Below the pieces are notes generated by a model. That model did no database searches and was not told where the DNA came from. It worked only from the letters and a program-made list of their open reading frames with translations. The translations under genes and the position numbers were made by a program. A DNA stretch of 64,000 bases from Desulfocurvibacter africanus subsp. africanus DSM 2603 (GTDB lineage Bacteria; Desulfobacterota; Desulfovibrionia; Desulfovibrionales; Desulfovibrionaceae): the NCBI RefSeq assembly GCF_000422545.1, contig NZ_AULZ01000005.1, positions 124,001-188,000 on the forward strand, written 5' to 3'. This document shows, one piece after another, positions 1 to 64,000 of the stretch; position 1 is the stretch's first letter, and the number at the start of each line of letters is the position of its first letter.

Positions 1-1
1 T

Positions 2-805
2 GAGGCCCTCGCAGACTCGGCCCCCATCGCTCCGGAAAGAGTATATCTCGCAGATACTATCCCCCCGGTCGGCCGCAGGCCGACCGGCGAACGCGGCGGC
101 GGATTCGCCGGCGCTTTGGCCGGAGAAGACGCCGCCGATTTCCCGACCGACCCCGAGGCGTCTCCCGGTCCATCCGAACAGCGCCCTTCTGCCGCACAGC
201 GGAGGGGCCGGGGGGACGAGTTCCCCCGGCAGGGGTCTGGGGGCGGCGCCCCCAGTTCGCCTTCGCCTTCCCGCTTCGTGGTCCTCGACGTGGAGACGCG
301 CCGCTCGGCCGCCGAGGTCGGCGGCTGGCACAGGGCGCGGGACATGGGCGTGAGCGTGGCCGTGGCTTATGACTCGACCACGGATGTGTTTCATACGTTC
401 GGGCAGGACGAGCTGGACGGCCTGTGCGAGCTGCTGTCCGGCGTGGAGCTGGTGGTGGGCTTCAATGTGCGCCGCTTCGACTACGCAGTGCTCTCGGGCT
501 GCGTGGAGTATGACTTCCTGCGGCTAAAGACTCTGGACATGCTGGAGCACGTCAAGCGGCGGTTGGGCTATCGGCTGGCCCTGGACCATTTGGCCTCGGC
601 CACGCTGGGAGCCGGCAAGAGCGCAGACGGGTTGCAGGCTCTGGCTTGGTGGAAGGAAGGCCGGGTGGATCTCATTGCCGAGTACTGCCGGGCCGATGTG
701 CGCATCACTCGCGACCTGTACCTGTTCGGCCGGGACAAAGGCCACCTGCTGTTCAAAAACAAAGCCGGCAGCCTGGTGCGCCTGCCGGTGGACTGGACTG
801 GTTAG
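2..805 (+). CDS. DEDD-type exonuclease (RNase H-like fold), 5' end outside or uncertain
   Basis: The reading frame is open from the left edge, so the gene may begin outside the window; a TTG at 116 is the first annotatable start inside it. The last ~170 residues form an RNase H-like 3'-5' exonuclease domain. They show VLDVETRR (first acidic pair), GFNVRRFDY (N..D) and a final YCRADVRITRDLY (Asp). YprB/MrfB-type exonucleases that partner a DUF1998 helicase look like this, and such a helicase could lie upstream or be fused; that is inference. The ~90 residues before the domain are low-complexity, and part of them is encoded by an intergenic-type repeat (208-254), so this segment is probably linker or non-coding. 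No good ribosome site lies in front of the catalytic domain. Confidence 0.6.
   Translation, partial: EALADSAPIAPERVYLADTIPPVGRRPTGERGGGFAGALAGEDAADFPTDPEASPGPSEQRPSAAQRRGRGDEFPRQGSGGGAPSSPSPSRFVVLDVETRRSAAEVGGWHRARDMGVSVAVAYDSTTDVFHTFGQDELDGLCELLSGVELVVGFNVRRFDYAVLSGCVEYDFLRLKTLDMLEHVKRRLGYRLALDHLASATLGAGKSADGLQALAWWKEGRVDLIAEYCRADVRITRDLYLFGRDKGHLLFKNKAGSLVRLPVDWTG
208..254 (-). repeat. Double stem-loop repeat inside an open frame
   Basis: Two adjacent hairpins (CCGGGGG...CCCCCGG, then CTGGGGGC...GCGCCCCCAG) with the spacing and reverse layout of the 3'-UTR repeat family found throughout this window. It is the only copy that falls inside an open coding frame and the only one that opposes the reading direction of the gene around it. 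Confidence 0.6.
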
Positions 806-891
806 GTATAGGACCGTCGGGCCTGGATATTTGCGGTGAAATCCACCACAATCCGCACGTCCTGAACGCCGATGCGCGGCACAAGGTATGC

Positions 892-1800
892 ATGGGCGGC
901 AGCGTGGAAGAATATCTGCTCATAGCCGACCTGGCCAAGGCTGCGGGAATGGCCAGGAATATCGTGCGCCGCTACGTGAAGTCCTTTCCGAGACTCTTTC
1001 CGGGCAAGCGCTTCGGCCGTGTCACACGTTATCCGGAAGCGTCGGTCGAAACGTTGCAGCGCATCGCGGAGCTCTACCGCGAGGGCCTTAACGCCGCCGA
1101 GATCAAAAAGCGCCTGACCGGAGCAGAGCCTGGTGAGCGCGAGAAGTCAGCTCAATCAGGGATTGCTCCGGTAGTTGAGTCAAAGACAGCCCTGGAGCCT
1201 GCTGAAGGCGCTGTTCGAGATGCGGCCCGAAACGAGGCCGATGATGAGCGAATCGTGGAGTTGTCCACCGAACTACGCAGATTGACCGGGGAGCTGGACG
1301 CCGTACGCCAGGAGGCCGTGCGGCTGGCCGGGCAGGTGAACCAGTTGACTCGGGACCGCCTGGAAAACCTGGAGCGGCAAGAGCGTCTGGAAGCGCGCCT
1401 GAACGAGCTCGAGGCCTTGCAGGGTCCGCCTGCGGAGTTCCTGCGCCTGCCCCTGGTGTTCCGTTCGGAGCAGGGCGAATACCTGGGTGTGACCGATAAG
1501 CAGAGCAGCCAGCATTTCAGCCTGCGCGACTTCGTCTGCATCATCCACAAAAACGCCGGCGGCCGCACTGACGTGGACACGAGCTGGCAACGCTCCGGCA
1601 ACGCAGGCTGGCGGCTGATCATCCGCGAAATAGCCTCGGTCACGGGTCGCAGCAAGAGCCATTACGTGGACGTGGAGCGCTTCGCCACGCCCAAGGGCAA
1701 CCTCGTGGCCAAGCTCATGGACCTGTGCTTCGACGGCCAGACCATGCCGCCGTTCTTCGTCTACGAGCTGTTCCGGCAGATCGGCCGGGACTTCACTTAA
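892..1800 (+). CDS. MerR-like HTH protein with central coiled coil
   Basis: 302 residues from the ATG at 892. The frame stays open further upstream, but that part overlaps the preceding gene and looks unlike protein. Residues 1-60 resemble a MerR-type winged helix: a helix-turn-helix (LIADLAKAAGMARNIVRRYV), then a wing with RYPEASVETLQRIAELYREGL. Residues ~105-180 are rich in E, R, L and Q with heptad spacing (a coiled coil, probably for dimerisation), followed by a conserved-looking ~95-residue C-terminal domain containing YLGVTDKQSSQHFSL. Cytoplasmic DNA-binding or scaffold protein; the target is unknown. The C-terminal domain is not one I recognise. Confidence 0.72.
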   Translation: MGGSVEEYLLIADLAKAAGMARNIVRRYVKSFPRLFPGKRFGRVTRYPEASVETLQRIAELYREGLNAAEIKKRLTGAEPGEREKSAQSGIAPVVESKTALEPAEGAVRDAARNEADDERIVELSTELRRLTGELDAVRQEAVRLAGQVNQLTRDRLENLERQERLEARLNELEALQGPPAEFLRLPLVFRSEQGEYLGVTDKQSSQHFSLRDFVCIIHKNAGGRTDVDTSWQRSGNAGWRLIIREIASVTGRSKSHYVDVERFATPKGNLVAKLMDLCFDGQTMPPFFVYELFRQIGRDFT

Positions 1801-1939
1801 GCCCTTCCCGCCTCCGCAATACGCATATCGATAAAACAATGGGCTGACCGGGCCCGTCCCCGATGATATCCTGGTTCATTGCCGCCCAAGCCGACAGGAC
1901 CGGCTGCCTGATCGCGGCAAGAGCAAACCAGGAGGCCGC

Positions 1940-2932
1940 ATGCCCTTCGCCATGCCCCCAAGAACACATACGCATGAAGGTCGGGAACGCCGCGTCGGCG
2001 TGGAACTCGAGTTCGCGGGCTTGGGTTTTCCGGAGATCATCGCGGCGGTGCGGGAGGTTTACGGCGGCACGGCCAAATCCGAGAACCGCTTCCTGCACAA
2101 AATCGAGGGGACGAGCCACGGAACCTTCGGCGTTGAGTTGGATTCGTCCATCTTCAAGCAGGAGCGCTATTTGAAGTTGCTGGACCGGATCGGCATCCAT
2201 CTGCACGAGCTGGACACGGGCGACCTGGTGGAAGGTGTCCTGGAACGCGTGGCCGCCACGGTCATCCCCTACGAGGTCGTCACGCCGCCCATCCCCTTGT
2301 CCGAGTTGGACAGCGTTGAGCGCCTCCGGGACGCTTTGCGGGCGCGCGGGGCCGAAGGCACGGGCGAATCGCTCCTGTATGCCTTTGGGCTGCATTTCAA
2401 CATCGAGCTGCCCGATCTGGAACGCGAAACCATTCTCAGCCTGCTCAAGGCCTACCTGCTCCTGGAGGAGTGGATCGCCGAGGAGTCGGACATCGACTTG
2501 AGTCGGCGCGTGACGCCATTCATAGAGGAATTTCCGCACGATTACCGGGCCAGGGTCGTGGACCAGAACTATCAACCCGACCTGTCCGCACTCATGGCGG
2601 ACTACCTGGAGGCGAACCCCACGCGCAACCGTTCCCTGGACCTGCTCCCGCTATTATGTCAGCTCAACTGTGAGCTGGTGCGACGCTATCCGGTGGAAAG
2701 TCATCTCATCAAACCCAGGCCTGCCCTGCACTACCGCCTGCCCAACTGTCGGCTCGACGATCCTGAATGGAACGTGGCCGACGAGTGGTCCCATTGGGTG
2801 AGCGTGGAGAAGCTGGCCGAGGACAGGGACAAGCTGGAGGCCATGGGCCGTGAATATGTCAGTCGCCCGGGCTTTCCCCGGAACCTGCTGACTCCGGATT
2901 GGCCTGAGACGGTACGTAGGTTGCTGCGCTGA
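1940..2932 (+). CDS. Amidoligase-family enzyme (Amidoligase_2-like)
   Basis: 330 residues. The N-terminal RRVGVELEFAGLGFPEI resembles the start of the amidoligase family related to glutamine synthetase and gamma-glutamylcysteine ligase, where the two Glu residues bind metal-ATP. GTFGVELDSSIF and YAFGLHFNIELP (His plus acidic pair) fit later active-site strands. The family is predicted to make ATP-dependent amide bonds, for example on peptidoglycan peptides or small secondary metabolites. The stop overlaps the start of the next gene (TGATG), so the two are translationally coupled with a glutamine-amidotransferase-like hydrolase. Substrate unknown. A start a few codons downstream is possible. 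Confidence 0.82.
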   Translation: MPFAMPPRTHTHEGRERRVGVELEFAGLGFPEIIAAVREVYGGTAKSENRFLHKIEGTSHGTFGVELDSSIFKQERYLKLLDRIGIHLHELDTGDLVEGVLERVAATVIPYEVVTPPIPLSELDSVERLRDALRARGAEGTGESLLYAFGLHFNIELPDLERETILSLLKAYLLLEEWIAEESDIDLSRRVTPFIEEFPHDYRARVVDQNYQPDLSALMADYLEANPTRNRSLDLLPLLCQLNCELVRRYPVESHLIKPRPALHYRLPNCRLDDPEWNVADEWSHWVSVEKLAEDRDKLEAMGREYVSRPGFPRNLLTPDWPETVRRLLR

Positions 2933-3720
2933 TGCGAAGGCCGCTGGTGGGCGTCACGGGACCGGACAAGGGCGGCCTGGCGGCTTGGCTGTGCACATGG
3001 TTGGCCATTCGGCGCGCGGGCGGCAAGGCCTGCCGCATAACCCCGTCCCGGCAACACCCCGTGGATATCGATGCGCTCGTCCTTGGTGGCGGCTCGGACG
3101 TGGATCCGCGCCATTACGGCCAGGAACGGCTCGAGTTGGAGGAATCGATACGCGAGCAGAAGGGCGAGCGGGTCTGGTGGCGGCGCTGGCTCAACATCGG
3201 GCTTTTTCCGCTCCTGTGGCTCCTGCGCTTGGTGCTCAGCACCCGGCAGGCCCCGGCCGTGGACCACGCCCGCGACGAACTGGAGCTGAAGATGCTCGGC
3301 GCGGCCCTGCTGCGCCAAATTCCTGTCCTGGGCATCTGCCGCGGCGCGCAATTGCTCAACATAGGACTTGGCGGCAGCCTGCATCAGGAGCTGTCGGCCT
3401 TTTACACCGAGATCCCGCAGGTGCGCACTGTCTTTCCGCGCAAGGAGGTGCTGCTGGAGCCCGATTCGCGCCTGGCGGGCATCCTGGGCGCGACTTCGGC
3501 CAGGGTCAACGCCCTGCACGACCAGGCCGTCAAGACGCTGGGCAGCGATCTGCGCGTCGTGGCCCGCGAGCCTTCGGGAGTCGTGCAGGCCATCGAGCAC
3601 ACGCGCCAGCCCCTGGCTCTGGGCGTGCAGTGGCACCCGGAGTTCATGCCCCAGATAGCCAGCCAGCAGAACATCTTTCGGGCTTTGGTGCGGCAGGCCG
3701 CCCGGCAGCCGGGCGAATGA
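2932..3720 (+). CDS. Class I glutamine amidotransferase / gamma-glutamyl hydrolase (peptidase C26)
   Basis: 262 residues. It carries the nucleophile elbow LGICRGAQLLNIGLGGSL (catalytic Cys), the VLGGGSDVDP strand and the GVQWHPEFMP motif (catalytic His-Glu), as in PuuD-like gamma-glutamyl-GABA hydrolases. About 50 residues between the GGGSDV strand and the nucleophile are unusual: a basic-hydrophobic stretch (RVWWRRWLNIG, FPLLWLLRLVLS) that could be amphipathic or membrane-contacting. It shares one base with the amidoligase gene. Amidoligase and amidotransferase-like genes are known to co-occur; the likely role is removing or recycling the amide or gamma-glutamyl product made by the upstream enzyme. 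Confidence 0.85.
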   Translation: MRRPLVGVTGPDKGGLAAWLCTWLAIRRAGGKACRITPSRQHPVDIDALVLGGGSDVDPRHYGQERLELEESIREQKGERVWWRRWLNIGLFPLLWLLRLVLSTRQAPAVDHARDELELKMLGAALLRQIPVLGICRGAQLLNIGLGGSLHQELSAFYTEIPQVRTVFPRKEVLLEPDSRLAGILGATSARVNALHDQAVKTLGSDLRVVAREPSGVVQAIEHTRQPLALGVQWHPEFMPQIASQQNIFRALVRQAARQPGE

Positions 3721-3763
3721 AGGTCTTGCCCCTGCGCTCGCACGTTCCGGCGCGCCTTCCCGC

Positions 3764-6700
3764 TCAGTTCTTGGCCAACAGGAGCCGGATGAGAGCCTTG
3801 GCCTCCTCCCGCGCCACCGGCCGGGAAAACATGAACCCCTGAGCCTCATCGCAGTCCAGGTCACGCAAGGTCTGGAGCTGTGAGGCCAACTCCACGCCCT
3901 CGGCCACCACACCGAGACCCAGGTTGCGGGCCAGGGAGAGAATGGTGCGGATGATCTCCAGATTGTCGCCGGTTCCCTGCAGGCCGCTGATAAAGGAACG
4001 GTCGATCTTGAGCATGTCTATGGGGAAGCGTTGCAGGTAGGACAGCGAGGAGTAGCCCGTGCCGAAGTCGTCGATAACCAGGGCAACTCCCAGCGCCTTG
4101 AGCTCGTTGAGTTTATCCACCGTGGCCTTGACGTCCTGCATGACCACGCTCTCGGTGATCTCGAGCTTGAGCCGTTGCGGGGCGATGCCCGTCTCGCGCA
4201 GCACGCCCTGGATGAACTCCACCAGATCCTCCTGCATGAGCTGCTTGCCCGAAATGTTCACGCTCATGTTCAGACCGCAGGCTTCGGGACATTCCACATC
4301 CCAGCAGGCCAGTTGCCGGCAGGCCTCGGTCAGGATCCATTTGCCCAGAGAAACGATGAGCCCGGTCTCCTCGGCCAGGGGAATGAACTCCGCCGGCTGA
4401 ACCAGGCCCCGCTCGGGGTGCTCCCAGCGCGCCAGGGCCTCGAAGCCCTCCAGTCGCCCGCTGAGCACTGAAACGATGGGCTGGTAGTGCACGCGCAGCT
4501 CCTCGTTCTGCACGGCATGGCGCAGCTCGGTTTCCAGGCGCAGCACGCGCACCGCGTTTTCGTGCATGAGGCGGTTGAATACCTTGAAACGGGCCTTGCC
4601 CATTTCCTTGGCGCGGTACATGGCGATGTCCGCGTCGCGCAGCAGATCTTCGGCGGTCATGTACTCGCGCGTGCGCAGCACCATGCCGATGCTCGCACTG
4701 GTGAAGACCGTGGTGCCCTCCACGATGAAGGGTTCCTCGATGACGCTCAGGATACGCTTGGTGATCTGGACGATTTCGCGATGGTTGCGGAACTCCTCCA
4801 GAAGCACGCCGAATTCGTCGCCGCCCAGCCGCGCAACGGTATCCATGCTGCGCAGGCAGCACTCCATGCGCCTGGAGATGCCCACCAGCAACTCGTCGCC
4901 CGCCATATGGCCCAGGGAATCGTTGACCCACTTGAAGCGGTCCAGATCCACCAGCAACACGGCGAAGCGGTAATCCGGGCGGCGCTTGGCGCGCTCCAGG
5001 GCGCGTTCCAACCGTTCGTGGAACAGCAGGCGGTTGGGGAGGCCGGTCAGGGCGTCATGGAAGGCTTGGTGCGTGAGCTGCTCCTCGAAGGCCTTGCGCT
5101 CCGAGATGTCGGAAAAGATGCTGTAGACTCCCTTGATCTTGCCTTCCATGAGCACTGGGTAGCCCACGACGGATACGGGAATGAGTTCGCCGTTCTTGTG
5201 CTTGCGCCACGTCTCGGATTGGAAGGGCCGGCCCGCCACCACCAAGCGGAAAAAGTTCTCGGCCTCCATTGCCCGTTCCTCGGGCACCAGGGCCGATCGG
5301 CTGAAGTGGCCGCGCAGCTCCTCGCGGCCGTAGCCGAAAAGCCTCTCCAGGCCGCGGTTGACGTTGAGGATCTGCCCCTCGGTGTCCAGGAGCATGATGC
5401 CCAGCGGCGAGCTTTCGAACAGTTCCTGAAAAAAGGCCCGCTGTTCCACCAAAGCCTGCTCGGCCTGCTTCACGTCCGAAAGGTCCATAAGCGAAAAGAG
5501 CGCCCGGCTGGTGCCGGGGAAGATGGCTATCGTGACGTACACGGGCTTGCCCGCGCCCAGGCGGTCGGTGAACACGGCCTCGAAGGATTGGGGCGAACGG
5601 CGCACGCCCTCCCGGAAAAGGTCGTGGCAACGCTCCACTGTTTCCAGAGCCTCGCCCATGAAGAAGTAACGGTAGGTCATGAGCGCCTCGATCTCGTCCC
5701 GGCTGTAACCGGAGAACGACTCGAACTCGCTGTTAACCAGACATATGCTCCCGTCGGTCTCGGCCACGAATAGGGCCGTGCCCGAGTTCTCGAAGAGCGT
5801 CTTGTACATGGTCTTGGAGGAGCGCAGGATCTCCTCCGCGCGCCTGCGCTCGGTGATGTCCCGGAAAGTGCCGATGCAGAAGCGTACGCTCCCCGTGGTC
5901 GCCTCGGTCACCAGCGCCTCAGCCGGGAAGCGGCTGCCGTCGGCCCGATGGCAGAGCACTTCCAGGCTGCGGCCGGCCAGGAGCTCGCGCATGAGCCCGC
6001 TGCCGTTGCCGCCCAGGATGGTGGACAGCGGCTTGCCGGCCAGATTCGCCTGATTGTAGCCGAAGGCCGCCTCGGCCGCCGGATTGCAGCCCATGACCAG
6101 CAACGAATCGCCGCCGAAGGTCACGATGGCGTCGGCCGCCGTGCGCACGATGGCCTCGGTCTTGGTCACGGCGGATTCCAGGGCGTCCATGACCTGATTG
6201 TAGCGCCTGGCGATGAGCCCAGCTTCGCTGAAAGGCTCCTCGGGCACGCGCAGGGACAGGTCGCCCGTGGCCGCTTGCTGATCCATGGCCATGAAGAGGT
6301 CGGCCAGATCGTTGCGCGCGCCATGCTCGGAGATGTTCAAGCCCACGGCCTCGTCGTCAGGCGAGACGCGCAACGGGTGCACGCGGTTCACGAGCCGCAG
6401 GAGCAGGTAGGTCAGCACAAATGACACGCCGCAGGCCGCGCCTATGCCCAGGATCTGCACCTGAATTTGGCCGGCCCTGGTCAGACCCGTGCCGATAAGC
6501 TCCGGGTTTCCCAGCAGGGCCACGGCCAAGGTGCCCCATATGCCGCAGGCCAGGTGCACGGGCACGGCTCCTATGGCGTCGTCGATGCGCAACCGATCCA
6601 GCAGCCTTTCCGAGGCTAGGCAGACCGGGCCGGCCACCAGGCCGATGATGGCTGCGCCCGTGGCGTCCACCACATGGCAGCCGGCTGTGATGGCCACCAG

Positions 6701-7513
6701 GCCGCCAAGGACGCCGTTGATGAGCCAGGCCACCCTGGGTACGGAGGTCAGCAGCCAGCCCATACCCAGGCAGGACAGGCCGCCCATGGCGCCGGCCAGG
6801 GTCGTGCGGGCGATGATGAGCGGAACGTCGGCGGTCAGGGCCAAGGAGCTGCCGCCGTTGAAGCCGAACCAGCCGAACCACAGCAGCATGGCTCCGAGCA
6901 CGGACAAAGGCAGATTCGAGGCCGTCATTTCCCTGGGTCGGCCCTGGGCGTCGAAACGCCCCTGCCTGGGACCGATGACGAGCAACGCGGCCAACGAGAC
7001 CCAGCCGCCCACGCTGTGCACCACGGTGGAGCCGGCGAAGTCCACGAAGCCCATTGCCCCCAGCCATCCCGTGAGTTCTCCGTGCCCAAGCCCGCTCCAG
7101 GCCCAATGGCCGAACAGTGGATAGATAAGGGCGGAGACGATGAAGGACACAATGACGTAGGCGGAGAAACGCATGCGCTCGGCCACGGCGCCCGAAAAGA
7201 TGGTCGTGGCCGTGCCGCAGAACATGGCCTGGAAAAAAAAGAACGCGGCGAGCCACGGCTCGCCGTCCAACGGCAACGCAAAATGGCTCCAACCCACGAT
7301 GCCGGCCGTGCTCGCGCCGAACATGAGCCCGTATCCAACGGCCCAGAAGGTGAAGACGGATATGACGAAGTCGGCCAGGTTCTTGATGGCCACATTTATG
7401 CTGTTCTTCGTGCGTGTCAGACCAGTCTCAAGACACATGAAACCGGCTTGCATGAGGAACACCAGCGAGGCCGCCATGAGAACCCAGAGCAGATCCACTG
7501 GCTCGTAGCTCAT
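3764..7513 (-). CDS. Ammonium transporter fused to PAS-PAS-PAS-GGDEF-EAL
   Basis: 1249 residues. Residues 1-380 are a complete Amt/Rh channel with about eleven membrane helices. Asp158 and His166 (VDFAGSTVVH) and His320 (GAVPVHLACG) match the AmtB binding Asp and twin-His pore residues. Then come a HAMP-like linker (~395-445) and three PAS segments (~450-555, ~565-680, ~690-805). The GGDEF domain has an intact RLGGDEF at 895-901, and the EAL domain has EALAR at 1025, with LEITESV and DDFGTGYSSL motifs. It reads as a membrane ammonium sensor that controls c-di-GMP synthesis or breakdown. No P-II gene is adjacent. Amt-kinase and Amt-GGDEF fusions are known; the three PAS units plus both c-di-GMP domains make this a large version. 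Confidence 0.93.
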   Translation of the reverse strand: MSYEPVDLLWVLMAASLVFLMQAGFMCLETGLTRTKNSINVAIKNLADFVISVFTFWAVGYGLMFGASTAGIVGWSHFALPLDGEPWLAAFFFFQAMFCGTATTIFSGAVAERMRFSAYVIVSFIVSALIYPLFGHWAWSGLGHGELTGWLGAMGFVDFAGSTVVHSVGGWVSLAALLVIGPRQGRFDAQGRPREMTASNLPLSVLGAMLLWFGWFGFNGGSSLALTADVPLIIARTTLAGAMGGLSCLGMGWLLTSVPRVAWLINGVLGGLVAITAGCHVVDATGAAIIGLVAGPVCLASERLLDRLRIDDAIGAVPVHLACGIWGTLAVALLGNPELIGTGLTRAGQIQVQILGIGAACGVSFVLTYLLLRLVNRVHPLRVSPDDEAVGLNISEHGARNDLADLFMAMDQQAATGDLSLRVPEEPFSEAGLIARRYNQVMDALESAVTKTEAIVRTAADAIVTFGGDSLLVMGCNPAAEAAFGYNQANLAGKPLSTILGGNGSGLMRELLAGRSLEVLCHRADGSRFPAEALVTEATTGSVRFCIGTFRDITERRRAEEILRSSKTMYKTLFENSGTALFVAETDGSICLVNSEFESFSGYSRDEIEALMTYRYFFMGEALETVERCHDLFREGVRRSPQSFEAVFTDRLGAGKPVYVTIAIFPGTSRALFSLMDLSDVKQAEQALVEQRAFFQELFESSPLGIMLLDTEGQILNVNRGLERLFGYGREELRGHFSRSALVPEERAMEAENFFRLVVAGRPFQSETWRKHKNGELIPVSVVGYPVLMEGKIKGVYSIFSDISERKAFEEQLTHQAFHDALTGLPNRLLFHERLERALERAKRRPDYRFAVLLVDLDRFKWVNDSLGHMAGDELLVGISRRMECCLRSMDTVARLGGDEFGVLLEEFRNHREIVQITKRILSVIEEPFIVEGTTVFTSASIGMVLRTREYMTAEDLLRDADIAMYRAKEMGKARFKVFNRLMHENAVRVLRLETELRHAVQNEELRVHYQPIVSVLSGRLEGFEALARWEHPERGLVQPAEFIPLAEETGLIVSLGKWILTEACRQLACWDVECPEACGLNMSVNISGKQLMQEDLVEFIQGVLRETGIAPQRLKLEITESVVMQDVKATVDKLNELKALGVALVIDDFGTGYSSLSYLQRFPIDMLKIDRSFISGLQGTGDNLEIIRTILSLARNLGLGVVAEGVELASQLQTLRDLDCDEAQGFMFSRPVAREEAKALIRLLLAKN

Positions 7514-7661
7514 TCCTCACCCCTGGGGCTGGAAGGCAACGACAGTATTGTCGCCCTTATTCCCTATACGGAACGGGAGAATAGAATTTACATAAATGGA
7601 AGTAAAGACGAACTCAGATGGAAAAGAGCCTGCAATGTCTATTGGATCGCTTCCGATATGC

Positions 7662-7701
7662 TAAAAGCAGCCCGTGGAGAAGGAATCGCCTCTCCACGGG
7701 C
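7662..7701 (-). terminator. Intrinsic terminator of the chemoreceptor gene
   Basis: An 11-bp inverted repeat (GCCCGTGGAGA/TCTCCACGGGC, 7670-7701) lies 11 bases past the chemoreceptor stop on the minus strand and is followed there by a short T-rich stretch (GCTGCTTTTA). Confidence 0.7.
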
Positions 7702-7712
7702 GTCCAATACAT

Positions 7713-9428
7713 TTAGAATCGCTCGAATTCCTGGTCCTCGTCGTGGCCACGAGCATGGCTCATGTCCAGGGAAATGCGCTTGATGCCTGCCGGAGCCTTG
7801 GCCAGGTTCTTACCCTTGCCATTGCCATTGACGCCGGGCAGGGGCGTGGAGCGAGCCGGATCAGCAGCCCTGCGCGCCGCGGACGGCCTGTTCGCCGTCG
7901 CGGAGTCGGTCTGGCCTACCTGAAAGAAGCCGATGGTGGACTGAAGCTGCTCGGCCTGGCTGGACAACTCCTCGCTGGTGGAGGACGTCTCCTCTGCGAC
8001 GGCGGCATTCTGCTGGATGACCTTATCGAGCTGCTGGATCGCCTTGTTGATCTGCTCGGCACCGGAATTCTGCTCATTGCTGGCCGCGGCGATCTCCTGC
8101 ACCAATTCTGCCGTGCGCTGGATGTCGGGCACGATCCTCATGAGCATCTCTCCGGCCCTCACGGCGACTTGCACGCTGGCCGCCGACAGTTCGCGGATCT
8201 CGCCCGCGGCGGTTCCGCTGCGCTCGGCCAGCTTGCGCACTTCGGCGGCCACCACGGCGAAGCCCTTGCCGTGCTCGCCGGCGCGGGCAGCCTCGATGGC
8301 TGCGTTTAGGGCCAAGAGGTTCGTCTGGCGGGCGATCTCCTCGATAATGGAGATCTTCTCGGCGATCTCCTTCATGGCCTCCACGGTATGTTCCACGGCC
8401 TGGCCGCTCTCCCTGGCGTCTTTCGCGGTCTTGAGGGCCATCTGCTCGGTCTGCTGGGCGTTATCGGCATTCTGGCGGATGTTGGCGGCCATCTGCTCCA
8501 TGGAGGAGGAGACTTCCTCCACGCTTGCGGCCTGTTCCGTGGCGCCCTGCGACATGGACTCGGAGGAAGCCGACAACTCCTCGCTGCCCGAGGCTACGTT
8601 GTCCGAAGCACTCTTGACCTCCATGACGACATCGCGCAGGCAGGTGACCATGTCGTTCAAGGCCTTGGCTAACACGCCGACTTCGTCCTTCTGGTCGATA
8701 TCAAGCCGACGGGTGAAATCTCCCTCGGCCATGGCCTTGGCTAGTTCAACACCCTTGGTAAGCGGATGGACGATGCCCCGGGTCAATAAAAAGGCCAGGA
8801 ACAAGGATGCAGTCATGCCGATACAGATCATCGAAAAAATGATGACCTTAATCTTGGAATACATGGCTGCCGCACTCTTTTCGGCTTGGGCGGCCGTCTG
8901 CTCGTTTATTTCGGTAAGCTCATCCAGATGGGCGCGCATGGCGTCGAACTTATCCCTGCCCACACCCAGAGCAAGTATACGCGCCATGTCTCTGCCTTCA
9001 GCGGAATTGCTCTTCAATGCATCGAGGATTCGTTTTGATACCTCGATCCATTCTTCGCGCATGGCCTCGTACTTGGGCATCACGGCAGCTTCTTCCGCTG
9101 AAGTGGAAAGGGCCTTGAATTTTTTCCAGCGTTCATCGGCCTGTTTGAGGTTTGTCTCATGCTCGCTGAGAAGATCTTTATATATCTGTTCGCCAGGATT
9201 TGCCGAAATGAGAGAACGCTCGGCCACAATAAGCTGATGCAGGTCACGGTCCACTTGCAAGAGGTAATTGATGCTGGGCATCCTCTGTTGGAATATCTCC
9301 AGCAGAGAAGATTGTATGGAGCTCGCGCCATACCAGCCAACCAGGCCCGACGCCACAAGGAGCAAACCAAGTGTCACGAAACCACCAAGAAGCTTGCTGC
9401 CGATACGGACATTACCCATTGCCGCCAT
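7713..9428 (-). CDS. Methyl-accepting chemotaxis protein
   Basis: 571 residues. TM1 is at ~10-32, followed by a periplasmic four-helix-bundle-like sensor (~35-190), TM2 (~192-215), a HAMP domain (starting LTRGIVHPL) and a methyl-accepting signalling domain. The hairpin tip is the canonical [20 protein letters not shown] followed by [18 protein letters not shown]. The C-terminus has no CheR/CheB-binding pentapeptide (it ends QEFERF). The start is the ATG at 9428 with AGAGGTG upstream; a second ATG lies 3 codons in. No chemotaxis kinase genes are nearby, so it probably feeds a system encoded elsewhere. The ligand cannot be told. Confidence 0.95.
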
Positions 9429-10591
9429 GATGAATCACCTCTTCCAACGTTTGTGGGCCAACCTGTTCCTAGGACGCTTTGACCCTGCTTCCCAGACGTT
9501 CCGCTACGCGGCGGAAATGCGTTCCAGACCCTCGCACCAGTCCTGTCCATCCTCTCTCAAGACATAGCCCCTGCATGACGTGCATTGGCTGAAAAAACCT
9601 CTACTCAACCCATCGGTCATCTTTCTCGCTGGACGTTCATCTCGCCCAGCACCTTGGTTTATGTGCCCATGCTGGTTACTTCATACATGCCAATGCGGCG
9701 ATGGCGCATGCGATGAGGTTGAGCAGGATGAGGCCTAGATCGATCCTGACTGCAAGCCTCAACTTTTTCTTGGCTTTCCCAACATAGGCAATCGCACTAA
9801 ATTCAATAGCACACGCGCTTGAAAGTCTCTGTGCTCGCGGATGCTAAGAAACGTAGCCCAATTTTTTGATTTCGCACTATACATATCAGTAAGAAAAACG
9901 ATTGACAGATAAATTTTGTTGGCAAGCTTTGTCCTTATATTCCAACAAAATGAAATACTCCCTCATTATCCTTGGGCGGCATATGTAAACTTGGTCATCG
10001 ACTTGATCTATGGTGAGTCAGCACGAAAGGACCGCACATTCGAGAGCCAGACGGGATCGGATGAAATCCGTGACAGGGGCTGCGCCAAACATCTTTCCCA
10101 TGGCCCAAAAGACCTGCCCTGACCCCGGGATTCCGCCAGCGCTCCCTCGCCACTCTGTAACGCCTCTGTTATATAATCCATCTAGCCAACTAATGGGCAG
10201 ACGCAAAAGGATACACCCTATCACGTCACTGTAGTAGGCCAGCCCGAACAAGTATCCCTTCAAGCCTCCAACTCCAGTATGAGACGCGTCCCGTCGCTCG
10301 TCTCGCCATGCTCCGCAAGGCCCATCTCTGCGCCCATGGCTGCACGCGATCGGCTTCGAGAGAAGGCTGCTCGTTATACAATACGTCGCCAAGCTGCCGC
10401 AGGCGGACTTTCCGGAGATGGCACGCCAAGTGAAATCTCTCTACATTGCCTTGGGAAGATTGGTTTTATTGCGACCTGCAAGACCGAATGCCAGACTTTC
10501 TATTCATTTGGCAAAAAAACATTGTCGATCGTCTGAAAAATGTTACTGTACTGGAGTTGAAGGAAGCGTCCCTACAGGAGGAGGAGACAAT
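9429..10591. other. Gene-poor interval, possible decayed insert
   Basis: 1.16 kb, more AT-rich than its neighbours and with no convincing gene. On the minus strand around 9676-9850 a frame without a start reads ...YVGKAKKKLRLAVRIDL followed by a hydrophobic tail, as if it were the 3' end of a broken gene. The longest minus-strand frame (10018-10392) has no recognisable motif or ribosome site. A possible promoter for the MucR gene (TTGACA at 9902) lies here but is far from the start codon. Confidence 0.45.
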
Positions 10592-11008
10592 ATGGAGTCC
10601 TATCTCGAAGATGCACTGGGGATCGTCAAGGCCCAGGCCGGGGTCCGCCACATGACCGAGGAGGAGATCGTCTCCATGGTGAGGACCCTTGCCGAAGGCA
10701 TCAAAAACGCCACCGAAGGCATCGTGATCGAAGGCGAGGGCGACAAAGGCGAAATCCCTTCGGACCCCTCCAAGGCCATCCGCGAACGAAGCGTACAATG
10801 CCTTGAGTGCGGCAAGAAGTTCAAGGTGCTCACCAAGCGGCATCTTGCTCTACATGGCCTGACTCCCAAGGAGTACAAGGCCAAGCACGGCTACAAGAAG
10901 GGTACCTCGCTCATTGCCAAGGGCTTGGCCCGTGATCGGCGCAACAAGATGCGCGAACTCAAGCTCTGGGAGAAGCGCGGCGGGGGCGCGGAAGAAAAAG
11001 AGATGTAG
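10592..11008 (+). CDS. MucR/Ros-family zinc-finger transcriptional regulator
   Basis: 138 residues. The start is the ATG at 10592, directly after a very strong AGGAGGAGGAGA ribosome site; the frame extends upstream but without signals. The C-terminal half carries the Ros/MucR zinc-finger core (CLECGKKFKVLTKRHLALHG, ligands C-x2-C...H-x3-H), then LTPKEYKAKHGYKKGTSLIA. The family binds AT-rich promoter DNA and often represses many surface, cell-cycle or symbiosis genes. Deltaproteobacteria often carry several paralogues. It is monocistronic: a terminator follows and the next gene is convergent. Confidence 0.93.
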   Translation: MESYLEDALGIVKAQAGVRHMTEEEIVSMVRTLAEGIKNATEGIVIEGEGDKGEIPSDPSKAIRERSVQCLECGKKFKVLTKRHLALHGLTPKEYKAKHGYKKGTSLIAKGLARDRRNKMRELKLWEKRGGGAEEKEM

Positions 11009-11051
11009 GAGCATGTCGCAAAGGCTGCGACACCTCGAAGAAAAGAATGTT

Positions 11052-11077
11052 AAAGCCGTTGCACGACGGCTTTTTCA
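11052..11077 (+). terminator. Intrinsic terminator after the MucR gene
   Basis: Stem AAAGCCGT/ACGGCTTTTT with a 6-7 base loop and a run of T, between the stop codons of two convergent genes. Confidence 0.8.
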
Positions 11078-11079
11078 TT

Positions 11080-12309
11080 TCAATCGTCCGACGAACGATA
11101 ACTCTGGCGCTGGCGAGCGTGGCGCTCGGCCAAGTTGCGCAGGAGACTCTCGCCCACGGCCTGACCGCGCCAGCCCGTGATGTGCTTCCAGGGCGCATCG
11201 GCCTGGCCCATGAACAGGTCGCACATCATGTCCGCCACAAGCTTGCGAGGCGCCAGCAGCTCGGGAGGCAGGCCCAGCTCCCCTGCCCTGCGGTCCAGGG
11301 CGGCCTTGGCCTCGTCGGCGGCCGCCTTGAGGGCATGGGTGTGCAGCGGCCTGCCATGAGCAGGAGGCAACTCCTCCTCGGGAAGCTGCCTGGCCTGACG
11401 CAGCATGGCCAGGATAACCTTGCCGCTCCTGCGCACGACTTGGGGCCGCATGCCTTCCACTGCCGCCAGATCCGCGAGCTTGCCCGGCCAATCCCGCACC
11501 ACGGCCCGTAACGACTTGTCATCCAGTACGAAACTGCGCGGCAGGTCGCGCGACATGGCCTCGTGCTCGCGCCAGGCGCTCAGGTCGCGCAGGGCCGCCA
11601 ACTCTCGGCGGTCGAACTGCCACAGGGAGCGCATGCGCAGGTAATAGCACGCCGCATCGGTCTCGAAGCGGGCCTCGCCCTCAAGGGCCGCGCACTCCTC
11701 CCTTGCCCAGCTCAGTCGCCCCTGCTCGGTCAGGGCTTGGCCGAGAATGCTGTACATGGCCGGGAGATAACGCACATCCTGGGCCGCGTAGATCAACTGG
11801 GACTCGCTCAAGGGTCGCTTGATCCAGTTGGAGCGGGTCTCGTCCTTATCCAGCTCCACTCCGAACAGGGCTTTGACCAATGACCCGTAGCCCGGCTGGA
11901 AGCCATATCCCAGAAAGCTCGCCGCCACCTGCGTGTCGAAAACCGGTCCGGGCGCAAAGCCGCAGAGATAGTAGAGGGCTTCCAGGTCCTCCTGACAGGA
12001 GTGGAAAATTTTGATCAGACGCGGGTCTGCCAGGATTTCCACCAGAGGCGAAAGATCGTCCACCCCCAGCGGATCGACCAGGAAGACCCCGCCATCCGCG
12101 ACAAGCTGTATCAGACCCAGGGTAGGGAAATAGGTCCGCGAGCGCACGAACTCCGTATCCATGCCCACGGCGTCGCAGCCGCGCAGCCTGGAACACAGCT
12201 CGCCCAGGGCCTCGGCCGACTGCACCAGGATTGCCTCGCTGTCGACCACGCCCGGCAGCTCCAGGGCTGGGCCCTCGCATCCCCCCGCGCTCATATCGCC
12301 ACGATCCAT
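11080..12309 (-). CDS. rnd: Ribonuclease D
   Basis: 409 residues. The DEDDy 3'-5' exonuclease motifs are present: GMDTEFVRSRTY (Exo I), HSCQEDLEALYY (Exo II) and YAAQDVRYLPAMY (Exo III, with Tyr). Two HRDC-like regions follow (LSAWREHEAMSRDLPRSFVL and LGLPPELLAPRKLVADMM). It matures tRNA 3' ends and other structured RNAs in the cytoplasm. The start is the ATG at 12309, with GAGGTG seven bases upstream. The frame reaches 41 codons further, but that extension has no ribosome site and overlaps the divergent gene's promoter region. Confidence 0.95.
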   Translation of the reverse strand: MDRGDMSAGGCEGPALELPGVVDSEAILVQSAEALGELCSRLRGCDAVGMDTEFVRSRTYFPTLGLIQLVADGGVFLVDPLGVDDLSPLVEILADPRLIKIFHSCQEDLEALYYLCGFAPGPVFDTQVAASFLGYGFQPGYGSLVKALFGVELDKDETRSNWIKRPLSESQLIYAAQDVRYLPAMYSILGQALTEQGRLSWAREECAALEGEARFETDAACYYLRMRSLWQFDRRELAALRDLSAWREHEAMSRDLPRSFVLDDKSLRAVVRDWPGKLADLAAVEGMRPQVVRRSGKVILAMLRQARQLPEEELPPAHGRPLHTHALKAAADEAKAALDRRAGELGLPPELLAPRKLVADMMCDLFMGQADAPWKHITGWRGQAVGESLLRNLAERHARQRQSYRSSDD

Positions 12310-12437
12310 GAACACCTCGCGCGGCCGACATGCGTTGACTTTCGGCCGATCGTATCGGATAGCATAAAATGATGACCGTAACCAGCCTTGGGCCTGGAGC
12401 CACCTTCCCCAATGCAATAACCCAAGGAGCATCCCTT

Positions 12438-13010
12438 ATGAGACGCATCTGCTTAAAAGCCCTGCCGCCTCTGCTGGCCGTCGGGCTGTTCATCGGGCTG
12501 GCCGCGCCGGCCGACGCCGAGAACATGGCCTACGACTTCGAGGCCGAGATTCCCGAGGCCTGGTCCGAGGACGCAACCCACCAAGTAACAGGGCAAAGCC
12601 AAGTCCTTGGTCCGTTCAACCAACGCAACGACGACTACCCCAATAAGGCTTCGCTGCGCATCAGCAAGGAGTCGCAAGGCAGGCCGCTCAAGGTCGAGTT
12701 CGATCTGGTGCTGCTCGGCAACTGGGACTCGCAAGGTTCCAAGGCCGACAGCTTCACGGTCGAGGACGGCGACGGGAATGAACTGCTCAAGGTCGAGCAG
12801 TTTCCCTGCGACCTGACCGACAAAGACGAGAACCTGCCGGAAGGAACTCCTGGCGCGACCAAGGTTGGCAAACGCTACATGAGGCACTGCGTGCTGCACA
12901 AGTCCTTTGTGCTGCCCGCGGGGGTCGAGGAAATCGTGTTCAAGGGCAAGACCACGGGCCGCCGCAGCGAATTCTGGGCCTTGGACAACGTACGCCTGAC
13001 CGCCGGGTAA
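12438..13010 (+). CDS. Secreted protein of unknown function
   Basis: 190 residues. The start is the ATG at 12438, nine bases after AAGGAG. It begins with a typical signal peptide (RRICLKALPPLLAVGLFIG ending at ADA), so it is probably periplasmic or secreted. The mature part is beta-rich and acidic (FDLVLLGNWDSQGSKADSF, FWALDNVRLTAG), like carbohydrate-binding or 'choice-of-anchor' jelly-roll domains. Two cysteines (in FPCDLT and RHCVLH) could form a disulfide. Divergent from rnd. No family assigned with certainty. Confidence 0.8.
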   Translation: MRRICLKALPPLLAVGLFIGLAAPADAENMAYDFEAEIPEAWSEDATHQVTGQSQVLGPFNQRNDDYPNKASLRISKESQGRPLKVEFDLVLLGNWDSQGSKADSFTVEDGDGNELLKVEQFPCDLTDKDENLPEGTPGATKVGKRYMRHCVLHKSFVLPAGVEEIVFKGKTTGRRSEFWALDNVRLTAG

Positions 13011-13139
13011 GTCCCTGCCGGCCTTGCCAAAGGACAGGCCCGGAGGCTATATGTGTCCGGCCGGGTTGTCGCCCGGCGCACGCATGGCCGCCCGCTTGTC
13101 CGGGCGACCGCGAGCCACTGCAGACCCGGGGAGGACGCC

Positions 13140-13226
13140 ATGACCAGCTTTTTCTTCTTTTTTCTGGGCATAGCCGTTGTCGGCACCGCTCTTTTTTACC
13201 TCAAGCACACCGCCGATAACGAGTAG
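13140..13226 (+). CDS. 28-residue single-helix membrane peptide
   Basis: A very short frame: ATG at 13140, preceded by GGGGAGGA with seven bases between, ending TAG at 13224-13226. The peptide starts MTSFFFFFLGIAVVGTALFY, one strongly hydrophobic helix, followed by a short polar end (KHTADNE). An intrinsic terminator follows 30 bases later, so the unit looks like a genuine small gene. No function can be assigned; it may be a helper subunit of a membrane complex. Confidence 0.6.
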   Translation: MTSFFFFFLGIAVVGTALFYLKHTADNE

Positions 13227-13256
13227 GGCTGGTTCGGCATCCGCCGGGACAGTCAC

Positions 13257-13280
13257 CAAGGGGCCATCGGCCCCTTTTCT
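13257..13280 (+). terminator. Intrinsic terminator after the small membrane peptide
   Basis: AAGGGGCC-ATC-GGCCCCTT followed by TTCTC and ATTTTT. Confidence 0.8.
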
Positions 13281-13714
13281 CATTTTTGTACATTACAAAG
13301 CTCACCCGACACGCCGCTGAAGAGATAATTTCAAGAGCAGGCCCATCACACAGATCGATTCTCTGGTTTAACAAAAACGTATTATACAGTCGCCAATCGG
13401 CCTCCGCTTCTTCAATTATGTCCACGCAAGCCCTCTCGCAACTGGGGTCACGCGGGCATAAATAATATTTTATTAATTCAATTCAGCAGCTTAAAAACAC
13501 AGGCCGCATTTTAAGCGATTATGGCACAAGCCGTGCTAATCTCAGTCTGAGTCCGGCAGACTTAACTACCTTCATCTTCCATCCCGCCTGTTTTATTTCT
13601 CCGCAGAGGGGCCGTTCTGGCCCCTCTTTGCATTGCCCTTTCCCATACTGATTTGCCAGACAGCATTTTCCCGTATATAAAAAGAGGCAAGAACCGACCA
13701 CCGAGGATATCAAT
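13281..13714. other. AT-richer intergenic region; possible small RNA ending in a terminator
   Basis: No supported protein gene. A terminator-like hairpin lies at 13605-13630 (AGAGGGGCC-GTTCT-GGCCCCTCTTT), yet no gene ends upstream of it on the plus strand, which suggests either an untranslated RNA of about 100-150 bases before it or attenuation of the next gene. A candidate promoter was not resolved. Confidence 0.4.
13605..13630 (+). terminator. Orphan intrinsic terminator
   Basis: Nine-base perfect stem, AGAGGGGCC/GGCCCCTCT, then TTGCA. It sits ~85 bases before the next start codon with no upstream gene to end. Confidence 0.6.
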
Positions 13715-14164
13715 GTGTCTCCCTTGCTTCTATTCATCATCAGCTTTTTAATCTTTCTGATCATCTCCGCCATGGGCTATGGCCAAATTCGCAAGGACTT
13801 CAGCCGCCGCTACGAAGAGCTGCTGGGACGCTACAACTTCGTGGAGGATGGTTACTCCCGAGTCGCCGGAGAGTTGGACCGCGAACGCGTCCGCGTCAAG
13901 GATCTCGCCAAGCAGGTCGAAGAGCTCAAGTTGGATATTCAAGACCGCGACATGATACTGCGCGAGGTGCTGCCCTCGGCCAACCCCACGGCCCTGGACA
14001 TTCTCGTGACCAAGGGCCTCCTGAGCAAGCGCGAGGCCGAAGCCAAGCCGACGCAAGGCAAGGACCCGCTGGTGGTGCTCGTGGAGAAGGGTCGGCTTAC
14101 GGAGGACCAAGCCTACGAGGCCCAGAAGCTCTCCGAACGCATCGCAGCGCTACACAAAGTTTAG
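13715..14164 (+). CDS. Membrane-anchored coiled-coil protein
   Basis: 149 residues from a GTG at 13715 with GAGG nine bases upstream. The ATG two bases earlier is in another frame that stops after 12 codons. It has one N-terminal transmembrane helix (LLLFIISFLIFLIISAMGYG), a charged coiled coil (~25-85: DRERVRVKDLAKQVEELKLD) and a C-terminal part with two similar short segments (DILVTKGLLSKREAE and VVLVEKGRLTEDQAYEA). Those repeats resemble the small 'GLLT..Q...A' helical motifs of type II secretion/GspE N-domain proteins. Probably an inner-membrane scaffold; function unknown. Confidence 0.75.
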   Translation: MSPLLLFIISFLIFLIISAMGYGQIRKDFSRRYEELLGRYNFVEDGYSRVAGELDRERVRVKDLAKQVEELKLDIQDRDMILREVLPSANPTALDILVTKGLLSKREAEAKPTQGKDPLVVLVEKGRLTEDQAYEAQKLSERIAALHKV

Positions 14165-14220
14165 CCTGGCACGCAATGCAGTTCCGCGCGTGGGCGAGTT
14201 CTCCGACTCCCCAGGCAAAG

Positions 14221-15255
14221 TTAGTTCCTAGTCAGAGCCTCTCCCACCCTGCGCAACGCATGATAGAAGGCATAGAATTGCGAAAGCTTGGCCAACTCGA
14301 AACGTCGGGTAGTGCCCAGGCTGCGCAATTCCTGCAAGCGCGCCTCGGCGCGGTCCAGCGCGCCGCGCACGGCCTCGATCCGCTGCGAGGTGTGCTCGGA
14401 CCAAGCCGTATCCGCCAGACTCAGCAATGCCGCCTCGATGCTTGCGGCCAACTCACGCATCTCGGGTTCCATGATGAAGCTCGCCGGCTCGCCGCTCTCC
14501 GCGGCCAGGGCGTTGGCCATGGCATGCAGACCGCCGTGGATTCGCTCGGCCGTGGTCATCAGGCCTAAGACGTGCTGGTAGGCGCGCGGGTAGATGCGCG
14601 ATTCCTGGACAATGGCCTTGGTCGCCACATCCCGACTCTTGGCCAGCAAGGCGTCAAGGCCGCCGGCATCCGAAACCGATTCGGCACGTTGGGTTTCGAG
14701 GAAGTGGCTGGTCATGGCCGCCACTCGTAGCGCGGCATCGCGGAAGTACCGGCCAAGCGTCTCGCGCAGGAGCGCCGAAGCCCGCTGGGGCCAGACCGTC
14801 AGGGAAACCAGCACGGCGCAGGCAATGCCCAGAGCAATCTCCACCACCCGGTCGATTGCCACGATCCTCCAGTCCTCACTGTGCACGCCCATGAGAAAAA
14901 CGATGGATACCGTGATCGCGGCCATGCGGAACTGCGGGGCATAGCTGGTCAGAAAGCCGCAGAAGGCCAGAGCCACGAACAGGAAGAGACCCGTGTACAC
15001 GTCGCCGCCGGGGTTCACGGCAAGCACCAGCACGCTGATGAGCGCGCCCACCAGGGTTCCGGACATGCGGTAGGCGGCCATCTGCAGGGAGTCGGCCACA
15101 TAGGCCTGCAGCACGATGACCGCAGTGACCACGCCGATATAAGACGAGGGCAGCCCTAGGGCCAGGGCCGAGGCATAGGTCAGCAGCGAGGCCAGGCCGA
15201 CCTTGAAGCCCTGCTTGAGGCTGGGAACAATGCTCTCGCGCGTCAATTTGGCCAT
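14221..15255 (-). CDS. FUSC / aromatic-acid-exporter-type membrane protein
   Basis: 344 residues from the ATG at 15255. A GTG seven codons upstream has no ribosome site. The N-terminal ~155 residues contain about six hydrophobic helices (ALALGLPSSYIGVVTAVIVL, LVGALISVLVLAVNPGGD, FRMAAITVSIVFLMGV), matching the FUSC / ArAE domain. The C-terminal ~190 residues are helical and cytoplasmic. Related proteins (AaeB, YccS types) export aromatic acids or other organic anions. It lacks the second FUSC half of AaeB, so it would need to dimerise. Substrate unknown. Confidence 0.85.
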   Translation of the reverse strand: MAKLTRESIVPSLKQGFKVGLASLLTYASALALGLPSSYIGVVTAVIVLQAYVADSLQMAAYRMSGTLVGALISVLVLAVNPGGDVYTGLFLFVALAFCGFLTSYAPQFRMAAITVSIVFLMGVHSEDWRIVAIDRVVEIALGIACAVLVSLTVWPQRASALLRETLGRYFRDAALRVAAMTSHFLETQRAESVSDAGGLDALLAKSRDVATKAIVQESRIYPRAYQHVLGLMTTAERIHGGLHAMANALAAESGEPASFIMEPEMRELAASIEAALLSLADTAWSEHTSQRIEAVRGALDRAEARLQELRSLGTTRRFELAKLSQFYAFYHALRRVGEALTRN

Positions 15256-15468
15256 ATATCTCTCTATATAACTCACGTTAGCGTTATTTTCCGGCAGGCG
15301 AGCCTGTGGATTTCGAAGATTCGTACACCCGCCTTCGGAGTTGCGCTACGCTGGCTCTGCCGCTACTTCTGACTGCTCCGGCGGGTCGCCGCTCCATCCT
15401 CGCGCGGTTCATGCGCCGGGGCTCGTTACACCCTCTCCCTAAACTGGGCAACCAATAAGGCTGTACCC

Positions 15469-16635
15469 ATGACCAACATGACCAATACCATCATTCTCGC
15501 CCCCAACGCCTTCAAGGGCAGCCTGCGCGCGGTGCAGGCCGCCGAGGCCATGGCTCGAGGCCTTGCCGATTCCGGCCTGCGCCGCGAACTGGACCTCATG
15601 CCCGTGGCCGACGGCGGCGACGGAACCCTGGACGTGTTGCTGGCCGGCGGCGGACGTCGCGTGACCTGCACGGCCGATGATCCTTTGGGCAGGCCCAGGG
15701 ACTCGGAATTCGGGCTGCTGGATGACGGCCGAACGGCCGTGGTCGAGATGGCCCGCGCTTCCGGTCTGGCCCTGCTGACCCGGGACGAGCGCGACCCCAT
15801 GCGCGCCAGCACCTCTGGCACAGGCCAGCTCATGATCAAGGCGGCGGAACTGGGCGCGCGCACCATCATCGTGGGCGTTGGCGGCAGCGCCACCGTGGAT
15901 GGTGGGGCGGGCTGCCTGCAGGCCATGGGCGTGCGCCTGCTGGACGCCGAAGGCCGCGACCTGCCGCCGGGCGCGGCTGGCCTGGCGCGACTTGCGTCCA
16001 TCGACCTGCAGGGGTTGCATCCGGCCTTGCGGGATGTGCGCATCCGCGTGGCCTGCGATGTGGACAATCCGGTCCTGGGCGAACGCGGCTCGGCCAGGGT
16101 CTTCGCTCCGCAAAAGGGCGCGACCCCGGAGCAGGTCCCCCAGCTCGAAGCCAACCTGGGTCATTTCTTCACCCTGGCCGCCGGGATGGGCCGCGATGTG
16201 CGTGATCTGGCCGGAGCCGGCGCGGCCGGAGCCTTGGCCGGCGGTTTGACCGCCCTGGCCGGAGCCAACCTGGAGAGCGGCAGCGACCTGGTGCTGAACC
16301 AGATCGGAGCCGACGAGCGCATCGCCAGAGCCTGCCTGGTGGTCACGGCCGAGGGCCGGCTGGACTCGCAGAGCCTGGGCGGCAAGGGACCCGTGGGCGT
16401 GCTGCGCCGGGCAGCCGCGCACAACGTACCCGTGGTGGCTCTGGCCGGCGAGGTGCTGGGTTCGGATGCGCTCTTCACCCAGGCCGGCTTCCGCGCAGTG
16501 GCCTCCATCTGCGACGGCCCCACCAGCCTGGAGGACGCCATGCGCCGGACCGCCGAAGCCGTGGAGTGCGGGGCGCGCAGGCTCGGCCTGCTCATGCGCC
16601 TGGGCGCGGACGTGCTGGCCGGATCCCGGAACTGA
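15469..16635 (+). CDS. glxK: Glycerate kinase (GlxK/GarK family)
   Basis: 388 residues, the normal family length. Conserved segments are LAPNAFKGSL at the N-terminus, PVADGGDGTLDVL, VGVGGSATVDGGAGCLQAMG and VVTAEGRLDSQSLGGKGPVG. It phosphorylates D-glycerate to 2- or 3-phosphoglycerate (family members differ; 2-phosphoglycerate is usual for GlxK/GarK), feeding lower glycolysis. The start ATG at 15469 has only a weak upstream AAGG; an in-frame ATG lies three codons in. No glyoxylate or tartronate genes adjoin it. Confidence 0.93.
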   Translation: MTNMTNTIILAPNAFKGSLRAVQAAEAMARGLADSGLRRELDLMPVADGGDGTLDVLLAGGGRRVTCTADDPLGRPRDSEFGLLDDGRTAVVEMARASGLALLTRDERDPMRASTSGTGQLMIKAAELGARTIIVGVGGSATVDGGAGCLQAMGVRLLDAEGRDLPPGAAGLARLASIDLQGLHPALRDVRIRVACDVDNPVLGERGSARVFAPQKGATPEQVPQLEANLGHFFTLAAGMGRDVRDLAGAGAAGALAGGLTALAGANLESGSDLVLNQIGADERIARACLVVTAEGRLDSQSLGGKGPVGVLRRAAAHNVPVVALAGEVLGSDALFTQAGFRAVASICDGPTSLEDAMRRTAEAVECGARRLGLLMRLGADVLAGSRN

Positions 16636-17012
16636 TCCGTCGGGCCTGACTATTGGGCTGCGTCGAACGTATCCCACCGGCTGCTTCCGCTTCATCCACA
16701 GCAGGCCATCCTGATCGCAAGCTGAAGACAGGCTACGTGGCCAGGATGGCTTGTACACTTCCCACGCATGGAAAGCACCCGCAAAAACATATTTTTGAAT
16801 GTGAAGCAAATGTATTGCTTCATTGCAAAGCTTAATATGCCTATATTTGAGTGCTTAGATTAACATATCAATTCATCCATCTGCGATCTTATCCACTTTT
16901 CTGTTGAACAGGCGTGTAAAAACAACTAACGACTGCCTTCATATTCCCTTGAAAGTTACGCGACAGAGTCGGACCATCCTGGTTCGCGCCCATGTATCGG
17001 AGGATTCAGGTC
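16636..17012. other. Regulatory region of the bd-like/heptahaem module
   Basis: 377 bases without a protein gene, clearly AT-rich from ~16780 to 16920. It holds the perfect palindrome described separately and AT-rich tracts suitable for a promoter. Confidence 0.5.
16802..16822. promoter_or_regulatory. 21-bp perfect palindrome, candidate operator
   Basis: TGAAGCAA-ATGTA-TTGCTTCA: eight-base perfect arms with a five-base spacer, 190 bases upstream of the first gene of the module. It has the size and symmetry of a CRP/FNR- or Rex-type dimer site but matches neither the TTGAT...ATCAA nor the TTGTGA...TCACAA consensus exactly. Confidence 0.55.
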
Positions 17013-18167
17013 ATGCATCCTTTGGCCTATATTCCGAGCCCGGAGCCCATTCCCGCGGCCTGGTGGCTCTTCGAGGTTCTTTTGCTGGCCACGTTCACTG
17101 CCCATATTCTGCTCGTGAACGTGGTGCTGGGCGGCAGCGCGGTCGCCTTCATCGAGTCCCTGCGCGAGCGCCAAGCCCCCTGGGCGCGGCCATTCTCGGC
17201 CAAGATCCCTACGGCCCTGGCCCTGGCGGTCAACTTCGGCGTGGCCCCACTGCTCTTCCTGCAGGTGCTCTATGGCCATTTCGTCTACACGAGCTCCGTG
17301 CTCATGGCCGTGTTCTGGCTCGGAGTCACGGGTCTGGCCATGCTGGCCTACTACGGGTTGTATCTCACGGTTCTGCGCCACGAATCCCTGGGCAGGGCCA
17401 AGTCACTGGTGCTGGGCCTGACCGTATTGCTTCTGCTGGCCGTGGCCTTCGTGTTCAGCAACAACATGACGCTCATGCTCGCCCCCGAGCGCTGGAGCGC
17501 CTATTTCGCGCGTCCCGACGGCACGCTGCTCAACTTGGGCGATCCCACGCTCGTGCCGCGCTGGCTGCATTTCGTGACCGCATCCCTGGCTCTGGGCGGC
17601 TTGGCCCTGGCGGCCTGGTCCAAATGCAAGGCCAACCACAGCGACGAGACTGCCCTTGCGGGCGTGGTGCGCGGCATGCGCTGGTTCTCATCGGCTACCC
17701 TGGTTCAGCTCTGCGTGGGCCTGTGGTTCCTGTTCAGCCAGCCGGCGGCCATCAGGAGCTTGTTCCTGGGCGGTGGCAGCCTGCACACGGCCGCTCTGGG
17801 TCTGGCCGTGGCCCTGGCCCTGGCGGCCCTGTATCTGGGCCACCGCAAGCGGGTCTGGCCCACGGTCTGGGTAGTCGCGGCCACCGTGGCGCTCATGGTC
17901 TGCGTGCGCGCCCTACTGCGAGCCGCGTACCTTGCCCCATACTTCTCGCCGTCCGAGCTGACCGTGGTGTCTCAGCCCTCGCCGCTGCTGGTGTTCATCC
18001 TTTCGCTGCTGCTGGCCGCGGCGGCCATCGCCTACATGCTGCGTCTGGCCCTGCGCGCGAGCGCCGCACCCGCCGAGGATGCGACTAACGGCGAAATCGA
18101 GGACGCCGGGGAATCCGACGACACAGCCGACGTGCGCCAGGCCATCGGCGCGCCCAGGGAGGCCTAA
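17013..18167 (+). CDS. Polytopic membrane subunit of bd-like quinol oxidoreductase
   Basis: 384 residues. The ATG at 17013 is chosen because GGAGG lies nine bases ahead. About nine hydrophobic helices are visible. The first (LLLATFTAHILLVNVVLGGS) places a His within the membrane, as the haem-ligand helix of CydA-like proteins does, and other candidate ligand histidines follow (GHFVYTSSVL, RWLHFVTASL). It ends two bases before the next gene, with which it shares the CydA-like layout. Together with the heptahaem protein downstream it likely forms a menaquinol:cytochrome c complex in the inner membrane. Precise family name uncertain. Confidence 0.75.
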   Translation: MHPLAYIPSPEPIPAAWWLFEVLLLATFTAHILLVNVVLGGSAVAFIESLRERQAPWARPFSAKIPTALALAVNFGVAPLLFLQVLYGHFVYTSSVLMAVFWLGVTGLAMLAYYGLYLTVLRHESLGRAKSLVLGLTVLLLLAVAFVFSNNMTLMLAPERWSAYFARPDGTLLNLGDPTLVPRWLHFVTASLALGGLALAAWSKCKANHSDETALAGVVRGMRWFSSATLVQLCVGLWFLFSQPAAIRSLFLGGGSLHTAALGLAVALALAALYLGHRKRVWPTVWVVAATVALMVCVRALLRAAYLAPYFSPSELTVVSQPSPLLVFILSLLLAAAAIAYMLRLALRASAAPAEDATNGEIEDAGESDDTADVRQAIGAPREA

Positions 18168-18169
18168 CC

Positions 18170-19456
18170 GTGGAGTATCCCGTCTGGCAGGTGCCCTACG
18201 TCAACAGCGGCTTGCTCATCGCAATCATCGCCGTGGTGCACGTCTTCGTGGCCCATTTCGCCGTGGGCGGCGGCCTGTACCTGGTCCTGGCCGAGCGCCT
18301 GGGCCTGCGCCGTGACTCGCGGCCCATACTGGACTATGTGCGCGGCCACACCAAGTTCTTCCTGCTTCTGACCATGGTCTTCGGCGCGCTGACCGGCGTG
18401 GGCATCTGGTTCATCATCTCCCTGGTCAATCCAGGGGCCACGTCCGTGCTCGTGCACTCCTTCGTGTTCGCCTGGGCCGCGGAATGGACCTTCTTCCTGG
18501 GCGAGATCGTGGCCCTGCTCGTGTACCACTACACCTTTGGCCGCATGAATCCGCGCGACCATCAGCGCGTGGGCTGGCTCTATGCCGCTTTCGCCTGGCT
18601 GTCGCTCTTCGCCATCAACGGCATCCTGGGTTTCATGCTCACGCCCGGAACCTGGAGCAGCCCTGCGGATTTCTGGGCCGGCTTCTTCAATCCGACCTTC
18701 TGGCCTTCGCTGGCGCTACGCACCTGTCTGGCGCTCATCCTGGCCGGCCTGTTCGGCCTGCTAACGGCCACGCGCATCGCGGACGCGGACGCCCGCCAGG
18801 CCCTGGAAGCCTTCTGCTCCAAGTTCGTGGCCGTTCCCAGCCTGGCCTTGCCCCTGACAGCTTGGTGGTACCTGGAGGCCCTGCCCGAGCCCCAGATGGC
18901 CATGGTATTGCGCCAGACAGCGGACATCGCGCCTTTCGCCAAGACCTTCCTGTTCGTCATGCCCCTGGTGTTCCTGGGGGGAATGGCCTTCTGCCGCCTG
19001 CGTCTGCCTTCGTCCGTCGCGCGGGTTCTGGCCGTGTTCCTGCTCGTGCTGGGCTTCGCGCAGATCGCCAGTTTCGAATGGGTGCGCGAGGCCGGCCGCC
19101 GGCCCTGGGTCATCCACGGCCACATGTACTCGAGCGGCATCACCGTGGTGCAGGCCAACTCTCTGCAAGGCAGCTTCTTGCAAGCCGCCAAATGGAGCGC
19201 GCACAAGACCGTGACCGAGGACAACGCCCTGGAAGCCGGCCGCGAGCTGTACGTGCTGCAATGCAAGTCCTGCCACGGCCTGCGCGGACCCATGCTCGAC
19301 ATAGCCCGCCGGGCCGGGCCCATGCCGGTGCTCGGCCTGGAGACCCAGCTCGCAGGCCAGGGCAAGCTGCGGCCCTACATGCCACCGTTCCTGGGCGACG
19401 CGGCCGAACGCACGGCCCTGAGCCGCTACATCACGGAAGTCCTGCGGGCCCGCTAG
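18170..19456 (+). CDS. CydA-like membrane subunit with C-terminal cytochrome c domain
   Basis: 428 residues from a GTG after GGGAGG. The N-terminal ~330 residues resemble the core of cytochrome bd subunit I. A first-helix His (VVHVFVAHFAVGGG), VFGALTGVGIWF, and EWTFFLGEIVALLVYHY recall the paired Glu of the CydA proton/haem region. The quinol-binding Q-loop is missing or very short. The C-terminal ~75 residues hold a mono-haem c site (CKSCHG) with MPVLG and MPPF as possible Met ligands. It likely passes electrons from quinol through haem b to haem c, rather than reducing oxygen; the function is inferred. Confidence 0.82.
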   Translation: MEYPVWQVPYVNSGLLIAIIAVVHVFVAHFAVGGGLYLVLAERLGLRRDSRPILDYVRGHTKFFLLLTMVFGALTGVGIWFIISLVNPGATSVLVHSFVFAWAAEWTFFLGEIVALLVYHYTFGRMNPRDHQRVGWLYAAFAWLSLFAINGILGFMLTPGTWSSPADFWAGFFNPTFWPSLALRTCLALILAGLFGLLTATRIADADARQALEAFCSKFVAVPSLALPLTAWWYLEALPEPQMAMVLRQTADIAPFAKTFLFVMPLVFLGGMAFCRLRLPSSVARVLAVFLLVLGFAQIASFEWVREAGRRPWVIHGHMYSSGITVVQANSLQGSFLQAAKWSAHKTVTEDNALEAGRELYVLQCKSCHGLRGPMLDIARRAGPMPVLGLETQLAGQGKLRPYMPPFLGDAAERTALSRYITEVLRAR

Positions 19457-19475
19457 CCCACGGGGGAGAACGACC

Positions 19476-20981
19476 ATGAGCTTCGACAACAAGCGATTCC
19501 CCAAGCTCGCCCTGAGTGCCTGGTTGGCCGCCGCCGTGCTGCTGCTCGGCTTCCTGGCCGCCCAGGCCGTCATGCCCACGGAGCAGGCCCGCGCGCCCAA
19601 GGCTACAGCCGACCAGGAGCCTGCGCCCTACGTGATCAAGGAACTGCCCACGACCATTCCGGCCTTTGACGCCGAGCAGAGCGAATACGTGCTGCTGGCC
19701 TGGAACAACCTGGGCATGCACTGCATTTCCGACAGCGACCCGTGGTGGATCCTGCTGCCGCCGGCCAACGACCTGCACGCCCAACTCGTGCGGCGCGGGC
19801 CCTCGCCCGAGATCGTCACCGAGGGTGTGGAGTTGACCTACCGCGTGGAGTCCGGCTTCGAGACACCCTCGGCCCACTCGCGCTTCTGGGAGTTCTCCAA
19901 ATCCCTGCTGGGCAAGGCCCTGCCCAATGACGCGGGCATATCCGGCAACAGCCTGTCAGGCGCCATGCGCCTGGACGCCGAACGCCGGGCCTTCGCGGCC
20001 GAGCTGGTGCCGGTGGTGCCCTACCCGGACGACGGGAGCTTCAATCCCTATCCCATCTTCCACATCGAAGCCCGCGACGCTGCCAGCGGCGAGCTGCTGG
20101 CAGCAACGAGCATGGTCGCGCCGACCTCCACGGAAATGGGCTGCCGCAACTGTCATGGCGGCGACTGGAAGGTCCAGGACGTGGCCGGCTTCAGCGAGCA
20201 GACCTCCAGGGAGGTCCTGCGCGTGCACGACCGCAACACCGGCACGGACCTGCTGACACGCGCCGAGCGGGGCGAGCCGCGGCTTTGCCAGTCCTGCCAC
20301 GCCGATCCGGTCCTCAACACTCAGGGCCAGCCCGAACGTCTGAACTTCCCGGCGGCCATCCACGGCTGGCACGCCAACTATATCCAGGGACGTGGGGCCA
20401 AAGCCTGCGGCTTCTGCCACCCCAGCGCGCCCACCAGCGCCACGCGCTGCCTGCGCGGCCTGCACGACGCCAAGGGCCTGGACTGCACGAGCTGCCACGG
20501 CACCCTGGAAGACCACGCCCTAAGTCTGCTCAAGAAGGAGCAGGAGCTGGGCAAGGAGCGCGCCGCGACGCTCATGGCCAACATCATCCCGCGCATGGTC
20601 GCCTCCAGCGAAGACATCGTGGGCCGTACGCCTTGGCTCATGGAGCCCGATTGCGCGAGCTGCCACGACTTCGAGGTCAAGCCCGAGCGCGGCGTGGCCA
20701 CCTCCTTCAACAAGTGGACCTCGGACGAGCCGGGCGAGCTCTACCGCCTGCGCAGCGATGACGCGGGGGCCATCATGTGCGAGGCCTGCCACGGCAGCAC
20801 CCACGCCCTATACCCGGCGAGCAACCCTTACGGCCGCGACCGCGACAACATCCAGCCCATGCAGTACCAGGGCCTGGCCAGAACCATCGGCGCGCGCGGC
20901 AACTGCGCCGTGTGCCACGTGGTGGACATGGACCCCGAGTCCTCCATCCACCACCCGCTGGTCGAGCAGGCAGACAGCTAA
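19476..20981 (+). CDS. Heptahaem c-type cytochrome
   Basis: 501 residues with an N-terminal membrane anchor or signal (LALSAWLAAAVLLLGFLAAQ). There are seven CXXCH haem sites: CRNCH, CQSCH, CGFCH, CTSCH, CASCH, CEACH and CAVCH. A conserved-looking N-terminal region (VLLAWNNLGMHCISDSDPWW) precedes the haems. Periplasmic electron carrier. It follows the two bd-like genes closely (19-base gap), so the three form one operon. The set recalls, from memory, the Geobacter CbcBA bd-like menaquinone oxidoreductase with its multihaem partner, but has two membrane subunits. A terminator lies ~115 bases after the stop. Confidence 0.9.
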   Translation: MSFDNKRFPKLALSAWLAAAVLLLGFLAAQAVMPTEQARAPKATADQEPAPYVIKELPTTIPAFDAEQSEYVLLAWNNLGMHCISDSDPWWILLPPANDLHAQLVRRGPSPEIVTEGVELTYRVESGFETPSAHSRFWEFSKSLLGKALPNDAGISGNSLSGAMRLDAERRAFAAELVPVVPYPDDGSFNPYPIFHIEARDAASGELLAATSMVAPTSTEMGCRNCHGGDWKVQDVAGFSEQTSREVLRVHDRNTGTDLLTRAERGEPRLCQSCHADPVLNTQGQPERLNFPAAIHGWHANYIQGRGAKACGFCHPSAPTSATRCLRGLHDAKGLDCTSCHGTLEDHALSLLKKEQELGKERAATLMANIIPRMVASSEDIVGRTPWLMEPDCASCHDFEVKPERGVATSFNKWTSDEPGELYRLRSDDAGAIMCEACHGSTHALYPASNPYGRDRDNIQPMQYQGLARTIGARGNCAVCHVVDMDPESSIHHPLVEQADS

Positions 20982-21095
20982 GCCAAGGCGCCGCCCAATA
21001 CCGAGCTGCCGATCCTGCGCCGGCCGTAACCGGACGGGGCGGCCCGCAAGGGAACCTGTTGACGTCCCGTCCGCGATATCATAGTGATACTCGAG

Positions 21096-21124
21096 AAGGC
21101 CGGCTGCGAAGTCGGCCTTTTCCA
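21096..21124 (+). terminator. Intrinsic terminator of the cytochrome operon
   Basis: AAGGCCG and CGGCCTT form the stem around GCTGCGAAGT, followed by TTCC. Confidence 0.75.
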
Positions 21125-21236
21125 TTTCAAGAACCATAAGAGCACATTGGCGTCCGGCGATTCGTGACGTACGCCGTCAGCCTGCCCAATTACACCTGCC
21201 GCACATGCCCGACGCCGCAACAGAGAGAACGCAATC

Positions 21237-21752
21237 ATGAAAACCTGCTTCCGTTCCCTGCTCGTCCTATGCCTTGTCCTGTCCCTCGGCTGCGCAACAT
21301 CGTTGGTCGTGAGCGACACCAACCAACGCCTGCCCGCCAATGCGCCGGTCTATGTCGCCGTGGATGCTGACGGCGGCAGCGGAGACAGGATCCATGAAGG
21401 TTCCGGCCTGCTGGCCGCCGTGGCCGTGGCCAAGGCTCTGGAGCCCTACACGAGCTCCCGCCTCATGGGCCTGAACCGCGAGTCGCGCGACGAAGCCCTG
21501 GCCTCGGCGCGCCGGGCCAACGCAGCCTATCTATTCGTCCCGCGCATCGTGAGTTGGGAGGACCGCACAACGCTTTCGGCCAGGCCACAGTCCGCCGAAC
21601 TGGTCGTATCCGTGATCGAGGTGGAGTCCGGCAACAGCGTGGTCAGCGCCCAGATCGCGGGCAAGAGCCAAGCCTTTCTCAGCACCGGCACGCCGCAGGA
21701 GCAGCTCGCTACGCCGCTCTCCGACTGGGCTGATCAGCTCTTCGCAAGATAG
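21237..21752 (+). CDS. Lipoprotein, DUF4823-like
   Basis: 171 residues with a clear lipoprotein signal (SLLVLCLVLSLGC, lipobox LSLGC, followed by ATS), so it is anchored to the inner or outer membrane. The body (YVAVDADGGSGDRIHEGSG, AYLFVPRIVSWEDRTT, LVVSVIEVESGNSV) resembles small DUF4823-type lipoproteins with a TolB-N-like alpha/beta fold. ATG at 21237 with GAGAGAACG upstream. Its stop is followed at once by a double stem-loop repeat. Role unknown. Confidence 0.8.
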   Translation: MKTCFRSLLVLCLVLSLGCATSLVVSDTNQRLPANAPVYVAVDADGGSGDRIHEGSGLLAAVAVAKALEPYTSSRLMGLNRESRDEALASARRANAAYLFVPRIVSWEDRTTLSARPQSAELVVSVIEVESGNSVVSAQIAGKSQAFLSTGTPQEQLATPLSDWADQLFAR

Positions 21753-21766
21753 GATGCCTCCGGCGG

Positions 21767-21824
21767 CCAAAGGGGCGCAGCCCCTTTGGAATCCCCGCCA
21801 GGGGGAACGCCCCCCTGGACCCGC
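21767..21824 (+). repeat. 3' double stem-loop repeat (after the lipoprotein gene)
   Basis: CCAAAGGGGC-GCA-GCCCCTTTGG, a short linker, then CCAGGGGG-AACG-CCCCCCTGG and GACCCGCG. It starts 14 bases after the stop, in the gene's orientation. Confidence 0.85.
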
Positions 21825-21837
21825 GATGTATCTCGGC

Positions 21838-21865
21838 TGAATGCCGGCAATGCCCGGCATTCAGC
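21838..21865. repeat. Perfect hairpin between two convergent 3' repeats
   Basis: CTGAATGCCGG-CAATGC-CCGGCATTCAG, an 11-bp stem without a strong T run on either strand. It sits between the plus-strand (21767-21824) and minus-strand (21945-22003) double stem-loops and may act as a shared transcription stop. Confidence 0.5.
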
Positions 21866-21944
21866 CAAGATAAGACGCTCTTGGAATGCCATGCGTATGG
21901 CATCCAGCTAGCACAAAGTGCGAAATGTTCTTGAAATACGGGGC

Positions 21945-22003
21945 CCAGGGGGATTATCCCCCTGGTGGGGTGAGGTCTGGAGAGGGGCGACGCCCCTCTC
22001 CAG
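21945..22003 (-). repeat. 3' double stem-loop repeat (after the ubiD-family gene)
   Basis: On the minus strand: CTGGAGAGGGGC-GTC-GCCCCTCTCCAG, a linker, then CCAGGGGG-ATAAT-CCCCCTGG. It begins three bases past the UbiD stop codon, in that gene's orientation. Confidence 0.85.
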
Positions 22004-22005
22004 TA

Positions 22006-23862
22006 TTACACGAGTCCGTGCAGCGGGCCGCCGGGCGCGCCGAGGGCGTCCACGCGCTTCTCGACCTGTGGGTCCGGCTCAAGCGGCGGGGCCTGATAGG
22101 TCTTGAGGCGGGCATCGATGACCGCGGGGCCCTTGCAGCCCCAGTGCTTGCAATGGATGAATCCGCCGGCTCCATAGATATCTGTCGCCGGGTCCGAGCG
22201 GGTGAAGGTCACCCACAGGAAATTATCCCAATCCCTGGCCGTGAACGCTGCGTCGTCGCAGGCCACGACCCAGGGAAATCCCTCCAATCCTCCCACGCCT
22301 TCCAGGTGCTTGGCCAAGGCCTCCATGCGCGGGTCGTGCTCGTCGCGGCCCCGGTCGTGCTTCGGCGCGCTCAGCACCACGATACCAGGCGCGAAGACCC
22401 GTCCGTCGCGGAAGCCTTCGGGCAGCGAGAAGCCTTGCGGCAGCTCACGGGCCAGCTCACGCTTCTTGGGGCCGCAGGCGGCCAGCACGAGCTTGGAGCC
22501 CTGGTTCAGACTGATGCCCGAGTAGTCCAGCGTGTCCATGGTCGTGCGCGTGATGAAGTGGAAGTCGCGGGCAAGGTCCATGCGTTCCAGCAGGTGCCGG
22601 ATGAAACCGGGCATGTCGTGCGTGGAGGGCGGGTTGTCCTCCTTGGCGGCCATGAGCACGTACTTGGACAGGGCGGTCTGCGTGTTGCCGAGCAGGCTCA
22701 TGGCGTTGGTCAGCAGCTCCTGCGGCTGGCGCTCGGCCGCGAAGGGCACGTAGCGCTCGCTGCCGATGGCCAGCAGCAGCGGGTGCACGCCCGCGGCGTC
22801 CACGGCGTGCACCTCGTGCACGCCCGCGAAGACCGTGGGCACCAGCGCGGCGGTCAGCTCGTGGATGAAGGTCCCGAAGACCGTGTCTTCCTGCGGCGGA
22901 CGACCGACCGTGGTGAACGGCCAGACCGCGCCCGGACGATGGAAGACCTTGCGGACCTTGAGCACCGGGAAGTCGTGGGCCAGGCTGTAGTAGCCCAGAT
23001 GGTCGCCGAAGGGGCCTTCGGGCTTTTCGCCGCGCTCCACCACGCCGCAGATGCAGAAGTCGGCCTGGGCGAGGATCGGCAGACCGTTGGGCGAACGCGA
23101 GCCGTCGATCATGTCAACGCGCCGGCCGCCCAAGGCCCCGGCGAAGAGCAGCTCCGCGATGCCCTCGGGCAGCGGCATGACCGCGGCCAGGGTCATGGAC
23201 GGCGGGCCGCCCACGAACACGTTCACGGGCAGGGGCCTGCCCGCGGCAATGGCCTCGCCATGATGATGGCCGATGCCGCGATGGATCTGGTAGTGCAAGC
23301 CGACTTCGCGGTCGGGCTCGTAGGCTTTGCCGGAAAGCTGCACCCGGTACATGCCCAGGTTGGAGCCGCCGAAACCCGGCTTGGCCAGGCTCTCGGAGTA
23401 GACCTGCGGCAGGGTCACGTACGAGCCGCCGTCCATGGGCCAGGACACGAGCTGCGGCAGCTCGGACACGCGCGCCTCGTGCGCCAGCACCGGCCCGGAC
23501 CGAACCTTGCGGGGCAGGGCGTTATACAGCGCCTTGGGCGCGCCCGCATAGAGCCAGGGCTTGCGCAGGGCCTCCTTGAGCGCTCCGGCCGGATCGGCCT
23601 TGGCCTTCATGAGCCGCTCGACCATGGGCAGGGCGTCGCGGAAGATGTAGCGGGTGCGCTCCAGCGTGCCGAACAGGTTGGCCAACATGGGGAAACGGCA
23701 GCCCTTGACGCGCGTGAACAGCAGCGCCGGCCCACCCGTGTGGTAGGCCCGACGCTGGATCACGCCGGCCTCCAGCCTGGCGTCGATTTCCACGTCCACG
23801 CGCCGAAGCCAGCCCTTGGCCTCCAGGTCGCACATGCATTCGGACAGATTACGGTAGCCCAT
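22006..23862 (-). CDS. UbiD-family prenylated-FMN decarboxylase, probably menaquinone (futalosine) type
   Basis: 618 residues, a length typical of the long UbiD group found in epsilon- and deltaproteobacteria. UbiD signatures are YQIHRGIGHHHGEAIAAGRP (prFMN/metal-binding region) and GEKPEGPFGDHLGYYS (acidic catalytic residues). Family members decarboxylate aromatic acids using prenylated FMN made by a UbiX partner, which is not in this window. Because sulfate reducers of this type use menaquinone, a role in the futalosine route is the likeliest. ATG at 23862 with GGAGG nine bases ahead. It lies 33 bases after the GDT1-like gene, on the same strand. Confidence 0.88.
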   Translation of the reverse strand: MGYRNLSECMCDLEAKGWLRRVDVEIDARLEAGVIQRRAYHTGGPALLFTRVKGCRFPMLANLFGTLERTRYIFRDALPMVERLMKAKADPAGALKEALRKPWLYAGAPKALYNALPRKVRSGPVLAHEARVSELPQLVSWPMDGGSYVTLPQVYSESLAKPGFGGSNLGMYRVQLSGKAYEPDREVGLHYQIHRGIGHHHGEAIAAGRPLPVNVFVGGPPSMTLAAVMPLPEGIAELLFAGALGGRRVDMIDGSRSPNGLPILAQADFCICGVVERGEKPEGPFGDHLGYYSLAHDFPVLKVRKVFHRPGAVWPFTTVGRPPQEDTVFGTFIHELTAALVPTVFAGVHEVHAVDAAGVHPLLLAIGSERYVPFAAERQPQELLTNAMSLLGNTQTALSKYVLMAAKEDNPPSTHDMPGFIRHLLERMDLARDFHFITRTTMDTLDYSGISLNQGSKLVLAACGPKKRELARELPQGFSLPEGFRDGRVFAPGIVVLSAPKHDRGRDEHDPRMEALAKHLEGVGGLEGFPWVVACDDAAFTARDWDNFLWVTFTRSDPATDIYGAGGFIHCKHWGCKGPAVIDARLKTYQAPPLEPDPQVEKRVDALGAPGGPLHGLV

Positions 23863-23895
23863 AAGAAATGCCTCCGGCAGCCGCGAAAACAGGCG

Positions 23896-24168
23896 CTAGA
23901 ACTTGTCGAAAAAAATCAGCACGCCGATGGTCACGAAACCCACGGCCGCGACCTTCTTGATGATCTCCGGGGAGACGTACTGACAGACCACGTTGGCCAC
24001 CATCACACCCAGCAAGCTGACCAGCGTCAGCGCCAGGGCCGAGGCCACGAAAACGGTCCAAGGCTTGCCGCTCTTGGCGGTCATGAGCATGCAGGCCAGC
24101 TGCGTCTTGTCGCCCAGTTCGGCCACGAACAAGGCTCCAAAGGTGGTGGCGAAAAGTTTCCAGTCCAT
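23896..24168 (-). CDS. Half-size TMEM165/GDT1-family cation transporter
   Basis: 90 residues with three hydrophobic helices and one copy of the family motif E-x-G-D-[KR]-[TS] (FVAELGDKTQLA). Usual GDT1 proteins have two such halves; single-copy versions must assemble as dimers. Family members move Mn2+ or Ca2+, often as manganese exporters. ATG at 24168 with GGAGGACGCC directly upstream; the longer frame extends to 24351 but without signals. First gene of a two-gene unit with the UbiD-type decarboxylase, an enzyme class that needs a divalent metal (often Mn2+). Confidence 0.85.
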   Translation of the reverse strand: MDWKLFATTFGALFVAELGDKTQLACMLMTAKSGKPWTVFVASALALTLVSLLGVMVANVVCQYVSPEIIKKVAAVGFVTIGVLIFFDKF

Positions 24169-24465
24169 TAAGGCGTCCTCCAGGCGTGTGATAAGAATAG
24201 GAACTGCTAGCCCGAGCCGCCTTGGGGCGCAAGCCTTAACCCGCGCCAGCCCGATGCCGGCCGCACCCACTGACATAGTCAGAGCAGGAGCACGGCCGCG
24301 GCGGATCATGCACAGGCCATACATACGTAGACGCGCCTGTGCAGCGCTCATGTTTCTCCTACAGAACCTTCGGGCCTGCTCCTATACTCCCCATGTGGCG
24401 ATTCCAGTATCAACTCCAGCAGGCGTTCCCAATCCCCATTGCGGCAAACAGTCATGGAGGAAAAT

Positions 24466-24672
24466 ATGACCAGAGGCGTTGGCGGCCATTCCCCGGCCAA
24501 TGTGGCTAAGTTCCTGAGCGGCATCAATTTCCCGGCAAAGAAGAAAGATCTTGTCGCGCACGCCAAGAAAAACAAGGCGGACAAGGGCGTCATAGACGAG
24601 CTGCAGAACTTCCCGGATCAGGAGTACAACTCTATGGCCGATGTCATGAAAGGCTACGGCAAGGAGCATTAG
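24466..24672 (+). CDS. DUF2795-family small protein
   Basis: 68 residues. The ATG at 24466 follows GGAGG by six bases; an earlier in-frame ATG at 24454 sits on top of this ribosome site and is less likely. The sequence (SPANVAKFLSGINFPAKKKD, IDELQNFPDQEYNSMADVMK) matches the small helical DUF2795 group, which has the pattern 'xLxGxxFPAxKxDLVxxAxxN'. Function unknown; such proteins are cytoplasmic and often encoded alone. Its promoter region is shared with the divergent GDT1/UbiD unit. Confidence 0.85.
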   Translation: MTRGVGGHSPANVAKFLSGINFPAKKKDLVAHAKKNKADKGVIDELQNFPDQEYNSMADVMKGYGKEH

Positions 24673-24779
24673 CCTTGTCGTGTCACACACGAGCTTATGG
24701 CTTATGGACAATCAATCTAGCCTGATTGCATGCATTGCATGCTGACCACCCGACAACTTGAAACACGGGTTGCCTGAAA

Positions 24780-24810
24780 AAAGGCCCGGCAGATGATCTG
24801 CCGGGCCTTT
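24780..24810. terminator. Strong bidirectional hairpin terminator
   Basis: AAAGGCCCGGCAGAT facing ATCTGCCGGGCCTTT, a perfect 15-base inverted repeat between two convergent genes; T-rich on both strands. Confidence 0.85.
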
Positions 24811-24848
24811 GACGTTTTCTGGAGGCCGGAGCGAAGCCAGAGTTACCG

Positions 24849-25757
24849 TTACCCGATCTCCTCGCTCAGCAGCCGCAGTAGATACTCGCCATACCCCGAC
24901 TTGCACAGGGGCTTGGCCACTTCGCGCAGGTGGTCGGCGTCGATGAAGCCCATGCGGAAGGCGATCTCCTCCGGGCAGCAGATTTTAAGGCCCTGACGTG
25001 ATTCGACTGCCTGCACGAAGGTCGAGGCGGACAGGAGCGAATCGTGAGTGCCGGTATCCAGCCAAGCCACGCCTCGGCCCAGCAGTTCCACATGCAATGC
25101 GTCCCGGCGCAGATATTCGGTGTTCACGTCGGTGATCTCCAACTCGCCGCGCGCCGAGGGCTTCATGTCCTTGGCGATGGACACGACTTCGTTGTCGTAA
25201 AAATATAGTCCGGTCACGGCATAATTGGACTTGGGCGTCTTGGGCTTCTCCTCGATGTCCACGACCCGGCGCTGCTTGTCGAAGGCCACCACGCCGTAGC
25301 GCTGGGGGTCGGTGACGTGATAGCCGAAGACCGTGGCTCCCTGCTCGCGGCCCACGGCGTTGGTCAGGTAGTTCGACATTCCGTGGCCGAAAAAGATGTT
25401 GTCGCCCAGGATAAGGCTCACCGGCGAGCCCGCGATGAACTCCTCGCCCAGGATGAAGGCTTGGGCGATGCCCTCCGGGCGCGGCTGCTCCAGGTAATCG
25501 AGGCGCACGCCGAACTGCTCGCCGCCGCCGAGCAGGGCCTGGAAGCGCGGCAGATCCGTGGGCGTGGAAATGACCAGAATATCCTTGATGCCCGCCATCA
25601 TGAGCACCGACAGCGGATAATAGATCATTGGCTTGTCATACACTGGCATGAGCTGCTTGCTGGCGGCCAGGGTCAGCGGATAGAGCCTGGTGCCCGATCC
25701 ACCCGCGAGGATGATGCCTTTCCAGCTGGTGGCGTTGGGATGGGCGGTGTAACGCAC
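24849..25757 (-). CDS. rfbA: Glucose-1-phosphate thymidylyltransferase
   Basis: 302 residues. The nucleotidyltransferase signature [16 protein letters not shown] is followed by [30 protein letters not shown] and [10 protein letters not shown], as in RmlA. It makes dTDP-glucose, the first step to dTDP-rhamnose and other deoxysugars for lipopolysaccharide or capsule. GTG start at 25757 with AGGAG upstream. Unusually, rfbB, rfbC and rfbD are not adjacent; the nearest surface-polysaccharide-like gene is the polymerase-like membrane protein at 30.2-31.5 kb. Confidence 0.96.
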
Positions 25758-25930
25758 GGTATGTCTCCTACTGCCGCGAGCGCGGGCCTGCGGCAGGCTG
25801 ATGATGTCGTCGGACCAACGTGATCATGCGCGAACATGCTCTACGGGCTTGGTTCCCGCATATTTGCTTAGCACCGCGCATGATCGGAGACAAGTTATGC
25901 CGAGGGTTGACGTATTCTTTCAAGCTCTTG

Positions 25931-28900
25931 TCAGGACAGGAACGCGGCCACATCCTGCGCGAGTCTGTCCAGCGCCTGGCGCAGCAGGGAAAGCCGACGG
26001 ACGCACTCGTCAACCCGGCCTTTCCTGGCCGTTTGCTCCAAGGCCAGGGCCTGCTCGCACAAGGCATCCGCCCCCACGGTGCCGGCCGCTCCCTTGAGGG
26101 AATGGGCCGCGATGCACGCGGTCTCCAGGTCGCCGCCATCCATGGCAGCCGCGGCAGTTTCGACCTGTCGGGCGGCATCTTGCAAAAAAGTTTCCAGAAG
26201 CATCGCGTACAGCTCGCGGTCTCCGCGCAGGCGCCCCAGGGCCGTTTCCACGTCCAGGGTCTTGGCCGCCTTGGCAGGGAGTCCATCCCGCGCCGGAAGA
26301 TCGAGGGCTTCCGTGGAAGCGGATTCCACTACGGGATCATGGAAGAAAAGCACCCTGGCCATGACCCTGGACAATAGGCCGAAGTCCACGGGCTTGGACA
26401 CGTAACCATCCATGCCCGCGGCCAGGAAGCGTTCCTGGTCGCCCTTCATGGCGTAGGCCGTGACTGCTATGATGGGGATGGCCGGATCGAACAGTCTGCC
26501 ATCGTGCTCGCGGATGCGCCTGGTGGTCTCCAGGCCGTCCATCTCTGGCATCTGCACGTCCATGAGCACCAGGTCGAAAGTTTCCTCGGCCAGGGCCTGC
26601 AGGGCCTCACGGCCGTTGGCGGCCACGCGCGAGCGATGACCGGCCGCGCCCAGCATGTGCACCAGGAACTCCTGGTTGATCCGGTTGTCCTCGGCAAGCA
26701 GGATGTTCAGGGTCGGCATATGATCCAGCGCCAGAGCTTCCTCGCGCCGGTTTTCGGCGGCTTGCGCCCCGCTGTCCGGCAGACCGAACTTGGCGGTGAA
26801 GGCGAAGAGGCTGCCTTGACCCTCGATGCTCTCGACCCAGATGCGTCCGCCCATCATCTCCACGAAATTCTTGGAGATGGCCAAGCCGAGCCCCGTGCCG
26901 CAATACTGCTTGGCATAGGAGCTGTCCAACTGACTGAAGCTGCGGAACAGCCGGTCCTGCTTGTCGGACGGAATGCCCAAGCCCGTATCCTGAACCTCGA
27001 AGCGCAACTCACAGTCAACGCCGCTTACCTGCACCGGGACTACGCGCAGGGTCACGCCTCCCCGGCTGGTGAACTTCAGCGCATTGGACAGGAGGTTGGT
27101 CAGAATCTGCCCCAGACGGATGGGATCGCCGTGAAGCTTCGGCGGCAAGCCGGGGTCCAGATGGACCTCCAGGCCAAGGCCCTTCTTGACGGTCTGCAGG
27201 ACGAAGGGATCGACCACGGCACGCAGGGCGGCGTCCAGGTTGAATAGCTCGGGCTCAAGCTTGAGCTTGCGCGCCTCGATCTTGGACAGGTCCAGAATGT
27301 CGTTGATGATGATCAGCAACGCGTTGGCGGAATCCTTGAGCAGCGCGATGTACTGGGCCTGACGATCTTCCAGGCGAGTGGTCAGCAGAACATCGGCCAT
27401 GCCCAGGATGCCGGAAATGGGCGTGCGGATCTCATGGCTCATGTTGGCCAGGAACTCGCTCTTGGCCCGGCTGGCCGCCTCGGCCTGCTCCTTGGCCTGC
27501 AGGATTTCCAGGGTGGCTTGCTTGCGCTTGACGTGCGCCCACAGACCTTCGAGCAGGAGCATGAGCTGCTTGGCGTCCAGCTGGTCGTAGGGCGCGGGCT
27601 TGTTGGCAACGGCTGCCATGGCCACTACCCGGCCGCTGTCCAGCACCGGCGCGATGAGCAGGCGCCGCAGGGGCGGATGGCCTTCCGGCAGGGGACGCCG
27701 GCGGCTGCGCCGCGCATAGTCGTTGATCACCAACGGCCGTTTGGACCGCGCGGCGATGCTCCACACGCCCGAGAGCGCGGAAAGGTCGTGCGCCTGTTTC
27801 GTCACGGGACATTCTCGGCCCGGCAGGCCCGTGGTCACGATATCCAGATCTTCCTCGCCCGTGGCGAGCAGGATTCGACCCGCCTCGCTGCCCGTCAGAT
27901 CGACGGCCTGTCCCAGGACGTACTCCGCCATGTCCCTGGCCTGGCGGTCCTCGACCTGGAACAGGCTCAGAAGCGCCTCCAGCCGCGCCTGGTTGAGCCG
28001 CAGCTGTTTCTCGGCCATTTTCTGGGCCGTGATGTCCTGGCCCACGGCGATGACTCCGTTCAGGCTCTCCGGGCTGCCTTCCAGGTGGGTCATGTTCCAC
28101 AGGATCACGCTTATCCGGCCGTCCCGGCCTCGTACGACCTGCTCCAGATCCCGTTCCCGCCGGTGGCCGATGACGGACAGAAGTCGCGCGCCCAGCTCCT
28201 CCCGGGCCTCGGGCGCGAAGAGGGTCGAGAACTCCTGGCCCAGCACGTCGGACCTGGCATAGCCCGTAACCTGCTCGGCCTTGCGGTTGAACTCCAGGAT
28301 GCGCAGGTTCACGTCCAAGAGCACGATGAGACTGCCCGCGGTTTCGAACAGGGAGCGGAAGCGGGTTTCACTGCGGCGCAGGGCCTCTTCAGCGGCCTTG
28401 CGCTGGGAGATGTCCGCCACGAAACCTTCATAGTACGGCTCCTGAGGCGTGCCGGCGGCCTTGAGGGTGGTCAGAGCCCAAAATTTGGTGCCGTCGCGGC
28501 GCAGGCGGCAGGATTCCTGATTGGCTACCAGGCCCTGGCTGTCCACCCGGTCCAGAAACCTTTGTCGCTCGGCCGGGTCGGCGCAATAACGGCATGCGGC
28601 ATCCCCGGTCTCAGCCAGCAACTGCGCCGGGCTTTCATAACCGTGCATGCGGGCGAAGGCCGGGTTGACGCTCGTGTAGCTTTGCTGGCGCGTGGCTCGG
28701 AAGATGCCCAAGGGAGCGTTCTCGAAGATGCCCCGATACTTCTCTTCCGAATCCTTGAGCGCCCTGTCGGCCTGTACGCGGGCGGTGATATCCTGCACGG
28801 CCGAAAGGCAGAATCGCCCATCCCGGCTGGACAAGCCGAGCGCATCCGGCCGGTCGGGCATGACCGCGCTCGCGATCTGCACATGGCGCACGCCGCCCCC

Positions 28901-29362
28901 GCGCGGCGACAGGCGCAACTCGCAACGCGCCGTTGCCGCCGTTGCCGAGGATGCAAAGGCTGCCTCGCCATGAGCGAGAAAGGCGCTCTGGTCCTCCTCA
29001 GCCACGAAAGCCGTGAAAGACCTGCCCAGCAGGTACTCGCGCTGCACGCCGAGCAGATCCGCTCCGGCGAGATTCGCCTGCAGTATGGTCCCGGAGCGGT
29101 CAAAGGAAAAAAAACCGATGGGCGCGAAATCGTGCAGGCGGGAATACAGGTCGCGGGAGGCCTCCAGCTCGCCCTGGATCTGGGCCAGCCGCAGGTCCTG
29201 CCTCTGCAGCCCGGCCTCGTAGGCCTCCAGCTCCCGCAGCAACTCGCGCAGGACAAGATGATCCGGACCCGATAGGCCGGCCTCCAGCCTGGCGAGCAAC
29301 AGCTCGGCCTTGCGGCGCAGGGCGGCCAGGGTTGCGGGGCAAGATACGTGTTGTCCGGTCAT
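25931..29362 (-). CDS. Hybrid sensor histidine kinase (PAS x3, GAF, HisKA, HATPase, REC, HPt)
   Basis: About 1143 residues from MTGQHVSC; the frame extends 30 codons upstream, but that overlaps the next gene. Domain order: coiled N-terminus, PAS ([14 protein letters not shown]), PAS-PAC ([14 protein letters not shown]), PAS ([20 protein letters not shown]), GAF, HisKA with phospho-His in [15 protein letters not shown], HATPase ([25 protein letters not shown]), receiver with phospho-Asp in [15 protein letters not shown], and an HPt domain with [11 protein letters not shown]. No membrane helix is visible, so it is a soluble phosphorelay protein. Last gene of a three-gene minus-strand unit with the TPR and polymerase-like proteins. 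Confidence 0.93.
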
Positions 29363-29399
29363 GGCTGGCTCAATGCTGCATGCGCGTTCCGCCGCAGCC

Positions 29400-30218
29400 T
29401 CAGAAGCGATACACCTTCTTGGCGGCGTCCTTGTGGACTGGCTTGTCCACATTCACGAGCTCGCTCGCCTTGCGCGTCTTCTCGATGTGCCGCACGAAGA
29501 GTTTGGCTTGCTTGAAATCGGGGTTCATGGACAATCCCAGGCGCAGGTATTCCAGGGCCAAGCCCAGATCGCCCTTGTCGTACAAGGCCCGGGCTATGTT
29601 GTGATACAGGTTCTCGTCGGCCTGATCCACCTCCATGGCCTTCTTGTAGAAGGAGATGGCTTCCTCGAACTGCTTGGCCTTGCGCATGTCGATGCCGCAG
29701 CCGTTGAACACGACCTTGTGCTCGGGTTCGAAGGGGCCCTGCAGGGCCAGGATGCGACGGAAGGTATCCACGGCCTTGGCCGTCTCGCCGCGCCGGAGCT
29801 GAGCGCGACCCTCGGACTGGAGGGCCTCCATCTCGCGCGATACGGCCTCGAAAACCGCCCTGGACTCCTGGGCAGCGTCGGACTCGGCGTGTTTCGCCAC
29901 TGTTTGCGCACCGAGCGCATCGGGCGTAACGGGCGTAAAAGGAGCGGCCATATCGGACACGCCCGCCGCAGGGCGCTTGATGAAGAAATCCGGCTCGGGC
30001 GTGAACTGGCTCGAAAACGCGGATGCGGCGATACGCTGGCGCTGGCCGATGGGCACCATGTTCTGGTTCAGCGGCTGGATCTCGTAGACATCGACGCCGG
30101 CCTCCCACACGCCCCAGTATATTTTGCGCAGCACTTTGCCGCCGTCCTTGCCTTTGGCTTCGAATGGCGTGGAATAGACGCCCTTGAGCGGGCCGCTCTC
30201 ATTCTTGCGCAGCTTCAT
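29400..30218 (-). CDS. TPR-repeat protein
   Basis: 272 residues from the ATG at 30218, preceded by AAGGAG. The N-terminal ~80 residues are a distinct domain ([33 protein letters not shown], reminiscent of short PilZ-like or SH3-like strands). The C-terminal half has about three TPR units ([57 protein letters not shown]). Probably an adaptor. Its ATG overlaps the stop of the polymerase-like gene (ATGA), so the two are translationally coupled. Confidence 0.85.
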
Positions 30219-31471
30219 GCGATCACTCCTTGCATTCCCTTGCCGTCCTCCCCTGGGCCCGCGCGCCGACATCCGCGGCAGACGTGGCAACCCTGGCTTT
30301 TCACCGCAGGCCCATGGCGGCCGGTCCCGTCATTCCAAGCAAGAACAGGGCCGGAACAGCACGATTTGGCCAAAGCCAGCAGCAGTACAGGCGCGACATT
30401 ACTGAGATAGAAGAGGCCCATGGTCAGCCCCTGCACCAGCAGCAAGCCCAGGCCGCGAGCCTGGGTGCTTCGACGGAGCAGGGTCAGGCACAGGGCCAGC
30501 ACCGCGAGCATTGTCGTCAGACCCCAACTCACGGCCAGTCGTAACCAGAAAGAGTGGAAATTGTAGGCGTGCACTCCAGGCGCGCCTGTTTGTCTGGCCT
30601 GATCCCGCCACAGCTCCCATAAGGCGGCCGGGACATCCACGGGCAGGGGCCTGCCAGGAGCGAAACCGACCAGGGCCTGCAGGGGCTGGTCCCGCAGCAG
30701 GTCCACGCCCGCACTCCACATCCAGTAGCGGTCCAGCTCGCTCAGGCCGTCCCCGGACAGGACGCGCAGACTGAAGGCCAGGATTATGCCGGCAAGCAGC
30801 GCCACGGACAGGATGAACCGACGCGGAAAGGACAAGCCGGGCCAGCAGGTCAGGACCACCAAGCCTGTGGCCAGCAGGGTCGTGCGCGACATGCTGGCCA
30901 GAATGCCCGCCAGAACCAGGGCCTTGAGCGCGGGCGCGCGCTGGCCAAGGCCCATGCACAGGCCGACGAGCATCAGGGCCGCGTCGTAGTTGATCTCGCC
31001 CAAGCCCTGGGGTCGCACGACGGCCTCCGAGGCCAAGCTGGACAAAGCGAGGTCCAGCAGGACCAACACCGCCAATGCGGCCGCCGCTTGCAGGAAATGT
31101 TTCGACGCGGGCGTTCCGCCGGCTGCAATGGCCAGTCCGGCCAAGGCCAGGTAAAAAAACGGCTTGAGCTCCATGAGCCAGGCGGCAAGCTCCGGCCCTT
31201 CCTGAAGCCAGATGGGCCCAAAGCGCAGCAGGAGGGCCAAGGCCAGCAGGAGCATCAACAGGGTCCTGGCGTGCGAGAATCGCGGCCCGCCATGGCTGCG
31301 GGCAAGCACGACGAACATGCAGCCCAGGCCCCACAGCAGCCAGAAACCATCGATCCAGTCGCGCGGGAGCGCCCATTCGGCCTGGCGCGCCACGGTCATG
31401 GACAGGGGGTAGGTCACATATGCCATGACCAAAGGCACGACGGCCAAATAGGATCGTCCGGTTTCAGGCAT
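30215..31471 (-). CDS. O-antigen polymerase/ligase-like membrane protein
   Basis: 418 residues with about ten or eleven membrane helices and a larger periplasmic loop near residues 240-330 (SGDGLSELDRYWMWSAGVDL, HAYNFHSFWLRLAVSWG). That arrangement is typical of Wzy/WaaL-type O-antigen polymerases or ligases, whose sequences are poorly conserved. The last ~45 residues are cysteine- and glycine-rich (CCSGPVLAW, GCHVCRGCRR) and unlike the rest, so the 3' end may have shifted frame or decayed. First gene of the polymerase-TPR-kinase unit. ATG at 31471 has only a weak upstream ribosome site. Confidence 0.72.
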   Translation of the reverse strand: MPETGRSYLAVVPLVMAYVTYPLSMTVARQAEWALPRDWIDGFWLLWGLGCMFVVLARSHGGPRFSHARTLLMLLLALALLLRFGPIWLQEGPELAAWLMELKPFFYLALAGLAIAAGGTPASKHFLQAAAALAVLVLLDLALSSLASEAVVRPQGLGEINYDAALMLVGLCMGLGQRAPALKALVLAGILASMSRTTLLATGLVVLTCWPGLSFPRRFILSVALLAGIILAFSLRVLSGDGLSELDRYWMWSAGVDLLRDQPLQALVGFAPGRPLPVDVPAALWELWRDQARQTGAPGVHAYNFHSFWLRLAVSWGLTTMLAVLALCLTLLRRSTQARGLGLLLVQGLTMGLFYLSNVAPVLLLALAKSCCSGPVLAWNDGTGRHGPAVKSQGCHVCRGCRRAGPGEDGKGMQGVIA

Positions 31472-31695
31472 GCTCGCCTCATACGGCTGAAATCTCAGCT
31501 TATCTCAGGAAAGAGCAAATGCAAAGCGCCTGATCGGTCTGTCCGTTCCTCGCAGTGCGCGCAGTGTCGCGGCGAACAGCGGCCTTGGTCATCGAAACGC
31601 TCCTGAATGCGAACGCCTCTTTATCCCTTGATCTTTCGGTGCTAAACCTTACCTTTCATGCTATCCCTTCCCCCTGCCAAACCGTGGAGGCCGCC

Positions 31696-32553
31696 ATGTG
31701 GGAATATACCGACAAGGTCAAGGAGCACTTCCTGAACCCCAGGAACGTAGGCAAGCTGGACGACGCCAACGCCGTGGGCGAGGTGGGCAGCCTGGCCTGC
31801 GGCGATGCGCTCAAGCTCTACCTCAAGATCGACGACAAAGGCGTCATCCGGGACGCCAAGTTCCAGACCTTCGGCTGCGCCAGCGCCATAGCCTCCAGCT
31901 CGGTGCTTACGGAGCTGGTCAAGGGCAAGACCGTGGAGGAAGCCCGCGCGCTGACCAACAAGGACATCGCCGGCTTCCTGGGAGGCCTGCCCAAGGAGAA
32001 GATGCACTGTTCGGTCATGGGCCAGGAGGCCCTGGAGGCCGCGCTCAAGAACTACTGGGGCGAAAAATACGTCGCGCCCACGGGTGAGGGCGAGCTCATT
32101 TGCCATTGTTTCGGCGTGACCGACGAGCAGATCCGCCGGGCCATCCGCGAGAACGACCTCAAGACCGCCGAGGAGGTCACCCAGTTCACCAAGGCAGGCG
32201 GCGGCTGTGGCGAGTGCATCCTGGACATCGAGCGGCTGCTCATGGAGGTTCGTGGCGAGCAGGCCCCGGCCGAGGGCGTTGCCCCCGTTGCTGAGGAAAA
32301 GAAGCCCAAGCGGCTGACCAACATCCAGCGCATGCAGCTCGTGTCCAAGGTCATCGACGAAGAGATCCGCCCGAGCCTCAAGAAGGACGGCGGCGACATC
32401 GAGCTCATCGACATCGACGGTCTGAACGTGGTGGTCTCCCTGCGCGGGGCCTGCGTAGGCTGTCCCTCGGCGCAGCTGACCCTTAAGCAGCTCGTGGAGC
32501 GCCGCCTGCGCGAGACAGTGGAGCCCGACATCGTGATACAGGAAGCGCAATAG
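31696..32553 (+). CDS. nifU: Fe-S cluster scaffold NifU
   Basis: 285 residues from the ATG at 31696, with GGAGG six bases upstream. It has three domains. IscU-like (~1-125) has Cys in SLACGDALK, FGCASAIAS and KMHCSVMG. A central BFD-like [2Fe-2S] domain has CHCFGV and GGGCGEC. The C-terminal Nfu domain has GACVGCPSAQLTLK. It assembles Fe-S clusters on sulfur supplied by NifS, the next gene 12 bases on. In this lineage it commonly serves as the housekeeping scaffold, not only for nitrogenase; no nif structural genes are present here. Confidence 0.97.
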   Translation: MWEYTDKVKEHFLNPRNVGKLDDANAVGEVGSLACGDALKLYLKIDDKGVIRDAKFQTFGCASAIASSSVLTELVKGKTVEEARALTNKDIAGFLGGLPKEKMHCSVMGQEALEAALKNYWGEKYVAPTGEGELICHCFGVTDEQIRRAIRENDLKTAEEVTQFTKAGGGCGECILDIERLLMEVRGEQAPAEGVAPVAEEKKPKRLTNIQRMQLVSKVIDEEIRPSLKKDGGDIELIDIDGLNVVVSLRGACVGCPSAQLTLKQLVERRLRETVEPDIVIQEAQ

Positions 32554-32565
32554 GGAGGCCTCGAC

Positions 32566-33810
32566 ATGTCCCACGGACCAGCTCAAGACAAGCCCCAAGT
32601 CATCTACCTGGACAACAACGCCACCACGCGCGTGGCTCCCGAGGTGTTGGAGGAGATGCTGCCGTTCCTCTCGGAGTACTACGGCAACCCCTCCAGCATG
32701 CATTCCTTCGGCGGCAAAGTCGGCGGCAAGATCAACCAGGCCCGCGAGCGCGTGGCCGCGGCCCTGGGCTGCGACCCGCGCGAAGTCGTGTTCACCTCCT
32801 GCGGAACCGAGAGCGACAACACGGCCCTGCACTCGGCCGTGAGCGCCAGGCCCGACAAACGCCACATCGTGACCACCCGCGTGGAGCACCCGGCCGTGCT
32901 CAACTACGTGAAACTCCTGGAGCAGCAGGGCTACTCCGTGACCTGGCTGCCCGTGGACAAGCATGGCCGTCTGGACCTGGAGCATGTCCGCGAGGCCATC
33001 CGCGCGGACACGGCCGTGGTCTCGGTCATGTGGGCCAACAACGAGAGCGGCACCGTCTTCCCGGTGCGCGAGATCGGGGCCATGTGCCGCGAAAAAGGCG
33101 TGCCCTTCCACACTGACGCGGTGCAGGCCGTGGGCAAGATCCCTGTGAACCTCAAGGAATTCCCCTGCGACTACCTGGCCCTGTCGGGCCACAAGATCCA
33201 CGCGCCCAAGGGCGTGGGCGCGCTCTACGTGCGCAAGGGCATGCTCTTCAAGCCCTTCATGATCGGCGGCCACCAGGAGCGCGGCCGGCGCGGCGGCACC
33301 GAGAACGCCGCCTCCATCATCGGCCTGGGCAAGGCCATGGAGCTGGCCGCGGCGGGCATCCAGGACGAGAATACCAGGGTCAAGGCCCTGCGCGATCGTC
33401 TGGAGAAAGGACTTATGGGGGCCATTCCCGAAGCCCTGATCAACGGCGACCCGGTCAACCGGCTGCCCAATACCCTGTCCATCGCCTTCATGTACATCGA
33501 GGGCGAGGCCATGTTGCTGCTGCTCGACCAGTTCGGCATCTGCGCCAGCTCGGGCTCGGCCTGCACCTCGGGCAGCCTGGAGCCTTCGCACGTGCTGCGG
33601 GCCATGGGCGTGCCCTTCACCTATGCCCACGGTTCCCTGCGCTTCTCATTGTCGCGCTACACGACGGAGGCGGAGATCGACACGGTCGTGCGCGAACTGC
33701 CCAAGATCGTGGCGCGGCTGCGGGCCATGTCGCCGTTTTCCGCGGATAGTGAGACCGAGGGCCAGCACAAGGCCGTAGCGGCCTGCGCCGTGGAACGCAG
33801 CACGGAATAA
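32566..33810 (+). CDS. nifS: Cysteine desulfurase NifS
   Basis: 414 residues. PLP-dependent desulfurase motifs: [14 protein letters not shown], the PLP-Lys site [17 protein letters not shown], and the active-site loop [20 protein letters not shown] with the sulfur-accepting Cys. It converts cysteine to alanine and hands sulfur to NifU. The tail after residue ~395 ([17 protein letters not shown]) is an extension with one extra Cys. ATG at 32566 after a GGGAGG ribosome site. Confidence 0.97.
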
Positions 33811-33821
33811 CGGGAGATTTT

Positions 33822-34757
33822 GTGAAAGTCTACAACGACATGATCGCCCTGGTGGGCGCGACGCCTCTCGTGCGCCTGAACCGCATCACCAAAGGCATCA
33901 ACGCCACGGTGCTGGCCAAGCTGGAGTCGCGCAACCCCTGCTACTCGGTCAAGGACCGCATCGGCGTAAGCATGATCCTGGCCGCCGAGCGCGAAGGGCG
34001 CATCGACAAGGACACGCTCATCGTGGAGCCTACCAGCGGCAACACGGGCATCGCCCTGGCCTTCATGTGCGCCGTGCGCGGCTATTGCCTGGTGCTGACC
34101 ATGCCCGAGTCCATGAGCCGGGAGCGCCGCACGCTGCTCCAGGGCTTCGGGGCCAAGCTCGTGCTCACCCCGGCGGCCGAGGGCATGAAGGGCGCCATCG
34201 CCAAAGCTGAGGAGATCGCGGCCAGCGCGCCCAAGGCCTTCATACCCCAGCAGTTCAACAACCCGGCCAACCCGGAGATCCATGCGCTGACCACGGCCGA
34301 GGAGCTCTGGAACGACACGGATGGGACAATGGACATCTTCGTGGCTGGCGTGGGCACGGGCGGGACCATCACCGGAGTGGGCCGGACGCTCAAGCCGCGC
34401 AAGCCCGAGCTGCGCATCGTGGCCGTGGAGCCCGATGCATCGCCGGTGCTCTCGGGCGGCAAGCCCGGTCCGCACACGATTCAAGGCATCGGTGCGGGCT
34501 TCGTGCCCAAGAACTACGACGCCTCGGTCGTGGACGAAGTCGAGCGCGTCACGGGCGAGCAGGCCATGAGCATGGCCCGGCGGCTGCTGCGCGAGGAAGG
34601 CATCCTGTGCGGCATCTCCTCTGGCGCCATCGCCCACGCGGCCCTGGAGATCGCCCGCCGGCCCCAGAGCGAGGGCAAGACCATCGTTTTCGTGGTCTGC
34701 GACACGGGCGAACGCTATCTGTCCACGCCCCTGTTCACCGAAAGCGGAGAGACCTAG
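33822..34757 (+). CDS. cysK: Cysteine synthase (O-acetylserine sulfhydrylase)
   Basis: 311 residues from a GTG, 11 bases after nifS. PLP-Lys lies in [14 protein letters not shown], the substrate loop is [14 protein letters not shown], and the phosphate cradle is [15 protein letters not shown]. It makes cysteine from O-acetylserine and sulfide. Placed between nifS and the serine acetyltransferase gene, it supplies the cysteine that NifS uses, so the four genes form one sulfur-assimilation unit. Confidence 0.97.
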
Positions 34758-34837
34758 GTCTGCCCTTCACGCCGACGGACGAAGCAGGCCGTGCGTTCTC
34801 ACGTTTTTTCACAGCCCCCTATTCAGGAACTAGAACC

Positions 34838-35743
34838 ATGATGCAATACGACGCGGGCAAGCAGCCCCTGAGTCTGGAAGAGATCACCAAGCGCCTGTGC
34901 GATCCGGCCTCCTACGCCGGAGTCTACCACCGGCCCATGCACGACAAGCCCATGCCCTCGGTGACGGCGCTGGCCGACATCATGGAGCGGCTTCGCGCGC
35001 TGCTCTTTCCGGGCTACTACGGCAACTCCGAGATAACGCCCGAGACCATGGTCTATCACATGGGCGCGGGCCTGGACCACGTTGCCCGGCTGCTCGCCGA
35101 GCAGATCACGCGCGGCCACTGTTTCTCCTGCACCATCACGGACAGGGAAAGCTGCAAGGATTGCGACAAGCAGGCCGAGGAAAAGACCATGCGCTTCCTG
35201 TCGGCCTTGCCGCGCATCCGCGAGCTGCTGGCCTCGGACGCCCAGGCGGCCTACATCGGCGACCCGGCAGCCAGAAGCCCCGGCGAGACCATCTTCTGCT
35301 ACCCGTCCCTCACGGCCCTGACCCACTACCGCATCGCACACGAGCTGCACCACCTGGACGTGCGGCTCATCCCGCGCATCATCACCGAGCTGGCCCACTC
35401 CAAGACCGGCATCGACATCCACCCCGGCGCGGAGATTGGCTCGCACTTCTTCATCGACCACGGCACCGGCGTGGTCATCGGCGAGACGAGCATCATCGGT
35501 CGCAACGTGCGCCTGTACCAGGGCGTGACCCTGGGAGCCAAGAGCTTCCCCAAGGACGACTCCGGCACGCTCATCAAGGGCATCGCCCGCCACCCCATCG
35601 TGGAGGACGACGTCATCATCTACGCCGGCGCGACCATCCTGGGCAGGGTCACAGTTGGCAAGGGCGCGGTCATCGGCGGCAACGTGTGGGTGACCGAAGA
35701 CGTGCCCGCCGGAGCCAGAATCTCGCAGAAGGCCAGCGACTAG
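34838..35743 (+). CDS. cysE: Serine O-acetyltransferase (CysE/EpsC type)
   Basis: 301 residues from the ATG at 34838 (a second ATG follows immediately). The N-terminal alpha-helical part (~1-180) precedes a left-handed beta-helix of hexapeptide repeats (SKTGIDIHPGAEIGSHFFID, GTGVVIGETSIIGRNVRLYQ, GKGAVIGGNVWVTEDVPAG). It makes O-acetylserine for CysK. The internal segment CFSCTITDRESCKDCDKQ, with four Cys, is unusual and might bind metal or act as a redox switch. The TAG stop shares its last two bases with a 128-bp repeat element. Confidence 0.93.
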   Translation: MMQYDAGKQPLSLEEITKRLCDPASYAGVYHRPMHDKPMPSVTALADIMERLRALLFPGYYGNSEITPETMVYHMGAGLDHVARLLAEQITRGHCFSCTITDRESCKDCDKQAEEKTMRFLSALPRIRELLASDAQAAYIGDPAARSPGETIFCYPSLTALTHYRIAHELHHLDVRLIPRIITELAHSKTGIDIHPGAEIGSHFFIDHGTGVVIGETSIIGRNVRLYQGVTLGAKSFPKDDSGTLIKGIARHPIVEDDVIIYAGATILGRVTVGKGAVIGGNVWVTEDVPAGARISQKASD

Positions 35744-35868
35744 AGCAGATTGCTTTTAAGACGCCCGCTCCGGCGTTGACGGCGCAAGTGAATTGCGCCT
35801 ACGCCTACGAGGCGGCAAGCCATGCCGACGCATGGCTTGCAGAGCATTTTCAAAAGCAAAATGCTCTA
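35741..35868 (+). repeat. 128-bp MITE-like multi-hairpin repeat, copy 1
   Basis: Begins TAGAGCAGATTGCTTTT and ends AAAAGCAAAATGCTCTA: 16-17-base imperfect terminal inverted repeats, each bounded by TA. Internal perfect hairpins: GCGCAA-GTGAA-TTGCGC, GCAAGCCATG-CCGACG-CATGGCTTGC and GAGCATTTT-CAAAAGC-AAAATGCTC. The first three bases are the cysE stop codon. Confidence 0.9.
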
Positions 35869-35888
35869 AACTTGGCGGAACAGTAATC

Positions 35889-35942
35889 GGGAAGGGCGTT
35901 GCCCTCCCCGAACCCCACCCACCAGGGCCGACGCGGCCCTGG
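35889..35942 (+). repeat. 3' double stem-loop repeat (after cysE)
   Basis: GGGAAGGGC-GTT-GCCCTCCC then CCAGGGCC-GACGC-GGCCCTGG and GACCCGCG. It lies after MITE copy 1 and before the terminator at 36004. Confidence 0.85.
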
Positions 35943-36003
35943 ACCCGCGTAGTTCGTTGGTGGACCGCCATGGGTGCGGAGAGAACGGACCCTTCGGTTC
36001 GCG

Positions 36004-36038
36004 GCGGGCGCTCCAGGCCGGAGCGCCCGTTTTCTTTT
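36004..36038 (+). terminator. Intrinsic terminator of the nifU-cysE unit
   Basis: CGGGCGCTCC-AGGCC-GGAGCGCCCG followed by TTTTCTTTTCC. Confidence 0.88.
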
Positions 36039-36069
36039 CCTTTGACCCGGAAAAAGGTAGTTGAGGCCC

Positions 36070-36993
36070 GTGAACAACAATACTCTTTCATTTCCCGACG
36101 TCTTCACCGCCTACCTGGCTCCGCGCGGCTTCGAGGCCGAATTGCTGCGCGAGCTGGGCGACTCGATTCTGGCCGTGCGCGACAGGCTCGTGCTCGCCTC
36201 GGGCCCGCCGCGCGACGTGGCCTGGGCCCAGAACATCTGGCTCGACCCGCGCTGGATCCCAATCGAATCCATCGGCGACGCGGCGCACAAGCTGAAAGGC
36301 TTGCAGCGCAAGTGGGCTTTGTACTCCACGGGCCTGCATCGCCGGGCCACGCTCATCCAGGACAAGCTGCCCAAGGTCTCGGCGCGGCGGCAGGTCTTCG
36401 GTGAGCCGCCGCCGTCCGCTCCGCTGGGCTCGTGGACCTTGTGGGAGGAAAACCTGCTGCTGGCCTCACCCGCCTGCGCCAGCCCCTGGAATCACGGCGA
36501 GGCCGAGTTCGAGGAGAACAAGACCGAGCCGCCGGGCCGGGCCTACCTCAAGCTGTGGGAGTTGTTCACGCGCCTGGGCATAAAGCCCGCGCCGGGCGAT
36601 CTGTGCCTGGACCTCGGCGCGTCGCCGGGCGGCTGGAGCTGGGTGCTGGCCGGGCTTGGCGCGCGCGTGTTCGCCGTGGACAAGGCCGATCTGGCCGCCA
36701 ACGTCGCGGCCATGCCGAACGTTGAGCACTGCCGGGGCTCGGCCTTCGGTCTGGACCCGCGCATGGTCGGCGCGGCGGACTGGCTCTTCTCGGACGTGAT
36801 CTGCTATCCGGACCGACTGCTGGCCATGGTCGAGCGCTGGCTGGAGCTGGGCGAGTGCAAACGCTTCGTCTGCACGGTCAAGCTGCAGAGCGAGACCGAC
36901 TTCGCGGTCCTCGAACGCTTCCGGGCCATTCCCGGCTCGCGCCTGCTGCACCTGCACCACAACAAGCACGAATTGACCTGGCTGCGGCTGTAG
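36070..36993 (+). CDS. FtsJ/RlmM-like rRNA 2'-O-methyltransferase
   Basis: About 307 residues from a GTG at 36070; a TTG three codons upstream is an alternative. An N-terminal THUMP-like or substrate domain (FTAYLAPRGFEAELLRELG) is followed by an FtsJ-type SAM domain: LCLDLGASPGGWSWVLAGLG (motif I), VFAVDKADLA, DWLFSDVICYP (catalytic Asp) and RFVCTVKLQSETD (catalytic Lys), giving most of the K-D-K-E set. The closest described activity is the RlmM methylation of 23S rRNA C2498; the exact target is inferred. It stands alone after a terminator. Confidence 0.85.
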   Translation: MNNNTLSFPDVFTAYLAPRGFEAELLRELGDSILAVRDRLVLASGPPRDVAWAQNIWLDPRWIPIESIGDAAHKLKGLQRKWALYSTGLHRRATLIQDKLPKVSARRQVFGEPPPSAPLGSWTLWEENLLLASPACASPWNHGEAEFEENKTEPPGRAYLKLWELFTRLGIKPAPGDLCLDLGASPGGWSWVLAGLGARVFAVDKADLAANVAAMPNVEHCRGSAFGLDPRMVGAADWLFSDVICYPDRLLAMVERWLELGECKRFVCTVKLQSETDFAVLERFRAIPGSRLLHLHHNKHELTWLRL

Positions 36994-37040
36994 CGCCTTG
37001 GCGTTTTACCGCCTTGCATATGAAACGAAAAATGAGGGGT

Positions 37041-37099
37041 GCAGGGGAATTATTCCCCTGCCGGGAGAGAGTCCGAGAGAGGGCAGCGCCCTCTCTCGG
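37041..37099 (-). repeat. 3' double stem-loop repeat (after the KASIII-like gene)
   Basis: On the minus strand: CCGAGAGAGGGC-GCT-GCCCTCTCTCGG, a linker, then GCAGGGG-AATAATT-CCCCTGC, followed by a T-rich tract. Forty-nine bases, from ATGAACCG onwards, are identical to the copy at 50987-51044. Confidence 0.88.
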
Positions 37100-37116
37100 T
37101 TCATTCGCGGAATGCT

Positions 37117-38271
37117 CTAAACGGCCGTGAGCAACATATAGCTCATGGAAAAACGTCCGCTCTCGGGGATGAAGCACAAAAGCTTCTGGTCTTTCTCGAT
37201 GCGGCCCGAGCGGAACAGTTCGGCGAGCATGATGAAGATGGAGGCCGAGCCCGTGTTGCCCCTGCTGGACAGGTTGGTGAACCAGCGTTCCTGGGGGATG
37301 TGGAAGCCGAAAGCCTCCATGCGCTCGGCGAGTTGCGGCCGGAAGAACTCCGAGGAGATGTGCGGCAGGAACCAGTCCACTTCCTCGGGCTTGATGCCGC
37401 GCCGCCCGATGACCAGCGGCAGGGTGCGGTCCACGGCCGTGACCACCACCTCGGCATTGAGCATCTTCACATCCTGGCGCACGAGCAGCAGGGACTTGTC
37501 CACGTTCTGGCCGCGATCGACCAGGCTGCGCCAGCCCGTGAGCGAGCCGTCCTCGCGCTTTTCGCCGCCCGCGTACATGCACGTGGGCAGGCTGCCGGCA
37601 AAGGAGACATGCTCGATCCAATCGATGCGCAGGGACAATCCGTCAGGCCTGGGCGCATTGGTCACGAACACTGCCCCCGCGCCGTCCGAGAGCATCCAGC
37701 GCAGGAAGTCGGCCTCGAAAGCCAGGATTGGCGCCTTCTGCAGCTCCTCGCTGCGGTCGCAGGCGGCCGGTTCGCAGAACTCGGCGCGCAGGAAGGTCGA
37801 GGAGAGCTCCGAGCCCGTGGCCACGGCGTTCTCCGAAAGACCCAGGGCCACGTTCATGTACGCGTACTTGAGCGCGCCGATGCCGGCCAGGCAGATGCCC
37901 GCGGGGCTGACCACTTCGCACGGGCCGGTGGCCAACTCGCCGTGGACCATGAGGCCGTGGCCGGGCAGAAGCTGGTCCGGGCTGGATGTGCCGCAGGCCA
38001 GACACTGGATGTCGGCCGGCGAGTAGCCCGAATAGGGTGCGAGCCGCCGCACGGCCTCGGCCGCGAGCTGCGCGTTGCTGTGCGTCTGCGCCCGCGTGAC
38101 CGGGTTCAGGGCGTAATGCCGGCTCTGGATTTTGTTGCTGCGCAGAATGATGCGCCGCACGCGTGAGGCGCTCTCGCCCACCAGGCCCAGGACCTTTTCC
38201 ATGTCTTCGTTGGAGACCGGCTCTCCTGGTAGGAAAGCGCTCACATCGGTGATGTATGCCGCTTGGCTCAT
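37117..38271 (-). CDS. 3-oxoacyl-ACP synthase III-like (KASIII) condensing enzyme
   Basis: 384 residues from the ATG at 38271. The thiolase fold has a complete KASIII triad: Cys in SPAGICLAGIGALKYA, His in WFLPHISSEFF, Asn in LSSRGNTGSASIFI. It is about 60 residues longer than FabH and diverges from it (ACGTSSPDQLLPGHG; an insert with AACDRSEELQK), so it is more likely a secondary-lipid or natural-product condensing enzyme than housekeeping FabH. It lies 16 bases downstream of a B12-binding radical SAM gene on the same strand. Its TAG stop is followed by a fragment (TAGAGCATT) identical to one end of the 128-bp repeat. Confidence 0.87.
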   Translation of the reverse strand: MSQAAYITDVSAFLPGEPVSNEDMEKVLGLVGESASRVRRIILRSNKIQSRHYALNPVTRAQTHSNAQLAAEAVRRLAPYSGYSPADIQCLACGTSSPDQLLPGHGLMVHGELATGPCEVVSPAGICLAGIGALKYAYMNVALGLSENAVATGSELSSTFLRAEFCEPAACDRSEELQKAPILAFEADFLRWMLSDGAGAVFVTNAPRPDGLSLRIDWIEHVSFAGSLPTCMYAGGEKREDGSLTGWRSLVDRGQNVDKSLLLVRQDVKMLNAEVVVTAVDRTLPLVIGRRGIKPEEVDWFLPHISSEFFRPQLAERMEAFGFHIPQERWFTNLSSRGNTGSASIFIMLAELFRSGRIEKDQKLLCFIPESGRFSMSYMLLTAV

Positions 38272-38287
38272 GGTTCTCGCGTGAGGA

Positions 38288-39595
38288 TCAGAGTTTGGCG
38301 CCGGCGTGGCCGCTTTTGATGAGGCCGGCGTAGGTTTCGTAGAAAGTTTTCTCGGGCAGGCGCGTGGGCAGCACTGCGTTGGTGAGCGTGTAGTAGTCCA
38401 GATCGTGGATGACGATGCGCTCGCGCAGCTCGTTGTACAGCGGCGTTCCCGGCAGCGGCGTGAGCACCGAGACCATGGGCAAGTCGATGTGCAGGTCCGC
38501 GATGGTCTTGCCCAGGTGCTCGAAATCCGCCTCGGAATAGTCGGGCGAGGCGATGAAGTCGCCCACGATGCGTATGCCCAGGCCATGCAGGATGGACACG
38601 GCTTCCACGTTGTTGCGCCAAGTATTGCGCTTGCCCAGGCGCGCCAGACCCTCGTCGCTCAAGTCCTCGAAGCCGATGATCACGGCCAGCAGCCCGGCCT
38701 TGCGCCACAAGGCCATGAGTTCGGGGTGACGCACAACGGTATCCGAGCGCACGTCGGCTATGATCCGTTTGCCCAGGCCCGCGTCGATGATTGCCTGGGC
38801 CAGCTCGGCGGCGTGTTTCGGGTCGCCGAAGGTATTGGCGTCGATGAGCCGCACCACCGGGATGTCGCCCAAAAGCCGCATGTCGCGCAGCACGGCCGGT
38901 ATGGAGTGGGTCAGGTAACGGCCGCCGGCCTGGGCGCGGATGGCGCAGAAGCCGCACGCGTGGGTGCAGCCGTAGGCCGAGGCCACGAAACCGACCTTGA
39001 GGCCCAGGGAGGAGAGCACGTACTGATCTCGGTAGCCGGCTACCAGGTCGTAGCGCGGCGGCTGCTCTTCCATGAGGTCACGGCTTGAGAACTTCCGGGG
39101 CGTCAGGGCCAGGGGCTTGCCCGGCGAGGTGCGCGCAACGCCCGTGATGCCGGTTCCGTCCTCGGCGCGCTCCAGGGCGTCCACCAGCTCGCGCAGGCTG
39201 GCCTTGCCCAAGCCCTGGATCACGTAATCCACCTCGGGCCGATTGAAGTGCTCCGGATCGAGGCTCGCGTGCATGCCGCCGCAGACGACCGTGGCCTTGG
39301 AGACGCGTTTCACTTCGCGGGCCATGGCGAGCATGACATTAGCCTCGCAAGTCACGCCCGTGATGCCCACGACGTCCGACCGGCTCTCGGCCAGCGCGTC
39401 GGACAGCACGCGCAGAGGCTCGCCGGCCTCGGCCTTGAGGTCCAGGATGCGCGACACATGGCCGTCCAGACCTGCGGCCAGGGCCTCAAGAGCCAGCGGC
39501 TCGCCTCGGAAGATCTGCTTCAGTGAAGTGATACCGTAGCGCTCTTCCGGGATGGAGCGTCCGCTGTTGGGCGGATTGACAAACAGTACATTCAT
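38288..39595 (-). CDS. B12-binding-domain radical SAM protein
   Basis: 435 residues from the ATG at 39595 (a TTG 17 codons upstream is possible). Residues ~1-145 form a cobalamin-binding-like Rossmann domain (VLFVNPPNSG, VVGITGVTCEANVMLA, VVCGGMHASLDPEHF). The radical SAM core has YGCTHACGFCAIRA (the C-x3-C-x2-C of the 4Fe-4S cluster) and continues through LIDANTFGDPKH and GFEDLSDEGLARLG. Class B enzymes of this kind methylate unactivated carbons or rearrange lipids and antibiotics. Paired with a KASIII-like gene, it may modify a polyketide or fatty product; substrate unknown. Divergent from the GGCT gene. Confidence 0.88.
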   Translation of the reverse strand: MNVLFVNPPNSGRSIPEERYGITSLKQIFRGEPLALEALAAGLDGHVSRILDLKAEAGEPLRVLSDALAESRSDVVGITGVTCEANVMLAMAREVKRVSKATVVCGGMHASLDPEHFNRPEVDYVIQGLGKASLRELVDALERAEDGTGITGVARTSPGKPLALTPRKFSSRDLMEEQPPRYDLVAGYRDQYVLSSLGLKVGFVASAYGCTHACGFCAIRAQAGGRYLTHSIPAVLRDMRLLGDIPVVRLIDANTFGDPKHAAELAQAIIDAGLGKRIIADVRSDTVVRHPELMALWRKAGLLAVIIGFEDLSDEGLARLGKRNTWRNNVEAVSILHGLGIRIVGDFIASPDYSEADFEHLGKTIADLHIDLPMVSVLTPLPGTPLYNELRERIVIHDLDYYTLTNAVLPTRLPEKTFYETYAGLIKSGHAGAKL

Positions 39596-39735
39596 GATGC
39601 GCTTTTTTTCTGCGGAAAATGTGTGAAGATGTGTCGATAGCCTCAAGAGGCCCGCTTGGCAACTGTTACGGCGCAGTGGCGAAGCAATACTGGCAGGGTC
39701 TTGCCTTGCACGCGATCAGCGCATAGGGGAAAGCC

Positions 39736-40104
39736 ATGGCCCGCGACTTTGAATACGTTTTCGTTTACGGCACGCTGCGGCGCAGCTTTCAGAACCACCG
39801 CCTGCTGTCCCGCTCGCCCTGCCTGGGCGGGGCCGGCACCCGCGAGCGCTACGCCCTGTACGTGGGCGAGTATCCCTTTGTGGTCAGGGATCAGCCCGTG
39901 AGCCCCATCATCGGCGAGGTTTACAAGGTCGACCCGGCCACGCTCATGGTCCTGGACGCCCTGGAGGAGCACCCGCAGGTCTACCGACGGGAAAAGGTCC
40001 CGGTGGTGCTGGACGACGGCCGTGAGATCGAGGCTTGGCTCTACTTCTATCCCCGCCCAGGCGGTCGGCTCATCGAGAGCGGCGACTACGCCGGAAACGC
40101 CTAG
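39736..40104 (+). CDS. Gamma-glutamylcyclotransferase-like (AIG2/GGCT) protein
   Basis: 122 residues. It opens with the substrate-binding YVFVYGTLRRSFQNH loop (YGTLR motif), has VYKVDPATLMVLDALEEHP with the expected catalytic acidic residue, and YRREKVPVVL. Members release 5-oxoproline from gamma-glutamyl compounds or act on gamma-glutamyl amines. ATG at 39736 with GGGGAAA upstream. Alone on its strand. The actual substrate is not predictable. Confidence 0.88.
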   Translation: MARDFEYVFVYGTLRRSFQNHRLLSRSPCLGGAGTRERYALYVGEYPFVVRDQPVSPIIGEVYKVDPATLMVLDALEEHPQVYRREKVPVVLDDGREIEAWLYFYPRPGGRLIESGDYAGNA

Positions 40105-40251
40105 CGCCCCTGCCTTGTCGGGCCGCCACCAAGGATCCAAGCGCCCAGCGAACTTGCTTTTCCACGTCAGTCGCGTACAAAAAGCTCGCCTTATGCCAAG
40201 TAGACTATAACAAATAATTCGCGATCGAGCCCCTGAGAGTCACGCACAGAC

Positions 40252-40947
40252 ATGGACTTCATCCTCGACGGCCTAACCACCGCCCTGCGCCTACTGGCCG
40301 GGCTGGACCCGGAGACCTTCTCCGCCGTTCGGGCCACGCTGGCCACGACCTTCCTGGCCATCAGCACCTCCCTGGCCCTGGGCATTCCGCTGGGCTTCTG
40401 CCTGGGCTTCTTCGATTTCCCCGGCAAGCGTGCCGCGCGCGCCGTGGCCGATACGGCCTTGGCCCTGCCCACGGTGGTCATCGGCCTCATCGTCTTCGCC
40501 TTCCTGTCCCAGCGCGGCCCCCTGGGTCACCTGGGGCTTTTGTTCTCCATTTCAGGCATGGCCGTGGGCCTGGCCATCCTGGGCCTGCCCATCGTCGTCA
40601 CCATGACCGCCACGGCCGTGGAAGGCATCGACCGCCGACTGACCGAGACCCTGCTGACCCTGGGCGCCAACCGCAGCCAACTGGCCATGGCCTCCCTGTG
40701 GGAGGCACGCTTCCCGGTCATGCTCGCGACGCTCACGGCCTTCGGGCGCATAGTGTCCGAGGTGGGCATCGCCATGATGGTCGGCGGCAACATCAAGTGG
40801 CATACGCGCACCATCACCACGGCCATCGCCATGGAGACGGGCAAGGGCGAGTTCGCCATGGGCATCGCCCTGGGCATCGTGCTCATGTCCATCGCCTTCC
40901 TGGTGACCCTCTCGGCCCACTGGATAAAGCGGAGGGCCGCGCCATGA
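40252..40947 (+). CDS. tupB: Tungstate/molybdate-type ABC transporter permease (TupB-like)
   Basis: 231 residues with five or six membrane helices. The cytoplasmic coupling loop is ETLLTLGANRSQLAMASLWE, the EAA motif of CysTW/ModB/TupB permeases, followed by GRIVSEVGIAMMVGGNIKWH, which is typical of tungstate TupB proteins. Translationally coupled to the ATPase gene (ATGA overlap). No gene for the periplasmic binding protein TupA is found beside it, which is unusual. Confidence 0.85.
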   Translation: MDFILDGLTTALRLLAGLDPETFSAVRATLATTFLAISTSLALGIPLGFCLGFFDFPGKRAARAVADTALALPTVVIGLIVFAFLSQRGPLGHLGLLFSISGMAVGLAILGLPIVVTMTATAVEGIDRRLTETLLTLGANRSQLAMASLWEARFPVMLATLTAFGRIVSEVGIAMMVGGNIKWHTRTITTAIAMETGKGEFAMGIALGIVLMSIAFLVTLSAHWIKRRAAP

Positions 40948-41597
40948 GCATCCCGCTGTTCGAGGCCCATGGCCTGAGCTTCCGCTACCCCGGCCGACCG
41001 GCCGTGACCTTGCCTGGCCTGCGCGTCGCGGCCGGCGACATCCTCGGCCTGGCCGGGCCCAACGGCACGGGCAAGAGCACGTTATTGCGCATCCTGGCCT
41101 TCCTGTACCCTCCGTCCGAAGGCGAGTTGCGCTTCGACGGCCGGTCCGTGACAAGCGAGGCCCAGCGCGCCCGCCTGCGCCGCCAGGTGACTCTGCTGCC
41201 GCAAGAGCCCAGGCTTCTGTCGCGCTCCGTGTGGCACAACGTGACCTACGGCCTGCGCGTGCGCGGCGACAAGCAAAACATGGACGAACGCGCGGCCGAG
41301 GCCCTGGACATGGTCGGCCTGGAGCCGTCGCGCTTCCTGTCCCGCTCCTGGCGACAGCTCTCGGGCGGCGAGGCTCAGCGCGTGGCCCTGGCCGCGCGCC
41401 TCGTGCTGCGGCCGCGCGCGCTCATCCTGGACGAGCCCACGGCCAGCCTGGACGCGGCCTCGGCCGAGCGCATCCGCCAGGCCGCCCTGACAGCGCGGCA
41501 GGAGCGCGGCACCACGCTCATAATCGCCAGCCACGACCTGCGCTGGCTCGACACCGTATCCGACCACGTATTGCGCATGGGGGATTATCCCGAGTAA
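40944..41597 (+). CDS. tupC: ABC transporter ATPase (TupC-like)
   Basis: 217 residues from the ATG at 40944. Walker A GPNGTGKSTLL, signature LSGGEAQRVALAARL, Walker B LILDEPTASLD and the switch His in IIASHDLRWLD. It powers the permease encoded just upstream. It lacks the C-terminal regulatory (TOBE) domain of ModC, as TupC proteins do. The next gene, MobB-like, points to tungsten/molybdenum cofactor use, for example for formate dehydrogenases. Confidence 0.87.
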   Translation: MSIPLFEAHGLSFRYPGRPAVTLPGLRVAAGDILGLAGPNGTGKSTLLRILAFLYPPSEGELRFDGRSVTSEAQRARLRRQVTLLPQEPRLLSRSVWHNVTYGLRVRGDKQNMDERAAEALDMVGLEPSRFLSRSWRQLSGGEAQRVALAARLVLRPRALILDEPTASLDAASAERIRQAALTARQERGTTLIIASHDLRWLDTVSDHVLRMGDYPE

Positions 41598-41621
41598 GCA
41601 ATGGTCGCGGAGGAGCTGCCC

Positions 41622-42323
41622 ATGAAAGCCGTCAGCATCATTGGCTACAAGAAGACCGGCAAGACTACCCTGGCCGTAAACCTGGCCAGCGAGCTGAACT
41701 CGCGCGGCCTGCGCGTGGCCGCGGCCAAGTTCACGCACCATGCCTTCGATCGCGCCGAAACGGACACGGCCAAGCTGGCCGAGGTTTGTTCCGCGGTCAT
41801 GGGCCTGTCCGAGAATCAGACGCAAGTGGTTTGGAACGCCAAGCGCTATCTGCCTGACCTGCTGCCCTTGGTGAGCGCCGACGTGCTCATCGTGGAGGGC
41901 GGAAAGTCGCTGGGTTGGCTGCCGCGAGTGCTGCTGCTGCGCTCGCCAGGCGAAGCCGACGAGTTGGGCCGCGACCTGGCCCTGGCCACCTATGGAGATA
42001 TCGGCGCGCCCGGCCTGCATTCCGTGTCCGACGTGTCCGAACTGGCCGATATCGTACTGGCCAAGGGTTTCGCCTTGCCCGGCCTGGACTGCGGGGCCTG
42101 CGGCCTGGAGAATTGCCAAGCCCTGGCCGAGCGCATGGTCGCAGGCATGGGCGAGGGCCTGCGCTGCAAGGCCTCGCATGGCGGCCTGCGCATCAGCGTG
42201 GGTGGGGCGACTCTGGGCATGAACCCATTCGTGGCCTCGATCATGCGCGGCTCCATCATGGGCATGCTCAGCCAGCTCAAAGGATACGCTCCGGGCGTTA
42301 GCGTGCATATCGACATGGACTAA
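41622..42323 (+). CDS. mobB: MobB-like GTPase with C-terminal Fe-S-type Cys motif
   Basis: 233 residues from the ATG at 41622, which has GGAGGAG ahead of it. The MobB P-loop is SIIGYKKTGKTTLAVNLA, with VAAAKFTHHAF and VLIVEGGKSLGWLP (the Mob family's 'VEG' strand). MobB takes part in forming the guanine-dinucleotide molybdenum/tungsten cofactor. After residue ~150 there is an extra ~75-residue part with LDCGACGLENCQALAERM, which looks like a small [4Fe-4S]-binding motif (C-x2-C-x4-C plus RCKASHGGL). Plain MobB lacks it. Last gene of the tungstate unit. Confidence 0.86.
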   Translation: MKAVSIIGYKKTGKTTLAVNLASELNSRGLRVAAAKFTHHAFDRAETDTAKLAEVCSAVMGLSENQTQVVWNAKRYLPDLLPLVSADVLIVEGGKSLGWLPRVLLLRSPGEADELGRDLALATYGDIGAPGLHSVSDVSELADIVLAKGFALPGLDCGACGLENCQALAERMVAGMGEGLRCKASHGGLRISVGGATLGMNPFVASIMRGSIMGMLSQLKGYAPGVSVHIDMD

Positions 42324-42326
42324 GAG

Positions 42327-42385
42327 CTGGGAAAGGGCGCTGCCCTCTCCCAGACCCTCACCCGCCAGGGGAATGATCCCCCTGG
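42327..42385 (+). repeat. 3' double stem-loop repeat (after mobB)
   Basis: CTGGGAAAGGGC-GCT-GCCCTCTCCCAG, a linker, then CCAGGGG-GAATGAT-CCCCCTGG and GACCCCGCG. Forty-four bases, from CTGGGAAAGG onwards, are identical to the copy after topA (62260). Confidence 0.9.
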
Positions 42386-42406
42386 ACCCCGCGTTTTTGT
42401 GAATTG

Positions 42407-42450
42407 AACGAGAAAGCCCTCCTGGCTTCAGCCAGGAGGGCTTTCTCGTT
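42407..42450. terminator. Strong bidirectional terminator
   Basis: Twenty-base perfect stem (AACGAGAAAGCCCTCCTGGC and its complement) with the loop TTCA, between convergent mobB and the aldehyde dehydrogenase gene. Confidence 0.9.
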
Positions 42451-42467
42451 CAGAAGCATCGTGAACC

Positions 42468-42594
42468 TAGAGCATTTTGCTTTTGAAAATGCTCTGCTAG
42501 CCATGTGTCGGCATGGCTAGCCGCCGCGTAGGCGTAGGCGCAATTTACTTGCGCCGTCAACGCCGGAGCGGGCGTCTTAAAAGCAATCTGCTTA
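42468..42594 (-). repeat. 128-bp MITE-like repeat, copy 2
   Basis: Same element as copy 1, on the minus strand. It ends TAGAGCATTTTGC on the left and GCAATCTGCTTA on the right, one base shorter than the other copies. The internal hairpins carry compensated changes (GCTAGCCATG...CATGGCTAGC). Confidence 0.88.
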
Positions 42595-42623
42595 AGAGTC
42601 GTGCGCGAACGAACTGCGCGGGT

Positions 42624-42681
42624 CCAAGGGGTCGTTACCCCCTGGTGGGGAGGGGTCCGGAGAGGACAACGCCCTTCCCGG
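42624..42681 (-). repeat. 3' double stem-loop repeat (after aldehyde dehydrogenase)
   Basis: On the minus strand: CCGGGAAGGGC-GTT-GTCCTCTCCGG, a linker, then CCAGGGGG-TAACGA-CCCCTTGG. It starts 16 bases after the stop. Confidence 0.85.
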
Positions 42682-42697
42682 TTCTTATGCGGAAGCT

Positions 42698-44098
42698 CTA
42701 TCCGAGCCAGCGCAGCAGGGCCTTTTTGAAGCCCGTGAGCTTGGGCCTGGGCGGATAGCGGAACTTCCAGTCCGGCCGGAAGCCGCGCCGCATGACGCTG
42801 CGCTGGTAGCCGAAGGCCTCGAATCCGGCTTGCCCGTGGTAGCGGCCCATGCCGGATTCGCCAACGCCGCCAAAGGGCAAGGTGCGCGGCCCGAGCTGCA
42901 GGGCCGTGTCGTTGATGCACACGCCGCCCGAGGCGGTGTCGCGCAGCACGCGGGCCACGGCCTCGTCGTTGTCCGTGAACAGGTACAGGGCCAGGGGCTT
43001 GGGTCGGGCGTTGATGCAGGCGATGGCCGAGGCCAGGCTGTCCACCGTGAGCACGGGCAGAATCGGCCCGAAGATCTCCTCCTGCATGAGCGGGTCGTCC
43101 GCGTGAACGTCCGTGAACACGGCCGGGGCCATGTACAGCTCGCCGGAGTGGTTGTCGCCGCCGAAGAGCTTGCGGCCGCGCGTGGCCGCCTGCAGGCCTG
43201 TCAGGCGCTGGTAGTGGTCCTGGTTAACGATGCGTCCGAAGGCCGGGCTGCGGCTCGGATCCGTGCCGAAGAATTCCTTCACCGCCCGCACCAGCGCGGC
43301 TTCCAGCTCGACTTTGACGCCCGCGTGGACCAGCACGTAATCGGGGGCCACGCAGGTCTGGCCGGCATTCAGGAACTTGCCCCATACGATGCGCTTGGCC
43401 GCCGTGACGACATGCGCGTCGGACAGGTTCCTGTCCACGATGCACGGGCTCTTGCCGCCAAGTTCCAGCACCATGGGCGTGAGCGTCCTTGCCGCCGTGG
43501 CCATGACCTGTCGGCCCACTTTGGCCGAGCCGGTGTAGAATATGAAATCGAAGCCCTGGCCCAGCAGCAGCTCCGCCGTATGCGCGCTGCCCTCGATGCA
43601 GAACACGTGCTCGGGCAGGAAGGCCTCGGTGAGGATGCGCGCGATCTCGCGCGAGGTGTGCGGAGCCTTGCTGGAAGGTTTGAGCATGACGCAGTTGCCT
43701 GCGGCCAGGGCGCTGACCAGCGGGGTCAGCGCCAGGCCCAGCGGGTAGTTCCAGGGCGAGAGGATGAGGCATGTGCCATAAGGCTCGTCGCGCACATATC
43801 CGCGCGAGGGCTGATACAGAAGCGGCATGGGCACGCTGCGCGGCCTCATCCACTGCCGCAGACGCCCCTGGGCATAGCGAGCCTCCGCGAGCACCGCGCC
43901 AACCTCGGCCACCCAGGCCTCGTCCTCGGGCTTGCCCAGATCGTCGGATAAGGCCTTGAGCAAAGCGCTCTCGTTGGACTTCACGGCCATGGACAGCCGC
44001 CGCAGGGCGTCGCGACGGAAAGCGTAGGGCTTGGTGTGACCTTCGTCGAAAAAGCGTTTCTGGGCCAGAAAGAGGGCGCGCAGCTCCTGCTCGGTCAT
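42698..44098 (-). CDS. Aldehyde dehydrogenase (class 3 / fatty-aldehyde type)
   Basis: 466 residues from the ATG at 44098 with AGGAG ahead. NAD(P)-binding ILSPWNYPLGLALTPLVSAL, Glu site in LELGGKSPCIVD, catalytic Cys in NAGQTCVAPDYVLV, EEIFGPILPVLTV, and the C-terminal FGGVGESGMGRYHGQAGFE. Length, the missing extra N-terminal segment and a hydrophobic/basic tail (FRYPPRPKLTGFKKALLRWL) resemble ALDH3 enzymes, which oxidise medium- and long-chain aldehydes at the membrane. Monocistronic. Its TAG stop is followed by AGCTTCCGC, a decayed form of the repeat end found at other genes. Confidence 0.94.
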   Translation of the reverse strand: MTEQELRALFLAQKRFFDEGHTKPYAFRRDALRRLSMAVKSNESALLKALSDDLGKPEDEAWVAEVGAVLAEARYAQGRLRQWMRPRSVPMPLLYQPSRGYVRDEPYGTCLILSPWNYPLGLALTPLVSALAAGNCVMLKPSSKAPHTSREIARILTEAFLPEHVFCIEGSAHTAELLLGQGFDFIFYTGSAKVGRQVMATAARTLTPMVLELGGKSPCIVDRNLSDAHVVTAAKRIVWGKFLNAGQTCVAPDYVLVHAGVKVELEAALVRAVKEFFGTDPSRSPAFGRIVNQDHYQRLTGLQAATRGRKLFGGDNHSGELYMAPAVFTDVHADDPLMQEEIFGPILPVLTVDSLASAIACINARPKPLALYLFTDNDEAVARVLRDTASGGVCINDTALQLGPRTLPFGGVGESGMGRYHGQAGFEAFGYQRSVMRRGFRPDWKFRYPPRPKLTGFKKALLRWLG

Positions 44099-44301
44099 GG
44101 GCGGTCTCCTGCTCTGGTTGCGGTGCCGGGCCTCGACTCTTCTTGGTGACACTCCAGGGCTCGGGGGTCAAGCCGCACAAAGGCGTCGGCTCAGGCCTGG
44201 GAAATACTTGACAGGCCGCGCATGGCGTGGGATTTGCCAGTTTTTCCACGAAATCTCTGCTCCGCGGGCTCCTCCCGCCGCGAGCGACACGAGGACAAGC
44301 C

Positions 44302-44796
44302 GTGTCCAGCAAGGACCGTTACAAGCAAACCTATCGCGTATCCTGGGACCAACTGCACCGCGACAGCAAGGCCCTGGCCTGGAAGCTGGTGGATGTGCGG
44401 CCCTCCTGGGAAGGCATCATCGCCATCACCCGCGGCGGCCTGCTCCCGGCCGCGGTCATCGCCCGCGAGCTGGACATCCGGCGCATCGACACCGTCTCGG
44501 TGGTCAGCTATGATTGGAAGACGCAAGGCGAGCCGCGCATCGTCAAGCCCCTGGCCGAAGAGACCGACGGCGAGGGCTGGCTGCTGGTGGACGACATGGT
44601 GGATACTGGCAAGACCGCCAGGTTCATCCGCGAGCTGCTGCCCAAGGCGCACTTCGCCACGGTCTACGCCAAGCCCGAGGGCAAGCCCCTGGTGGACACG
44701 TTCATCACCGAAGTCAGCCAGGACACCTGGATCCTCCAGCCCTGGGACTCCGAAGTTCAGTTCGTCGAGCCCATCGTCGGACAGCGCTCGACGTAG
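44302..44796 (+). CDS. gpt: Xanthine(-guanine) phosphoribosyltransferase
   Basis: 164 residues from a GTG at 44302 with GAGGA ahead. The whole length resembles E. coli Gpt: WEGIIAITRGGLLPAAVIAR, DTVSVVSYDWKT, the PRPP loop LLVDDMVDTGKTARFIREL, and DTWILQPWD near the C-terminus. It salvages guanine and xanthine to GMP/XMP. It lies directly before the nucleoside import genes, and together they form a purine salvage locus. Confidence 0.95.
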   Translation: MSSKDRYKQTYRVSWDQLHRDSKALAWKLVDVRPSWEGIIAITRGGLLPAAVIARELDIRRIDTVSVVSYDWKTQGEPRIVKPLAEETDGEGWLLVDDMVDTGKTARFIRELLPKAHFATVYAKPEGKPLVDTFITEVSQDTWILQPWDSEVQFVEPIVGQRST

Positions 44797-44839
44797 GCCA
44801 TACATGCGCTACTACGGAACGGAGACAAGGAGAGGGGAC

Positions 44840-45964
44840 ATGAAACGCATTTTCACGCTGCTGCTCGCGCTGCTCTGCCTCGGCGCGCTCGCCGCCTGCG
44901 GCGATTCCAAGGAAGAAGCCAAGCCGGAAAACGCCCAGGCGCCGGCCGGTGAAACCGCTCAGGCACCCGCCGGCGATCTGCTGGTGGGCTTCGTATACGT
45001 GTCGCCCGTCGGCGACGCCGGATACTCCTATGCCCATGACCTGGGCCGCAAAGCCGTGGAGGACATGGAAGGCGTGACCACCATGTACCAGGAGGCCGTG
45101 CCCGAGGGACCGGACTCTGAGCGCGTCATCACCAACATGGCTCGCAAGGGCGCCAAGCTCATCTTCACCACGAGCTACGGCTACATGGACCCGACCATCC
45201 GGGTCGCCAAGGAGTTCCCCGAGACATCCTTCATGCACTGCTCGGGCTTCAAGACCGCCGACAACGCCGGCAACTACTTCGGGCGCATCTACCAGGCCCG
45301 CTACCTTACGGGCATGGTCGCCGGCTCCATGACCAAGAAGAACATCATCGGCTACGTGGCCGCCTTCCCCATTCCCGAGGTCATCCGCGGCGCCAACGCC
45401 TTTGCCCTTGGCGTGCGCGCGGTGAATCCCGAAGCGCAGGTGCGCGTGGTCTGGACCAAGACCTGGTATGATCCGACCACCGAGAAGGAAGCCGCCAAGA
45501 GCTTGCTCGACGTGGGCGCGGACGTCATCGCCCAGCACCAGGACTCCCCCGGCCCGCAGGAGGCCGCCCAGGAGCGCGGCGCGTACTCCATCGGCTACAA
45601 CTCCGACATGAGTCAGTTCGCGCCCAAGTCCCACCTGACCGCCGCGATCTGGAACTGGAGCGTGTTCTACAAGGACCAGGTTGAGAAGAAACTGAACGGC
45701 ACCTGGAAGCCCGAGTCCCTGTGGTGGGGCATGGAAACCGGCATCGTGGACATCGCCCCCTTCGGCCCCATGGTACCCGAAGAGGTCAAGGCCCAGGTCG
45801 AGGCCGCCAAGCAGAAGATCATCGCCAAGGAGCTGGTGGTCTTTGCCGGCCCGGTCAAGAACCAGAAGGGCGAAGTGGTCATTCCCGACGGCCAGACCGC
45901 CACGGACGAGCAGCTGCTCGGCATGAACTGGTTCGTCCAGGGCGTCGTCGGCAGCACCGAATAA
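44840..45964 (+). CDS. BMP-family nucleoside-binding lipoprotein
   Basis: 374 residues from the ATG at 44840, after AGGAGAGGGG. Lipoprotein signal (LLLALLCLGALAACG) and an acidic Ala/Pro/Glu linker, then the PnrA/Bmp fold: GFVYVSPVGDAGYSYAHDLG, ITNMARKGAKLIFTTSYGY, TGMVAGSMTKKNIIGYV and VIAQHQDSPGPQEAAQERGA. It captures purine nucleosides in the periplasm for the permease-ATPase genes that follow. Confidence 0.94.
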   Translation: MKRIFTLLLALLCLGALAACGDSKEEAKPENAQAPAGETAQAPAGDLLVGFVYVSPVGDAGYSYAHDLGRKAVEDMEGVTTMYQEAVPEGPDSERVITNMARKGAKLIFTTSYGYMDPTIRVAKEFPETSFMHCSGFKTADNAGNYFGRIYQARYLTGMVAGSMTKKNIIGYVAAFPIPEVIRGANAFALGVRAVNPEAQVRVVWTKTWYDPTTEKEAAKSLLDVGADVIAQHQDSPGPQEAAQERGAYSIGYNSDMSQFAPKSHLTAAIWNWSVFYKDQVEKKLNGTWKPESLWWGMETGIVDIAPFGPMVPEEVKAQVEAAKQKIIAKELVVFAGPVKNQKGEVVIPDGQTATDEQLLGMNWFVQGVVGSTE

Positions 45965-45991
45965 CGTGACGCTACGAAATGTGACGGTACA

Positions 45992-47047
45992 ATGCGCCTT
46001 ACGGTGACAAAACGGCAGGAGCCCTGGAAGTGGGGCTCCTGCCTTATTTTTCCGGCCGCCCTGGCCTTGGCCCTGGGACTGTCCGCGTTGCTGCTCGCCC
46101 TGCACGGCAAGCCGCCGCTCGAAGGCATGCGCCTGCTGTTCGAAGGGGCCTTTGGCTCCATGCACTCCCTGGAAGATTCCCTGCGCAAGGCCGTGCCCCT
46201 GTTCCTGGCCTCGCTCGGCGTGGCCGTGACCTTCCGCATGCAGGTCTGGAACATCGGGGCCGAGGGCCAGTTCGCCCTGGGCTGCATCGGCGCGACCTGG
46301 GCCGTGCTGACCTTCCCCAACCTGCCCATGCCGCTCATGCTCACGCTCATGCTCCTGTGCGCGGCCGCGGCCGGAGCCCTGTGGGCATTGGTGCCCGCCC
46401 TGCTCAAGACCAGGCTCGGCGTAAGCGAGATCATCACCTCGCTCATGCTCAACTACATCGGCATCCTGCTCCTGGAGTATCTGGTCTACGGGCCCTGGAA
46501 GGACCCGGCCAGCTTCGGCTTCCCCATGACCATCGAGTTCCCGGTCGCCGCGACAATCCCGCGCTTACCCGGCACGCGCCTGCACTGGGGACTGGCCCTG
46601 TGCGCCGTCTTCGCCGTGCTGATCCATGTGCTCTTCCGCCACACGCGCATCGGCTACGAGCTGCGCGCCAGTGGCTCCGGCGCGCGCGCCTCGCGCTACG
46701 CGCGCATGAACTACAATTTCCTGGTCGTGCTCTCCATGCTCATCTGCGGCAGCCTGGCCGGCATCGCCGGTTTCGTGGAGATCTCGGCCGTGGTGGGCCG
46801 CTTGCAGCCCAGCGTCATGGCCGGCTACGGCTTCACGGCCATCGTGGTGGCCTGGCTGTCCAGGCTGCAACCGCTGGTCATCGCCCTGGTCAGCGTGCTG
46901 CTCGCGGGCCTGCGAGTGGGCGTGGAGAACCTCATGCTCGACCTGCAGGTGCCCGCGGCCTTCGGCGGCATCATCGAAGGCCTGGTGCTCCTCACGGTCC
47001 TGTCCGGGCAATTCTTCCTGATCTACAGGATCAAGCGGGTCGAATAG
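45992..47047 (+). CDS. Nucleoside ABC transporter permease 1 (BmpC/NupP-like)
   Basis: 351 residues with eight to ten membrane helices. Family motifs: FRMQVWNIGAEGQFALGCIGA, TRLGVSEIITSLMLNYIGIL, GYELRASGSGARASRYARMN and the final GIIEGLVLLTVLSGQFF. This is the first of two different permeases of the BMP-type uptake system. The start codon at 45992 has no strong ribosome site. Confidence 0.92.
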   Translation: MRLTVTKRQEPWKWGSCLIFPAALALALGLSALLLALHGKPPLEGMRLLFEGAFGSMHSLEDSLRKAVPLFLASLGVAVTFRMQVWNIGAEGQFALGCIGATWAVLTFPNLPMPLMLTLMLLCAAAAGALWALVPALLKTRLGVSEIITSLMLNYIGILLLEYLVYGPWKDPASFGFPMTIEFPVAATIPRLPGTRLHWGLALCAVFAVLIHVLFRHTRIGYELRASGSGARASRYARMNYNFLVVLSMLICGSLAGIAGFVEISAVVGRLQPSVMAGYGFTAIVVAWLSRLQPLVIALVSVLLAGLRVGVENLMLDLQVPAAFGGIIEGLVLLTVLSGQFFLIYRIKRVE

Positions 47048-47158
47048 CAGGCCAGTAGGCCAGCTAGGCGAAGAGAATCGAGGGCGCTGCCGCAGGGTAT
47101 GGTAGGAAACCCTTTACTTTGGGTCAGCCGAATCTAGCTTGAATAACGAGGAGCAGTT

Positions 47159-47902
47159 GTGACCGCTGAAGGCGACAAGGACATAGCGGGATTGAAGGCC
47201 ATAGGCCGCATCGTGGACGAAATTCTGAGCCTTTTGTGCGCCGAGGTGCGCGCGGGCGTGACCACGGCCGAGCTCGACGCCAAGGCCGGGCTGTGGCTCG
47301 CGGAGCGGGGAGCGCTGCCCACGCCCAAGCAAGTCTATGATTTTCCGGGCAATCTGTGCATCAGCATCAACGACGAGGTGGTGCACGGCATTCCATCCGA
47401 ACGGGAGATCCGGTCCGGCGATCTGGTCAAGCTGGACCTGACCGCGGACAAGGACAGCTATGTGGCCGACGCCACGCGCATGGCCTCCGTTGGGCCCATG
47501 GACAAGCACGTGCTGAAGCTGGCCCGATGCGCCGAGGCGGCCTTGGGCAAAGGGTTGGAGCAAGCCCGCGCCGGCAAGCGCTTGCGCGACATCGGCCGGG
47601 CCGTGGAGGCCGAAGTGCGCCGCCAGGGCTTCGCGATCATACCGCCGCTTCAGGGCCATGGCGTGGGACGCACCGTGCACGAATTGCCCAACGTGCCCAA
47701 CTACGACGACCCAGCCGCGACCCAGGAACTGCACGAAGGCCTGATCATCACCCTTGAGCCCATCATCAGCATGGGCAAGCCGGATATTCGTCAGCTCTCC
47801 GACGGCTGGACCCTCAAGACGCGCGACGGCTCGTATTCGGCGCACTACGAACAGACGATCATGGTCACCAAGGGCGCACCCCTGGTGCTTACGGCTCAGT
47901 AG
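47159..47902 (+). CDS. map: Type I methionine aminopeptidase
   Basis: 247 residues from a GTG with GAGGAG ahead. The metal ligands can be placed: Asp pair in KLDLTADKDSYVADATR, His in HGVGRTVHELPNVPNY, Glu in LIITLEPIISMG and Glu in SAHYEQTIMV. It removes the initiator Met from new proteins. Its position inside the nucleoside transporter gene set is odd. The stop TAG (47900-47902) shares its last two bases with MITE copy 3, which separates it from the second permease gene. Confidence 0.95.
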   Translation: MTAEGDKDIAGLKAIGRIVDEILSLLCAEVRAGVTTAELDAKAGLWLAERGALPTPKQVYDFPGNLCISINDEVVHGIPSEREIRSGDLVKLDLTADKDSYVADATRMASVGPMDKHVLKLARCAEAALGKGLEQARAGKRLRDIGRAVEAEVRRQGFAIIPPLQGHGVGRTVHELPNVPNYDDPAATQELHEGLIITLEPIISMGKPDIRQLSDGWTLKTRDGSYSAHYEQTIMVTKGAPLVLTAQ

Positions 47903-48027
47903 AGCAGATTGCTTTTAAGATGCCCGCTCCGGCGTTGACGGCGCAAGTGAATTGCGCCTACGCCGAAGCTAGCGGCAAGCCATGCCGACGCATAGCTTGC
48001 AGAGCATTTTCAAAAGCAAATGCTCTA
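47900..48027 (+). repeat. 128-bp MITE-like repeat, copy 3
   Basis: TAGAGCAGATTGCTTTT at the left and GCAAATGCTCTA at the right, bounded by TA on both sides. The first three bases form the stop codon of map. Confidence 0.9.
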
Positions 48028-48127
48028 GCCTTGGCAAGGCTCACCGGTCTGCCCGCGGCCGCACACCCCAGCGCCACGCGGCCCCACGACCGCGAAAATG
48101 AAATGTTTTTGAGGAAAGGATGGGGGT

Positions 48128-48175
48128 CCGGGGGAAGGGAAACCCCTTTTGCAAAAGGGGTTTCCCTTCCCCCGG
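48128..48175. repeat. 48-bp perfect palindrome
   Basis: CCGGGGGAAGGGAAACCCC, then TTTTGCAAAA, then the exact complement. It lies 19 bases before the second permease's start codon, over its leader. Confidence 0.9.
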
Positions 48176-48194
48176 CCGCCGGAGGCATCATCCC

Positions 48195-49115
48195 ATGTCC
48201 ATAGATCTTCTTCTTCCTCTTCTCGCGGCGGCGGTGCAGTCGGGCACTCCGATCCTGTACGCCACGCTGGGCGAGATGTTCACCGAGCGCTCGGGCGTGC
48301 TGAATCTGGGCGTCGAGGGCATGATGATCGTCGGCGCGCTGTTCGCCTTCGTCACGGCCAAGCTCACGGGCTCGCCCTGGCTGGCCTTCATGGTCGGCGG
48401 GCTGGCGGGCATGCTGTTCAGTTCGCTGCACGGCCTGGTCTGCCTGGTCTTCCAGGGCAACCAGGTGGTCTCGGGCCTGGCCCTGACCATCCTGGGCGTG
48501 GGCCTGGCCAACTACCTGGGCACACCGCACGTAGGCCTGCCCGCGCCGGGCTTCTACCCCTTCGCCGTGCCGTTCCTGAGCGACATCCCGGTGCTCGGCC
48601 GGGTGCTCTTCCGTCAGGACGCCCTGGTGTATCTGTCCTACTTCATGCCCGTGCTGTACTGGTGGGTCTGGAAGCGCACGCGTTTCGGCATGGCCGTCGA
48701 GGCCTCGGGCGAGAACCCGCGCGCCGCGTCGGCGGCGGGCCTCAACCCGCGCCGGCTGCGTTGGGCGGGCATACTCATCGGCGGCATGCTGGTGGGCTTC
48801 GGCGGGGCCTATCTGTCGCTGGCCTACACGCACTTGTGGACCAACGGGCTGACCGCCGGACGAGGCTGGATCGCCGTGGCCCTGGTCATATTCGCTTTCT
48901 GGCGGCCGGAGCGGGCCGTGCTTGGCGCGTACCTGTTCGGAGGCGTCATGGCCTTCCAACTGCGCCTGCAGGCCACGGGAACGGATCTGCCTTCGTCCAT
49001 GCTGCTCATGCTGCCTTACGCCCTGACCATCCTCGTGCTGCTCTTCTCGGCCGTGCGCGGCAAGGGCGTAGAGGCCCCGGCGGCTCTGGGCGACAACGTG
49101 GAGCCGGAGGGCTAG
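48195..49115 (+). CDS. Nucleoside ABC transporter permease 2 (BmpD/NupQ-like)
   Basis: 306 residues from the ATG at 48195, nine bases after GGAGG. About eight helices. Signature LYATLGEMFTERSGVLNLGV, then EGMMIVGALFAF, VEASGENPRAASAAGLNPRR and GAYLSLAYTHLWTNGLTAGR. Partner of permease 1 in the same importer. Separated from permease 1 by map, a MITE-like element and the 48-bp palindrome. Confidence 0.94.
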   Translation: MSIDLLLPLLAAAVQSGTPILYATLGEMFTERSGVLNLGVEGMMIVGALFAFVTAKLTGSPWLAFMVGGLAGMLFSSLHGLVCLVFQGNQVVSGLALTILGVGLANYLGTPHVGLPAPGFYPFAVPFLSDIPVLGRVLFRQDALVYLSYFMPVLYWWVWKRTRFGMAVEASGENPRAASAAGLNPRRLRWAGILIGGMLVGFGGAYLSLAYTHLWTNGLTAGRGWIAVALVIFAFWRPERAVLGAYLFGGVMAFQLRLQATGTDLPSSMLLMLPYALTILVLLFSAVRGKGVEAPAALGDNVEPEG

Positions 49116-49117
49116 CC

Positions 49118-50773
49118 GTGATCGACAAACTCAAAGAAAAGATCTTCTACGCCCGCGCCAAGGCCAAGAAGGAACGCACCGCGCATTTCCGTGAAGGCCT
49201 GGAGCACAACCCCCTGGTGCCCAAGGTGTTCGTTCCCGAGAGCTTCGCTGCTGTCGGCTCGCCCATGGGCGAGCCGGCGGGCATGCGCGACGGCCATCCC
49301 GTGGTGCGCCTGGAGGGCATCAGCAAGTCCTTTGGCAAGGTCAAGGCCAACCAGGACATCAGCCTGGAGGTCTATCCAGGTCAGATACTGGCTTTGCTGG
49401 GCGAAAACGGCGCAGGCAAGTCCACGCTCATGTCCATCCTGGCCGGGCGTTATCAACCCGATTCCGGGACCATCCACATCGCCGGTGAGCCCGTCAGGTT
49501 CACCTCGTCCAGGGACGCCATCGCCGCGGGCATCGGCATGGTCTACCAGCACTTCATGCTCGTGGAGACCATGAGCGTGGCTCAGAACGTGCTGCTGGGC
49601 CAGGAAGGCGGCTTCATCCTCAATCCGAAGGAGATGGAGGAGCGCGTGGGCCGCCTGGCCGAACGCTACAGCTTGGCCCTTGATCCGGCCGCGCGCGTGG
49701 GCACTTTATCCATGGGCGAGCGCCAGCGCGTGGAAATCCTCAAGCTGCTCTACCGCGACAGCCGCGTGCTCATCTTCGACGAGCCCACCGCCGTGCTCAC
49801 CCCGCCCGAGGTGGCCCAGCTCTTCCCGGCTCTGCGCGCCATGGCCAATGTCGGCAAGGCCATCGTGTTCATCTCCCACAAGCTGGAGGAAGTCCTGTCC
49901 CTGGCCGATGACGTGGCCGTGCTGCGCCGGGGCCGGATAGTGGACAAAGTGAGCGTCAAGGACGTTTCCTCCAAGGCCGATTTGGCCAACCGCATGGTCG
50001 GCAAGGAAGTTCTGCTGGAGGTCGACAAGCAGCCGGTGGAAGTCGGCGAGGTGCTGCTGGAGATCGAAGGACTATCGGGCCACGGCCTCAAGGACATCGA
50101 TCTGCGTGTGCGGCGCGGCGAGATCGTGGCTATCGTGGGCGTGGCCGGCAACGGCCAGAAGGCCCTGGCCGAAGTACTGGCTGGCCTGCGCGAGCCGCTC
50201 GCGGGCTCGGTGAACCTCCTGGGCAAGCCCTGGAAGAAATTCTTCTCGCGGGCCTCCTGGCGGCGCACCGTAAGTTACGTGCCCGAGGACCGCCAGGGCT
50301 TGGCCACGGTCAAGGACCTGAACCTCGTGGACAACGTGCTGCTCACCACACGCAGGGGCTTCACGAGTGGGCCGTTCCTGCGCAAGGGCCGCGCGGCCAA
50401 GGTCACGGACTGGCTCATCCGCAACTTCAACGTGCAGCCCGGCGACGCGGCGGCCCAGGCCGGCCAGCTTTCGGGCGGCAACCTCCAGAAGTTGGTGCTC
50501 GCGCGCGAGTTCTACCGCGAGCCGCAGCTCATCATCGCCGAGCAACCCTCGCAGGGCCTGGACGTGGGCGCGACGGAAGAAGTCTGGCGCCAGATCCTGG
50601 CCGCGCGCAACAACGCGGGCCTGCTGCTCATCACCGGCGACCTAGGCGAGGCCCTGCAGCTCGCCGACCGCGTGGCGGTCATGTTCGAGGGCCGCTTCAT
50701 GGGCGTCTTCCCGGTAAGCGACCAGGAGAGGGTCGACAAGATCGGCCTCATGATGGCAGGCGTAAAGGACTGA
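49118..50773 (+). CDS. Nucleoside ABC transporter ATPase, tandem domains (NupO-like)
   Basis: 551 residues from a GTG just after GGAGG. An N-terminal extension of ~65 residues is followed by two ATPase domains. The first has LLGENGAGKSTLMSILAG, LSMGERQRVEILK and LIFDEPTAVLTP. The second has a degenerate Walker A (GVAGNGQKALAEVLAG) and LSGGNLQKLVLAREF, as usual in this class, where only the first site is fully active. It energises uptake through the two permeases. Last gene of the plus-strand locus. Confidence 0.95.
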   Translation: MIDKLKEKIFYARAKAKKERTAHFREGLEHNPLVPKVFVPESFAAVGSPMGEPAGMRDGHPVVRLEGISKSFGKVKANQDISLEVYPGQILALLGENGAGKSTLMSILAGRYQPDSGTIHIAGEPVRFTSSRDAIAAGIGMVYQHFMLVETMSVAQNVLLGQEGGFILNPKEMEERVGRLAERYSLALDPAARVGTLSMGERQRVEILKLLYRDSRVLIFDEPTAVLTPPEVAQLFPALRAMANVGKAIVFISHKLEEVLSLADDVAVLRRGRIVDKVSVKDVSSKADLANRMVGKEVLLEVDKQPVEVGEVLLEIEGLSGHGLKDIDLRVRRGEIVAIVGVAGNGQKALAEVLAGLREPLAGSVNLLGKPWKKFFSRASWRRTVSYVPEDRQGLATVKDLNLVDNVLLTTRRGFTSGPFLRKGRAAKVTDWLIRNFNVQPGDAAAQAGQLSGGNLQKLVLAREFYREPQLIIAEQPSQGLDVGATEEVWRQILAARNNAGLLLITGDLGEALQLADRVAVMFEGRFMGVFPVSDQERVDKIGLMMAGVKD

Positions 50774-50843
50774 GCTTTTCCCCACGCTATTCGTGGAGAG
50801 AGCGCTGCCCACCAGACCGGTCCCCTCTCTATACCTATCCTTC

Positions 50844-50971
50844 TAGAGCATTTTGCTTTTGAAAATGCTCTGCAAGCCATGCGTTAGCATGGCTTGCAGC
50901 CGCGTAGGCGTAGGCGCAATTCACTTGCGCCGTCAACGCCGGAGCGGTCGTCTTAAAAGCAATCTGCTCTA
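50844..50971 (-). repeat. 128-bp MITE-like repeat, copy 4
   Basis: Minus-strand copy: left end TAGAGCATTTTGCTTTT, right end AAAAGCAATCTGCTCTA, both within a CTAG-like context, so the TA boundaries are visible on both sides. Confidence 0.9.
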
Positions 50972-50986
50972 GGTTTCGCGGATGAA

Positions 50987-51044
50987 CCGAGAGAGGGCGC
51001 TGCCCTCTCTCGGACTCTCTCCCGGCAGGGAGCGCCCCTCCCTG
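50987..51044 (+). repeat. 3' double stem-loop repeat (after the nucleoside ATPase)
   Basis: CCGAGAGAGGGC-GCT-GCCCTCTCTCGG then GCAGGGAGC...CCCTCCCTGC, followed by T-rich sequence. Core identical to 37041-37099 in inverted orientation. Confidence 0.85.
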
Positions 51045-51229
51045 CATCCCCATTTTCATTTCATTTGGAAGGTGCTGTAAGGGAAAGGGCAGCCGGTTTC
51101 TCCGGTCGCATACGGGAATTTGGGGACGAGTTGACCCGCGAGGCGTAGCAGCGCGCGCTATTCAACGGCGCGGACTACTGAAGAAAACCTTTCCGAACAT
51201 CAGCCCGTCGCGCGACGGGCCGCCAATTC

Positions 51230-51493
51230 TTACTGCCGACTGCGGATGAAGTCCGCAAGCACGCGCAGGCTGGCCAGCACTCGGCGGGCCACGTTCTGGT
51301 CGTCGATGCGCACGCCGTAGTGCGCCTGCACGGCCACCACGATTTCCACGGCATCCAGGCTGTCCAGGCCCAGCGGCGAGTCCGGGCCGATGAGCGGGGC
51401 CTCGGGCAGCACTTCCTCTGGCACGTCTTGCACATTGCAGGCCTTGACGATGATCGACTGGAGCTCGTGCTCCAGGGCATGGGCAGCATTCAT
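51230..51493 (-). CDS. Acyl carrier protein (specialised)
   Basis: 87 residues from the ATG at 51493, with GAGGA ahead. Four-helix carrier with the phosphopantetheine site at the Ser of SPLGLDSLDAVEIVVAVQAH, and VRIDDQNVARRVLASLRVLA after it. The broken D-S-L/E pattern and alkaline helix III distinguish it from housekeeping AcpP. It is the last gene of a five-gene minus-strand set with a two-part ABC exporter and a BtrH-like protein, so it probably carries an acyl group handed to a product made by that cassette. Confidence 0.9.
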   Translation of the reverse strand: MNAAHALEHELQSIIVKACNVQDVPEEVLPEAPLIGPDSPLGLDSLDAVEIVVAVQAHYGVRIDDQNVARRVLASLRVLADFIRSRQ

Positions 51494-51523
51494 GACGTTG
51501 GTCCTCACCGGCGCGGCCGGGTT

Positions 51524-52813
51524 TCAGGCGCGCTCCCGCGACAGGGCCAGCCAGGCCGCCGTGGCCGTGGCCAGGAAGAAGCCCAGCAGCAGGAGCATGT
51601 GCGAACTTACGGAGACAAGGGAGCCTCCGCGTACAAAAATCTCCAGGAAGCCGTCAAGGCCCCAGGCCAGGGGCGAGGCGCGGCTGACGGCGCGCATGGT
51701 GTCGGACATGACGTAGACCGGAACCATGACTCCGCCCAGGGCCGCCGCGATGACCACCGAGACCGCGCCGAACAGCGCACCCTGATCGCGGGTGCGCGCC
51801 AGCGCACCCACGAGGATGCCGAAGCCCGAAGCGGCCAGGGCCGCGCACAAGGCCAATGCCGCTGCCGCGATCGGGCTGCCGGCCAGGGTCAGCCGGTCCA
51901 CGCCCAGGAGCGGGAGCACGGCCGCGCCCATGGCCAGCATGAGCGCGAACTGGAGCAGGCAGACCAGGGCGAAGGCGAGCACCTTGCCGGCCAGGATGGC
52001 CGCCAGCGGGGCGGGCGAGACCATGAGCCGCAGCATGGTGCGGCTCTGGCGCTCGCGGATGAGCGCGCCCGAGAGCGGCACCACGATGAAGAACATGCCG
52101 AACAGGGACCAGGCCGGGACGTTCTGCTGCGTGGAGGTTGGCAGTCTGGTCAGGCCGCTCATGCCGGCCGGTTCCTGCTCCAGAGCCAGCAGCCGGTGCG
52201 GCGTATCGGCCTGGGGTGGTTCTGACCCTGCGGGCTGGTTGAGCAGCCGGTTGACGATCTGGCGGTAAGCCTCGCTCAGGGCAGTAAGCTCCACGGCCAT
52301 GAGCGCCTGCTCCATGGCGCTGCGCACCGCCTGGTGCAGGGCGCCCTGCACCGCAGGATCATAGAGCAGCACCAGCCCCGGCTGCCCGCCATCGGGCCTG
52401 TTCTTGCCAGCCAGGTCGGCCCTGGCGGCCTCGCCAGCCCGTTTCGTGATGTTCTCGCTGATGCCTTGGGGCACGACAACGGCGAACTGGTAGCGGCCCT
52501 GAGCCACGGACTGGCGGGCGGATTCGCGGTCCAATGGGCGACCGTCCAACTCGCGCAGCAGGCTCACCGAACCATGGTCTCCGAGGCCCTGTTCCAGGGA
52601 GCGGCCAAGCCGTCCGCCGTCCTCGTCGACAAATAGCAGCTCAAGCCGTCCCTGACCCCAGCCCAGGCCGCCCGTGGTGCGCAGGATGTTGTCCTGCACC
52701 AGGGAGACCACCAGCACCAGGGCCGCGGGCATGAGGAAGAGCACGGCCAGGCCGGCCTTATCGCGGGAAAGTTCGCGCAGTTCCTTGAAGAATGTGGCGA
52801 CCAGGGCGCGCAT
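51524..52813 (-). CDS. ABC-2-type exporter permease
   Basis: 429 residues. N-terminal helix (GLAVLFLMPAALVLVVSLVQ), a large extracytoplasmic domain (~40-225), then five helices with PLSGALIRERQSRTMLRLMV (ABC-2 loop) and SPLAWGLDGFLEIFVRGG. This layout is that of YhaP/NatB/DrrB-like exporters with one large loop. Three bases separate it from the ATPase gene; ACP follows 30 bases on. It likely exports the lipidic product of the cassette. Confidence 0.9.
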   Translation of the reverse strand: MRALVATFFKELRELSRDKAGLAVLFLMPAALVLVVSLVQDNILRTTGGLGWGQGRLELLFVDEDGGRLGRSLEQGLGDHGSVSLLRELDGRPLDRESARQSVAQGRYQFAVVVPQGISENITKRAGEAARADLAGKNRPDGGQPGLVLLYDPAVQGALHQAVRSAMEQALMAVELTALSEAYRQIVNRLLNQPAGSEPPQADTPHRLLALEQEPAGMSGLTRLPTSTQQNVPAWSLFGMFFIVVPLSGALIRERQSRTMLRLMVSPAPLAAILAGKVLAFALVCLLQFALMLAMGAAVLPLLGVDRLTLAGSPIAAAALALCAALAASGFGILVGALARTRDQGALFGAVSVVIAAALGGVMVPVYVMSDTMRAVSRASPLAWGLDGFLEIFVRGGSLVSVSSHMLLLLGFFLATATAAWLALSRERA

Positions 52814-52816
52814 GGC

Positions 52817-53608
52817 CTACCCGTCGCGCAGGGCGCGGCCCGTGAGGGCCAGATACAGTTCGCCCAGGTCCGCGCAGCCGTGCTCCGACAGCAGCGCGCC
52901 GGGTGCGCCCTGAGCCACGGCCACGCCGTGGTCCATGATGATGACCCGGTCGCAGAGGCGTTGGGCCTCTTCCATGACATGGGTGGTGTAGAGCATGGTC
53001 ACGCCGTCGGCCTTGAGCGCCAGGAGCCGCTCCATGATGAGGTTGCGCGACTGGGTGTCTACGCCCGCCGTGGGCTCGTCCAGGAAGACGAAGCGCGGGC
53101 CGTGCACTAGGCCGGCGGAGAGGTTGAGACGGCGCTGCATGCCGCCAGAGAAGGTCCCCGCGCGGCGCTGGGCGTGATCGGCGAGATTCGTGAAGCTCAG
53201 GGCCTCGTCCACCCTGCGGGCCAGCTCGCGGCCGCCCAGGCCTTGCAGGCTGGCGAAGTAGGTCAGGTTCTCGCGGGCGGTTAGGCTCGGGTACAGAGCG
53301 ATGTCCTGGGGCACGGTGCCCAAAAGCGGCCGCACCAGGCCGGGCCGGGCCAGGGCGTCGCAGCCGAAGATGCGCAGCCGGCCCTGGCGGGGCGAAAGGA
53401 GCGTGCTCATGATGGACACGGCCGTGGTCTTGCCCGCGCCGTTCGGCCCCAGCAGGCCCACGATCTCGCCCCGGCCCGCGCGCACGTCCAGTCCGCGCAA
53501 TGTGGGAGCCGCGCCGTGGCCGTAGTCGTGGACCAGGCCCGTGGCTTCCAGGGGCACGGCATCCAGATCGATATTCGCCTGGCGGGAGGAACGGTCGTCA
53601 AGGAGCAT
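52817..53608 (-). CDS. ABC-2 exporter ATPase
   Basis: 263 residues. Walker A GLLGPNGAGKTTAVSIM, Q-loop VPQDIALYPSLTARENL, signature FSGGMQRRLNLSAGLV, Walker B FVFLDEPTAGVD and switch His in YTTHVMEEAQ. Typical CcmA/NatA-type exporter ATPase. ATG at 53608, 10 bases after the BtrH-like gene. Works with the permease encoded next. Confidence 0.95.
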   Translation of the reverse strand: MLLDDRSSRQANIDLDAVPLEATGLVHDYGHGAAPTLRGLDVRAGRGEIVGLLGPNGAGKTTAVSIMSTLLSPRQGRLRIFGCDALARPGLVRPLLGTVPQDIALYPSLTARENLTYFASLQGLGGRELARRVDEALSFTNLADHAQRRAGTFSGGMQRRLNLSAGLVHGPRFVFLDEPTAGVDTQSRNLIMERLLALKADGVTMLYTTHVMEEAQRLCDRVIIMDHGVAVAQGAPGALLSEHGCADLGELYLALTGRALRDG

Positions 53609-53618
53609 GCGGTCTTAC

Positions 53619-54638
53619 CTAGCGCGCCTTGGCCTGCAGTTGCGGGGCCATTGCTCGAATCTCGCGGAAAAGTCGATCCTCGCGGCCGGCAAGGCCTTCC
53701 AGCAGGTCCGCGGCAGCGACGTAGCTCTCGCCCTGGCCTGCCCTGCCCTTGCACAGCCGCGCGCCCATGAGCGCCAGATCGCGCCAGGCGTCGCCGGCAG
53801 CCGTGAAGCTGGCGGACAGCTCGGTCAGGCGAGGTTCGGCCAACAGACCGGCGGTTTCCTGCAGAAAGGCCGCGAAGATGAAGCGGAAACCCGCGCCGCC
53901 CGTGCCGATCTCCTCCTGCATGCGGATGAGCTGGGCCATGTGGCGGGCTGCCCCGCGCTGGCCGTACCACTCGGGCCAACAGCGCATGCGCCGGGCCAGA
54001 AAGCGCATGCCCCGCGTGCCGATAAGCGGCACGGGCAGGAAGGTCATGCGCCGGGCGACCTCGACCAGGCCCTGCACGGCCGGTCCGCGCAGATCTACGT
54101 TGGCCGGGGCCGAACGCACCCAGTACATGCGGCCCTTGGGCGCCAGGGGGCCCTTGGCGAAGCGTGCGCGGACCAGATCCTGGGCGGAGATGGACATGGC
54201 TACGTCCAGGTTGGGGTCGCTGACCAGGTATTCGCCGTCCTGTTTGCCGTAGACCACGAGATTGTGCGCGTTGAAGTGGTGGCGCAGGGCGGGCGGGAAG
54301 TAGGGCAGCCAATAGACGCCGGCCTGCAGGCCCACGGGGATGCCCTGCCCCAGGACTTCGTCCAGGGCGGCCATGCCCTTGTCCTCGCTGCGGAAGCGGC
54401 GCTGGGACATGCGCACGCCCAGGCGCTTGGTCACGCGGCTGAAGATGCCGCCCACGAAGTTGCGGAAGGTGGTCAGGGGCAGCCCGGCGACCTTGACCAT
54501 GGGAAAATGGCCGAAGAAAAGTCCTGCGCCGATGCCAAAGGCCATGGCCTCGCTCAGCGGCATGCCATGATGGGCCAGCAGGTTGGCCGTGGCGCCGCTC
54601 TCGCAATGGGCGCTGTGGCGATGGGCGAAATCAATCAC
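53619..54638 (-). CDS. BtrH-like acyltransferase (BtrH N-terminal domain, DUF4872-like)
   Basis: 339 residues from a GTG at 54638 that overlaps the previous stop by four bases. The N-terminal domain has HRHSAHCESGATANLLAHHG, the Cys-centred motif of the BtrH_N family with a cysteine-protease-like fold, and HHFNAHNLVVYGKQDGEYLV with the matching His. In butirosin synthesis BtrH moves an acyl group from a carrier protein to an amine, so here it probably transfers an acyl chain from the ACP of this cassette. The C-terminal ~180 residues fit DUF4872. The acceptor is unknown. Confidence 0.85.
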   Translation of the reverse strand: MIDFAHRHSAHCESGATANLLAHHGMPLSEAMAFGIGAGLFFGHFPMVKVAGLPLTTFRNFVGGIFSRVTKRLGVRMSQRRFRSEDKGMAALDEVLGQGIPVGLQAGVYWLPYFPPALRHHFNAHNLVVYGKQDGEYLVSDPNLDVAMSISAQDLVRARFAKGPLAPKGRMYWVRSAPANVDLRGPAVQGLVEVARRMTFLPVPLIGTRGMRFLARRMRCWPEWYGQRGAARHMAQLIRMQEEIGTGGAGFRFIFAAFLQETAGLLAEPRLTELSASFTAAGDAWRDLALMGARLCKGRAGQGESYVAAADLLEGLAGREDRLFREIRAMAPQLQAKAR

Positions 54639-55066
54639 GCGCGATCCTTCTCTCCCGGCAGGGGCGCAACGCGCTCGGGCACGCGGCACAACTCCTCGGG
54701 ACTCAAGCCCAGGGCCTGGGCGTATTTGATGAGGATTCGTTGGGGCAGCTTGGCGAAAACCTTGGGCTTGAGGTGGCGGCGCACCCGCCAGCGGGCCAGG
54801 CCCGCGTAGCCGGCAAGGATGGAGTCGTCCATGAGCCGCACGACCATGTGGAAGGCCAAGGGGCTCAACTCGCCTTTGCGCACGCGCTCCAGGGCCGACT
54901 CGGCCCGCTCGCGAATATCGGCCCAGGCCTCGGCGTTGGCCGTGTCCACGACGTCCCAGCCGGCGCTGGGCACCAGCTCGTAACTACCGTCGTCGGCTAC
55001 CGCGTAGCGGACCTGATGCCAGGGGCCAAGGGTCCCGGCATCCTGGGGCACATCCTTTTTGCGCAT
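54635..55066 (-). CDS. Conserved-looking protein with C-terminal HTH-like segment
   Basis: 143 residues. First gene of the ACP/BtrH-like/ABC unit; its stop overlaps the BtrH-like start. The C-terminal half (SPLAFHMVVRLMDDSILAGY, RWRVRRHLKPKVFAKL, ILIKYAQALGLSPEELCRV) has the helix spacing of an XRE-like DNA-binding domain but a degenerate turn. It could be the local regulator or an assembly partner; no family recognised. Confidence 0.65.
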   Translation of the reverse strand: MRKKDVPQDAGTLGPWHQVRYAVADDGSYELVPSAGWDVVDTANAEAWADIRERAESALERVRKGELSPLAFHMVVRLMDDSILAGYAGLARWRVRRHLKPKVFAKLPQRILIKYAQALGLSPEELCRVPERVAPLPGEKDRA

Positions 55067-55312
55067 GCTCGTCCCGTGAGAAAATGTGGGTACTGTCTAG
55101 CAGAGATGCTTGCGGCTGGCTACGGAAAGCAAGGGCACGGCGGCGCACGGCCGCCGGCACTTTCGGTTCGTTCTTGGCCAAGTGTGAATGGGGAGTCGTG
55201 GACGGCTGGCGTTCAAGGTCAATTTCTGATATTATATTGATATATTGGGTTCATCCGGCCCATGCAACATGAGGAGGCGTAAGCCTCCCCGCTTCTTTTT
55301 GGAGGGTGCGAC
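55067..55312. promoter_or_regulatory. Divergent leader of the ACP/BtrH cassette
   Basis: 245 bases, AT-rich around 55225-55250 (GATATTATATTGATATATTG). A hairpin at 55272-55287 (GGAGGC-GTAA-GCCTCC, then CTTCTTTTT) lies directly before the short gene that starts at 55313, like an attenuator. Confidence 0.4.
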
Positions 55313-55498
55313 ATGCGCCAGGGAACGTGCGAGCGGCGGGTGCGGTTCTTCGAGGAGTACGGGCTGTGCGGCGACGGCGCGTTCACGGGAGGCGTGTTTT
55401 CCACGCGCCAGAAAGACGAGGCGTTCATCCGCGAGATAATGCCCGGGATCGGAAGATACCGGTGCATGATTTATCCCAGCCCGCTCGCTCGAATTTGA
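55313..55498 (+). CDS. Small protein of unknown function
   Basis: 61 residues. The ATG at 55313 has GGAGGG ten bases ahead. The sequence (RRVRFFEEYGLCGDGAFTGG, FSTRQKDEAFIREIMPGIGR) is charged and has a C-terminal RYRCMIYPSPL. A decayed related frame lies at ~57073-57190, on the far side of the FAD oxidoreductase gene. No family recognised. Confidence 0.5.
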   Translation: MRQGTCERRVRFFEEYGLCGDGAFTGGVFSTRQKDEAFIREIMPGIGRYRCMIYPSPLARI

Positions 55499-55588
55499 AC
55501 TGAAACCCTGCATGTGCAATCCGCAAGGATTCTTGAAATAGCGCGGTTATAAGGCCCTGTTCCGCGTACTCATCTCCTTCGACAAGTT

Positions 55589-56995
55589 CTAGCCGGCCGG
55601 CCTGATGTTCTGGTTGACCCGGAACAGGTTGCCCGGATCATACTTCTTCTTTATCTCGGCCAATCTGGGGTAATTGCCCCGATAGGTGCGCTCCACGCGC
55701 TGCTGCCCTTCGTCCATCAGGAAGTTCACGTAGCCGGCTCCCAGCGAATAGGGCTGGAACGCCTGCCAGTACGACCTGACCCAGTCGGTGATCAGCTCCT
55801 TGTTGGCCGGGTCGGGATCGACTCCAACGATAACCATGGACCAGCTGGCCTCGCGGTAGCTGAAGGCCGTGTCGGCCTCGGCCACGCGGTTGGCCGCGCC
55901 GCTGATGGGATAGAGGTGCATCTGCGATCCCGTCGTGGGGATTTTCGCTGCGTACTCCAGGTGCACGTCGATGGCCTCGTCCGACAGCTCTCCGACGAAC
56001 TCGCCCCTCCAGTACCACTGCAAGCCCGGCGGGATGAGCGGATCGAACATGGACTGAAGCGCCGGGAAGGGCATGGGCCCGATATGCTCGAACAGCGGCG
56101 GGGCGAACGAGCGGATGGGCGCGAAGATATCCTCGGCCTTGTCCATGTCGCCGCTGTAGCACCAGACCACCGCGTAGACCGGGCGCCTGTGCAGCTCCTG
56201 CGGGAAAAGCGGTATGGGCGGCACGGGCAAGAAAGCCGGGTAGCCGTACAGATCCTCGGACGCTTCGGTGATAAACCGTCGATGCCAGCGCAGGACCTCG
56301 CGCGCCTGATCCAGGCCCCAGAAGCTGAGCCCGGCATAGACCGTATGCACGGGATGCGCCTTGAACAGGAATGACGTGACCACGCCGAAATTCCCTCCGC
56401 CTCCGCGGATGGCCCAGAAGAGATCGGGGTTCTCCCGCTCGTTGGCCGTGACGAACCTTCCATCGGCCAGAACCAGATCAGCCTCCAGAAGATTGTCGAT
56501 GGTCAGCCCGTACTTGCGGGTCAGATAGCCGTGTCCGCCGCCCAGGGTCAGGCCCGAGATGCCCGTGGTCGAGATGACCCCGGCGGGCACGGCCAAGCCG
56601 AAGGCGTGCGTGGCGTGGTCCACATCGCGTTGGATGCAGCCCGCCTCAACTCGCGCCGTACCGGCGATGGGATCGACCCGGATGCCCTTCATGGGTGAGA
56701 GATCGACGACCAGGCCGTTGTCGCATGTGCCGAGGCCGGCCCCGTTGTGCCCGCCGCCCCGGATGGCTAGGAGCAGTCCGTTGTCGCGGGCGAAGTTCAC
56801 GCAGGCCATGACGTCGGCCACGTCCGCGCAGCGGGCGACCATGCGTGGCCGTTTGTCGATCATGCCGTTATAGACCTTGCGGGCAGTTTCGTATTGCGGG
56901 TCGCCGGGCTCGATGAGTTGGCCGCGCAGACTTTTCCTGAACACATCCACGGCGCTTGGAGCGATCTCGACCTCGGGTTGCTCGGGAATCTTCAT
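55589..56995 (-). CDS. FAD-binding (BBE-like) oxidoreductase
   Basis: 468 residues. PCMH-type FAD domain with the covalent-His region AIRGGGHNGAGLGTCDNGLV and GLTLGGGHGYLTRKYGL, plus a C-terminal BBE segment (RNYPRLAEIKKKYDPGNLFR-like). The second covalent ligand Cys of bicovalent members is absent: that position reads GVISTTGISG, so the flavin is likely held by His only. Such enzymes oxidise alcohols, sugars or secondary metabolites with O2 or another acceptor, odd for a strict anaerobe. ATG at 56995. Confidence 0.9.
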   Translation of the reverse strand: MKIPEQPEVEIAPSAVDVFRKSLRGQLIEPGDPQYETARKVYNGMIDKRPRMVARCADVADVMACVNFARDNGLLLAIRGGGHNGAGLGTCDNGLVVDLSPMKGIRVDPIAGTARVEAGCIQRDVDHATHAFGLAVPAGVISTTGISGLTLGGGHGYLTRKYGLTIDNLLEADLVLADGRFVTANERENPDLFWAIRGGGGNFGVVTSFLFKAHPVHTVYAGLSFWGLDQAREVLRWHRRFITEASEDLYGYPAFLPVPPIPLFPQELHRRPVYAVVWCYSGDMDKAEDIFAPIRSFAPPLFEHIGPMPFPALQSMFDPLIPPGLQWYWRGEFVGELSDEAIDVHLEYAAKIPTTGSQMHLYPISGAANRVAEADTAFSYREASWSMVIVGVDPDPANKELITDWVRSYWQAFQPYSLGAGYVNFLMDEGQQRVERTYRGNYPRLAEIKKKYDPGNLFRVNQNIRPAG

Positions 56996-57072
56996 GGTCT
57001 TCCTCTCCGCGTAAGGTTGAGGCCTCCGGCGGTTCGCCGGCCTTAATAGCGGCAGACCCCAGTATCCTGGCT

Positions 57073-57264
57073 ATGAAATTTCGCCTGGTTTGGCAATTCG
57101 AGGCTGGCGGGAGAAGAATCATGGGCGCGTATTCACAGGAGGCTTATTCACACGCGCCAGGAAGCCGAGGCGTTCATGAAGAAATAGTTATGAATATCAT
57201 TTACATAGACAGCCAAACAAAAAGGGCCGGGAGAGCTTCTCTCCCGGCCCTTGCCATATCTTAG
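57073..57264 (+). pseudogene. Decayed relative of the small protein gene at 55313
   Basis: The stretch CAC.GGAGGC...CACGCGCCAGAAAG.CGAGGCGTTCAT of the 55313 gene reappears at 57131-57180 with few changes, but one base is lost in TTATTCACACGC, so the shared peptide (TGGVF.TRQ.EAF) only reads with a frameshift and ends early. The open frame here (from ATG 57073) is therefore probably a remnant. Confidence 0.45.
57221..57254 (-). terminator. Intrinsic terminator of the acyl-CoA synthetase gene
   Basis: AAGGGCCGGGAGAG-AAG-CTCTCCCGGCCCTTTTTG on the minus strand, downstream of the 3' repeat at 57276-57331. Confidence 0.85.
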
Positions 57265-57275
57265 AATACGCGGGT

Positions 57276-57331
57276 CCAGGGCGTCGTTACGCCTGGTGGG
57301 TGGGGTCTGGGGAGGACAACGCCCTTCCCAG
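57276..57331 (-). repeat. 3' double stem-loop repeat (after acyl-CoA synthetase)
   Basis: On the minus strand: CTGGGAAGGGC-GTTGTCCTCCCCAG, a linker, then CCAGGCG-TAACGAC-GCCCTGG. It starts four bases after the stop and lies before the terminator. Confidence 0.85.
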
Positions 57332-57334
57332 TGC

Positions 57335-58984
57335 TTAGCCTTTCTTCTCGTCCCGCTCCCGGATCTCGGCGCGCTTGATCTTGCCCGAGATTGTCTTGGG
57401 CAATTCATCAACGTACTCAATGACGCGCGGGTACTTGTAGGGCGCGGTGACCTTCTTGACGTGCTCCTGGATTTCGTGGGTCAGCTCGTCGCTCGGGTCG
57501 TAGCCCTTGGCCAGCACGACGGTGGCCTTGACGGCCTGGCCGCGCACGGGGTCGGGCACGCCGGTCACGGCCGCCTCCACCACCCCCGGGTGGGTGATGA
57601 GCGCGCTTTCCACCTCGAAGGGTCCGATGCGGTAGCCCGAGGACTTGATGAGGTCGTCGGTGCGGCCCAGGAACCAGAAGTAGCCGTCCTCGTCCATCCA
57701 GGCCTTGTCGCCGGTGTGATAGAAGCCGTCATAAATCACGGCGGCGGTCTTGGCCGGCTCGTCCAGGTAGCCGGTAAACAGGCCCACGGGCCGTTTGGGC
57801 TCCACGGCGATGCAGATCTCGCCCTCTTCGCCCGGGGCGCAGGGCGAGCCATCCTCCTTGAGCAGGCGGAGGTCCCAGCCGGGCGCGGGCCGGCCGATGG
57901 AGCCGGGTTTGGGCGTCATGCAGGGCAGCGTGAGAAGTTGCAGGGTCGTCTCGGTCTGGCCGTAGCCCTCGTAGATGGGCAGGCCGGTCATGCGCTTCCA
58001 CTCGTGGAACACGCCGTCATTGAGCAGCTCGCCGGCCGTGGTGCAGTGGCGCAGGGCCGACAGGTCGAACTGCGACAGGTCCAGGCGGATGAGGAAGCGG
58101 TAGACCGTGGGCGGCGCGCAGAAGCTGGTGACCTTGTGCTCGGCCATGAGCCGCAGCAGGTGCTCGGGCTCGAACTTGCCGCGAAAATCCCAGGTGAAGA
58201 CCGTAGCACCGGCCATCCACTGCCCGTAGAACTTGCCCCAGACCGCCTTGCCCCAGCCCGTGTCGGCCAGGGTCAGGTGCAGGTCGCTCGGTCCCAGGTC
58301 GTGCCAGTAAACGCCCGTGACGTAGTGGCCCAGGGCATAAGCGTGGGTGTGCTCGGCCATCTTGGGCATGCCCGTGGTGCCCGAGGTGAAGAAAATCAGC
58401 AGCGGGTCGTCACCGCCCGGCTTGTCCTTGCCCTTAGGCGCGGGATAGCTGTCCCCGGCTTTTTGCAGGATGGCGTTGTAGCCCACCCAGCCGGCCGGGA
58501 GCTTGTCGCCGGCTACCTGAACCAGGATTTGCAGTGTCGGGCACTTGGGCCTGGCCTGCTCAACGCGCTCGGTGAGCGTGTACTCGCAGACCACGGCGCG
58601 CACCTTGGCGTAGTTGATGCGCTGCTCGATATCCTTGGCCGTGAGCAGGTTCGGCGAGGGAATGGGCACCGCGCCGATCTTGTGCAGGGCCAGCATGGTC
58701 ACCCAGAACTCCACACGGCGATAGAGGATGACCATGACCCGGTCGCCGCGCTTGAGGCCCTGGGCGACCAGGGCGTTGGCCAGCTTGGCCGACTCGCGGC
58801 TGAAAAAAGCCAGGTCGTAATCGCGGCGTTTGCCCTCGGGGTCGATGTGCACCATGGCTGGCCGCGTGGGGTCCTTGGCCGCCTCGGCGTCCAGGAAGTC
58901 GAAGGCGAAATTGTAGCCTTCGGGCACCTCCAGGGAGAACTTGTCCTTGAAATCCTCGTATGACACGGGCGAAAGCTTATGCAT
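57335..58984 (-). CDS. Acyl-CoA synthetase (AMP-forming, medium-chain ACSM-like)
   Basis: 549 residues. AMP-binding motif PLLIFFTSGTTGMPKMAEHT (A3), LPIYEGYGQTETTLQ (A5), YHTGDKAWMDEDGY (A7), RTDDLIKSSGYRIGPFEVES (A8), PKTISGKIKRAEIR with the catalytic Lys (A10). It activates carboxylic acids to acyl-CoA in two steps. Similarity pattern fits ACSM/benzoate-type ligases. ATG at 58984 with GAGGAGAA ahead. It follows the XRE-cupin regulator on the same strand after a 160-base gap; the pair is commonly linked in anaerobes. Confidence 0.94.
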   Translation of the reverse strand: MHKLSPVSYEDFKDKFSLEVPEGYNFAFDFLDAEAAKDPTRPAMVHIDPEGKRRDYDLAFFSRESAKLANALVAQGLKRGDRVMVILYRRVEFWVTMLALHKIGAVPIPSPNLLTAKDIEQRINYAKVRAVVCEYTLTERVEQARPKCPTLQILVQVAGDKLPAGWVGYNAILQKAGDSYPAPKGKDKPGGDDPLLIFFTSGTTGMPKMAEHTHAYALGHYVTGVYWHDLGPSDLHLTLADTGWGKAVWGKFYGQWMAGATVFTWDFRGKFEPEHLLRLMAEHKVTSFCAPPTVYRFLIRLDLSQFDLSALRHCTTAGELLNDGVFHEWKRMTGLPIYEGYGQTETTLQLLTLPCMTPKPGSIGRPAPGWDLRLLKEDGSPCAPGEEGEICIAVEPKRPVGLFTGYLDEPAKTAAVIYDGFYHTGDKAWMDEDGYFWFLGRTDDLIKSSGYRIGPFEVESALITHPGVVEAAVTGVPDPVRGQAVKATVVLAKGYDPSDELTHEIQEHVKKVTAPYKYPRVIEYVDELPKTISGKIKRAEIRERDEKKG

Positions 58985-59145
58985 TCTCGTTCTCCTCGCG
59001 GGAAGGGTCTAGTGTCATGTCACGTCTTACCTGTCGGTTCGACGTGAAGGTCGCCAGGCGAAAGTGCGATTATTGCCTGGCTCACGCCGCCCATGGCGGC
59101 GCGCTGACCCTGGCGGGTCAGCGACTAGTGTCGCCTGACGCGACA
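58985..59145. promoter_or_regulatory. Hairpin-rich spacer between regulator and acyl-CoA synthetase
   Basis: Several inverted repeats: CTAGTGTCGC-CTGAC-GCGACACTAG (59127-59151, overlapping the regulator's stop), CTGACCC-TGGC-GGGTCAG (59103-59120) and GCCAGGC...GCCTGGC (~59055-59083). On the minus strand they form a structured leader for the acyl-CoA synthetase gene. No known riboswitch class recognised. Confidence 0.45.
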
Positions 59146-59703
59146 CTAGATGATCACGTCCAGGAACACGGCCGGCTTGTCATCCAGGCCGCGCAGGGCG
59201 TGGGGGAAGTTGGAGTCGAAATAGAGGCTGTCTCCGGCCTGCAGGATCACGCTGGTCTTGCCGATATGAATCTCCAGGCGGCCTTCAAGCATGTGGATGA
59301 ACTCCTGACCCGGATGGTGGGAGAAGGTCAGTCCGTCCCCGGGCTTGGGGGGCACGGTGACGATGAAGGGCTCCATCTTGCGGCCCGTGAAGCGGTAGGC
59401 CAGGCTCTTGTAGGTGTAGTCCTTGCGCCGGTCCACGGCCAGGCCTTCGCCCTTGCGAATCAAGGTGTAGGCCTTGAGGTGCGCGTCGCCGCCGGAGATG
59501 AGCACGGTGGTGTCCACGCCACAGGCTTGGGCTGCCTTGAACAGGTAGCTGACCGGAATTTCGGAGGTGCCGGATTCGAATCTGGATACTTCCTCGGCGC
59601 TGGCGCCGGTCCTGCCGGCCATGTCTTCCACGCTAAAGCCGCAGGCGTCGCGCAGGCCGCGCAGGCGCGGAGCGATCTCCTCGTAGGGCTTCTTTTCCGA
59701 CAT
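59146..59703 (-). CDS. XRE-HTH/cupin transcriptional regulator
   Basis: 185 residues. HTH_3 domain (RLRGLRDACGFSVEDMAGRTG, SAEEVSRFESGTSEIPVSYL) and a C-terminal cupin (FSHHPGQEFIHMLEGRLEIH, LQAGDSLYFDSNFPHALRGL) that would sense a small ligand. Regulators of this form often control an adjacent AMP-forming synthetase. ATG at 59703 preceded by AAGGAG. Confidence 0.93.
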   Translation of the reverse strand: MSEKKPYEEIAPRLRGLRDACGFSVEDMAGRTGASAEEVSRFESGTSEIPVSYLFKAAQACGVDTTVLISGGDAHLKAYTLIRKGEGLAVDRRKDYTYKSLAYRFTGRKMEPFIVTVPPKPGDGLTFSHHPGQEFIHMLEGRLEIHIGKTSVILQAGDSLYFDSNFPHALRGLDDKPAVFLDVII

Positions 59704-59949
59704 GGGAACTCCTTAAGGATGGGATGGAAACGGGGAGGGCTGCCGTACTCTAAAGATGGGTGGCGGGCTGCCCGCGAGGCTGGAAATCACATATTTAGAC
59801 AATGAAAGCAAACGCTCCGGCGGGATTATCGGCGGACGGCAAACTGCGTTCGGTGAGCGGCGCCCGGCCGGGAAGCCCGCCGGCGGCTCTCGGCAGGCGC
59901 GGGGTTTGCGCTTGCCATGGGGTATGGTCATGACTATACACCGCAAGTC

Positions 59950-62250
59950 ATGGCAAAGAATCTAATCATCGTCGAGTCGCCGGCCAAGGTGAAGACCATC
60001 AAGAAATTCCTGGGCCGCGACTATATGGTCGAGGCCTCGGTGGGCCACGTGCGCGACTTGCCGCCCAACAAGATCGGCGTTGACGAGGAGCGGGGCTTTA
60101 CCCCGGACTACAAGGTCATCCCCGGCAAGCAGAAGGTCGTGGCCAAGCTCAAGGCCGCCGCCGACCAAGCCGAACATATCTATCTCGCGCCCGACCCCGA
60201 CCGCGAGGGCGAGGCCATCGCCTGGCATGTCGCCCATCTTATAGGCGACAAGAACAAGCAGGTCAGCCGCATCCAGTTCAACGAGATCACCAGCCGCGCG
60301 GTCAAGGAGGCCTTGGCCAACCCCAGGCCCCTGGACGAGAATCTGTTCCACTCGCAGCAGGCCCGGCGCATCCTGGACCGGCTCGTGGGCTACAAACTTT
60401 CGCCGCTGCTCTGGTCCAAGGTCAAGCGCGGCATCTCCGCCGGCCGCGTGCAGTCCGTGGCCCTGCGTATCATCGTGGACCGCGAGCGCGAGCGCCAGGC
60501 ATTCCGGCCCGAGGAGTACTGGGTCTTCAAGGCCCTGCTCGAAGGACCCGAGCCGCCAGCCTTCGCGGCCGAGCTGTGGAAGGTGGAGGGCAAGAAGCCG
60601 TCCGTGGGCTCGGGCGAGCAGGCCCAGGTGCTCTACGACCGCGTCAAGGACGCGCCCTTCGTGGTCTCGGCCATCGAGGAGAAGGAGCGCCAGCGCCATC
60701 CTTCGCCGCCGTTCATCACCTCGACCCTGCAGCAGGACGCCAGCCGCCGCCTGGGCTACACGGCCAAGCGCACCATGTCCACGGCCCAGCGCCTGTACGA
60801 GGGCGTGGAGCTTGGCGAGAGCGGCGTGACCGCGCTCATCACCTACATGCGCACCGACTCCGTGCGCGTGGCAGACGAGGCGCGCGACGCGGCCCAGGCT
60901 TTCATCGTGGAGACGCTGGGCACAGACTACTACCCGCCCAAGCCCCGATATTTCAAGACCAAGTCCGGCGCGCAGGACGCCCACGAGGCCATCCGCCCCG
61001 TCGATGTGCGCGTCACGCCCGAGTCCGTGCGCAAGCACCTGCCCGCGGACCAGTACAAGCTCTACACGCTCATCTGGCAGCGCTTCATGGCCTCGCAGAT
61101 GGCCGCCGCCCGCCTGCACGACACGACGGTGACCGTGGACAGCGGCCCGGCCCAGTGGCGGGCCAAGGGCGAGCGTGTGCTCTTCCCCGGCTTCCTCAAG
61201 GTCTACGGCGTGGACGAAGCCACGGACGAAAAGACCGAGGGCGAAGGCGGCGAGTCGACGTCCACCAAGGCCGCCATGTTGCCCAAGCTGGAAAAGGGCA
61301 TGCAGCTCACGGTGCGCAAGCTGACCAAGGATCAGAAGTTCACCCAGCCGCCGCCGCGCTACACCGAAGCCTCGCTGGTCAAGGAACTGGAAGAGCAGGG
61401 CATAGGGCGTCCTTCGACCTATGCGGCCATCATCTCCACCCTGCTGGACCGCGACTACGCCCGACTGGAAGAGAAGAAATTCGTTCCCTCCGAGCTTGGC
61501 GTGACGGTCGTTGACCTGCTGACCAAGCATTTCCAGAGCCTCATGGACGTGCACTTCACCGCGGGCATGGAAGAGCAGCTGGACGACGTGGCCGGCGGCA
61601 AGGTCAACTGGGTCGAGCTGCTCAAGCATTTCACCGGCGACTTCTACCCTACCCTGGACAAGGCCAAGGACGAGATGGTCCAGGTCAAGGGCGGGCTGGA
61701 GACCGGCATCGTCTGCGATCTGTGCGGCAAGCCCATGAACATCCGCTTCGGCAAGAACGGCGAGTTCCTGGGCTGCTCCGGCTACCCCGACTGCAAGGGC
61801 ATCAAGAACTTCACCCGCGACGAGCAGGGCCAGATCCAGATCGTCGAGCGGGCCAACGAGATGTCCGAGAAGGTCGGCACCTGCCCGGACTGCGGCAAGG
61901 ATCTCGTGCTCAAGCGCTCGCGCACCGGCAGCCGCTTCATCGCCTGCTCCGGCTACCCCGAGTGCAAGCACGCCGAGCCTCATTCCACCGGCGTGGCCTG
62001 CCCGCGCGAGGGCTGCACCGGCCAGCTCGTGGAGAAAAGCTCCAAGCGCGGCAAGGTCTTCTACTCCTGCTCGACCTACCCCAAATGCGACTACGCAACC
62101 TGGGACTGGCCCATTGCCAAGCCCTGCCCGCAATGCGACTCCAAGATCCTGACCATCAAGACCACCAAGGCGCGCGGCGAGCACGTGGCCTGCCCGGAAA
62201 AGTCCTGCCGCTTCACCCGCGAGTTGGAGCCCGACGAGTCGGTTGGTTAA
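59950..62250 (+). CDS. topA: DNA topoisomerase I
   Basis: 766 residues, type IA. TOPRIM domain (LIIVESPAKVKTIKKFLG, APDPDREGEAIAWHVAHL), active-site Tyr in GVTALITYMRTDSVRVADEA, and KSGAQDAHEAIRP. The C-terminus carries four Cys4 zinc-ribbon repeats: CDLCGKP..CSGYPDC, CPDCGKD..CSGYPEC, CPREGC..CSTYPKC and CPQCDSK..CPEKSC. It relaxes negative supercoils during transcription. The ATG at 59950 (MAKNLIIVES) is chosen by family length; an ATG at 59917 would add 11 residues. Neither has a strong ribosome site. Confidence 0.97.
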   Translation: MAKNLIIVESPAKVKTIKKFLGRDYMVEASVGHVRDLPPNKIGVDEERGFTPDYKVIPGKQKVVAKLKAAADQAEHIYLAPDPDREGEAIAWHVAHLIGDKNKQVSRIQFNEITSRAVKEALANPRPLDENLFHSQQARRILDRLVGYKLSPLLWSKVKRGISAGRVQSVALRIIVDRERERQAFRPEEYWVFKALLEGPEPPAFAAELWKVEGKKPSVGSGEQAQVLYDRVKDAPFVVSAIEEKERQRHPSPPFITSTLQQDASRRLGYTAKRTMSTAQRLYEGVELGESGVTALITYMRTDSVRVADEARDAAQAFIVETLGTDYYPPKPRYFKTKSGAQDAHEAIRPVDVRVTPESVRKHLPADQYKLYTLIWQRFMASQMAAARLHDTTVTVDSGPAQWRAKGERVLFPGFLKVYGVDEATDEKTEGEGGESTSTKAAMLPKLEKGMQLTVRKLTKDQKFTQPPPRYTEASLVKELEEQGIGRPSTYAAIISTLLDRDYARLEEKKFVPSELGVTVVDLLTKHFQSLMDVHFTAGMEEQLDDVAGGKVNWVELLKHFTGDFYPTLDKAKDEMVQVKGGLETGIVCDLCGKPMNIRFGKNGEFLGCSGYPDCKGIKNFTRDEQGQIQIVERANEMSEKVGTCPDCGKDLVLKRSRTGSRFIACSGYPECKHAEPHSTGVACPREGCTGQLVEKSSKRGKVFYSCSTYPKCDYATWDWPIAKPCPQCDSKILTIKTTKARGEHVACPEKSCRFTRELEPDESVG

Positions 62251-62259
62251 GAGTAAGAA

Positions 62260-62319
62260 CTGGGAAAGGGCGCTGCCCTCTCCCAGACCCTCACCCGCCA
62301 GGGCTTAACAACGCCCTGG
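62260..62319 (+). repeat. 3' double stem-loop repeat (after topA)
   Basis: CTGGGAAAGGGC-GCT-GCCCTCTCCCAG, linker CACCCG, then CCAGGGC-TTAACAAC-GCCCTGG and ACCCGCG. The second stem differs from the mobB copy (CCAGGGG/CCCCCTGG) by compensating changes. Confidence 0.9.
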
Positions 62320-62338
62320 ACCCGCGATTTATTAATGG

Positions 62339-62376
62339 GAAAACCCGCCAAGCTGATGTTTGGCGGGTTTTTTTTG
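62339..62376 (+). terminator. Intrinsic terminator of topA
   Basis: AAACCCGCCAA-GCTGATG-TTTGGCGGGTTTTTTTTG, a strong stem and T run, 19 bases after the double stem-loop repeat. Confidence 0.92.
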
Positions 62377-62548
62377 CCTTACGGCACCCTTTGCCGATCA
62401 ATCAGGGCCTGATGGCCTTGCCGTACGAAAAGCGCTATGGTCGGCAAAAGCGGAGGAACGCAGGTCCTCTGCCGATTCCGGGCGCGAGGCGCGTCCGGAA
62501 CCACTGTCCGCAACCGCTCCACATGCGGAGCAAGCCGCGGAGTAGGCC

Positions 62549-63349
62549 ATGACGGAAAAGGATCGTGAAGAGCTGCGACAGGCCCGTGAGCTGCTGGAGA
62601 GTCCCGGCCTGGCCGCGAGGCTGAGCAACCTGGCCGGCGCGCCAGTGGAAGCGGCCCTGCGCAAGCTGCCCGTAGGCGTGCGCGACGGAGTGGACAAGGC
62701 CACGCGCAAGGCCCTGGAGGGCGCGCTGAACACCGCGCTCAAGACCCTGGACAGGGACGGCACGGCCGAAAGGACCTCGCGTAACAAGCTGCACAAAACC
62801 TGGGCGGCGGCAGCCGGCGGCGTGGGCGGCCTGTTCGGATTCTCCGGCCTGCTGCTGGAGTTGCCCGTGACCACGACCATCATGCTGCGCTCCATCGCGG
62901 ATATCGCCCACAGCAACGGCGAAGACCTGCGCCAGCCCGATGCCAGGCTGGCCTGTCTGGAGGTCTTCGCCCTGGGCGGCCCGTCCACGGGCGATGACGC
63001 CGCGGAAACGGGCTATTTCGCCGTACGCGCCTCCTTGGCCAAGGCCGTAGCCGAGGCGGCCAAATACGCAGCCGGCGCAAGCGCGGCCGAGAAAGGCGCG
63101 CCCGTGCTCGTGCGCCTCCTGTCCGCCATCACCAAACGCTTCGGGGTCACGGTCTCGCAGAAATTCGCAGCTCAGGCCGTGCCAGTCGTCGGGGCGTTGG
63201 GCGGGGCCGTGGTCAACTCCATTTTCATGAGCCACTTCCAGAACGTGGCCAGCGGCCACTTCACCGTGCGCCGCCTGGAACGCGCCTTCGGCAAGGACAC
63301 GGTACGCACGGCCTGGGAGGCGCTTGGCAGTCGGGAACAAGCCAGATAG
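62549..63349 (+). CDS. EcsC-family protein
   Basis: 266 residues. Helical N-terminus, then the EcsC core KTWAAAAGGVGGLFGFSGLL, LELPVTTTIMLRSIADIAHS and LACLEVFALGGPS, and the C-terminal PVVGALGGAVVNSIFMSHFQ, with two or three glycine-rich amphipathic or membrane helices. The family takes its name from Bacillus EcsC; biochemical role unclear, membrane-associated. ATG at 62549. It follows topA and its terminator, so it is transcribed separately. Confidence 0.88.
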   Translation: MTEKDREELRQARELLESPGLAARLSNLAGAPVEAALRKLPVGVRDGVDKATRKALEGALNTALKTLDRDGTAERTSRNKLHKTWAAAAGGVGGLFGFSGLLLELPVTTTIMLRSIADIAHSNGEDLRQPDARLACLEVFALGGPSTGDDAAETGYFAVRASLAKAVAEAAKYAAGASAAEKGAPVLVRLLSAITKRFGVTVSQKFAAQAVPVVGALGGAVVNSIFMSHFQNVASGHFTVRRLERAFGKDTVRTAWEALGSREQAR

Positions 63350-63427
63350 GTTAATGGCAGGTCATGCCGTCCTGCCAGGCTCGACAAATGGAGGACTGGA
63401 GGCGACCTGAAAACTGCTTGACGCCTA

Positions 63428-63442
63428 TAGACGACCGGTCTA
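63428..63442. promoter_or_regulatory. Inverted repeat just before the TetR gene, candidate operator
   Basis: TAGAC-GACCG-GTCTA, five-base perfect arms ten bases before the start codon, resembling the TAGACC-GGTCTA type of site used by NemR-like regulators. Confidence 0.55.
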
Positions 63443-63452
63443 GTAGAAATCC

Positions 63453-64000
63453 ATGCCCAAGATCGACACCAAGGAACGCATTCTGAACGCCGGGGCCGAG
63501 CTGGTGCACAGCAAAGGCTTCAACAACACGGGCATCAAGGAGATCCTTGATCTCGCAGGTGTGCCCAAGGGATCGTTCTACTTCTACTTTCCCAGCAAGG
63601 AGGCTTTCGGAGCCGAGTTGGTCGAGCACTATGCGCGTTCCGTCGGCTCATCGGCCATGGCCGTGCTCAAGGACGGCTCCCTGTCTCCTCTGGAACGCTA
63701 TCGCCGTTTCCTGTTGGGCTTCGAGGAGATCTTCGCCGAACAGGGCTTTTCCAAGGGTTGTCCCATAGGCAACCTGTGCCAGGAAATGGGCGACCTGAGT
63801 GGGACCATGCGCGACAAGCTGGCCGAGGTGGTCGGCCGCATGGCCGGAGCTGTCGAATCCGTGCTGCGCGAGGCGATGAACGCGGGCGAGATTTCCCCGG
63901 ATCTGGATGCGGCCGAGATGGCCCGTTTCCTCCTGGCCGGCTGGCAGGGCTCCATTCTGCTGGCCAAGGTGGACAAAAGCCTGGAGCCCATGCGCAGATT
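63453..64000 (+). CDS. TetR-family regulator, NemR/AcuR-like (3' end outside window)
   Basis: At least 182 residues visible; cut by the window end. HTH near residues 8-55 (KERILNAGAELVHSKGFNNT, GIKEILDLAGVPKGSFYFYF, PSKEAFGAELVEHYA). The ligand domain has KGCPIGNLCQEMGDLSGTMR, the Cys-containing motif shared by NemR/AcuR-type sensors of reactive electrophiles. Operator-like inverted repeat just upstream suggests autoregulation. Confidence 0.9.
   Translation, partial: MPKIDTKERILNAGAELVHSKGFNNTGIKEILDLAGVPKGSFYFYFPSKEAFGAELVEHYARSVGSSAMAVLKDGSLSPLERYRRFLLGFEEIFAEQGFSKGCPIGNLCQEMGDLSGTMRDKLAEVVGRMAGAVESVLREAMNAGEISPDLDAAEMARFLLAGWQGSILLAKVDKSLEPMRR

Follow-up and report, generated by a model that had tools for sequence, protein, structure and literature searches.

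The window, by which we mean the whole stretch of 64,000 nucleotides analysed here, carries five close-packed genes on the minus strand at positions 51230-55066, where the first-pass annotation had placed them. Intergenic gaps within this cassette are 15, 3 and 10 bp, and third-position GC lies between 0.85 and 0.90 in all five genes, which are as follows:

51230..51508, minus strand: acyl carrier protein (ACP) of the dar cassette, 92 aa, counterpart of Azoarcus darC; PP-binding domain at 29.3 bits, above the Pfam cut-off of 20.8
51524..52813, minus strand: ABC-2 type exporter permease, counterpart of Azoarcus darI; ABC2_membrane_3, E 2.5e-33 (Pfam)
52817..53608, minus strand: ABC exporter ATPase, counterpart of Azoarcus darF; ABC_tran, E 1.6e-26 (Pfam)
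53619..54638, minus strand: DarH, BtrH-related acyltransferase with BtrH_N and DUF4872 domains, counterpart of Azoarcus darE; NCBIfam NF053550
54635..55066, minus strand: DarG-family protein, counterpart of Azoarcus darD; NCBIfam DarG_fam NF053536

Curated NCBIfam models put names on two of these genes. DarH reaches 447 bits against the DarH equivalog NF053550 (cut-off 300), and the DarG gene scores 151.8 bits against DarG_fam NF053536 (cut-off 70) and 130.4 bits against the narrower flexirubin DarG model NF053545, below its cut-off of 170. The ACP, with its phosphopantetheine Ser50 within a DSL motif, matches PRK09184 (NCBIfam) at 57.8 bits, below the cut-off of 70, and the top NCBIfam match of the ATPase is DrrA, likewise with a score below the cut-off. 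The DarH open reading frame was listed as 53619-54689 (356 aa), overlapping the darG frame by 55 bp; its true start is probably the conserved GTG at 54638, so that the overlap with the DarG gene noted in the first-pass annotation is retained but probably spans only 4 bp. In an alignment of the window with 25 of 64 loci, hand-picked for spread, Cys29, His142 and Asp158 of DarH (numbering of the 356-aa frame) are invariant in all 26 sequences; against PDB sequences DarH gave only weak matches. DarG was aligned from 36 of 61 loci, again hand-picked for spread, plus the window. Its predicted model comprises an N-terminal beta hairpin and a C-terminal half (residues ~61-133) resembling Xre/Cro helix-turn-helix domains, in agreement with the HTH-like character first ascribed to it; the best rows give Z ~10 and rmsd 1.8-2.6 A over 62-65 residues, values of Z that, as the fold-comparison tool warns, can be common among helical folds. 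Foldseek alone returned one match to the DarG model at E <= 0.001.

A gene-neighbourhood comparison had been suggested at first pass, with the possibility that the genes would prove never to be conserved together, an outcome that we did not see. Of 64 loci, 61 have DarG immediately upstream of DarH. Among the 45 DarH loci with at least 4 kb of downstream DNA, 29 carry the complete five-gene cassette on a single strand within 7.5 kb, either of two ACP types being counted as the ACP; this grouping is not due to chance. Five Campylobacterota loci carry DarA-DarB followed by DarG-DarH without the ABC pair. A survey of 395 genomes of the phylum found DarH over its cut-off in 34 and DarB in 33, with 30 genomes carrying both; the four DarH genomes in which DarB was not found all belong to one family. 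None of 14 control genomes has DarH. Since the ACP, the BtrH-type acyltransferase and the ABC-2 exporter are retained together across loci, it is likely that an acylated molecule is made and exported, as the first-pass annotation had proposed. Its description of the system as undescribed does not hold, because DarG and DarH bear NCBIfam dialkylresorcinol/flexirubin names and the dar locus of Azoarcus sp. BH72 has the same gene order (unknown protein, BtrH-like protein, ATPase, permease, ACP), except that in Azoarcus, but not here, a PHD/PilT pair separates the ATPase and permease genes (PMC3949708). The product of that locus, arcuflavin, is a polyene joined to a dialkylresorcinol (DAR), through an ester predicted from mass spectrometry (PMC3949708).

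The cassette is not self-contained. In the same window, ~12-13 kb away, lies a further pair of genes, of which the first-pass annotation of the cassette made no mention and which forms the novel part of the system:

37117..38271, minus strand: DarB/StlD-type ketosynthase, NCBIfam NF005293, proposed to form a cyclohexanedione from two acyl chains
38288..39595, minus strand: radical SAM enzyme with a B12-binding domain, 16 bp upstream of darB, proposed ring oxidase/aromatase

The ketosynthase scores 563 bits against the StlD/DarB model NF005293 (cut-off 450) and 454 bits against the narrower resorcinol_DarB model NF053539, below its cut-off of 550, which only one of 33 DarB proteins of the phylum passes. 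The radical SAM enzyme has B12-binding and Radical_SAM domains above the Pfam cut-offs and a CxxxCxxC motif from residue 210, the cysteines of which are invariant in 21 sequences; its profile was made from 20 of 25 loci, hand-picked for spread, and the window. On this profile the DarB-linked subfamily scores at least 588 bits and the next group at most 323 bits, one run having covered 10 of the 24 genomes of the radical SAM type, this genome and 12 others (11 of the DarA type and one in which the locus ends at a contig edge). The fold, with B12-binding and radical SAM domains and the CxxxCxxC motif, is common to the structures of AprD4, TsrM, MgmA and OxsB and to the BchE and HpnR families. 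Unlike those enzymes, the subfamily is tied to DarB, and the scores fall far below the family cut-offs (HpnR, hopanoid methylase and best NCBIfam match, 154 bits against 650; BchE, 113 bits against 481). The top structural match is AprD4 (Z 31.4, rmsd 3.1, 394 residues), with MgmA and TsrM only ~2 Z units below.

An aryl-polyene gene set lies on contig C27, separate from the contig of the cassette; it comprises four PF02801 ketosynthases, ACPs, a ketoreductase and an AMP-binding ligase, together with LolA, MMPL, GT2 and a lipid A-type acyltransferase, and an ApeP-like dehydratase match below the cut-off. The Azoarcus polyene genes likewise lie in loci apart from the dar genes (PMC3949708). With DarB in the window and this type II ketosynthase set elsewhere in the genome, the first-pass view of a system lacking the usual PKS modules is not sustained. 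In Azoarcus, however, darA and darB directly adjoin the cassette, whereas here darB is ~13 kb away and is preceded by the radical SAM gene (PMC3949708). The flexirubin clusters of Chitinophaga pinensis and Flavobacterium johnsoniae share with this genome DarB, polyene ketosynthases and LolA, as well as exporter, glycosyltransferase and acyltransferase genes, but they have DarA, which was not detected here, where radical SAM stands instead (PMC3992019); the term radical SAM does not occur in the paper describing them (PMC3992019). We found no report of radical SAM in the place of DarA and no paper pairing flexirubin with radical SAM in an open-access library, and a term search of the celluxanthene paper found none of DarB, resorcinol, BtrH or radical SAM.

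The radical SAM gene occupies the site where DarA lies in other loci. Of 36 DarB loci, 24 have radical SAM directly upstream, 11 have DarA and none has both, the 36th ending at a contig edge. A set of 49 DarB loci, with at least four repeats and one locus being the window itself, divides into 30 with radical SAM and 19 with DarA. The 33 DarB genomes among the 395 of the phylum comprise 19 with radical SAM, 13 with DarA, none with both and one with a DarA fragment (loci were fetched for 30 of the 33; for many genomes these searches, and that for DarH, scored no more than the top 4-5 first-look candidates); neither DarA nor the radical SAM subfamily was found in this set in a genome lacking DarB. 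Another 28 genomes include 19 with DarB, of which 12 have radical SAM and seven have DarA, loci having been obtained for the DarB genomes only. Many of the sampled genomes are MAGs, and the sets overlap, so the counts are not to be summed. The probability of no overlap between DarA and radical SAM is 2.4e-8 when kinship is ignored. At least two exchanges between them are needed on the DarB tree, and one genus holds both types. Across 35 loci (24 radical SAM-type, 11 DarA-type), DarA and radical SAM are the strongest separators of the types; some families common to Campylobacterota loci also separate them, and ABC genes are commoner in the radical SAM type. The family count for these loci places one DarA-type locus in the radical SAM family, which is likely a product of single-linkage merging with a paralogue.

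The name DarA as used here rests on gene position and on adjacency, in two Bacteroidetes genomes, to a DarB that passes the curated cut-off; the proteins so called gave no useful NCBIfam model, only weak flavodoxin matches in Pfam and only weak matches to PDB sequences. A profile of ten DarA sequences, hand-picked for spread from the 11 DarA loci (L055 omitted), found no DarA in this genome at either E 1e-3 or E 1e-30, and these whole-genome searches led us to reject a DarA overlooked elsewhere in the genome. The DarA plasmid search matched three Streptomyces plasmids, in one of which, inspected further, DarA follows a DarB-like ketosynthase. Two of the controls (Caulobacter vibrioides and Bacteroides ihuae; 14 genomes in all) were positive in the DarB search, and DarB proteins of a Prevotella plasmid (DarB/StlD ketosynthase) and a Pseudoalteromonas plasmid have neither DarA nor radical SAM annotated among their neighbours; the two controls and the Prevotella plasmid indicate that DarB-like enzymes outside the phylum can occur with neither.

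The curated names, the Azoarcus gene order, the five-gene loci, the co-occurrence of DarH with DarB and the C27 polyene set together lead us to assign the cassette, with high confidence, to a pathway of the flexirubin/arcuflavin type, which yields yellow-orange polyene pigments on a resorcinol ring. The kind of pathway is known; radical SAM at the site of DarA is its new part, and we think it probable that this is such a pathway with the radical SAM enzyme standing in the place of DarA, an estimate that does not extend to every step together. Sequence tells us which genes are present, that their order is conserved and that DarA alternates with radical SAM beside DarB, and we infer every chemical and transport step of the following scheme, in which the cassette would be the transfer-and-export module of a split pathway. 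DarB would form a 2,5-dialkylcyclohexane-1,3-dione by condensing two thioesters derived from fatty acids, and the radical SAM enzyme would oxidise the dione ring to a dialkylresorcinol, the task of DarA elsewhere. The C27 type II ketosynthase system would build an aryl-polyene acid on an ACP, and DarH, putatively papain-like with its Cys-His-Asp set, would pass the polyene acyl group from an ACP to the resorcinol, a resorcinol oxygen being a more likely acceptor than the amine first suggested. The product, or else an intermediate, may cross the inner membrane by way of the ABC-2 pair, the LolA- and MMPL-like C27 proteins may take it onward to the outer membrane, and DarG may be a small HTH-fold partner of DarH with a regulatory or structural role. 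Within this scheme, we favour DarH as the ester-forming enzyme with some confidence, and give the radical SAM enzyme an even chance of being the aromatising one. We give the same even odds to a broader proposal, in which DarA gave way on more than one occasion to a radical SAM enzyme of the B12 type, acting as an oxygen-independent, SAM-driven aromatase that turns the cyclohexanedione formed by DarB into an aromatic dialkylresorcinol.

It is possible, rather than probable, that the radical SAM enzyme is instead a methyltransferase or other tailoring enzyme, in which case the ring would stay a cyclohexanedione or be aromatised otherwise and the pigment would differ from flexirubin. The best NCBIfam match being the C-methylase HpnR, the enzyme may methylate, and three of its structural neighbours, TsrM, TokK and MgmA, are listed under methyltransferase or methylase names, whereas AprD4, the top match, is named a dehydratase. 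Shorter, distant DarA-like flavoproteins, which could serve such a route, are encoded elsewhere in 13 of the 24 radical SAM-type genomes as open frames of 215-300 aa that score 47-81 bits and align over the N-terminal half to two-thirds of DarA. They also occur in two DarB-less genomes of the further 28 (G629, G636), and in six stretches of 6-10 kb around them no other gene matched dar or polyene queries. However, at E 1e-3 the remaining 11 of the 24 genomes and this genome lack any DarA-like flavoprotein, so the short flavoproteins cannot account for all cases as the aromatase, and alternation with DarA at the same site, with at least two exchanges, fits replacement better than an added step.

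As to the ester, in Chitinophaga a ligase, FlxW, was proposed by the authors for this step (PMC3992019). A FlxW-like ligase or the lipid A-type acyltransferase of C27 could act here, leaving DarH to work elsewhere, for example in shuttling acyl chains from one ACP to another for use by DarB, and the five Campylobacterota loci described above, which lack the ABC pair, agree with such a role; we regard this as unlikely in view of the invariant Cys-His-Asp of DarH and its NCBIfam name of acyltransferase. The BtrH_N domain is common to DarH and to BtrH of butirosin biosynthesis, which acylates an amine, but the partner genes and probable acceptor of the two differ and DarH has an equivalog model of its own. 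The amine chemistry of BtrH, the compactness and conservation of the five genes and the DarH genomes without DarB speak for a self-contained, undescribed system that acylates an amine and exports the product without PKS enzymes. Such a system is very improbable: DarG and DarH are curated dar/flexirubin proteins, most DarH genomes encode DarB, and here DarB lies in the same window and a type II ketosynthase set in the same genome. We reject a stand-alone amine-acylating system, DarB and polyene genes being present.

The radical SAM gene beside darB could mean a new route to the aromatic ring of resorcinols. If the replacement of DarA is real, many sequenced bacteria form polyene-resorcinol pigments by a ring chemistry that we have not found described, carbocycle aromatisation joins the known work of B12-type radical SAM enzymes, and deltaproteobacterial lineages hold a second class of flexirubin-like pigment pathways. 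The radical SAM gene adjoining darB would then be a marker for clusters that escape searches based on DarA, and DarH would gain a concrete, testable role. Radical SAM genes are present within the C27 set too, and one of them, a second radical SAM (C27a_16827), has a match in 10 of the 24 radical SAM-type loci and in none of the 11 DarA-type loci, which makes a two-enzyme step possible.

The first-pass annotation was right to single out the five tightly packed genes at 51230-55066, which are real; its label of a candidate undescribed system did not hold, since the cassette represents a variant within the dar/flexirubin type. The DarG and DarH proteins both exceed their NCBIfam cut-offs, and the remaining three genes encode an ABC-2 permease, an ABC ATPase, and an ACP. 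The genes of the window discussed below are the following.

37117-38271, DarB
38288-39595, same strand as darB and 16 bp upstream of it, B12-binding radical SAM enzyme of 435 aa
53619-54689, minus strand, DarH, BtrH-related acyltransferase
54635-55066, minus strand, DarG family protein
55589-58984, same strand as the cassette and upstream of it, FAD-binding berberine-bridge-type oxidase and AMP-forming acyl-CoA synthetase

DarH probably has its conserved start at the GTG at 54638, in which case its gene shares 4 bp with that of DarG. In Azoarcus sp. BH72, the dar genes are described in the order darA, darB, unknown, BtrH-like, ATPase, PHD, PilT, permease, ACP, and ketosynthase (PMC3949708); the five window genes follow this order, without the PHD/PilT pair. 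Together with two unlinked polyene loci, the Azoarcus locus gives rise to arcuflavin, in which a polyene is linked to a dialkylresorcinol, by an ester as its authors predicted from mass spectrometry (PMC3949708). Among 64 DarH loci collected from public genomes, DarG is encoded directly upstream of DarH in 61. The five genes are found together in 29 of the 45 loci that have 4 kb or more of downstream DNA, and the ABC pair was not found by the scan in 14 of these 45, including the five loci from Campylobacterota and three from Bacteroidota.

Of most interest in this system is a radical SAM gene located beside darB, in the position of DarA. The window DarB passes the cut-off of the broader StlD/DarB model; darA, the known partner of darB, is not located beside it. 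In 36 DarB loci from the above set of 64, the gene immediately upstream encodes the radical SAM enzyme in 24 (23 identified by script, plus L028, where open frames overlap) and DarA in 11, while one locus is interrupted by a contig edge. A search of 37 whole genomes identified full-length DarA (at least 417 bits) in all 11 genomes with DarA-type loci, but in none of the 24 with radical SAM-type loci, nor in the genome of the window; the genome with the contig-edge locus encodes a 68-residue piece of DarA. Conversely, the radical SAM profile (E ≤1e-60) matched all 11 radical SAM-type genomes searched, namely 10 of the 24 and the window's own, and none of 12 other genomes.

The same alternation is seen across 395 genomes sampled from the phylum, where DarH exceeds the cut-off in 34 genomes, DarB is present in 33, and 30 have both. 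The radical SAM enzyme is present in 19 genomes (638-783 bits) and DarA in 13 (at least about 329 bits); all of these carry DarB, and the two partners never co-occur among the 33 genomes with DarB. In the remaining DarB genome, G279, DarB is interrupted by a stop, and a fragment of DarA is seen at the end of a contig. The next group of B12-binding radical SAM proteins, at 229-323 bits on the radical SAM profile, occurs in 30 genomes; 29 of these lack DarB, and G447 has it. A further set comprises 49 DarB loci, of which at least four repeat places under other handles or in the first set, and one is the window's own. Here, 30 loci have the radical SAM enzyme as the partner and 19 have DarA (two only as pieces), never both. 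Two Bacteroidetes loci carry DarA directly downstream; in the others, the partner gene precedes darB on the same strand, separated from it by 7-409 bp. Finally, 19 of 28 other DarH genomes have DarB, 12 with the radical SAM enzyme and seven with DarA (one a piece of 70 residues at the end of a contig); a further genome shows a radical SAM gene cut by the contig end and no DarB, and in eight we found neither DarB, nor full-length DarA, nor the radical SAM enzyme. These sets overlap, and their counts are not additive.

When the partner type is mapped onto a tree of 36 DarB proteins, two changes are required, and two are forced by well-supported branches: two radical SAM-type Desulfosarcina loci fall inside a DarA-type group. 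Both types also occur within one genus of the phylum sample (G577 and G595), with DarB proteins that are 55% identical. From these sequence comparisons, we interpret the alternation as exchange and not as descent only. Some DarA-type loci bear sulphate-reducer lineage names in their record titles, which suggests that the exchange does not simply track oxygen. In the window's own family, DarH was detected in this genome only, among 199 sampled.

The DarA set was named by position and not by a curated model; the name is supported by two Bacteroidetes genomes, in which DarA lies beside a DarB passing the curated cut-off, and by one Streptomyces plasmid. Of the 33 DarB proteins in the phylum sample, only one reaches the curated cut-off for resorcinol_DarB. 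The DarB search also gave matches in 2 of 14 control genomes, and a DarB/StlD enzyme on a Prevotella plasmid has neither DarA nor a radical SAM enzyme annotated beside its gene; thus, the partner rule is shown for this phylum and for DarH-bearing genomes, not for DarB generally. Short, distant DarA-like flavoproteins are encoded in 13 of the 24 radical SAM-type genomes, and no dar or polyene query matched beside the six that were fetched (L081, L082, L083, L084, L085, and L086).

DarA of Azoarcus is listed as a dialkylresorcinol aromatase (PMC3949708), and Pseudomonas chlororaphis mutated in darA made no 2-hexyl-5-propyl resorcinol (PMC6403133). Given the alternation, the simplest reading is that the radical SAM enzyme would perform the job of DarA. 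Its predicted model (mean pLDDT 84, pTM 0.85) is closest to the dehydratase AprD4 (Z 31.4, rmsd 3.1, 394 residues), followed by the methylase MgmA (Z 29.4, rmsd 3.1, 361 residues) and the methyltransferase TsrM (Z 29.0, rmsd 3.3, 402 residues); with matches so named, the fold fits oxidation and methylation alike. DarH has Cys29, His142, and Asp158 invariant in 26 sequences, the set expected of a papain-like acyltransferase, and is a candidate for the enzyme that would couple the polyene acyl chain with the resorcinol. For flexirubin, the published model assigns this step to the ligase FlxW (PMC3992019). Fold comparison of the predicted DarG model revealed a Cro-like HTH half; two enzymes, HEPD and HppE, also contain matches to this fold, and it is thus not decisive for DNA binding.

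The polyene genes are located on another contig of the genome, C27 (39.9 kb), which holds genes for four PF02801 ketosynthases, a ketoreductase, ACPs, an AMP-binding ligase, a thioesterase, and a CrtI-like flavoprotein, an ApeP-like dehydratase match below the cut-off, and genes for LolA, an MMPL exporter, a GT2 glycosyltransferase, a lipid A-type acyltransferase, and several radical SAM proteins. In several Geobacter- and Desulfuromonas-type loci, relatives of these genes are found immediately upstream of DarG-DarH, so that the set is split here and clustered elsewhere. One C27 radical SAM/SPASM gene (L074:16827-17906) has relatives in 10 of the 24 radical SAM-type and in none of the 11 DarA-type loci.

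In the open-access literature searched, which leaves out most subscription papers, we found no report combining DarB, radical SAM, and resorcinol, or flexirubin and radical SAM; dialkylresorcinol is co-mentioned only with radical SAM enzymes in another context, and flexirubin with BtrH only in the Azoarcus paper. Aryl polyenes, resorcinol, and Deltaproteobacteria are mentioned together in one soil metagenome paper.

Four genomes of the phylum sample, all from one family (f31: G300, G361, G534, and G568), have DarH over the cut-off and no DarB, thus a DarB-free DarH system may exist.

DarH is multicopy in some f31 genomes, with three copies in G456 and two each in G534 and G568, and tandem copies with DarG occur at L060:6924-11400 (f31 genomes concerned: G300, G361, G456, G534, and G568). 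A dispersed repeat of ~130 bp, >90% identical, has copies in the window at 35740-35868, 42467-42592, 47900-48028, and 50844-50972, and several on each of the contigs C26 and C27 (L074, L075, and L076).
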